Positions 1 to 36,026 of a stretch of DNA of 36,026 nucleotides are shown piece after piece (positions within the stretch are counted from its first letter, which is position 1; every line of letters starts with the position of its first letter). The stretch lies in contig JAFYFJ010000020.1 of NCBI GenBank assembly GCA_017543835.1, positions 1 to 36,026 on the forward strand, read 5' to 3'. Below the pieces are notes generated by a model that worked only from the letters and a program-made list of their open reading frames with translations, made no database searches and had not been told where the DNA came from. Made by a program: the position numbers and the translations under genes. This DNA is from Alphaproteobacteria bacterium (lineage in GTDB: Bacteria; Pseudomonadota; Alphaproteobacteria; RF32; CAG-239).

Positions 1-8
1 ACGGTATT

Positions 9-1112
9 GTGAAACGCAAATCTTATAAACAAATTCGACCGGCCGGTATTTCGACCTTGCGCATACCGATATCCGATTACGGCACAACGGCAATTTCGGC
101 TCCGATGGCCTCGCCGACGGCGGCCGCTCTCGCCGGCTCGTCTTATGCGCCGGCGGCACCGGCCTATGCCTCGGCACCGGTTGAACCGGTTAAGAAGAAA
201 ACCGATGTTGCCGCAACCATCGACCACGCGTTGTTTAAGTTTGACGATGATGACGACGATTTCGATTTGGATATCGATTCTTTTGAAAAGGCGGACATCA
301 ACAAAAAGAAACGCACTACCGCCACAGCCAAAAAGAAAACCAGCTTTGATGATGACGATGAGGAAGATTATAAGCCGAGCCGCGCCGCTAAATACGACTT
401 TGATGATGACGATGATGATTTTGACGAAGATGAGGGCGATTTAGAAGAAGATGAACGTCCGATTCGCAAAACAAACCGCAGCACCAAGAAATCCGATGAA
501 AAAGAAAAGCGGACAACCCGCGCCCGCAGTGCCGAAACTAAAGAATCAAGCCGTAGCGAAAAGACAACCCGCAGCAAGCGCGCCGAGAAAGATTCGGAAG
601 AAACAGGCGCAATTCACAGTCCGGTTTATGATACTTTGTCGCAAAAGGGTTACGATGTTCTCACCAATGTCAGCGTCGGCGATACCTTAATTGATTTTGT
701 CGGTGTTTCCGAAAACGAGATTTGTTTCTGTTTGGTGGATAAAGAGACGGGCGATTGGCTTGCCGACGAGGAAATGTTTAACGGCGAAGAGCCGTTGTGG
801 TTTTCCGAAAACAGTCACCGCGTTTCGCCGGTATGCAAGTTGAATACGGCGCGCAAGGCTCTTGAAGACAAGCTCGAAGACGAGGGCTTTGAACAGAACT
901 TGAGCTTCTATGTGGTGATTCAAATGGCGAATATTATCAATGCCGACGATATGTTTGAAATTTGGAACAATATGCGGATTAACGTTACGCGCATTAACCG
1001 CGGTGCGCCGAAAGAAATTAAGCTGTTATCCAAGCAATTGACGGAAGTTGAAGACAAGCTGACAAAGAAGGACTTGGATAAACTGAAAAGCGTTCTTAAA
1101 AGTTTGAAATAA
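9..1112 (+). CDS. Asp-rich protein of unknown function upstream of virD4 (5' end uncertain)
   Basis: I do not recognise this protein. Read from a GTG at 9 it has 367 residues, but the frame is open to the window edge and no ribosome site can be judged, so the true start may lie outside. Residues 1-70 are Ala/Pro/Ser-rich. Residues 77-150 hold three acidic blocks, two of them six consecutive Asp between aromatic residues (about 79-84 and 132-137). Residues 150-200 are Lys/Arg/Ser-rich and look disordered. Residues 203-367 look folded: a predicted beta-rich part around 205-250 (D229, then a strand ending near D244-K245) resembles the core of NERD/PD-(D/E)XK nucleases but without a clear E-x-K, and a charged helical tail closes the protein. 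The coupling-protein gene starts 18 nt downstream behind AGAGGG, so the two are probably co-transcribed and this may be an accessory or substrate-handling factor of the same secretion system (inference). Confidence 0.75.
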   Translation: MKRKSYKQIRPAGISTLRIPISDYGTTAISAPMASPTAAALAGSSYAPAAPAYASAPVEPVKKKTDVAATIDHALFKFDDDDDDFDLDIDSFEKADINKKKRTTATAKKKTSFDDDDEEDYKPSRAAKYDFDDDDDDFDEDEGDLEEDERPIRKTNRSTKKSDEKEKRTTRARSAETKESSRSEKTTRSKRAEKDSEETGAIHSPVYDTLSQKGYDVLTNVSVGDTLIDFVGVSENEICFCLVDKETGDWLADEEMFNGEEPLWFSENSHRVSPVCKLNTARKALEDKLEDEGFEQNLSFYVVIQMANIINADDMFEIWNNMRINVTRINRGAPKEIKLLSKQLTEVEDKLTKKDLDKLKSVLKSLK

Positions 1113-1130
1113 TTCAGATAAGAGGGAAAA

Positions 1131-3338
1131 ATGGCAAACGACCGCGGTGAAGAATATAAAGAATATGACAAAGCTGTCCGTTGGATGATGATTACTTTCA
1201 TTATCTGTCTTGTCCTGACGATTTTGCTGTTTATTTTTTCGTTGCCTTTATCATATTTGGTTGGGCACGGTATTTCTAAATCTTCAACGGCAGTCGTGAA
1301 TAAATTTTTGGCCCTGATTGTCAGCAATCCGGATCACCTTTTTGATATGTATGGAAAATGGTCGCATCAACTATGGAATCATCACGGCGGTTTTTCGCTC
1401 AGTTTGTGGATTCCGGCGTTACCGTTTATCACGATTCCGCTCGGTTTGATTATCAGCGCGATTTTCTGCCCGTATAAGTTTCAAGTCAATTATCAAGGTC
1501 AGGCAAAAATCGCTGATTTACGAGACATTAAACATATGCCGCTGCTGGGCTTTGATGGTTTTTGCCAAGTTGTCGGCAAGTTTGACGGCAAGTTCCTCAA
1601 ATTAAAAGAAACACTCGCCACATTATGCTGCGCACCTCCGGGAACCGGTAAAACCGCCGGCGTGGTGATTCCGACGATTTTCAATTCCGAACGCTTGAGT
1701 ATTGTGGTGAACGACCCGAAGCCGGAACTTTGTTACAGCACATCCGGTGCGCGTGCCAAAGTCGGACCGGTGTTTATCATTAACTGGGGTGCGGAAGATA
1801 ATCCGAGCGAAGGTATTTATTATCCGAGTTGGAATCCGTTGTCGCCGAACTGTATTCCGGAGCAAGGACCGGACCGCGATATGTATGTTGACTCTATGTG
1901 CAATATTTTGGTGGAAGACCCGAAAGGCGGCGCTGACCCGCACTGGTCGCAAACCGGTCGTGCGGCATTAACCGGCTTTATTCAATATATGGTGTCCAAA
2001 TGTGACCGCGCCCGCGCCAACGACTATTTTATCGGCCGTATTTATGAGGGCAAACTTGACGAGAAAGATAAGGAAGTTCTCGAGGGCTATTATATGGATA
2101 TGCGCGACCCGGGTGTTCAGCGTGCCTTACAAAACCTCAAAAACGGCACATTGACAATGGAAAATTATCTGCCAATCGGCACGTGGAACTTGTTGCCGTC
2201 GCGGTGGATGGGACGTGAAGCGTGTATCGCTATGATTATGGAGTGGATGACCGAAGCGCAAATCAACGCCGCCCACGAAATTCAACGCCGTTTGGACGAA
2301 GGCGACCAGATGGCGGCGATGGCTGACCCGACGCATGATATGCTTGAAGAAGCCATTAAAGAAGCGCGCACCTACGGCTATGCGCAACGTTGCGTGACCG
2401 AACTCAGCACACTCAGCAATACGCCGGATAAAGAGCGCGGCTCTATTATGTCGACCGCTTTTGCCGGTATTAACGTGTTCAAAAACCAAGCGGTGAAGGC
2501 GCGCACCAGTTTTTCGGATTTGCAATTTAAAGATTTGCGCGGTATGAAAGACCCGGTTACGGGCGAGTGGAAACCGATTTCGGTGTATCTGTCGGTTAAC
2601 CAGGTTGATGCGCGTGCGTTGGGCGTTATCAGCTCAACCTTTATTGAATTGATGAGCTCTTATCTGATTTCTAATCCGCCGAATCACGTCAACCGCACCG
2701 ACGGCAAAATGGGGCCGTTCCCTGCTTTGTTTATTCTCGACGAGTTTCCGCAAATGCCGAAGATGAAGGCGATTATTGACGGACCGGCGGTTGGTCGTGG
2801 GCAGAAAGTGTCGTATCTCTTAATCGGACAAGACTTGGGACAAATCTCGGGTAAATACGGTAAAGACGACCTTGAAACCGTGATTTCCACAACCGCTTGC
2901 AAAGTTATTCTGTCGCAAAACAACGAAGTAACGGCGCAACGTTTCTCGAAGATGATTGGTAACAAAACGGTGCGTATTTCTTCGTTCTCGCGAACGGAAG
3001 GCAGCTTGGGTAAAGACTTTAACCCGCTCGCTAAAAATGTGAACTATCAATTGCAAGGTATTCCGGTTATCAGCTCAACGCAACTCTTGAGTTTGCCGAT
3101 GCTCAAACAGGTAGTGCTGATGCAAAGTCATATCGACCGTCCGATTATTGCCGATTCGCCGCGTTATTATTTGGATAAAACAATGCTCAAATTATCTAAG
3201 CTTCCGCCGTGTCCGAATGTGCCGGATTGGATTGTGGCACAACGTGAAGATATTAATGACGATATGTTGGCGAAACTCGGTATTGAATACAACGCCGAAG
3301 AAGATGAAACTTTTGAGGCGGATACACCGCAGGCATAA
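1131..3338 (+). CDS. virD4: Type IV secretion coupling ATPase, VirD4/TraG family
   Basis: VirD4/TraG proteins are inner-membrane hexameric ATPases that pass substrates to a type IV secretion channel. This 735-residue protein has the expected order: two N-terminal membrane segments (about 17-44 and 88-115), a Walker A motif APPGTGKT near 168-175, a long central helical insertion (about 270-430) corresponding to the all-alpha domain, and a Walker B LFILDEFPQMP near 533-543 in the typical T4CP form. The C-terminal tail is acidic, as in coupling proteins that bind substrates or chaperones there. AGAGGG precedes the ATG. It is the last gene of its unit: a rho-independent terminator follows the stop by about 20 nt. 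No other virB-type gene is in the window, so the rest of the machine should lie to the left. The family assignment is firm; protein versus DNA substrate cannot be told. Confidence 0.93.
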   Translation: MANDRGEEYKEYDKAVRWMMITFIICLVLTILLFIFSLPLSYLVGHGISKSSTAVVNKFLALIVSNPDHLFDMYGKWSHQLWNHHGGFSLSLWIPALPFITIPLGLIISAIFCPYKFQVNYQGQAKIADLRDIKHMPLLGFDGFCQVVGKFDGKFLKLKETLATLCCAPPGTGKTAGVVIPTIFNSERLSIVVNDPKPELCYSTSGARAKVGPVFIINWGAEDNPSEGIYYPSWNPLSPNCIPEQGPDRDMYVDSMCNILVEDPKGGADPHWSQTGRAALTGFIQYMVSKCDRARANDYFIGRIYEGKLDEKDKEVLEGYYMDMRDPGVQRALQNLKNGTLTMENYLPIGTWNLLPSRWMGREACIAMIMEWMTEAQINAAHEIQRRLDEGDQMAAMADPTHDMLEEAIKEARTYGYAQRCVTELSTLSNTPDKERGSIMSTAFAGINVFKNQAVKARTSFSDLQFKDLRGMKDPVTGEWKPISVYLSVNQVDARALGVISSTFIELMSSYLISNPPNHVNRTDGKMGPFPALFILDEFPQMPKMKAIIDGPAVGRGQKVSYLLIGQDLGQISGKYGKDDLETVISTTACKVILSQNNEVTAQRFSKMIGNKTVRISSFSRTEGSLGKDFNPLAKNVNYQLQGIPVISSTQLLSLPMLKQVVLMQSHIDRPIIADSPRYYLDKTMLKLSKLPPCPNVPDWIVAQREDINDDMLAKLGIEYNAEEDETFEADTPQA

Positions 3339-3359
3339 AACAACGCATATTTATTGCCC

Positions 3360-3387
3360 AAAAGACCTCCTTTGCGGAGGTTTTTTT
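3360..3387 (+). terminator. Rho-independent terminator after virD4
   Basis: A perfect 6-bp stem, ACCTCC with GGAGGT, closes a 5-nt loop TTTGC and is followed by seven T. An A-run precedes the stem. It separates the secretion unit from rpoH. Confidence 0.88.
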
Positions 3388-3417
3388 GTGTCTGTATGAT
3401 TAGAACTAAAGTATAGG

Positions 3418-3446
3418 TTGCCGCGTGGCGAGCCGACGGTTATTAT
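3418..3446 (+). promoter_or_regulatory. Putative sigma-70 type promoter of rpoH
   Basis: TTGCCG at 3418-3423 and TATTAT at 3441-3446 are separated by 17 nt, about 30 nt before the rpoH start and directly after the preceding terminator. The position is right and the match is good, but it was judged by eye only. Confidence 0.45.
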
Positions 3447-3476
3447 TGCCAAAGTCAAACAACAGGAGGGAAAAGT

Positions 3477-4349
3477 ATGGAAACTGCTCTTACCGAACTG
3501 GACTTTACGCCCGACGCCAATATGTCGCGCTATTTGCAAAATATCCGCCGCTACCCGCTTTTGTCGCAAGAGGAAGAATACGAACTGGCGGTGCAATATA
3601 AACAAACTCAAAACAAAGAACTTGCCTATAAGCTGATTACTTCGCATTTGCGTTTGGTAACCAAGGTTGTGGCAAAATACAAAGGATACGGCTTGCCGAT
3701 GAGCGAAATGATTGCCGAGGGAAACATCGGTCTGATTTATGCCGTCAACAAATTCGAGCCGGACAAGGGCTTTCGTTTTTCGACATACGCGCTATGGTGG
3801 ATTAAGGCGGCGGTGCAAAAATATATCTTGAATTCGTGGTCGCTCGTAAAATTGGGAACAACGGCGGCGCAGAAAAAGCTGTTTTTTAATTTGCGCAAAA
3901 TCAAAAATAATCTGAATTTGACCGATGACCGCGAGCTTTCGTGCGATGTGCTGCAGGAAATTGCCGATTCGCTCGACGTGAGCGTGCAAGAAGTGACGGA
4001 TATGAATACACGGCTCAAAGCGCACGACGGCTCGCTTAATGTGATGATTGACGGGCAGAGCGGGGACGGCGGTGCCGAGTGGATAGATTTTATTTACGAC
4101 AGCAAGCCCAATCAGGAAGAACAGCTCGTTTATCGCGAAACAATGAGTCGACGGCGACAGCTGTTTCATCAGGCAATCACGGTTTTAAACCCGCGCGAAA
4201 AAGATATTTTGTATAAGCGCCGGATGAGCGAAGAAACGATAACGCTCGATGATTTGAGCCGCACTTATAACATTTCAAAAGAACGGGTGCGACAAATCGA
4301 ATTAAACTCGATTCGCAAAATTTCAAAAGCAATTGAACAAATGCAATAG
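3477..4349 (+). CDS. rpoH: RNA polymerase sigma-32 factor RpoH
   Basis: This is the alternative sigma factor that directs RNA polymerase to heat-shock promoters. The 290-residue length is typical. Region 2 (about 50-125) contains the conserved helices for core binding and -10 recognition (FSTYALWWIKAAVQKYI at about 101-117). The RpoH box, QKKLFFNLR at 132-140, is the family hallmark that separates RpoH from RpoD and RpoS. Region 4, a helix-turn-helix ending in SKERVRQIE near 268-276, recognises the -35 element. The start has a strong AGGAGGG ribosome site. It stands alone behind its own probable promoter; the efflux operon begins 62 nt later. Alphaproteobacteria often carry more than one RpoH; whether this is the main copy cannot be told. 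Confidence 0.95.
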   Translation: METALTELDFTPDANMSRYLQNIRRYPLLSQEEEYELAVQYKQTQNKELAYKLITSHLRLVTKVVAKYKGYGLPMSEMIAEGNIGLIYAVNKFEPDKGFRFSTYALWWIKAAVQKYILNSWSLVKLGTTAAQKKLFFNLRKIKNNLNLTDDRELSCDVLQEIADSLDVSVQEVTDMNTRLKAHDGSLNVMIDGQSGDGGAEWIDFIYDSKPNQEEQLVYRETMSRRRQLFHQAITVLNPREKDILYKRRMSEETITLDDLSRTYNISKERVRQIELNSIRKISKAIEQMQ

Positions 4350-4356
4350 CGACCGC

Positions 4357-4384
4357 TTGAAAAGCCGTTTTCACGGATTATTTT
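4357..4384 (+). promoter_or_regulatory. Possible promoter of the RND operon, -35 resembling heat-shock type
   Basis: The intergenic gap after rpoH contains CTTGAAA (TTGAAA at 4357-4362), a good match to sigma-32 and sigma-70 -35 elements. TATTTT follows at 4379-4384 after 16 nt. The -10 is too weak to choose between the two classes. Confidence 0.35.
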
Positions 4385-4411
4385 AACGCTGAAAATATCC
4401 GGAGGAAAAAG

Positions 4412-5551
4412 ATGCAAATAAATCAAAAACAGGTTATCGGACGCGTTATGGCAATTTTTGTACTGGTTATGTTGCTCAATGCCGGTTACCACGCCTATCA
4501 TCAGATGCACTCGCCGTTTACGGCAACCGCGGAAAGTCTGCCTGAAGTTGCCGCCGTTAAGCCGACGGGGCGCGAAGTTACCATCGATTACGGCTATATC
4601 GGGCAGGTTGAGGCCATCAATATGACCGACATTGTGCCGTATATCAGCGGCTATGTTGAAGAAATCGCGGCAAAGGGCGGGGCAGAAGTCAAAAAAGGCG
4701 ATGTTTTGGCGGTTGTCAAACAAGATGAATATATTGCGGCATTAGAGGCGGCAAGCGCAGATTTGGCGGCGGCCAATGCCGATTATTTCAATGCTGAAAA
4801 GCAATATGAACGGATGCAAAAAGCCGGTGAAAAAGCCGTTTCCAAAACCGAAATGGACAATGCCGAAGCCGCATACTTATCGGCCAAAGGGGCGCTCGAA
4901 AAGGCCCGTGCCGAGCAGTCGGTGGCGCAAACAAACTTGGATTATACTTATTTGAAGGCGCCTTTTGACGGCGTGCTCGGCAATATCGACCTTTCGCTCG
5001 GCGAATACATCTCGCCCGCGAGCCGCAATTTGATGCAGCTGGTGCAATACGACCCGATTCGCGTGGTGTTTTCGGTGTCGGATAAGGAATATTTGAAGCA
5101 TTTGCACGCGCCGCAAAACAGCAGTTTGAAAATCCGGCTGCGCTTGGCAAACGGCGAAATGTATGCTCATGAAGGCGAAATTGATTATGCCGCCAATGCG
5201 GTGGATGCGGCAACCGATTCTGTGGCGATTTATACCGAATTTGCCAATCCCGACGGCAAACTTTTGCCTAATGCTTATGTTGAGGTGTTTTTGGAACGCA
5301 CGTTTGATGATGTGATTTTGTTTCCCAAAGAAGATACAATGATGCGTCCCGACGGCGACTATGTTTATGCGATTACGGGCGGCGTGTTGCAAGAACGTAA
5401 GGTCAAAGTTTTGGGCGAATACAATAATCAATATGTGTTGGAAAATGATTTCAGCGATGATGAATATTTGCCTGTCGAAGAAATTGACGCGCGCCTTTTG
5501 GGGCAAAAAGTGACGGTAAAATTGCCGCAAACTGCCGAAACAGCGGAGTAA
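4412..5551 (+). CDS. RND efflux periplasmic adaptor (AcrA/MexA/HlyD family)
   Basis: Membrane fusion proteins bridge the inner-membrane RND pump and the outer-membrane channel. The 379-residue protein has one N-terminal hydrophobic segment (about 8-24) and no lipobox, so it is either anchored by an uncleaved helix or secreted. A lipoyl-like half motif follows (GYVEEIAAKGGAEVKKGDVL, about 75-94), then an Ala/Glu-rich coiled-coil hairpin (about 100-160), the second lipoyl half and beta-barrel (TYLKAPFDGVLGNIDLSLGE, about 175-194) and a membrane-proximal domain. A GGAGG ribosome site precedes the ATG. The pump gene starts 6 nt after the stop, so the two are co-transcribed. No TetR- or MarR-type repressor gene is adjacent, so local control is not evident. 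Family assignment is certain; substrate is unknown. Confidence 0.93.
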   Translation: MQINQKQVIGRVMAIFVLVMLLNAGYHAYHQMHSPFTATAESLPEVAAVKPTGREVTIDYGYIGQVEAINMTDIVPYISGYVEEIAAKGGAEVKKGDVLAVVKQDEYIAALEAASADLAAANADYFNAEKQYERMQKAGEKAVSKTEMDNAEAAYLSAKGALEKARAEQSVAQTNLDYTYLKAPFDGVLGNIDLSLGEYISPASRNLMQLVQYDPIRVVFSVSDKEYLKHLHAPQNSSLKIRLRLANGEMYAHEGEIDYAANAVDAATDSVAIYTEFANPDGKLLPNAYVEVFLERTFDDVILFPKEDTMMRPDGDYVYAITGGVLQERKVKVLGEYNNQYVLENDFSDDEYLPVEEIDARLLGQKVTVKLPQTAETAE

Positions 5552-5557
5552 CGGCAG

Positions 5558-8500
5558 ATGTTTTCGGCATTTTTCATAAATCGTCCGCGTTTTGCGATTG
5601 TGGTATCCGTCGTGCTGATTTTGCTTGGGCTGTTGGCGCTTGCGGTGTTGCCGGTGGCGCAATATCCGGAAATTACGCCGCCGCAAATCGTCGTTTCGAC
5701 CAACTATATCGGGGCCAACGCGCAGGTTTTGGCCGATACGGTGGCGATTCCGATAGAAAACGAAATCAACGGCGTTGATAATATGCTTTATATGTCGTCT
5801 TCGTCCGATGACAACGGCGCATATAAGCTGACCGTGACGTTTGAAGTCGGCACCGATGCCGATATTGCACAAGTTAAAGTGCAAAATCGCTTGCAACAGG
5901 TAACCTCGGAGTTGCCGGAAGAAGTGATGCAATACGGCGTAGATGTGCGCACGCAAAACGCAAATATGCTCGGTATGTTGGTGTTGCGCTCGCCTAATCA
6001 CACATACAATGATTTGTTTTTAAGCAACTATGCTTATACCAATTTGAAAAATGCTTTGTCACGCGTTAAAGGAGTTGGTGATGTCAATATTTTCGGGCCG
6101 CAATACAGTATGCGGATTTGGCTCGATTCGCACCGATTAAATGCACTCGGATTGACAAGTGCCGATGTGATGAATGCGGTCAAAACGCAAAATGTGCAGG
6201 CCTCGGTCGGCAGTGTGGGCGCGGCACCGAGCGATAAAAACAATAAAATTGTGCTCTCATTGACCGCAAAGGGCTTACTTTCAACCGTTGAGGATTTTGA
6301 AAATATTGTGGTGGCATCTGCGGAAAACGGCGCGGTTGTTTACTTAAAAGATGTGGCGCATATTGAACTCGGCGCCGATACTTATAATCTGAAGTCGGCA
6401 TATAATAATTCGCCAGCGCTCGTGATGGGCGTCAATCAAACGCCGAACTCAAATTCGTTGCAGATTATGAACAATATCCGCCAAAAAATCTCCGAATTGT
6501 CGCAAAAAATGCCCGACGATATGGTATTTGAAGTCGCTTACGATTCAACCGATTATGTGCGTGCTTCCATCAAGAGCATTATTGATACGCTGGTTGTGAC
6601 GTTTTTGTTGGTGGTGTTGGTGACATATATATTTTTGCAAAAGTTGAAAACAACGTTGATTCCGCTTTTGACGATTCCGGTTTCGCTGATTGCGACGTTT
6701 GCCGTGATTTATGCACTTGGATTTAACATCAATATTTTGACGTTGTTTGCGATGATTTTGGCCATCGGTTTGGTGGTGGACGATGCGATTATTGTGGTTG
6801 AGCGCGTGCAATATCTGATTCAATATGAGCATAAAAACGCGCATGACGCGTCGGTTACGGCTATGCAGGAAATCGGTGGCGCGGTGGTGGCAACAACCAT
6901 GGTTTTGCTGGCGATTTTTGTGCCGGTCGGGCTGATGGCGGGGATTACCGGCAAAATCTATCAACAATTTGCGGTGACAATAGCGACGGCGGTCGTTTTT
7001 TCTTCTATCAATGCGCTGACTTTGAGTCCGTCACTGTGCGCAATTTTCTTGGCTGGTGAAACTCAAGCCGAACCGCACGGCTTTTTTAAGCAATTTGACC
7101 GTTTTTTAGATTGGACACGCGCCTATTATGTGCGTGCCGTTGCTTTTTTTGCGCAAAGATTAAAGACGACTGTCGGTATCATTTTGGGAGTAATCGCGGC
7201 AATCTTGCTGGCATTTCGCGCTACGCCGACATCATTTTTGCCGGAAGAAGACCAAGGTATTATTTTTGCCAATGTTCAGCTTTCTGATATTTCGAGCATT
7301 AATCGCACCAATGAGATTATCAGTGAGATGAATAAAAAAATCAAACAAATTGCCGGCGTTAAATATTTTATTTCGGTTGCCGGATACAGTATGCTCGGCG
7401 GTGGTGGCGAAAATGTTGCGCTCGGCGTGGTCGGGCTTGATTCGTGGGATAAGCGTAAGGGAAAAAATCAGTCGCTTGAGGCGATTCGCGACAAATTAAG
7501 TAAGACTTTTGCCGGCAACAAAATCGCGCAAATAAACTTTTTTGCGCCGCCGTCAATTCCGGGGGTGGGCAACAGCAACGGTATTTCACTCGAATTTTTA
7601 ACCAACGATAATGATATTTCCCCGACCGCGCTGGCGCGTGAGCTTAATAACTATCTGACGCTTGTCAATAAAAACACCGATTTCAGCTATGCTTTTTCAA
7701 CCTTTACCGCCGATACGCCGCATATTTACCTCGATATTGACCGGCGCAAATTGGAGTATTACAAAGTCAGCGTGGCTGATTTGTTTGCGGTTTTGCAAAA
7801 CAATCTCGGCTCTCGATACATCAACAATATTACCCTTAGCGGACAGGTCAATAAAGTTATTTTACAAGCCGATTACGCATATCGTCAGAGCGTGGAAGAT
7901 ATCGGCAAACTCTATGTGCGCGCGCAAACCGGCAAGATGATTCGCATCGATAATTTTGCAAATGTTAAAACCGAACTTTCGCCAAAAATCATCTATCGTT
8001 TTAATCAGGCGACATCGGCCTCGGTAACGGCGATGGCGCAAAACGGCGTCAGCAGCGGCACGGCGCTTGATACGCTCGAAAATTTGGAGAAAAAACTGCC
8101 GCCGCAATACGATATTGCGTGGACCGGACTGAGTTTGCAAGAGGTTGAAACACGCGGTCTGGCGGTCATTCTTATCGCTTTGGCGTCGATTTTTTGCTAT
8201 TTGTTTTTGGTTGCGCTTTACGAAAGTTGGCTGTTGGCACTTTCGGTAATTTTTTCAACCGTATTTGCGATTTTGGGCGCGCTTATCGGGTTGTTTGTAA
8301 TGGGGCAATCACTCAGTATTTATGCGCAACTCGGCTTGGTTATGCTGATTGGTTTGGCGGCAAAAAATGCGATTTTGATTGTTGAATTTACCAAAATGTA
8401 TCGCGAGCAGGGTATGAGCATTGTCGAGGCCGCCAAAAAAGGTGCCGAAGAACGATATCGCGCGGTGTTGATGACGGCATTTACTTTTATTTTAGGCGTT

Positions 8501-8689
8501 TTCCCGATGATTGTCGCAACAGGTGCCGGTGCCGGTTCGCAAATTGCCATCGGGTCGGCGGTTTTTTACGGAATGATTGCGGCAACATTGGTCGGAATTG
8601 TGTTTGTGCCGCCTTTGTTTGCGGTGTTTGAAACACTTAAAGAACATTGGCAAAATTACAAGCAGAGGAGGGCAAAACAAAATGCGTAA
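5558..8689 (+). CDS. RND efflux pump, AcrB/MexB (HAE1) family
   Basis: This is the proton-driven inner-membrane transporter of a tripartite drug/solute efflux system. At 1043 residues it has the usual HAE1 length. The N-terminus ([20 protein letters not shown]) is the classic first membrane helix, followed by a porter domain, TM2-6, the second porter domain and TM7-12. The proton-relay residues are present: the Asp pair in [12 protein letters not shown] (D408, D409) and the Lys in [13 protein letters not shown] (K936), equivalent to E. coli D407, D408 and K940. The pump therefore looks functional. The stop codon overlaps the start of the outer-membrane factor by 8 nt, indicating translational coupling. 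Specificity cannot be read from sequence; an AcrAB-type multidrug role is the usual expectation. Confidence 0.95.
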
Positions 8690-10067
8690 AGTGTTGTATT
8701 TTGGCATTGGTTTTGTTTGGTGCGTTTCGTGCAATGTCGGCGAAGATTATGTGGCGCCACAGTTTTATACCGATGCGACATTGGCTAAGGCGACAACTGT
8801 TACTGCTTCTACACCGTTGCCGCGCAAATGGTATGCCGATTTTAACGATTTGCAACTGTCGGCGCTGGTCGAGCGCGGTCTACGCAACAGCACCGATATT
8901 CAAACTGCGGCGCTACGGCTGAAACAGGCGCGGGCGCAATTGCAGATTACAAAAGTTGCTGCGTTGCCGCAGGTTAATGCGCAAGGCAAATACAATTATG
9001 AAAAGCAGAGCAAAAATATCGGTCTTGCTGCCGATTCGCACTATTACACCGCCGGCTTTGATGCTTCGTGGGAAGTTGATTTATGGGGCAAAAATCGGCG
9101 ACAAATCGAAGCCGACCGTGCAACCTTAAAAGCGGCAAAATTAACACTCGAAAATGTGCGCTTGGCGGTGGCGGCGGAAATTGCCGCACACTACTTTAAT
9201 TTGCTCGAAAATGCCGAAAATCTGCGCTTGGCCGAGAAAAATGCGCGCCTGCAACAAGATATTCTGACAACGGTTAAGGCAAAATACGACAGCGGTCTGA
9301 CCGACGAAAGCGCATACAGCGAGGCACGATATTTGCTTGAAAACACGCGTGCGCAAATTCCGACTTATCGTGCGTCGGTGGAAAATTATCGCAACGCGCT
9401 GGCAACGATTATCGGTATTTTGCCGTCGGAGTTGAATGTGCAAACCGCAAAATCCGCACAATTATCGGCACCACCGCAAGATAAGGCACAGAAATTAACC
9501 GAGTTTCCGGCCGATACGGTGCGGTTGCGGCCGGATGTGGCGGCGGCCGAGCAAAACTTAATCGCCGAAAATGCATTGGTCGGTGCGGCGGTGGCCGAGC
9601 TTTATCCGAACATCAGTATCAGCGGCTTATGGGGTTATGCGGCGACCGGCGGTAGCAAGCTTATTCGCTCGAGCAGCCAAACCTATAATTATGCGCCGCT
9701 TGTGACATTACCTCTTTTAGACTGGAATCGCCTGCAAAACAATGTGCGCCTGCAAAAATACATTAAAGCGGAAGCGCTCGAAAATTATAAGCAGGCGGTT
9801 TTGAATGCGGTGGCGGAAATTCGGAACGCACAATCGGCGTATGGCGAGGCGGTTGAAAGCGCACAAAATCAATATCGGGCGCTCAAAGATATGCGCACGG
9901 TGGTTGATTTGACCCGAACAAAATATGATAACGGGCTCATCGAATTTTCGGATTTATTGACGGCCGAGCAAAATCTGATTGCCGCCGAACAAGCATACAC
10001 CGCGATTCGCGCGCAAATTCATCAAAAGAAAATCAGTTATTATAAAGCCATCGGCGCCCCGTTATAG
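8682..10067 (+). CDS. Outer-membrane efflux channel, OprM/NodT family lipoprotein
   Basis: This TolC-like outer-membrane channel completes the RND system. I chose the ATG at 8682 (461 residues) because AGAGGAGGG lies just upstream and a short signal peptide follows; the open frame reaches back to 8577 but that extension is Cys/Arg-rich coding shadow of the pump. The signal peptide ends at Cys17 in a WCVSC context, an imperfect lipobox because the -3 residue is Cys rather than Leu. Two OEP repeats follow (about 45-240 and 250-455), each with long Ala/Gln-rich helices, including the [11 protein letters not shown]-type and [16 protein letters not shown]-type segments seen in NodT proteins. The [15 protein letters not shown] motif near 140-154 is also typical. 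The reading frame ends at a GC-rich inverted repeat. Confidence 0.92.
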
Positions 10068-10075
10068 AGCGCCGA
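10051..10075. terminator. Weak inverted repeat between convergent genes
   Basis: TCGGCGC and GCGCCGA form a 7-bp stem with an 11-nt loop across the stop codon of the channel gene and just before the end of the minus-strand lipoprotein gene. There is no T-run on either side, so it is at best a weak or bidirectional terminator. Confidence 0.3.
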
Positions 10076-10083
10076 CAATGAAT

Positions 10084-10548
10084 CTAATATCTTTCGTAGT
10101 TCCACTCTTCAAACGGTGAATAATCGTATGTTTGTTGCGGTTTATAAACAAAGATGTTGGTAACCGTCGGCAAATTATACGAACGATGAACATAGCCCTT
10201 ATCTTCCATACAAACACGATAGTCATGCGGGTCGGCGCGCTCCGTATCGCGAATGGAGTTCACCAATATCGGCGATGCGCCTTTATACGGCACGAAACTT
10301 GCCCAGATTCCTTTTTCTTTATGCCAGTCAACGTGGATATTATAACGATATTCTTCCGTATAGAACCAGCTGGCAATGTTCGGCCAGTAGAACCAACCTT
10401 CCGATTTTTTGAGGCATTCGGAGTGGTCGCGCGAAAACTTGGCGATGCCGGTATTTTCCTTATCCCAGTTATAAATTACCTGACCCTGACCGCCGTTGCC
10501 GAAACAACCGCTGAGTAAAATACAAAATACAAAAAGCAAATATCTCAT
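10084..10548 (-). CDS. Small lipoprotein of unknown function
   Basis: I do not recognise the family. The 154-residue product starts with a good lipoprotein signal peptide (hydrophobic stretch 4-12 and lipobox LSGC with Cys15). The mature part is rich in aromatic residues (many Tyr and Trp) and has two widely spaced cysteines in HSEC and RVCMEDKGY contexts, which could form one disulfide in the periplasm. The segment YRVCMEDKGY resembles the C-M-x-x-K/R-G-[YW] signature common in small proteobacterial lipoproteins of unknown function. The start lies 2 nt downstream of the GST-like gene stop, so the three minus-strand genes here form one unit. Confidence 0.8.
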   Translation of the reverse strand: MRYLLFVFCILLSGCFGNGGQGQVIYNWDKENTGIAKFSRDHSECLKKSEGWFYWPNIASWFYTEEYRYNIHVDWHKEKGIWASFVPYKGASPILVNSIRDTERADPHDYRVCMEDKGYVHRSYNLPTVTNIFVYKPQQTYDYSPFEEWNYERY

Positions 10549-10550
10549 GG

Positions 10551-11216
10551 CTAAAAATCCAAATCTGTATAATGGGTTGACGGATAGATGTTTTTAATTC
10601 GGTCGTTCAAAATCTCCTTAAAACTCGGACGAGATTTAATTTTGGAATACCACAATTTTGTGTTTTTATAATCTTCCCACGGCACATCGCCCAAATAGTC
10701 GATGACCGAGAGTTGTGCCGCCGCACTTATATCCGCCAGCGAAAATTCGTCGCCGACCAAATAGTTGTTGCGCTCGACAATCCAGTCGATGTATTCGAGA
10801 TGGAAACGCAGGTTGTTGATACCTGCCTGAATACGCTTGGATTCCGGCGGTTTGCGCAAAGCAAAACGTTTATAAACCTTTTCGCCGACAATGTATTGAT
10901 AAACTTCGCGTTGAAACTTGTTATCAAACCAATCGACGAGCCGGCGCGCCTCGGCACGTTGTTTGTTGTTGCCGACAAACAGGCGATTCTGCGTATAGGT
11001 TTCTTCCAAAAATTCGGTAATGGCATAGTTGCCGGAAATAATGTTGCCGTCAAAGATGAACACCGGCAATTCGCCCGCCGGATTAATCTTCAGAATATCT
11101 TTTGAGAGCGCCCACGGTGTCTCTTCCTTCAACACATAGAGCATTTTCTTTTCGGCCATCAAAATACGGATTTTGCGGCATTGCGGTAAAATATTGCTGT
11201 GAACCAAAAGAACCAT
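10551..11216 (-). CDS. Glutathione S-transferase-like protein
   Basis: The 221-residue protein has the two-domain GST layout. An N-terminal thioredoxin-like domain (1-80) carries SNILPQCRKIRI in place of the catalytic SPYCxKVR-type motif, so Cys13 is a candidate active-site residue, and a cis-Pro segment GELPVFIFDGNIISGN that binds the glutathione gamma-Glu moiety in relatives. The helical C-terminal domain (90-210) contains FSLADISAA, the N-capping box and hydrophobic staple of GSTs. The overall form is close to the SspA/beta-type subgroup. An AGGAGAG ribosome site precedes the ATG. It lies between an exported binding protein and a lipoprotein; the substrate is not predictable. Confidence 0.85.
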   Translation of the reverse strand: MVLLVHSNILPQCRKIRILMAEKKMLYVLKEETPWALSKDILKINPAGELPVFIFDGNIISGNYAITEFLEETYTQNRLFVGNNKQRAEARRLVDWFDNKFQREVYQYIVGEKVYKRFALRKPPESKRIQAGINNLRFHLEYIDWIVERNNYLVGDEFSLADISAAAQLSVIDYLGDVPWEDYKNTKLWYSKIKSRPSFKEILNDRIKNIYPSTHYTDLDF

Positions 11217-11225
11217 TGCTCTCTC

Positions 11226-12224
11226 CTAAATCCCGTCCAAAATTTCATTAATTGTTTTCTTTGGTTGCGGCTTTTCCGCTTCTTCTTCGACAATATGCGC
11301 TCCCGTAATATTATCGTCGAATTCCGGCTCATCTTCAAATTCCGGTGCCAAATCACGCATATCTTCAATATCTTGCGGCTCTTCGTTTTGGTCGGAGAAT
11401 GACGGCGGAATCACACCGGAATTCTTTCGCGTTTCGTCGTTAATTATGCGCACAATCTCCTCTTTGACTTTGTGTGCATATTCTGGTTTTGAAAATTCTT
11501 CCTTAAACGCTTCGATATAGAGCGATAAATACGGTGCAACCTTTGACATAGCTACGAAAATAGGCATTTTAAAGACGGGCTGCGCCGAATATGTGAGATA
11601 AGCTCCCAAACCGTAGCGGCTAATCATAATGCGGTTATAATACAAACTGCCGAGCATATAGTCCGCCTTGCCTAAAATAACTTTTTCGTAGGCCTCATAC
11701 GGCGAATCCACAAATTCAACATTAAGATTTTTGATTTTTTGCAAAATAAAGTCGTTGTAATATTCCGAAGTAGAAACGACACCGCGCAGTTTTGCCAAAT
11801 CTTCTTCCGAGTGAATGTTTTCTTCGGCCTTATCATAAAGCGTAATGATGTGTATCGGGTTGGTTACGGCGGCCGGATACAACATGGCTAAGCCGCTGAA
11901 CAGCGAAGTGTTGGCATACGAACCGGCCAAAAGCTCGATATCGCCGCTGCGTGTGTATGTGATGAGAACTTTCGGATTTTCAAAATCATCTTGATATTTG
12001 GCGCGCACAATGGTTATGCCTTGATTTTGCATAATATCGATGGTCGGTTGCACCAAAGCGCCGACCAATTTGCCATCTTCATAATACGCAAACGGCGGAA
12101 AGTCCGGAAGACCGGCCATTTGAATGGCATTATCGAAATATGTTTCTTTTTGCACCATATTAACCGCTTCCGCACGTGGCGCAAACAGCATAAGCAACAA
12201 AACCAATATACCGAACTTCTTCAT
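11226..12224 (-). CDS. Periplasmic solute-binding protein, family 3-like, with acidic C-terminal tail
   Basis: The product has a clear Sec signal peptide (residues 1-20, cleaved after AEA). Residues about 25-260 follow the bilobed family-3 binding-protein pattern: a GLPDFPPFAYYEDGKLVGAL ligand-pocket opening, an IELLAGSYANT segment, and a second lobe that starts near the FVDSPYEAYEKVILGKADY motif. Residues about 262-332 form an unusual tail rich in Glu, Asp and Pro ending in KKTINEILDGI, not part of the ordinary fold. No ABC permease or ATPase gene is adjacent, so it could be an orphan receptor, a chemosensory protein or part of a distant transporter. It starts the three-gene minus-strand unit; its stop lies 9 nt before the GST-like gene. 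The fold is well supported, the ligand is not. Confidence 0.8.
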   Translation of the reverse strand: MKKFGILVLLLMLFAPRAEAVNMVQKETYFDNAIQMAGLPDFPPFAYYEDGKLVGALVQPTIDIMQNQGITIVRAKYQDDFENPKVLITYTRSGDIELLAGSYANTSLFSGLAMLYPAAVTNPIHIITLYDKAEENIHSEEDLAKLRGVVSTSEYYNDFILQKIKNLNVEFVDSPYEAYEKVILGKADYMLGSLYYNRIMISRYGLGAYLTYSAQPVFKMPIFVAMSKVAPYLSLYIEAFKEEFSKPEYAHKVKEEIVRIINDETRKNSGVIPPSFSDQNEEPQDIEDMRDLAPEFEDEPEFDDNITGAHIVEEEAEKPQPKKTINEILDGI

Positions 12225-12307
12225 TTTTCTAACCCGCCATCAAGCAATAACACCGAATTTACTCTGCTGAAAGTGTAAATAAATTGTGTTAAAAAGATTT
12301 TAACCGA

Positions 12308-12335
12308 TTGCATAAAAGCAATAATTCTGTAACAT
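12308..12335 (+). promoter_or_regulatory. Possible promoter for the MinD-like/J-domain/tgt operon
   Basis: The largest gap in the window, 12225-12363, separates divergent genes and is AT-rich. TTGCAT at 12308-12313 and TAACAT at 12330-12335 are 16 nt apart on the plus strand; an overlapping ATAATA lies just downstream. I found no convincing minus-strand promoter or operator in this gap. Confidence 0.3.
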
Positions 12336-12363
12336 AATACAAAAGAAAAACAAAAAGCACAAG

Positions 12364-13147
12364 ATGATAAATAAAGATAAAAACTTATTTTTGCAAACGC
12401 CGCAGAATATTGTTGCCGTCACCTCTGGTATCGGCAGCATGGGAAAAACTTGGCTGTCGGTGACTTTGGCGCATGCGTTGAATACCTTAAAACAGAGCGT
12501 TTTGCTGTTTGATGCGGATAACGGTATTTTAAATGTTGAAACGCAGTTGGATTTGAAAAATGAAGTTTCGTTAAGTGATGTTTTGAGCGGAAAAGCCACA
12601 TTGAATCAAGCCATTGAGCCGATTAACCGTCGCAAGTTTGATGTGATTTGCGCCGATGCCGGCAGTAATATTTTGGCAGATACGCCGGTCGGTCGCTTGC
12701 ATTTGCTCAAAGATGATTTGCTGATTTTGAGCGAGAACTATGATTATACTTTGATAGATTTGCCGGCCGAAGATAAAGTCACAAACCATCTGTTGCCGCA
12801 AGGAAGCGAATTGATTTTGGTGTGCACCGATTCGCCGTCCAACATTGTTTCGACCTATATGTTTTTGCAAAACTTTGCGCGCACCGACAAGTATAAAAAC
12901 TTGCAAATTGTCGTAAATTATGCACATTCTTATGAGGAAGGTATGCAAACATACAACACATTGCGCCGCGCTTGCGAAAAATATCTGATTAAAACGCCGT
13001 CGCTTTTGGGTGTTGTGCGGCACGATACGCGCGTCAGAGATGCTATTCGTAACCACGTTTTGACGCTTAATCGCTATCCGAATTCGGAAGCGGCGGAAGA
13101 TGTGATGCAAATTGCACGCAAAATACTGCAGAAAAAGGATAAGGCAG

Positions 13148-13155
<8 letters not shown>
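12364..13155 (+). CDS. MinD/ParA-like P-loop ATPase lacking the signature lysine
   Basis: This 263-residue protein has the SIMIBI (MinD/FlhG/ParA) core. A P-loop SGIGSMGKT spans 21-29, a DAD switch motif lies at 50-52 (LLFDADNG), and a second switch region LIDLPAED lies at about 130-137, followed by a typical L-x-x-V-C-T-D strand. The family consensus for the loop is K-G-G-x-x-G-K-T. Here the first, dimer-activating lysine is replaced by Ile23, while the nucleotide-binding Lys28 is kept. The middle insert (60-125) is longer than in MinD and resembles the FlhG/FleN layout, but no flagellar gene is nearby. The stop overlaps the start of the J-domain gene by 8 nt, so the two are coupled. A role in positioning or envelope assembly is inference. 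The ribosome site is poor, so the start is less certain than the rest. Confidence 0.85.
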
Positions 13156-15420
<2,265 letters not shown>

Positions 15421-15422
15421 AT

Positions 15423-16373
15423 ATGGCAAAAACAGAAAATGTAAGCGACGAAGCGATTGAGAGCTTTAAGCAAGAAAATAAAAAAGCAGGCATAAGAGTT
15501 TTTGTGGCGGGCGGTTCGCGTTCCGGTAAGGATTCGCAATACATTGAAGAGGCCTATAATTTGGGGCGCAAAATAGTTGAAATGGATTTTAAACTCGACT
15601 TCGGCCTTTCTAACCGCGGCATTATGGGCGCGGTAGCGCGCGGTGTGATGGACGGTTGGAATGCAAAACAAGGGAAAATTGATGATGCGCCGATACAGGG
15701 AATTACCACAGAAAAATATTTTGAACTTTATCCGAGCGATGATGACTTGATTAAAAAAATGGATGTTGTGGTGGCGCATACCTTAGAAGAAAGAAAGCAA
15801 AAACTTTTGACCGCCGATTTTGTGGTGTTTGCACCGGGCGGTGTCGGCACTTTGGACGAGTTGGCATATGATTGCGTGGCAATGCAGGACGGAATGCTTT
15901 CGATAAAGCCGTTCATCATATATAACATCAACGGCTTTTTCCACCATTTGCTCGAATTTTTGAAGTCTATCGCCAATGAGGGTTTTGCCGACCCGGTGCC
16001 GTTTATTGTGGTGAACAATGCCGAAGAATTGGAAATTGCTTTTCGCTGGCTTAAAATGAAAAAAATCGATTACAGTAACAGCAAAGAAGTGTTCGTGATG
16101 TCGCGCCGATTAGTGTATGAACTGCCGTATTACAGCAAACAAAAAGAATATTACAATATGGATGTCGTAACCTGCTCCGAGCGTATGGACTTTATCAAAG
16201 AGCACGGCACGGATTTTGACCAGAAAGTGTTGCAAAACGAGATTCACACGGCATATTTGGAAAAAGAAATCGAAAAAATGTATGACCGCTTGGCTCAAAC
16301 CGGTCGCGATACCGGCATTGTCAGCTCAAAATTGGCCGAACTTAAAAAACGTAAAAAGGAAATGTTGAAATAG
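15423..16373 (+). CDS. LOG-family Rossmann-fold protein (TIGR00730-like)
   Basis: LOG-family enzymes cleave cytokinin riboside monophosphates or related nucleotides to free base and ribose phosphate; in non-plant bacteria the physiological substrate is often unknown. The signature loop PGGVGTLDE is present near 139-147, preceded by an N-terminal nucleotide-binding strand (GIRVFVAGGSRSGKD, about 23-37) and a segment (LSNRGIMGAVARGV) in the place of the usual G-G-x-x-G-L-M. At 316 residues it is longer than most members; the extra C-terminal part (about 235-316) is charged and predicted helical, ending in a lysine-rich tail. It starts 2 nt after tgt and abuts the ABC transporter gene with no spacing, so it is translated from the same message. 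Confidence 0.88.
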   Translation: MAKTENVSDEAIESFKQENKKAGIRVFVAGGSRSGKDSQYIEEAYNLGRKIVEMDFKLDFGLSNRGIMGAVARGVMDGWNAKQGKIDDAPIQGITTEKYFELYPSDDDLIKKMDVVVAHTLEERKQKLLTADFVVFAPGGVGTLDELAYDCVAMQDGMLSIKPFIIYNINGFFHHLLEFLKSIANEGFADPVPFIVVNNAEELEIAFRWLKMKKIDYSNSKEVFVMSRRLVYELPYYSKQKEYYNMDVVTCSERMDFIKEHGTDFDQKVLQNEIHTAYLEKEIEKMYDRLAQTGRDTGIVSSKLAELKKRKKEMLK

Positions 16374-18110
16374 ATGAACGTTTTTGCCTTTATCTTCAAA
16401 TATTTACGCAAAACAAAAATAATGGCGGGGATTATCCTGTTTTCTTTGATTGCACGCAGTATTTCCGAGCGCGGTGAAGTGTATGCAATGGCGCAGATTA
16501 TCGGCGTTTTGCCGCAATATACAACGGATAACAGTGTTTTAAATACCATCATTTTTTACATTTTCCTTTTGGGGTTGTTTTTGGTGTTTGAGGGTGTGAC
16601 AAACTATGCGTGGCGCTATGTCGGCGGCAAGTTTATGCCGTATTTTTGCAGCTTGGTTTATAAAGATATTTTTGCGGCGGTGCATCATCAGTCGGTCACA
16701 TTTTTTAACGAAGAAATGGCGGGCAAGGTGGCCTCAAAAACAAAAAACATCGTTTCCGGAATTCGCGAAATTTACGGCGCTGTTGTGTTTGGTCTGATTC
16801 GCCCGATTACCGGCATTCTCGTCAGTTTGTTTTTAATCTGCCGTGCCGACTGGCTGATGGGCGGGTGTATTACGGTTTTGAACCTGATTTTTATGGTGGT
16901 TATCATATTTATCCGGCGCAAAATCGGTTCGTTTGCCGAAAAACGAGCGCGGTTTAATGCCGAAACCGACGGCGTATTTATCGATACGGTTACCAATTCC
17001 GATTTGGTTAAGAGTTTTGCCAATTATTTTTATGAAAAAAGCAAGTTTTACCACGTTTTGCGCACGGCTGTCCGCACCGAGCAGGAAGAACGGACTAAAG
17101 ACGCGTGGTTTGATTTGCAAGGCAAAATCGTCTTTTATTCGGTTTATCTGTTGTCTTGTATCAGCGTGTTTTATTGCTGGTATTTGGGGCGTTTGCAACT
17201 GGCGGATGTGGTTATGACAACATCATTGTTGAATGGTCTGATGATGGAAGTCAACAACATCGGCTTTTTTGCCGGCGAATTTGCACAAGATTACGGTCAG
17301 GTCAAAGACGGTTTGGAGCTTGTTTTTCAACCGTATCAAGTGGTTGACGCACCCGACGCGCACAATATCAAAATGCGCGGCAGTTCTATCAATTTTGCCG
17401 ACATAACTTATCATTACAACGGCAAAGAAAATCTGTTTGAAAACTTTAATCTTAAAGTTAAATCGGGCGAAAAAATCGGCTTAGTCGGACATTCCGGCAG
17501 CGGTAAATCGACGCTGATTAAATTGTTGGTGCGCTATTTTGATGTTAACGGCGGCAAAATCACGGTCGGTGGTGAAGATATTGCTAAAGTGCGGCAAAAT
17601 AGTTTGCGCGCGCAAATCGCCGTTATTCCGCAAGATACGACCCTGTTTAACCGCACGATTATGGAGAATATCCGCTACGGCAATGTAAATGCCACCGACG
17701 AAGAGGTTATTCAGGCGGCCAAAGCGGCGTATGCCGATGAGTTTATCGTCAATTTGCCGAAAGGATATGACAGCAAAGTCGGCGAGCGCGGTGTTATGCT
17801 TTCCGGCGGCGAGCGGCAACGGGTGGCAATTGCGCGTGCAATCTTGAAAAACGCGCCGATTCTGATTTTGGACGAGGCCACCTCGGCACTTGACAGTGAA
17901 AGCGAACAATATATTCAAAAATCGCTCAAAAAACTGATGCGCGGCAAAACGGTGATTGCAATTGCGCACCGGCTTTCCACACTCAAAGAAATGGACCGCC
18001 TGATTGTGATGGATAAAGGCAAAATCATAGAAGAAGGCACTCACGATAAGTTGCTGAAAGATAAAGGCGCATATTATCATTTTTACAAAATCCAGAGCTT
18101 GCAAAAATAA
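16374..18110 (+). CDS. ABC exporter half-transporter, MsbA/MdlB-like (fused permease-ATPase)
   Basis: The 578-residue protein has the standard type IV exporter layout: a six-helix membrane domain (about 1-310) with an N-terminal elbow segment, then a nucleotide-binding domain. Walker A is GHSGSGKST near 373-381, the signature motif is LSGGERQR near 476-483, Walker B is ILILDEATSALD near 494-505 and the switch His lies in IAHRLST near 527-533. All catalytic residues are intact, so it should work as a homodimer. Substrates of this class range from lipids to peptides and drugs. The ATG immediately follows the LOG gene stop. It is the last gene of the 12364-18110 run, and the cysteine-rich exported protein begins 88 nt downstream. 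A role in exporting or modifying that protein is possible only by proximity, and a signal peptide on that protein argues against it. Confidence 0.93.
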   Translation: MNVFAFIFKYLRKTKIMAGIILFSLIARSISERGEVYAMAQIIGVLPQYTTDNSVLNTIIFYIFLLGLFLVFEGVTNYAWRYVGGKFMPYFCSLVYKDIFAAVHHQSVTFFNEEMAGKVASKTKNIVSGIREIYGAVVFGLIRPITGILVSLFLICRADWLMGGCITVLNLIFMVVIIFIRRKIGSFAEKRARFNAETDGVFIDTVTNSDLVKSFANYFYEKSKFYHVLRTAVRTEQEERTKDAWFDLQGKIVFYSVYLLSCISVFYCWYLGRLQLADVVMTTSLLNGLMMEVNNIGFFAGEFAQDYGQVKDGLELVFQPYQVVDAPDAHNIKMRGSSINFADITYHYNGKENLFENFNLKVKSGEKIGLVGHSGSGKSTLIKLLVRYFDVNGGKITVGGEDIAKVRQNSLRAQIAVIPQDTTLFNRTIMENIRYGNVNATDEEVIQAAKAAYADEFIVNLPKGYDSKVGERGVMLSGGERQRVAIARAILKNAPILILDEATSALDSESEQYIQKSLKKLMRGKTVIAIAHRLSTLKEMDRLIVMDKGKIIEEGTHDKLLKDKGAYYHFYKIQSLQK

Positions 18111-18172
18111 ATTATTGATAAATTCGCAGATTGTAATAAAATCTTAATACAAAATTGCGATGATATAGCAAA

Positions 18173-18200
18173 TTGACAATACGATATCGAGAAATATTAT
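18173..18200 (+). promoter_or_regulatory. Sigma-70-like elements overlapping the start of the Cys-rich gene
   Basis: A consensus TTGACA at 18173-18178 is followed after 16 nt by TATTAT at 18195-18200, which overlaps the ATG at 18199. Transcription from here would start inside the signal-peptide codons, so it cannot make the full protein from that ATG. It may be fortuitous, or an upstream promoter in the AT-rich gap (for example TTGCGA near 18155) is the real one. The palindrome CGATATCG lies at 18182-18189. Confidence 0.25.
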
Positions 18201-21200
18201 GATGCATGCAAAGAAAACAAAATCCTCTCCGAAATGGCTGAAAACAGCGGCTGTTTGTGCGTTGTTTGCCATAATTGCTTTCCCGTTGGTTTGTTCGGCG
18301 GCATTGTTTCCGTTTGGTAAAAAATCACAATCTTCCGAAGAAAAATGCAATGGCTTCACGATGGATGTGCCGCCGGTCGGTTGCTTTTATCCGTGCGCAA
18401 ATCCGTATAAGCTGAAAAACGGCACACAATGCTGCGCCGATACAAAATGGCGTGCCATGCCGCCGGAATATACTCGACCGGAAAAAAACGATGCATGCTA
18501 TGATACGGACGCGGTTTTGGCCGCCGACGGCGAATATTGTTACAAGCAAACACCGGCCGATACCAATTGTCCGGACGGCTTTGCGTGGAACGATTTTAAT
18601 GCTTCTTACGACAAAGCGCAGAGCTATTGCGCTTGCGTTGCGGTCAGATGTCCGGAGGGTTCAAACACCGAGAAAAAACGCGGGTGCTATACCTATCGCG
18701 ATACCGGTCAAAAATCGGGCAACAACACTTGCTGGATTTCGCTTCCGCTTGATGATAAATGCCCGCAAAACGAAACAAAAAATCCGGCAAAATGCGCGTT
18801 CGGATACACCGAGGGCGAAAAAACGGAATGCGGCACACAATGCTACAAATGCAAAGAGCCGGACGATAATTGCCCGTCGGGACAATCCAAAAACATCGAA
18901 GATTGCTGGTATGGCTATACACACGGCGGCAGAACTCAAGCCGGAAGCCAATGCTATAATTGTAAAGACCCGACCTGCGCCTTTTTTGCGTTGATAGACG
19001 ACTGCCACGACGGTTGCACCGACGGCATCAAAACAACTTGCGTTGCCAAAACGCCGCAAGGCACTCCGTTACAATGCTTTGAAAAAATTACGGAAACCTG
19101 CCCGCAAGGATGTGACGGCAAAAACTGCGCCAGCAAAAAATGCGAAGATTTTGGCTATGTCGACAACTGTGAAACCGGTTGCGTCAACAGCATTCGCATA
19201 ACTTGCGAAGCGCGTGACCCGGGATACGGCCTGCGTTGTTTTGAAAGAATAGAAGAACCGTGCGCTCACGGTTGCGACGGAAACAGTTGCAACATCAGAA
19301 CCTGTGAAAGCGGCGGCTATGTGAAATCTTGCACCGACGGATGTGCCGATAATTACAATACCACCTGCAAGCCGGTAGATTATTACGGTATGCTGTGTTA
19401 TGAAAAACAAACGGAACATTGTGCGCAGGGCTGTTCGCCGGACGGCACGGCTTGTAACCGCAAGAGTTGCGCGGACGGCGGCTATACCGATTCGTGCGGC
19501 GAGGGTTGTGTCGGCAATGTGATGACAAAGTGCACGCCGCAGAGCTATTACGGTTTGAGTTGTTTTGAGAAGCAAACGGAAAAATGCACGCAGGGTTGCA
19601 CCTTCGACGGGTTGGATTGCAATCGCAAAAATTGCGAAGACGGCGGTTATTTCGACACTTGTCAGCAAAAGTGTGCCGGCAATATAAAGACAACCTGCAA
19701 ACGCGTTGATTATTATGGTAAAGTCTGCTACGAAAAGCAAGAAGAAACCTGCACGCAGGGCTGTGCGGACGATGGCTTGACCTGCAACATAAAAGCGTGT
19801 GCGGACGGCGGTTATGTCGAGAGTTGCAAAAAAGGTTGCCGCAACAATGTCGATACGGACTGCAAAGAAGTCGAATATTACGGCCTGACTTGCTACGAGA
19901 AAAAGACGCAAAACTGCAAACAGGGTTGTGCGCCGGATAATGCCAGTTGCAACATCAAAATATGCGCGGACGGCGGCTATGTCGAGCGTTGCGTCGCCGG
20001 TTGCGCCGGAAGCGCCAAAACAACCTGCACCGAGGTTAAATATTACGGCTTGACCTGCTACGACAGACAAGTGGAAAATTGCGCGCAGAGTTGTGCGCCG
20101 GACGGCCAGACCTGTAACGATAAAACCTGCAGCGATTTCTCGGATTCGACCGGCGTGAAACTTACGGATTCCTGCACCGCCGGATGTGCGGATAATACGC
20201 TTATTTCCTGTAAACAGGCGAATCCGGGCTACGGGTTGACTTGCTATTCGCGCACAGCCGTTCAATGCCAAAACGGATGCGCCGAAACCGACGAGTGTAA
20301 TTTGTGTCCGGCGGGCTTTTCAACGGAAAAAACCGGTCAATGCTACGATATGGCGGTGGGTGCCGACAATAAGACGATATGCTATAAAGAAACTCCGTGT
20401 TGTGCAAGCGGCGACAGAACATTTGCGCTTGAAAAACCGTCGCCGGTAACGGGCTACGATATTGTAGAGGCACAGGGTTTGCAAGGCGGCTATTGCTACA
20501 AAGCCAAACCTTGTCCGGAGCCGGAAGAAACATCGTGCGACAATACCAAGTCCGAAACGGAATGCACAATATGCCACGACACCGAGCATTACAGCGGTGC
20601 CACACAATGTCGCCGGATTGCCAAAGTTTCCAACCGTTGTCCGAGCGGTCAGACACACAATGTCTCCGAATGCGCCAACGGCTATGTCTTAGGCAACAAA
20701 ACGGAATGCGGCGAACAATGCTATATTTGCAACTTGTGTCCGGCGGGATTTGTAACACGCACCGGCGCACAATGCTACTACAAAGAAATCGGTGCCGACA
20801 ATAAGACAATGTGCTATCAAAATGTTGAGTGTTGTGCCGATAAAAGCAGAGCATTCTCGATGAGCCGACCGTATCGAGAGCAAGGTTATGATATTGTGGC
20901 GGCGCAGGGCTCACAGGGCGGATATTGCTACAAAGGCAAAGGGTGTCCGGAGCCGGAATCGCTGAATTGCGAACCGGATATTATCGAAACGCAGTGTGTT
21001 GTATGCCATAAAACCGAAAATTACAGCGGGATGAAACAATGCCAAAAGAAAATCATCAAATCGAATGTTTGCAAAGACGGCCAGACCAAAGAAACGCAAA
21101 ATTGCAAATACGGTTATGAACTCGGCGATAAGACGGAATGCGGCGAACAATGCTATACCTGTAAAGTTTGCCCGAGCGGATATTCGACCGGCTCAAAGGG

Positions 21201-21378
21201 TAACTGCTATGAGGTTGAAATCGGGGCGGATGGTGTCACAAAATGCTATAAAGATGTGAATTGCTGCGCCAACGAAAACAGAGCATTCAGCGCAACAAAA
21301 CCGACACCGGAAGAAAACTTTGAAATTTCGGCGGCGCGGGGCGCTCAGGGCGGTTATTGTTATCAGGTGAAAAAATAA
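18199..21378 (+). CDS. Exported giant cysteine-rich modular repeat protein, unknown function
   Basis: I do not recognise this family. The 1059-residue product begins with a Lys-rich n-region, a hydrophobic core (about 16-31) and a cleavage site after VCSA (34), so it should be exported by Sec. I count 126 Cys, about 12 percent of residues, 124 of them in the mature part. Four kinds of module are visible: A (Cys-Cys ... GGYCYK), P (CPxGxxT ... CY ... CYK), B (CPSGQ ... GYxxGxKTECGxQCYxC) and C (a 55-residue unit with eight Cys). The order is A-P-B-B, then C eight times, then two complete P-A-B units of 144 residues and a final P-A that ends the protein. Tyr and Gly are common next to Cys; there are few hydrophobic residues. 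It has no membrane anchor, LPXTG-like site or autotransporter barrel. A disulfide-rich surface, cyst-wall-like or adhesive protein is the natural guess, but that is inference only. The ribosome site is weak (GAGAAA). Confidence 0.93.
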   Translation: MMHAKKTKSSPKWLKTAAVCALFAIIAFPLVCSAALFPFGKKSQSSEEKCNGFTMDVPPVGCFYPCANPYKLKNGTQCCADTKWRAMPPEYTRPEKNDACYDTDAVLAADGEYCYKQTPADTNCPDGFAWNDFNASYDKAQSYCACVAVRCPEGSNTEKKRGCYTYRDTGQKSGNNTCWISLPLDDKCPQNETKNPAKCAFGYTEGEKTECGTQCYKCKEPDDNCPSGQSKNIEDCWYGYTHGGRTQAGSQCYNCKDPTCAFFALIDDCHDGCTDGIKTTCVAKTPQGTPLQCFEKITETCPQGCDGKNCASKKCEDFGYVDNCETGCVNSIRITCEARDPGYGLRCFERIEEPCAHGCDGNSCNIRTCESGGYVKSCTDGCADNYNTTCKPVDYYGMLCYEKQTEHCAQGCSPDGTACNRKSCADGGYTDSCGEGCVGNVMTKCTPQSYYGLSCFEKQTEKCTQGCTFDGLDCNRKNCEDGGYFDTCQQKCAGNIKTTCKRVDYYGKVCYEKQEETCTQGCADDGLTCNIKACADGGYVESCKKGCRNNVDTDCKEVEYYGLTCYEKKTQNCKQGCAPDNASCNIKICADGGYVERCVAGCAGSAKTTCTEVKYYGLTCYDRQVENCAQSCAPDGQTCNDKTCSDFSDSTGVKLTDSCTAGCADNTLISCKQANPGYGLTCYSRTAVQCQNGCAETDECNLCPAGFSTEKTGQCYDMAVGADNKTICYKETPCCASGDRTFALEKPSPVTGYDIVEAQGLQGGYCYKAKPCPEPEETSCDNTKSETECTICHDTEHYSGATQCRRIAKVSNRCPSGQTHNVSECANGYVLGNKTECGEQCYICNLCPAGFVTRTGAQCYYKEIGADNKTMCYQNVECCADKSRAFSMSRPYREQGYDIVAAQGSQGGYCYKGKGCPEPESLNCEPDIIETQCVVCHKTENYSGMKQCQKKIIKSNVCKDGQTKETQNCKYGYELGDKTECGEQCYTCKVCPSGYSTGSKGNCYEVEIGADGVTKCYKDVNCCANENRAFSATKPTPEENFEISAARGAQGGYCYQVKK
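18976..20301 (+). repeat. Eight tandem 165-nt coding repeats (8-Cys module)
   Basis: Units begin at the first Cys codon at 18976, 19141, 19303, 19468, 19633, 19798, 19963 and 20128. Spacing is 165 nt throughout except one of 162; the last unit has a small insert and runs to 20301. Each unit encodes Cys at eight fixed positions with the pattern C-x-D-G-G-Y ... S-C-x-x-G-C ... T-T-C ... Y-Y-G-L-x-C-Y-E-K ... C-x-Q-G-C ... C-N-x-K. The outer copies (1, 2, 8) are the most diverged and the central ones (3-7) are most alike, as expected from growth by unequal crossing-over in the centre. Confidence 0.95.
20305..21375 (+). repeat. Two and a half 432-nt coding repeats at the C-terminus of the Cys-rich protein
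   Basis: The CP[AS]G[FY] unit starts at 20305, 20737 and 21169, exactly 432 nt apart. Each full unit encodes 144 residues with 16 Cys; the third stops after 6 Cys, just past its GGYCY motif. The protein thus ends at a module boundary rather than at random. Confidence 0.93.
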
Positions 21379-21381
21379 CGC

Positions 21382-21409
21382 TTGCAAAAAAAGTCAAATG
21401 GCATATATT
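21382..21409 (+). promoter_or_regulatory. Putative sigma-70 promoter of the aldolase gene
   Basis: TTGCAA at 21382-21387 and TATATT at 21404-21409 are separated by 16 nt, 37 nt before the start codon and directly after the preceding stop. Confidence 0.5.
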
Positions 21410-21445
21410 CAACCCAGTTAAATTTTAATTTTTAGGGAGAAAAAT

Positions 21446-22495
21446 ATGCCTTTGGTTTCTATGCGTCAAATTCTTGACCATGCCGCCGAACATAATTATG
21501 GTGTTCCGGCGTTCAACATCAACAATATGGAACAAATTATTGCCGTTATGCAGGCGGCGCAAAAAGTTAATGCTCCGGTGATTATGCAAACATCGACCGG
21601 CGCACGCAAATATGCGGGTGACCCGATGATTCGTCACATGGTTGCGGCCGCAATCGAAATGTTTCCGAATATTCCGGTTTGTATTCACCAAGACCACGGC
21701 ACTTCGGTTGATATTTGTCAATCGGCGATTGTCAACGGCTTTTCTTCGGTCATGATGGATGGTTCTTTGGAAGCAGACGGCAAAACACCGGCTTCTTTTG
21801 AATACAATGTTCGTGTCACGCAAGAAGTTGTTGCTCGCGCTCACGCTGTCGGCGCTTCTGTTGAAGGTGAATTGGGTGTTATCGGCTCGCTCGAAACCGG
21901 TAAGGCAGATAAAGAAGATGGTATCGGTGCCGAGGGCAAACTCGATAAAAAACGCCTCGTGACCGACCCGGACGAAGCGGCTGAATTTGTGGCTTTGACA
22001 CATTTGGACGCATTGGCGGTGGCTGTCGGCACTTCGCACGGCGCATACAAATTTACACGCAAGCCGGACGGTGAGATTTTGGCGATTGATGTGATTGAAA
22101 AAATCCACGCAAAACTGCCGAATACGCACCTTGTGATGCACGGTTCTTCTTCCGTTCCGCAAGAATTGCAAGACCTGATTAACGCTTACGGCGGCCAAAT
22201 TCCGCAAACTTACGGTGTGCCGATGGAAGAAATCGTGCGCGGTATCAAATCGGGCGTGCGTAAAGTCAATGTCGATACCGATTCGCGTATGGCAATTACC
22301 GGTGCAATTCGCAAAATTTTTGCGGAAAAACCGTCGGAATTCGACCCGCGCAAATATCTCAAACCGGCAATTGAAGAAATGCAAAAAGTTTGCGAAGAAC
22401 GTTATATTGCATTCGGTGCGGCCGGTCACGGCGACCAAATCAAAGCGATTAAGCTTTCCGATATGGCAAAACGTTATGCCGCCGGCGAGCTTTAA
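21446..22495 (+). CDS. fba: Class II fructose-1,6-bisphosphate aldolase
   Basis: This zinc-dependent enzyme cleaves fructose 1,6-bisphosphate into dihydroxyacetone phosphate and glyceraldehyde 3-phosphate, and runs in reverse in gluconeogenesis. The 349-residue length fits the class II, Calvin-type/FbaA2 subgroup. Visible motifs are the N-terminal [17 protein letters not shown] at 81-85 with a metal His and the catalytic Asp83, [12 protein letters not shown] with the metal Glu, the GTSHGAYKF loop carrying the second metal His, [10 protein letters not shown] with the third, and NVDTDSRMA for phosphate binding. AGGGAG precedes the ATG. Own promoter and own terminator make it a single-gene unit. 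Codon use looks more optimised than that of its neighbours, as expected for an abundant glycolytic enzyme. Confidence 0.97.
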
Positions 22496-22514
22496 TCCGC
22501 CGTATAATCATAAT

Positions 22515-22549
22515 AAAAAAGCCGCCGGTTCTTATTCCGGCGGTTTTTT
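22515..22549. terminator. Strong bidirectional terminator between fba and atpF
   Basis: CCGCCGG at 22522-22528 pairs with CCGGCGG at 22537-22543 around an 8-nt loop. Six A lie before and six T after the stem, so it can end transcription of fba from the left and of the F0 cluster from the right. Confidence 0.92.
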
Positions 22550-22567
22550 GTTGCAATATATAAAGTT

Positions 22568-23224
22568 TTATGCCTTTTCCACAAATTTATCGAGTTCGGC
22601 AATGGCCTCATCAATCAGCTTACTTTTGTCCGTCACCTGCAAATAGCGGTTAATGGCCCGATACGCCAAATCAACCGATGCCTTGCTGGCCGAAGTATTG
22701 ATTTCCGCCTTTGTTTTTTCGGTAGCGGCGGCAATACGGCGCTCGGTTTCGCGCTCTTTGTTCTTCAATTCGATTCTCAGCCGCTCGGTTTCGCGCTTTT
22801 TTATGTTTTGCATATTACTGCGCGCTTTTGCCAGCATTTGCTGTGCTTCATCTTGGGCATTAACAAACTTGCGCTCATAGTTTGCGAGCAACTCTTGCGC
22901 ATCATCACGCAACTTAGCCGCATTGTCGATATCTTCAACAACCTTATTGATACGTCGTTGCAAGCCGGCTTTGGAAAACTTCACAATCGGCTTGATGATG
23001 CATAAAATCGCCAAAACAAACGCAACACCCACCCAAAAATGCACTTCGGTATAAAACGGCGATTCCGGCAATTCTGTCACGGCATTACCGGCTACGCCGA
23101 TGGCTTCCGACACATTTTCCGCCGCGTCCATAATCGCGTTTTGCGTGGCATCGATTAAATCGTGCCCGCTTGGCACAAGTGTCGACGGTGTTTCGGTAAT
23201 TTCTGGAGTGATTTCATCAGCCAT
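22568..23224 (-). CDS. atpF: ATP synthase F0 subunit b
   Basis: Subunit b is half of the peripheral stalk that holds F1 against rotation. The protein has 218 residues, about 50-60 more than a usual b subunit, because about 60 Asp/Glu/Thr-rich residues precede the membrane helix (about 62-80, FWVGVAFVLAILCIIKP). The extension would sit on the periplasmic side. The remainder is a long charged coiled coil (85-170) with the Ala-, Glu- and Arg-rich pattern of stalk subunits, ending in a short amphipathic tail that should contact F1 delta. It overlaps the b' stop by 8 nt. It is the last gene of the minus-strand run and is followed by the shared terminator. An ATG closer to the helix (for example M32) could be used instead; the ribosome-site evidence does not settle this. 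Confidence 0.9.
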   Translation of the reverse strand: MADEITPEITETPSTLVPSGHDLIDATQNAIMDAAENVSEAIGVAGNAVTELPESPFYTEVHFWVGVAFVLAILCIIKPIVKFSKAGLQRRINKVVEDIDNAAKLRDDAQELLANYERKFVNAQDEAQQMLAKARSNMQNIKKRETERLRIELKNKERETERRIAAATEKTKAEINTSASKASVDLAYRAINRYLQVTDKSKLIDEAIAELDKFVEKA

Positions 23225-23705
23225 TTATCTTGTCCTTCGGGGTTAGCGCGGCAATATCTTGTTTGCGAATATTGGTAAAGCCCAATTTTTGCACAATCTG
23301 ATAAGCCAAATCTTGCGCAATAACTTCAATTTGTTGCAGTGTATTACTCTTTTCGGTGGCAAGCATAAATTCGTTATCGGCAATTTTCTTATTCAAATTT
23401 ACCGCCATATCGGCTTCGGTTTTTTGCAAATATGCTTTCAGTTCTTCTTTGCCTTTGTTTCGGTCTTCTTCGGCTTGTTGTTCGGCAAGCGAAATCGTTT
23501 CGTTATATTTTTCGAGCGACTTTTGTGCCTGCGCATTTAATGCTTCGGCCTTTTGCACATATTCATCGATTTTGCGCTTGCGTTGTTCGACCACATCGGC
23601 CAGCTTCGGCACAATAAATGTCGAAAGCAAAAACCAAAGCGCGCAAAAGCTTAGCAAAAGCCAAAACATCTGCGAAATATAAGAAGACACATCTAACTGC
23701 GGCAT
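23217..23705 (-). CDS. atpF': ATP synthase F0 subunit b'
   Basis: Alphaproteobacteria and photosynthetic bacteria use two different b-type subunits; this is the first of the pair. The 162-residue protein starts with the typical MPQLD, has one membrane helix (about 12-33, QMFWLLLSFCALWFLLSTFI), then a conserved P-K-L at its end and a long coiled coil rich in Lys, Glu, Gln and Ala (about 38-135). The shorter C-terminal tail interacts with F1 in relatives. The ribosome site region upstream is GGGAGATG-like. Order c, b', b and the short overlap with b match the usual F0 operon. The F1 genes are not here, which is normal for the class. Confidence 0.92.
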   Translation of the reverse strand: MPQLDVSSYISQMFWLLLSFCALWFLLSTFIVPKLADVVEQRKRKIDEYVQKAEALNAQAQKSLEKYNETISLAEQQAEEDRNKGKEELKAYLQKTEADMAVNLNKKIADNEFMLATEKSNTLQQIEVIAQDLAYQIVQKLGFTNIRKQDIAALTPKDKING

Positions 23706-23730
23706 ATTTACATCTCCCGCTCGAGAAAAA

Positions 23731-23967
23731 CTAGCTAATCATCAAAATCGCGATAACCAAGATATATAAAGCGATGGATTCGATAGAGCCCATACCGATA
23801 AAGCCGAACAGAGATACATCTTTTTTTACTTGCGGATTGCGGCCGACGGTTTCAATCATAGATGTCCACAACTTTGTCAAACCCCAAGCGGCAGCGCTCA
23901 TTCCGATAGCGCACATACCGGCTGCAATATAAGCCATAGCTTTATCTTGTAAGATTTCGTTTTCCAT
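23731..23967 (-). CDS. atpE: ATP synthase F0 subunit c
   Basis: Subunit c forms the rotor ring. The 78-residue hairpin has two membrane helices (about 11-33 and 53-77) joined by the polar loop RNPQ (43-46). The ion-binding carboxylate is Glu63 in GSIESIALYILVIA. In helix 1 the usual glycine ladder, GxGxGxG, is reduced: the aligned stretch reads AIGMSAAAWGLTKLW (20-34), with Ser, Ala and a bulky Trp28 where small residues are normal. The residue after the carboxylate is Ser64, a position that is Ser in sodium-type rings, but no Gln or Glu partner is seen in helix 1, so proton coupling is more likely. AAGGAA precedes the ATG. It is probably functional, since its neighbours are all intact. Confidence 0.95.
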   Translation of the reverse strand: MENEILQDKAMAYIAAGMCAIGMSAAAWGLTKLWTSMIETVGRNPQVKKDVSLFGFIGMGSIESIALYILVIAILMIS

Positions 23968-24005
23968 TTTTTTGTTCCTTTCTTCGTAATAAGTTAGTTA
24001 GAATC

Positions 24006-24731
24006 TTATTCTTCGCCGCTGATTGCCTGACTCAAATATACGCAACTGAGCGTCGTGTAAATGTAAGCTTGCAACAAAGCGACAAATATTTCAAACATAA
24101 TTATGCACATATCCGCAACTAACGGAATAAATCCGAAAATACCCATCGCGAGAATAAATGTGCCTAAAACTTCAAGCATAATGTGCCCGACCGACATATT
24201 GACCGACAGACGAATGGTTAAGCTGAACGGCTTGGCGAGCAATGACAAGGTTTCCACCGGAATAATCAGCGGTGCCATAATCCACGGCAACCCTTCCGGA
24301 AAAAATGTGCGTAAATAGCCGAAACCGCGCCGTTTGACCCCGAAGGCGATGTTGAGTAGCAAAAAGAACACCGATAGCGTGCCAACAGCCGCAATATGCG
24401 ATGTAAAGGTAAAACTATACGGAAACAGGCCTAAAATGTTGCCGCAGGCAATAAATAAAAACAAAGCGAAAATAAGCGAAACGTATTTTGCGCCGTCGTT
24501 GCCCATGGTTTCGCCGATAATGCTGCGGATAAAATCATAAATCGATTCGGAAAACGCCTGCCCCATACTCGGAACAATATTTCTTTTGCGCAAACACCAA
24601 CCGAGCGTCAGCAAAATAAACGCCACCGTAATCAGCATACATAACGAAGAATTGGTGAACGAAACATCAACACCGTTAATGTCTAACGGCATCAGTTTTT
24701 TTATTGCAAATTGTTCCAACGGGTTTTCCAT
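24006..24731 (-). CDS. atpB: ATP synthase F0 subunit a
   Basis: Subunit a forms the two ion half-channels beside the c ring. The 241-residue protein has five or six membrane helices and the essential stator Arg in the penultimate helix (R174 in LTIRLSVNMSVGH). The preceding PVETLSLLAKPFSL and the GNILGLFPYSFTFTSH segment are the conserved regions of the family. The N-terminal MENPLEQFAIKKLMPLDI is typical of alphaproteobacterial a subunits. It starts 4 nt after the atpI stop and ends 38 nt before atpE. All recognised functional residues are present. Confidence 0.95.
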   Translation of the reverse strand: MENPLEQFAIKKLMPLDINGVDVSFTNSSLCMLITVAFILLTLGWCLRKRNIVPSMGQAFSESIYDFIRSIIGETMGNDGAKYVSLIFALFLFIACGNILGLFPYSFTFTSHIAAVGTLSVFFLLLNIAFGVKRRGFGYLRTFFPEGLPWIMAPLIIPVETLSLLAKPFSLTIRLSVNMSVGHIMLEVLGTFILAMGIFGFIPLVADMCIIMFEIFVALLQAYIYTTLSCVYLSQAISGEE

Positions 24732-24735
24732 TGAA

Positions 24736-25041
24736 TTACTCCTTATTGAAATCTTCGTCCATCTGTTGCGCCGCTTTGTAGAGATTTAACACGCCGGCGG
24801 CACATCCGAATATTGCAAAAACCAACATAAAAATCGGCTTGGTCGCAAACATATCATCTGCCAAAAAACCGATACACAAACCGATTAACACCGGTGATAC
24901 AAACTCCGTTGCCAAGCGGAACATTCCTTCAAGCGCAACCCGCATTTGCGATTTTTTAGGTGTGACTTCGGCTTTTGTTTGTTGCTGAAAGTTTTTGATA
25001 CGTTCATTTAGTTTTTTTATGTCGTCCGGCAATTCCTCCAT
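24736..25041 (-). CDS. atpI: ATP synthase assembly protein AtpI/AtpZ-like
   Basis: AtpI/AtpZ proteins are small two-helix membrane proteins encoded just before F0 subunit a; they help c-ring assembly or magnesium/calcium uptake in some species. The 101-residue product has a charged N-terminal coiled-coil part (1-40) and two helices (about 43-65 and 69-90), the loop between them holding DDMF. The segment FVSPVLIGLCIGFLAD matches the G-x-x-x-G-x-x-x-D pattern of the family. GAGGAT precedes the ATG. Its gene lies 15 nt after the DsbA-like gene, so the F0 genes are probably read from the upstream run, unless an internal promoter exists. Confidence 0.88.
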   Translation of the reverse strand: MEELPDDIKKLNERIKNFQQQTKAEVTPKKSQMRVALEGMFRLATEFVSPVLIGLCIGFLADDMFATKPIFMLVFAIFGCAAGVLNLYKAAQQMDEDFNKE

Positions 25042-25056
25042 ATTATCCTCAACCGA

Positions 25057-25800
25057 TTACATCCTCAATTTAGCCAACCGATTGTCGAGATATTCCTTCA
25101 ACTCCTGATATTTGACCATACCGTAAAAAATCTCGTTTCCGTCGGCACCGCTGAACAAAAAGGCCGGTGTGCCCTGCATTTTAAGACGCGTCACCGCTTC
25201 TTGCCTGTTCGCAATAATTTCGTGTGCCATTGTTTCATCGGCAATACATGACGTCGCTTCGCCGTAGCCGAGACCGTATTCGGCGGCAAAACGGAACAAT
25301 TGATCATTTTCATTATCCATCCACCACGAACGTTGCGTATCAAACAACCGATTCAAAAAGCCGAAATAATTTTCGTATGTCATACATTCGGAAAGCATCG
25401 CCGCTTTCATCGCATTTCGGTCGAGCGGGAAGTTCACAAAAATCACTCGGAGCAAGCCGGTATCAACATAATCGCGCACCAGTTGCGGCATCACATCGAG
25501 ATGAAAATCGGCACAATGCGGGCAGGTCAAAGATGAATATTCATACAATGTCAACGGGGCTTCGGCCGAACCGAGCGCATATTTGGTGGAAACATTCAGC
25601 ACCATATTTTCTTGTAATGTAATCGGTCCGTGTTCGTTGGCTTGAGCCACTTGCTCGTGAAAAATTATCTCAAACTTTTGAGAATTGTTGTTCGGAAACA
25701 CAATTTCAAACCCTTTATAATTAAAATAAAAGGCGCCGGCAACGCAATAAATGAGAATAAGAGATAAAATATTGCTGATTTTTCTGATTATAATTTCCAA
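25057..25800 (-). CDS. DsbA-family thiol:disulfide oxidoreductase
   Basis: DsbA-type proteins introduce or shuffle disulfides in exported proteins. The 247-residue product has an N-terminal hydrophobic signal or anchor (about 10-26), then a thioredoxin fold interrupted by a helical domain. The active site is CPHC at 93-96, the sequence found in E. coli DsbA, and the cis-Pro loop is GTP at 210-212. Two additional cysteines (C139, C185) lie in the helical domain. It follows the DUF721 gene by 4 nt, an arrangement conserved in alphaproteobacteria. It is the only periplasmic thiol enzyme visible in the window, and the cysteine-rich protein at 18199 would be an obvious client, though nothing links them directly. 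Confidence 0.9.
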   Translation of the reverse strand: MEIIIRKISNILSLILIYCVAGAFYFNYKGFEIVFPNNNSQKFEIIFHEQVAQANEHGPITLQENMVLNVSTKYALGSAEAPLTLYEYSSLTCPHCADFHLDVMPQLVRDYVDTGLLRVIFVNFPLDRNAMKAAMLSECMTYENYFGFLNRLFDTQRSWWMDNENDQLFRFAAEYGLGYGEATSCIADETMAHEIIANRQEAVTRLKMQGTPAFLFSGADGNEIFYGMVKYQELKEYLDNRLAKLRM

Positions 25801-25804
25801 AACA

Positions 25805-26335
25805 TTACTCCTGTTTTTTGCGTTGCAAAAAAATCGCCCGTCCTAATTCGGCAACGACTTTACGCAATTCGGGTTGTTCAATATCTTTTGTTATTTCGGT
25901 AATATAAGATTCTTCTTCATCGGATACAACAGTTTTTTTCATTTTATTAATCGGTTTTTTCTTCAGCAGATAATCCTGCAAAGTGCCGTTTTGCAGAATT
26001 CTGATTTTCTGCACGGCCGGATATCCGAAATAAACATTGATTTTATCGATAATTTTCGGTTCGTTTTGTGCAATTTCCGTAGCAAACGCACCGGCCGGCA
26101 CCATAATCGTCAGGCAACCGTCGCTGTGCGAATCTTTGGGAAAGGTCAATTTTTGCGGCAAGCTGTATTGTGCCATATTTTCGCCGACTATCGAAGTCCA
26201 CGAACTCAGCAATTCGAGTTGCATAAAGCCGCGCCGCCCCAAAATCTGTTTGGCCAAAGGCAAGGCCGTTTCGGCAACGCTGGTCAAATCGTTCAACGAA
26301 TGCTCTTTATTGATTTTCAGCGGCTTTGTCATCAT
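25805..26335 (-). CDS. DUF721 (DciA-like) protein
   Basis: DUF721 includes DciA, which helps load the replicative helicase DnaB in most bacteria. Residues about 15-105 match the domain: an Ala/Leu-rich helix, WTSIVGENMAQYSLPQKL, a strand pair with GCLTIMVPAGAFATEIAQNE, and a final DKINVYFGYPAVQKIRI. The C-terminal 60 residues are charged and variable. The frame is open to 26389, but I place the start at 26335 because GGGGAAAA precedes ATGATG there; this still overlaps the xerD stop by 29 nt. In many alphaproteobacteria a DUF721 gene lies beside a DsbA-like gene, as here. A replication role for this copy is inferred from the family. Confidence 0.85.
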   Translation of the reverse strand: MMTKPLKINKEHSLNDLTSVAETALPLAKQILGRRGFMQLELLSSWTSIVGENMAQYSLPQKLTFPKDSHSDGCLTIMVPAGAFATEIAQNEPKIIDKINVYFGYPAVQKIRILQNGTLQDYLLKKKPINKMKKTVVSDEEESYITEITKDIEQPELRKVVAELGRAIFLQRKKQE

Positions 26336-27251
26336 TTTTCCCCGATTCTTTGCCATAATGCGCCAACGGATGTTTAAGGCAGACGGCATTCATCAGTTTT
26401 TGCGAAGTAATATGCGTATAAATCTCGGTGGTGTTGATACTTTCGTGCCCAAGCATTTTCTGCACCGAGCGCAAATCGGCGTCGTTGTTAATCAGATGCG
26501 TGGCAAACGAGTGACGCAAAACGTGCGGCGAAATCCGTGACGGATAAATGCCGCATTGAACGGCCAGATTTTTCAAATCTTTATAAAACGCATCGCGCGT
26601 CAAATGGCCGTCTGTTGCCGTCAGCGACGGAAACAAAAAAGTCGATTCGCTGTTTTTTTTGATAAAATCGCTGCGCAGGGTTTCGTATTTTTTGAGTGTG
26701 TCGGCGGCGTGTTCGGCCATCGGCACAATCCGTTCTTTGCTGCCTTTGCCGAAAATCGTAACTTGATTTTTTTTAAAATTGAGGGCGCTGAGCGGCAAAG
26801 ATACCAATTCGGATACGCGCATTCCGGTTGCATACATCAGCTCAATCATCACGGCAATTCGCTGGATTCGGATGTCATCACTTGATGCCGCCGCTTTAAT
26901 CAATGCGCGCACTTCTTCCGCCGTCAAGAACTTCGGCAACGGCTTTTCCTGCTTCGGTGACAGAATATTTTGCGCCGGATTGTCTTTGATGATTTTTTCC
27001 GAATACAAAAATTTGCAAAACTCCTTTATGGCTGAGAGTTTGCGCGCGATTGTCTTAGGTGCAAATCCGCGAGAGCGCAAGTCTTGCATAAAATTTTCGA
27101 TACTTTGCTTGCTTAAATCGGTGTCGGAATTGAAATTGCCGAATTCCAAAAATTGCTGCAAATCGCGTTCGTAGGCGACAATAGAATTTTGCGCGGCACC
27201 CTTTTCGGCCGCCATCATCTGTAAAAAATAATCAACTTGCCGCCCGAGCAT
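26307..27251 (-). CDS. xerD: Tyrosine site-specific recombinase XerD
   Basis: XerC/XerD resolve chromosome dimers at dif. The 314-residue protein has an N-terminal SAM-like core-binding domain (1-95) and a catalytic domain with the complete set: R145 (TGMRVSEL), K169 (GKGSKER), H243 and R246 (HVLRHSFATHL), H269 (LGHESINTT) and the nucleophile Y278 (EIYTH). Length and position next to divergent aroK point to XerD rather than an integrase; the XerC/XerD choice rests on that context. A 15-residue Lys/Asp-rich C-terminal tail extends beyond the usual end. It starts 4 nt after the small membrane protein gene and appears translationally coupled to it. Confidence 0.93.
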   Translation of the reverse strand: MLGRQVDYFLQMMAAEKGAAQNSIVAYERDLQQFLEFGNFNSDTDLSKQSIENFMQDLRSRGFAPKTIARKLSAIKEFCKFLYSEKIIKDNPAQNILSPKQEKPLPKFLTAEEVRALIKAAASSDDIRIQRIAVMIELMYATGMRVSELVSLPLSALNFKKNQVTIFGKGSKERIVPMAEHAADTLKKYETLRSDFIKKNSESTFLFPSLTATDGHLTRDAFYKDLKNLAVQCGIYPSRISPHVLRHSFATHLINNDADLRSVQKMLGHESINTTEIYTHITSQKLMNAVCLKHPLAHYGKESGKNDDKAAENQ

Positions 27252-27255
27252 TATT

Positions 27256-27414
27256 TTACTTTTTCAAATTAACTTCGATTTTTTGCGAATTATGCTCTGT
27301 CGGAACGGTAATATCCTGAAATGTCACAAAGCCGATACCGGCCAAAATTGCCGCAATAACGGCATAAATAACGATTCTTGAATTATTTGACTTTGACGTA
27401 TAATAGCTTCTCAT
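27256..27414 (-). CDS. Small single-pass membrane protein (52 aa)
   Basis: This short frame lies between the divergent promoter region and xerD. It begins MRSYYTSKSNNSRIVIYAVI and has one membrane helix (about 14-32), a short polar N-terminus and a 20-residue C-terminal part ending in EVNLKK. AAGGAA lies 7 nt before the ATG, a minus-strand promoter with good consensus sits upstream, and the stop is 4 nt before the xerD start. These three points support it as a real gene. I do not recognise the family. Confidence 0.65.
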   Translation of the reverse strand: MRSYYTSKSNNSRIVIYAVIAAILAGIGFVTFQDITVPTEHNSQKIEVNLKK

Positions 27415-27454
27415 CTGATTTTCCTTTTATAATCTGCGAAAAAAGATTGATTAT

Positions 27455-27483
27455 ATATTAACAAGGTTATATCGTAAGGTCAA
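27455..27483 (-). promoter_or_regulatory. Sigma-70-like promoter of the small ORF-xerD-DUF721-dsbA run
   Basis: Read on the minus strand, TTGACC (27483-27478) and TAATAT (27460-27455) are exactly 17 nt apart, about 40 nt upstream of the 52-residue gene. This may be the main promoter of the whole minus-strand run that ends with atpF. Confidence 0.55.
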
Positions 27484-27505
27484 TAGTTAAGAATGGTAAT
27501 AAAAA

Positions 27506-28129
27506 ATGAAAATGCCTAAAGTTGATAGAATAATATTGTTGGTCGGGTTGATGGGAAGCGGCAAAACCAGCGTCGGCAAGCGGTTGGCGCGGCGGCTTTC
27601 ATTGCCTTTTGTGGATGGCGACCAAGAAATCGAAAAAGCGGCCGGACTTTCGCTCGTTGATGTGCTGAAATGCTTCGGCGAACAGGAGTATCGTGCCGGT
27701 GAAGAGCGGGTAATGAAGCGTTTGCTCAAAGGCGCACCGTGTGTTTTGGCCTCGGGCGGCGGCTCTTTTGTGGCTGAACAAACGCGCACGTTGGCCAAAG
27801 AAAATGCGCTGACGATATGGCTCAAAGCCGACATAAACACGCTTTATCATCGCACCGCCGGTCGCACGCGTCGTCCGTTTTTACTCGGCGACAACGAAAC
27901 CGTGAAAAACAAATTGCAGAGATATATTACGGAAGAATATCCGTATTATTCCGAGGCCGATATTGTGGTGGAAACGCGCGATGAACGGGTGGAAAATACC
28001 GTGCGTCATGTGATTGCCGCCATCAATAAATATTATCGCAAAATCGAAAAGAAAAAGGGGAGAGAAAATGCGCCCGAACAGCAGAACGGCGGAGCAGATG
28101 CGTCCGCTGGAAATCATTCCGAATGTTAA
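27506..28129 (+). CDS. aroK: Shikimate kinase
   Basis: AroK phosphorylates shikimate at the 3-hydroxyl in the chorismate pathway. The 207-residue protein has a P-loop GLMGSGKT at 14-21, shikimate-binding Asp37/Asp39 (FVDGDQEIE), R63 (EYRAGEE), a GGG loop at 84-86 (ASGGGSF) and a lid with GRTRRPFLL (about 118-126). After the usual fold ends near 178, about 30 polar residues follow whose codons run 62 nt into rph in another frame. The ribosome site is poor; the second ATG (M3) is an alternative start. The usual partner aroB does not follow. Confidence 0.93.
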   Translation: MKMPKVDRIILLVGLMGSGKTSVGKRLARRLSLPFVDGDQEIEKAAGLSLVDVLKCFGEQEYRAGEERVMKRLLKGAPCVLASGGGSFVAEQTRTLAKENALTIWLKADINTLYHRTAGRTRRPFLLGDNETVKNKLQRYITEEYPYYSEADIVVETRDERVENTVRHVIAAINKYYRKIEKKKGRENAPEQQNGGADASAGNHSEC

Positions 28130-28778
28130 TCTTTATGCCGAGGGCTCGTGCCTGATTAAATGCGGCAACACCCAAGTTTTATGCACCGCTAGCGTCGATA
28201 AAAACGTGCCGGCGTGGCTCAAAGGGCAAAATCGCGGCTGGGTAACCGCCGAATATGCACTTTTGCCGCGTGCGACGCAAACCCGTGTGGCGCGCGAAAC
28301 CAAAGGTGTGGGCGGCCGCACGCACGAAATCCAACGTCTTATCGGACGCTCGCTTCGAGCCATAACTGACCTCAGCGCAATGCCGGAAATTTGTGTGCAA
28401 ATAGATTGCGATGTGTTGCAAGCCGACGGCGGCACAAGAACTGCGTCAATTTCTGGCGCATTTGTGGCGTATAATATAGCCATGCAAAAATTGGTAAGGC
28501 AAGGCGAGCTTGCGCGTAACCCGATAAAAGAATATGTGGCGGCCGTTTCGTGCGGTATTTACGACGGCGAACCGGTGCTCGATTTGGAATATGCCGAGGA
28601 TTCGCACGCCGATGCCGATACCAATTTTGTGCTGACCGAAAGCGGACGGATTGTCGAAATTCAGGCAACGGCGGAGGGCGCAACCTTTAACGAAGCCGAG
28701 TTTAATGAACTTTTCCGTTTGGCTAAATCGGGCATACATCAAATTATACAGGCACAGAAAAAAGTGTTGGGAGAATAA
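28068..28778 (+). CDS. rph: Ribonuclease PH
   Basis: RNase PH is a phosphate-dependent 3'-5' exoribonuclease that trims tRNA 3' ends. I chose the ATG at 28068 (236 residues) because AGGGGAGAG precedes it and the protein then begins MRPNSRTAEQMRP, the conserved N-terminus; the frame open from 28014 adds 18 unconserved residues. Motifs seen are CLIKCGNTQVLCTASV, GRTHEIQRLIGRSLRA with the phosphate-binding Arg, CDVLQADGGTRTASISGAF, and the C-terminal DLEYAEDSHADADTNFV with catalytic Asp residues. The start overlaps aroK by 62 nt, and rdgB begins 1 nt after the stop. The rph-rdgB pair is common in bacteria. Confidence 0.96.
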   Translation: MRPNSRTAEQMRPLEIIPNVNLYAEGSCLIKCGNTQVLCTASVDKNVPAWLKGQNRGWVTAEYALLPRATQTRVARETKGVGGRTHEIQRLIGRSLRAITDLSAMPEICVQIDCDVLQADGGTRTASISGAFVAYNIAMQKLVRQGELARNPIKEYVAAVSCGIYDGEPVLDLEYAEDSHADADTNFVLTESGRIVEIQATAEGATFNEAEFNELFRLAKSGIHQIIQAQKKVLGE

Positions 28779-28779
28779 A

Positions 28780-29373
28780 ATGCAAATAAAAGAACTTGTT
28801 TTTGCCAGTCATAATGCCGGTAAAATCGCGGAAATCAAACAAATGCTGGCGCCGCTCGGTATCAATGTCAAATCGGCGCTGGATATGGATTTGCCGGATG
28901 TGGAAGAAAACGGCACGACCTTTGCCGAAAACTCGCTGATTAAGTCGCAGACCATCGCTAAAACCATAGGGATTCCGTGTATTGCCGACGATTCGGGTTT
29001 ATGCGTCGATGCCCTCGACGGTGCACCGGGGGTCTATTCGGCCCGCTACGCACCGAACCGCGATTTTGATAAAGGTATGGATAAATTGCTTGCCGAAATG
29101 GAAAAAAGCACAAACAAAAGCCGTAAGGCACACTTTTCGTGCGTGGTGTCACTTGCGTATCCGAACGGCGAATATAAACTGTTTGAAGGACGGGTTGATG
29201 GCACGATTGCACCGGCTAAAATGGCAGGTGTGCAGGGATTCGGTTATGACCCGCTGTTTGTGCCGGACGGCTACGATGTCAGTTTTGCGCAAATGAGTAA
29301 AGACGATAAAAACAAAATCTCGCATCGCGGTCGAGCAATGCAAAAGTTTAAGGAATACCTTTCTTCTTTATAA
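28780..29373 (+). CDS. rdgB: dITP/XTP pyrophosphatase (RdgB/HAM1)
   Basis: RdgB hydrolyses deaminated purine nucleotides (dITP, XTP) so they are not built into DNA. The 197-residue length is standard. Motifs are ELVFASHNAGKIAEIKQML at the N-terminus, the active-site IADDSGLCVDALDGAPGVYS, FGYDPLFVP, and the C-terminal KNKISHRGRAMQKF with the conserved S-H-R. The frame is open back to 28651, but I start at 28780, where GGGAGAATAAA is the ribosome site. It belongs to the aroK-rph-rdgB-addB-addA run and stops 9 nt before addB. Confidence 0.96.
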   Translation: MQIKELVFASHNAGKIAEIKQMLAPLGINVKSALDMDLPDVEENGTTFAENSLIKSQTIAKTIGIPCIADDSGLCVDALDGAPGVYSARYAPNRDFDKGMDKLLAEMEKSTNKSRKAHFSCVVSLAYPNGEYKLFEGRVDGTIAPAKMAGVQGFGYDPLFVPDGYDVSFAQMSKDDKNKISHRGRAMQKFKEYLSSL

Positions 29374-29382
29374 GGATTAAAA

Positions 29383-32310
29383 ATGTCGAAAGAAAAAATA
29401 TATAACATCAGCGCCGACGAACCGTTTGTTGATGTGTTGGCTCAGCGCTACTTAAAAGAATTTGCCGACAGACCGGACGACTTGGCAAATGTGCTGTTTT
29501 TAATGCCGAATCGTCGTGCTTGCCAAAGTTTAATCGACGCGTTTGTGCGTCAGCACGATTTGAAGCCGACGATATTGCCGCAGATTCGCCCGATTGCCGA
29601 AGTCGATGAAGACGAAGTGTTCCTAACGCACGACATATCCGTTTTGAAGGATTTGCCGCCGGCCGTCGATTCGACCGATAAGATTTTGCAACTGACGCGG
29701 CTGATTATGAAAAAGTCTGAACTCGACTTGGATAAAATCTCATTGGCGCAAGCGTATGCCTTGGCGCAGAACTTGTCGCAGCTGATGGATTTGACTTACA
29801 ATGTGAAATATAAGCAGAAAATTGATTTAAGCAGTTTTAAGAATTTGGTGGGCGAAGAATATGCGCTACATTGGAAAAAAACATTGTTGCTGCTGCAAAT
29901 CATAATGGAATATTGGCCGAAGATTTTGGCGGAAAACGATAAAGCCGATACGGTTTGTCGGCGCAACGCTTTACTCGAAAGCGAAATGAATTTGTGGCGG
30001 CAAAGTCAGACAACACAGCGTATTGTGGTTGCCGGCACAACGGCGGCGTTTCCGATTATGAAAGAGCTGGTTAAAACGGTTATGGACTTGCCGAACGGCG
30101 AAGTTTATCTTTACGGGTTGGATAAGTATTTGGACGATTCGGACTGGGCAAAGGTGGAAGAAAATCATCCGCAATTCGAGCTGAAAGAATTGTTGCAAGA
30201 GTTGGGGATTTCTCGCGATTCGGTAACAACTGTCGGCAACAAAGAAATATCGCCGCGCGAAAAAATCGTGGCGGAAATTATGCGACCGGCGGAAACCTCG
30301 GACAAATGGCGCAATTTGACGGCGCATCCGTTGCCTGAATCAGATTTTAAGGACATTCATTTGCTTAATTGCGATGATTTGCGGCAAGAAGCACAGGCCA
30401 TTGCGCTGATTATTCGGGAAACATTGAACGAGCCGGAAAAAACCGTGGCACTCGTCACGATGGACCGCAATTTGTCGCGGCGCGTGGTGTCGGAGTTGCA
30501 TAAATGGGACATCAATGCCGACGATTCGGCCGGTCGTCCGTTGGCTTTAACGCAAATCGGGATATATCTGCGGCTTGTTTGGGAAGCGGTGGAAAACGGT
30601 TCGCAAACGGCGACGATTGCGCTGATGAAACATCCGTTTACGGCGTGCGGAATGCGTCGTGATAAGCTTGTGCGTTGGGCAACGTTGCTTGAAACTTTTT
30701 GGCGTAATGACAGAAAGTTGAAAAAATATGTGCAGAATTTTTATAATAAATTCAAAGCGATACTGAAACCTTTGGAAGATATTTACGCTCAGCCGCAAGC
30801 CGATTTGCAACAGATTCTCGAAACGCATATCAAAGTTGCCGAAAAGTTGGCGGATACCGATGCAAAATTCGGCTCACAGCTGATTTGGCGCGATGATGAC
30901 GGCGCGGTTGCGGCAAAATGGGTGAGTGATTTTATGCCGAAAAGCGCTTCATTCGGAAACATAAAGTTGAACGATTACGGCGGATTTTTCACGGCTTTGC
31001 TGATGGAACAAAGCGTCCGCAAACGTTACGGCACACATCCGCGCGTCAAGATTTTAGGCCCGATAGAAGCGCGTCTGACTCAATATGATGTGACGATAAT
31101 AGGCGAAGCAAACGAGGGTATATGGCCGAATCAGCCGCAAGCGGATATGTGGATGTCGCGCCCGATGAAATTAGATTTCGAGTTGCCGCTACCGGAAAGA
31201 CAAATCGGCGTGGCGGCGGCGGACTTTGCGCATTTGATGAACGCACCGCGGGTATATGTGACACGTGCCAAAAAAGTGGGCGGAAATCCGGTCAACAAAT
31301 CGCGGTGGTGGTTGCGCTTTGAAACCGTGCTGACGGCGAACTTCGGGGATAAAAAAGAGACGTATGCCTTTATTTATCAAAAGCCATACGCGTATTGGGC
31401 AAAAAATCTCGACCGACGCGATGAATATAATCCGATTTCGGCACCCGAGCCGCGTCCGGCGCTGGAACGTCGACCGCGTGAAATGTCGGCAACCAATATT
31501 GAAAAATGGCGCTATAACCCGTATACGATTTATGCCAAATATATTTTATCGCTGTATCCGCTCGACGACTTGGATACGCCGAAACAATCGTATGATTTCG
31601 GTAATATCGTGCATAATGTATTGAAAAAATTTAACGATGAATATAATTCGGATTTTTATCCGGATGCGGATGAGGCACGCACCATATTGCTCGAGCTCGG
31701 AAACGACGAATTTGATAAAAACAAAGTGCCGGAAGACACAAGAATCTTTTGGCAGTCGCGGTTCGAGAGTATTGTGGAGTGGATTATCAACAAGGAATTG
31801 TCGTATCGTCCGAGCGTATCCGAGGTGAAAAACGAAATTAACGGAAGTATGACGATGCAAGGCCCGCTCGGTGATTTCAAGATAACCGCCAAAGCAGACC
31901 GCGTCGATATTTTGAAAAACGGCTGTTTGAATATTTTGGATTATAAGACCGGCAAAGATAAATCGGCTAATGATATGGTAGAGGGTAAGGCTCCGCAGTT
32001 GCCGATAGAGGCGCTGATTGCGCAAAAAGGCGGTTTTCCGGGGGTTGCCGGCGCGCCGATTGAGAGTTTGCAATATTGGGCGTTTCAGGACAAATTCAAC
32101 GCCACCGATGCCGAGCAAAGCGCTGAGGCAATGAAAAACATTCAAACAATCGTGCAAAAATTGATAAACGCCTATGACGATATAAGTTGGGCTTATTTGG
32201 TTAAACCGAAACCGAGTAATGTGAAAGATTATTCGGATTATGACCATCTTTCGCGTATCGGCGAATGGGGCACACACTACGATTCGGGCAATAATTTTGG
32301 CGGAGAATAA
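29383..32310 (+). CDS. addB: Double-strand break repair protein AddB, alphaproteobacterial type
   Basis: AddB is the partner of AddA in the helicase-nuclease that resects broken DNA ends for RecA. The 975-residue protein has the N-terminal inactive helicase-like half, beginning with YNISADEPFVDVL and an LFLMPNRRACQSL motif in place of a Walker loop, and a C-terminal PD-(D/E)XK nuclease domain with KADRVDIL near 836 and NILDYKTGK near 847-855. The region before the nuclease (SATNIEKWRYNPYTIYAKYI, about 705-724) replaces the Cys of the iron-sulfur type AddB found in Firmicutes, as in other alphaproteobacterial proteins. The stop lies 2 nt before addA, so translation is coupled. Confidence 0.95.
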   Translation: MSKEKIYNISADEPFVDVLAQRYLKEFADRPDDLANVLFLMPNRRACQSLIDAFVRQHDLKPTILPQIRPIAEVDEDEVFLTHDISVLKDLPPAVDSTDKILQLTRLIMKKSELDLDKISLAQAYALAQNLSQLMDLTYNVKYKQKIDLSSFKNLVGEEYALHWKKTLLLLQIIMEYWPKILAENDKADTVCRRNALLESEMNLWRQSQTTQRIVVAGTTAAFPIMKELVKTVMDLPNGEVYLYGLDKYLDDSDWAKVEENHPQFELKELLQELGISRDSVTTVGNKEISPREKIVAEIMRPAETSDKWRNLTAHPLPESDFKDIHLLNCDDLRQEAQAIALIIRETLNEPEKTVALVTMDRNLSRRVVSELHKWDINADDSAGRPLALTQIGIYLRLVWEAVENGSQTATIALMKHPFTACGMRRDKLVRWATLLETFWRNDRKLKKYVQNFYNKFKAILKPLEDIYAQPQADLQQILETHIKVAEKLADTDAKFGSQLIWRDDDGAVAAKWVSDFMPKSASFGNIKLNDYGGFFTALLMEQSVRKRYGTHPRVKILGPIEARLTQYDVTIIGEANEGIWPNQPQADMWMSRPMKLDFELPLPERQIGVAAADFAHLMNAPRVYVTRAKKVGGNPVNKSRWWLRFETVLTANFGDKKETYAFIYQKPYAYWAKNLDRRDEYNPISAPEPRPALERRPREMSATNIEKWRYNPYTIYAKYILSLYPLDDLDTPKQSYDFGNIVHNVLKKFNDEYNSDFYPDADEARTILLELGNDEFDKNKVPEDTRIFWQSRFESIVEWIINKELSYRPSVSEVKNEINGSMTMQGPLGDFKITAKADRVDILKNGCLNILDYKTGKDKSANDMVEGKAPQLPIEALIAQKGGFPGVAGAPIESLQYWAFQDKFNATDAEQSAEAMKNIQTIVQKLINAYDDISWAYLVKPKPSNVKDYSDYDHLSRIGEWGTHYDSGNNFGGE

Positions 32311-32312
32311 AA

Positions 32313-35300
32313 ATGCAGGAATATAAAGACGAAAGAGATAATCGAAAAAAGGACGCCGCGGAAAAACAACGTTGCGCTTCCGACCCGCAACAGTCGGTAT
32401 GGGTTGAGGCCTCTGCCGGCACCGGCAAAACGACGGTGCTTACCGATAGAGTGTTGCGTTTGTTGCTCGATAACGATAACCCGCGTCTGCTTTGTCTGAC
32501 ATATACCAAAGCGGCGGCGGTCGAGATGAATTCGCGTATTTCCGAGCGGCTGAGCGAATGGGCGGTCAAAGATGATGCGGCGCTTGAAAAAGATTTAACA
32601 AAACTTCTCGGTGACGATATCATCAACAACGCCGAGCGCTATCGGCAATATAAGAAAAAAGCCCGCACATTGTTTGCCAAGTTGCTGGATTCGGCGGACA
32701 ATATCAAGATTCAGACCATTCACAGTTTTTGCACCGATGTTTTGAAACGTTTTCCGCTCGAAGCCGGTATTTCGCCGTATTTTGAGGTGCTTGAAGATGA
32801 AGAATCCGACAATGCGTTGACTCAAATCAAAACCGAAATTTTGCTTAAAGAAAATCACGGCAAGGACAAAGATTTAGCCGCCGCCATCGATTATTTTGCG
32901 GAAAATATGTCTGAAACAACTTTCCCGCAGATGCTTAAAAAAATTACGGATAAGCGTCGCGAAATGGTTAAAATCATCGAAGACCACAAAGGCCTCGACG
33001 GATTTATTGCGGCAGTTGCGACCAAGCTCAAGATAAATCCTAAAGAAACGGAAGAACGTATCAAGGATGAATTTATGGCTTCTGTGCGCGCCAAAGAAGA
33101 TGAAGTGCGGGCTAATATTGCGGCATGGAAACACGGAACACCTAAAACCGATATTCCGAAAGCAGAAGCTTGTTTGGCGGTTATTGAGAGAAATTTTCAA
33201 GTTGAGGATTACGAAGTTTATAAGTCTTGCTTTTTTACAACTGCTAATGAAGCGCGCAAAGACGCGAGTTTAGCCACAAAAGATGCCAAGGCGGCGGATT
33301 CGGAACTACTCGAACGGCTTACGGCGGAACGCGATCGCATGGTCATTTGCGAGGAGAAATTACAGAAACTGCGTCTGTTTCTCTCTACCAAAGCGGCATT
33401 TACGATTGTGCGCGAAATCGACAGCCGCTACGAAAAATACAAACACGCCAAATCTTGTATGGACTTTGATGACCTGATTTATAAGACGAAAGCATTGCTT
33501 GAAGATTCGGGCGCGCGCCAATGGGTGCTGTATAAACTCGACGGCGGTATTGACCATATTTTGGTGGATGAAGCGCAAGATACATCGCCGGCACAATGGG
33601 AAATTATCGCTCATTTGTGCGAGGATTTCTTCAGCGGTGAAAGTGCCGCCGTTCAGAATCGCACGATTTTTGTGGTGGGTGACCGCAAGCAATCGATTTT
33701 CAGCTTTCAAGGTGCCGACCCGAGCAAATTCGACGAGATGCTCGAAAAGTTTCGGAAAAAAGCAGAAGGTGCGCAAAAAAAGTTTGAAATCGTCAATTTA
33801 AAGTATTCGTTTCGTTCGGCGCCGGCCATTTTGGAAGCCGTCGATACGATTTTTGCCACCGAAAAGGCCGCCGACGGCGTTGTGCTGAGCGATAAAAAGT
33901 TGCATCACGAGCCGGTGCGTGCCGGAGAATACGGTAAAGTTACGATTTTGCCATTGCTGGAAGCGGAAAAAACAGAAAAAACGGAGAAAGGCAAGAAAGA
34001 AACGGCTGAAGATTGGCAACCGCCCAAAGAACGCGAAAACAAAACAGCCGTCGAAACCATAATGGCACGCGCAATTGCCGCGCGCATTCGGCAAATGGTT
34101 GATGAAAGCGCGCAAACCGAAAAGCCGTTGCATTATCGCGATTTTATGATTTTGGTGCGCACGCGTAATGCGTTTGTGCCGGAGTTTATTCGCGCTTGCG
34201 AAAAAGAACACGTGGCAATTTCCGGCGCCGACAGAATAAAGCTTTCCGAAGAAATTGCGGTGCAGGACTTAATCTCTCTGGGCAAATTTTTGCTGTATCC
34301 GAAAGACAATTTGTCTTTGGCCGAAGTGCTGACTTCGCCGCTGTTTTCAATTGATGGCCAGTTGCTTGAGGATTTGTGCTATAAACGTGAAAAGAGCGAA
34401 AAACTTTGGGACAGAATAAAAGCAAGTGACGATGAACGTTGTCGCAAAATATTCGATGTGCTCGATACTTTGCTCAAAAATCTTGACCATATCCGTCCGT
34501 ATGAAATGTATAATTTTGTGCTGACCAAAATGAACGGCCGACGCAAATTTATCGAACGTATGGGACAAGAAGTCGAAGACATACTCGATGAGTTTATCAA
34601 TATGACAATAGACTTTGAACAGCGGCAGATTCCGAGTTTGCGCGGCTTTATAACTTGGTTCGGACAGAGCGAAAAAGAAATCAAACGCGAAGGCGATGAG
34701 GCAGAAACCGATGCGGTTCGGTTGTTGACGGTGCATCACTCTAAAGGTTTGCAGGCGCCGATAGTCTTTTTGCCGGATACCTCAAAAACGCCGTCCGATA
34801 AGAGAGAACAAAAACTCTTGTGCGATGAAAAATTGGGGTATTATCCGCTAAATGCGGCAACGTATGATGATATTTGCACGCAAATTAAGGATAAAAACCG
34901 CCTTAAAGAAATGGAGGAATACCGTCGTTTGCTTTATGTGGCTTTGACGCGTGCCGAAGACCAGCTCTTTATTTGCGCGCACGGCAAAGATAACGAAGAC
35001 GCGTGGCACGCTTTGTGTCGGCAGCCGCTTAAGGCCGTCGCAAAAGAAAAAGCCGGCGAAATCGTGCACGAAACACCGGAATATATTGCAAAAGAAGAAA
35101 AGAAGAAGCCGTTTTTGAATTTGGGTAAATTTGAACTGCCGAAGTGGATAGATGAAAATATTACCGGTGCGGAAGATAATTTGGCCAAGCCGTATACGCC
35201 GTCTAAAGATGATGACGAAAACGAAGAAAAGCCGGATTCGGTTTCGCCGCTGAAAAACAACGGTTTCTACTATCGGCGCGGTATTCTGATTCACCGCTTG

Positions 35301-35729
35301 CTGCAATTTTTGCCGCCGGATGCCGAAGATAAAGCGGAAATTATCGATGTGTATCTGCAAAAAAATGCCGAAGATTTTGCGCCTGAAGATTGTGCAAAAA
35401 TCAAAAAAGAAGTGCTTGATTTGCTGAATGCGGCCGAATTTGCCGATATTTTCGGTGCGGATTCGCGGGCCGAAGTTCCGGTGGTCGGCGTGGTGGGCAA
35501 TAAGATTATTTCGGCACAAATCGACCGCTTAATCGTGCTGCCCGACAAAGTTAAAATCGTTGATTTTAAAACCAATCAGCCGCCGGCAAAAGATGTGGCG
35601 CATACCGCTAAGCAATACATCAAACAGCTTGCGGCGTATGCCGAACTGATGCAAAAAGTGTATCCGGATAAACCGATTGAAACCTATATTTTGTGGACCA
35701 ATGAAACACGTTTGATGCGTGTAGCGTAA
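32313..35729 (+). CDS. addA: Double-strand break repair helicase-nuclease AddA
   Basis: AddA supplies the 3'-5' SF1A (UvrD-type) motor and a second nuclease. The 1138-residue protein has Walker A EASAGTGKTTVLTDRVL near 31-47, motif II ILVDEAQDTSPAQWEII near 415-431, the motif III-IV region VVGDRKQSIFSFQGADP near 454-470, motif V LLTVHHSKGLQAPIVFLP, and motif VI LLYVALTRAEDQLFI. The C-terminal PD-(D/E)XK domain carries AQIDRLIVLP and VKIVDFKTNQPPA near 1078-1090. All motor and nuclease motifs are intact. A 25-residue Lys/Glu-rich insert (about 550-575) and an acidic linker (about 968-982) look variable. GGCGGAG precedes the start. trxA follows after 88 nt with its own promoter-like sequence. 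Confidence 0.95.
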   Translation: MQEYKDERDNRKKDAAEKQRCASDPQQSVWVEASAGTGKTTVLTDRVLRLLLDNDNPRLLCLTYTKAAAVEMNSRISERLSEWAVKDDAALEKDLTKLLGDDIINNAERYRQYKKKARTLFAKLLDSADNIKIQTIHSFCTDVLKRFPLEAGISPYFEVLEDEESDNALTQIKTEILLKENHGKDKDLAAAIDYFAENMSETTFPQMLKKITDKRREMVKIIEDHKGLDGFIAAVATKLKINPKETEERIKDEFMASVRAKEDEVRANIAAWKHGTPKTDIPKAEACLAVIERNFQVEDYEVYKSCFFTTANEARKDASLATKDAKAADSELLERLTAERDRMVICEEKLQKLRLFLSTKAAFTIVREIDSRYEKYKHAKSCMDFDDLIYKTKALLEDSGARQWVLYKLDGGIDHILVDEAQDTSPAQWEIIAHLCEDFFSGESAAVQNRTIFVVGDRKQSIFSFQGADPSKFDEMLEKFRKKAEGAQKKFEIVNLKYSFRSAPAILEAVDTIFATEKAADGVVLSDKKLHHEPVRAGEYGKVTILPLLEAEKTEKTEKGKKETAEDWQPPKERENKTAVETIMARAIAARIRQMVDESAQTEKPLHYRDFMILVRTRNAFVPEFIRACEKEHVAISGADRIKLSEEIAVQDLISLGKFLLYPKDNLSLAEVLTSPLFSIDGQLLEDLCYKREKSEKLWDRIKASDDERCRKIFDVLDTLLKNLDHIRPYEMYNFVLTKMNGRRKFIERMGQEVEDILDEFINMTIDFEQRQIPSLRGFITWFGQSEKEIKREGDEAETDAVRLLTVHHSKGLQAPIVFLPDTSKTPSDKREQKLLCDEKLGYYPLNAATYDDICTQIKDKNRLKEMEEYRRLLYVALTRAEDQLFICAHGKDNEDAWHALCRQPLKAVAKEKAGEIVHETPEYIAKEEKKKPFLNLGKFELPKWIDENITGAEDNLAKPYTPSKDDDENEEKPDSVSPLKNNGFYYRRGILIHRLLQFLPPDAEDKAEIIDVYLQKNAEDFAPEDCAKIKKEVLDLLNAAEFADIFGADSRAEVPVVGVVGNKIISAQIDRLIVLPDKVKIVDFKTNQPPAKDVAHTAKQYIKQLAAYAELMQKVYPDKPIETYILWTNETRLMRVA

Positions 35730-35736
35730 AAAAGTG

Positions 35737-35764
35737 TTGTAATTATTTTGATTATCTTTAATAT
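35737..35764 (+). promoter_or_regulatory. Putative promoter of trxA
   Basis: TTGTAA at 35737-35742 and TAATAT at 35759-35764 are 16 nt apart, in an AT-rich stretch 53 nt before the trxA start. Other AT-rich -10 candidates lie just downstream, so the assignment is tentative. Confidence 0.35.
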
Positions 35765-35817
35765 GGTAAAAAAAATAATATATCTGTGCCACAATTTAAT
35801 AATATGAGGAGAATAAA

Positions 35818-36026
35818 ATGACACAACCTATTACAGACAGCCAATTCGGCGAAAATGTTTTGAACGCCAAGGGCTTGGTGCTTGTTGATTTTTGGGCGGA
35901 ATGGTGCGGTCCGTGCCGTCAGCTCGGTCCGATTTTGGAAGCAATTGATGAAGAAATCGGTAACGATGTCAAAATCTATAAGATGAATGTCGACGATTCG
36001 CCGGAAGTTGCAAGCCAACTCGGGAT
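35818..36026 (+). CDS. trxA: Thioredoxin (5' part; runs off the window)
   Basis: Only the first 69 codons are present, cut by the window edge. The product begins MTQPITDSQFGENVL and contains the active site FWAEWCGPCRQLGP with Cys30 and Cys33, the standard WCGPC of cytosolic thioredoxins. The next strands (KIYKMNVDDSPEVASQLG) also fit. There is no signal peptide, so it is cytoplasmic, where it reduces disulfides in ribonucleotide reductase and other enzymes. GAGGAGAA is the ribosome site. The addA-trxA order is common in alphaproteobacteria. Confidence 0.95.
   Translation, partial: MTQPITDSQFGENVLNAKGLVLVDFWAEWCGPCRQLGPILEAIDEEIGNDVKIYKMNVDDSPEVASQLG

Follow-up and report, generated by a model that had tools for sequence, protein, structure and literature searches.

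Within the window, as we call the whole 36,026-nt stretch of DNA analysed here, a single Cys-rich gene occupies the site between an ABC exporter gene and fba (Table 1). Read from ATG to TAA, its ORF encodes a 1059-aa protein containing 126 Cys (11.9%), of which 2 fall within the signal peptide (residues 1-34) and 124 follow it; a sequence-only reading of the same DNA had given about 126 in all and 124 in the mature protein, and these counts proved exact. Proteins with more than 100 Cys are rare in bacteria. In a survey that covered 1.18 Mb of the 1.32-Mb genome, taken as stretches, this protein had the highest Cys fraction among 441 ORFs of at least 300 aa, where the median was 1.1% and the 99th percentile 5.4%. 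A sister species (G021) carries a full-length ortholog of 1057 aa with 79% identity on CAMAJR010000003.1, a contig of an uncultured Alphaproteobacteria MAG, and each of the 126 Cys is matched by a Cys in that ortholog. The dN/dS ratio between the two genes was about 0.11 by NG86 and 0.17 by YN00. The extreme Cys fraction, the complete retention of Cys and the low dN/dS indicate that 18199-21378 is a real gene under purifying selection, neither a chance nor a spurious ORF. Searches for RNA families gave no match within the window.

Table 1. Features of the Cys-rich locus (positions are those of the window)
Feature	Position	Strand	Remarks
ABC exporter (ABC_membrane + ABC_tran), left flank	16374..18110	+	Conserved in the genus
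Possible σ70-like promoter, TTGATA-16-TAAAAT	18115..18142	+	Consensus match alone
Gene for the 1059-aa protein	18199..21378	+	ATG to TAA
Predicted Sec signal peptide, residues 1-34	18199..18300	+	Likely cleavage VCSA/ALF; sequence reading; kept in the ortholog
N-terminal Cys-rich domain, residues 35-187	18301..18759	+	Resembles parts of other exported Cys-rich proteins
33-aa CYxC module, copy 1	18760..18858	+	Profile A2
33-aa CYxC module, copy 2	18871..18969	+	Profile A2
Eight tandem 54-59-aa units, eight Cys each, residues 260-702	18976..20304	+	Starts 18976, 19141, 19303, 19468, 19633, 19798, 19963, 20128
144-aa unit, 2.5 copies, residues 700-1059	20296..21375	+	Starts 20296, 20728, 21160
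33-aa CYxC module, copy 3	20638..20733	+	Profile A2; inside a 144-aa unit
33-aa CYxC module, copy 4	21070..21168	+	Profile A2; inside a 144-aa unit
fba, presumed fructose-bisphosphate aldolase, right flank	21446..22495	+	Conserved; enzyme name from recognising the sequence
DsbA-like thioredoxin (Thioredoxin_4, CPHC)	25057..25800	-	Candidate oxidant; link to the Cys-rich protein putative

In seven genus-mates the exporter gene and fba adjoin directly, 64-85 bp apart, and in the G021 locus, which covers the left flank, the exporter gene is followed directly by the Cys-rich gene. The full 1059-aa-type protein was found in these two genomes alone among the 26 of the genus. Its presence in 2 of 26 genomes, between conserved neighbours, points to a lineage-specific insertion or to loss elsewhere. 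The same site (window positions 18110-21446) holds greA in one relative (G001) and a truncated greA remnant with another fragment in a second (G003; loci L080 and L083). Both the sporadic presence and these other inserts would suit a horizontally transferred gene that is decaying or only a passenger and lacks a conserved role. By contrast, the low dN/dS and the retention of every Cys disfavour such an origin, and nothing similar to the protein was found in phage, plasmid and IMG/VR viral-contig collections at the sensitivities used, so that we regard a passenger gene as very improbable.

The protein begins with a basic N-region, a hydrophobic core and an AxA-like site, read as a signal peptide by hand and by a heuristic. 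The domain that follows matched parts of an ORF of the same genome (L169; 6e-7) and of one in G001 (L224; 3e-7), and the score against L224 exceeded those of all 300 Cys-fixed shuffles. Profile A2, which was seeded in part with the protein's own 33-aa copies, found four 33-aa modules, which end in CYxC (E down to 3e-17). The 144-aa array shares its first three codons with the closing codons of the eighth 55-aa unit. Cys spacing is periodic throughout, repeating 9-4-8-10-8-4-7-5 before passing into a period of 144 residues, and the eight Cys of the 55-aa type are invariant over 12 units from two lineages. No nucleotide tandem repeats were detected across the gene, suggesting that the repeats are old at the DNA level. 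By region the Cys number 22, 64 and 38, every count being even, and the even mature total of 124 is consistent with full disulfide pairing. The protein also holds nine CxxC and four CC motifs. Hydrophobic residues are few, as had been proposed from the letters: AVILMFW make up 18.8% of the protein past residue 35, and the mature GRAVY is -0.71.

Searches of Pfam, NCBIfam and PHROG with the 1059-aa protein gave no family match, so the first impression of an unrecognised family holds. No Pfam profile, the EGF profiles included, matched at E ≤ 10, a search in which the HMMER bias filter can hide Cys-rich matches, and Ephrin_rec_like (PF07699) did not match either. PDB-sequence matches to the zinc fingers of Sal-like protein 4 (E about 0.003) covered a Cys-spaced stretch and were judged compositional. 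AlphaFold2 modelled two tandem 55-aa units from 24 sequences with a pLDDT of 92.4 and a pTM of 0.59, predicting for each unit a short helix and a three-strand antiparallel meander (topology taken from the strand list). Foldseek comparison of this tandem with PDB and BFVD returned no match at E ≤ 0.001, and VIA-align returned one row, with a best Z of 2.2; small disulfide-rich folds are hard for both methods. The model of the 144-aa unit was weaker (pLDDT 74), and the fold search with it gave no significant match, the top hits, to Argos, having E above 0.3 and TM about 0.1. The 55-aa unit is a candidate new small disulfide fold. The protein shares with EGF- or laminin-like and Giardia-type proteins a style of tandem small disulfide-type modules with few hydrophobic residues; however, no Pfam or PDB profile, sequence or fold match supported a relation, and the resemblance to EGF, laminin and cyst-wall proteins noted at first sight appears to be one of style.

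To place the protein in its lineage, we compared its modules with other genomes. The 55-aa unit profile matched 8 of the 152 genomes of the bacterial family and the 33-aa module profile 42 of them (35 at E ≤ 0.001), often in several ORFs per genome; copies at contig ends suggest that these counts are lower bounds. Neither profile matched at E ≤ 0.001 in about 380 genomes of other families of the class. The modules are confined to their own alphaproteobacterial family. The matching ORFs that were read had signal-peptide-like N-termini wherever a start was present, about 5-14% Cys and varied architectures. In four module comparisons the observed score was above the best of 300 Cys-fixed shuffles, which argues for kinship beyond shared Cys content. 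The window genome itself encodes at least four further exported Cys-rich ORFs, among them the one that resembles the N-terminal domain. With its predicted signal peptide, its Cys-rich modules and its 33-aa module, the 1059-aa protein belongs, as far as its sequence can be read, to a set of exported Cys-rich mosaic proteins. The mosaic repertoire found no match in the libraries searched, and the open-access literature yielded no description of such Cys-rich proteins in this lineage. A single locus could not reveal that the protein is part of a family-wide repertoire.

Related proteins vary in what the modules are joined to. A sheep-rumen MAG (G140) encodes a distant relative with eleven 55-aa units and a different C-terminus, its 5′ end cut by the contig; a scan of named genomes with narrow patterns, which was no census, matched this relative and the G021 ortholog alone. 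In another relative, modules of this kind are combined with a PKD match that lies below the cutoff, and in G016 (L225) Ephrin_rec_like repeats and one 55-aa unit stand in one protein. PKD and Ephrin_rec_like are both common in extracellular proteins; the latter is a Cys-rich extracellular repeat that sits beside a 55-aa unit in L225, and its profile does not match the 1059-aa protein. The C-terminal part of the L225 protein (L225:2518-6999, minus strand, G016:C67), 'WWSAYNWCKAQGKNLLSAADYNC...', might be C-type-lectin-like and has no Pfam match.

The diversity of C-terminal ends among related proteins, together with the lineage-specific insertion, would accord with a secreted effector or toxin-like protein acting against competitors, protists or host cells. 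Nevertheless, the 1059-aa protein consists almost entirely of repeats, searches of Pfam, NCBIfam and PHROG showed neither a catalytic domain nor an effector family in it, and the window offers no secretion-system context for its gene, making this role quite improbable.

As to a route out of the cell, the window genome showed no type II secretion system dedicated to this task. Its sole secretin match belongs to a cluster resembling a type IVb pilus (L102:4724-13070, minus strand, G000:C99), with an ATPase, an inner-membrane protein and a secretin lipoprotein, the pilus reading being based on gene order. In the 1059-aa protein we recognised neither an anchor or lipobox nor a sorting signal or beta-barrel, and consequently it could stay periplasmic. 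A lipoprotein reading was rejected, 'FPLVC' not being a lipobox (V/I at -1).

A signature at the N-terminus marks part of the repertoire. Seven proteins of the genus carry the motif [IV]C[FY]LPxGxC shortly after the position at which cleavage is predicted (AxA|x-[IV]C[FY]LPxGxC). Profile A6, which represents this 16-residue signature, matched 20 of the 26 genus genomes at E ≤ 0.001 (14 gave no seeds). In the loci inspected (L242-L271) nearly all matches lay directly after a signal-peptide-like segment and ran on into Cys-rich sequence; two were evident chance matches. The signature could conceivably be a sorting or assembly signal. The 1059-aa protein, which has 'ALFPFG' in a similar place, was not matched by profile A6 and therefore lies outside the signature subset, or is at best a degenerate bearer.

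DsbA-like thioredoxins were present in all 26 genus genomes, and the window genome has another at G000:C24:8675-9139 in addition to the one listed in Table 1. By contrast, the profiles for DsbB (PF02600) and VKOR (PF07884) matched nothing in the 26 genomes, in which control profiles did match. DsbA may have a divergent partner, or the Cys may be oxidised by a different route. The missing DsbB and VKOR matches, like the nine CxxC and four CC motifs, might instead speak for a metal-binding or redox-buffering protein, whose Cys, staying reduced under the anoxic conditions of the gut, would bind metal or scavenge oxidants. However, the predicted export and the DsbA-like proteins in every genus genome argue against reduced Cys, most of the Cys follow the spacing of disulfide modules (C-x8-C-x3-C-x7-C) and not that of CxxC clusters, and the repeat architecture is ordered, with a confidently predicted fold. 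We consider this function improbable.

Exported Cys-rich proteins are already a known kind in bacteria, exemplified by the chlamydial outer-membrane complex and by the planctomycete YTV-domain cell-wall proteins (PMC8567305). OmcB and the other proteins of the chlamydial complex are exported Cys-rich proteins of a Gram-negative bacterium, like the 1059-aa protein; disulfides are central to the complex, and OmcB is reported to be an adhesin. The 1059-aa protein differs in having no Pfam or NCBIfam match, in its tandem repeats and in being confined to its own alphaproteobacterial family. The YTV proteins, described as occurring solely in Planctomycetales, resemble the present repertoire, which probably sits on or outside the cell, as Cys-rich envelope proteins of one bacterial clade (PMC8567305). 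No YTV-named profile is among the Pfam and NCBIfam matches of the 1059-aa protein, a comparison made at the level of profiles.

These precedents, the high Cys content, the tandem repeats and the several exported Cys-rich ORFs of the window genome would fit an envelope coat, in which Cys-rich proteins are cross-linked by intermolecular disulfides into a protective outer layer. On the other hand, an essential coat protein would hardly be restricted to two of 26 genus genomes, the even Cys counts (eight per 55-aa unit, and even in each region) favour intramolecular pairing, and no Pfam or NCBIfam match relates the sequence to the described families. A cross-linked coat thus appears unlikely.

Taken together, we favour, with a probability of roughly 55%, the interpretation that the 1059-aa protein is rod-like, stabilised by disulfides and either located at the surface or secreted, serving as an adhesin or in a structural role. 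The Sec pathway would export the modular protein past the inner membrane, and its Cys would pair mostly intramolecularly within the small modules of beta-sheet. A tandem string of such modules may form a rod of about 112 kDa that is stiff and resists proteases. In the gut this rod would act at the cell surface or after release, as an adhesin or as structural material of a coat or stalk. The protein is probably located on or outside the cell. That it is exported by a host-associated alphaproteobacterium, as first suggested, agrees with the signal-peptide-like N-terminus and with the origin of the records from an uncultured gut or rumen lineage. On a wider scale, the bacterial family would shuffle a few Cys-rich modules into an exported mosaic repertoire, of which the 1059-aa protein would be a lineage-specific member. 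More tentatively, these proteins may form a class of their own: exported disulfide-rich mosaics with an undescribed fold, often headed in one genus by the N-terminal signature, which would mark a pathway of their own for sorting or assembly, and oxidised without DsbB or VKOR; we hold this to be possible and rather doubtful.

By shuffling modules, an entire family of uncultured gut bacteria appears to produce many exported proteins rich in Cys, and these mosaics are candidates for what the bacteria show to the gut. They also raise the question of how so many disulfides go together with DsbA-like proteins, no recognisable DsbB or VKOR, and a low-oxygen habitat.

Other ORFs of the window genome have features of their own. 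An exported ORF with 93 Cys (L141:1-3840, minus strand, G000:C36) is Cys-rich and looks ankyrin-like at its N-terminus; it also has a hydrophobic segment, and its long C-terminal part is poor in Cys and cut by the contig end. It perhaps encodes an autotransporter-like protein. A second exported ORF (L209:2-1405, minus strand, G000:C105) repeats CKHGGTQ..KC.CPAGWNGKLC, which looks EGF-like by eye and has no Pfam EGF match. Finally, a 200-aa ORF (L138, about 3244-3844, minus strand, G000:C33) has a Cys/Gly-rich, metallothionein-like N-terminal part followed by a hydrophobic segment.
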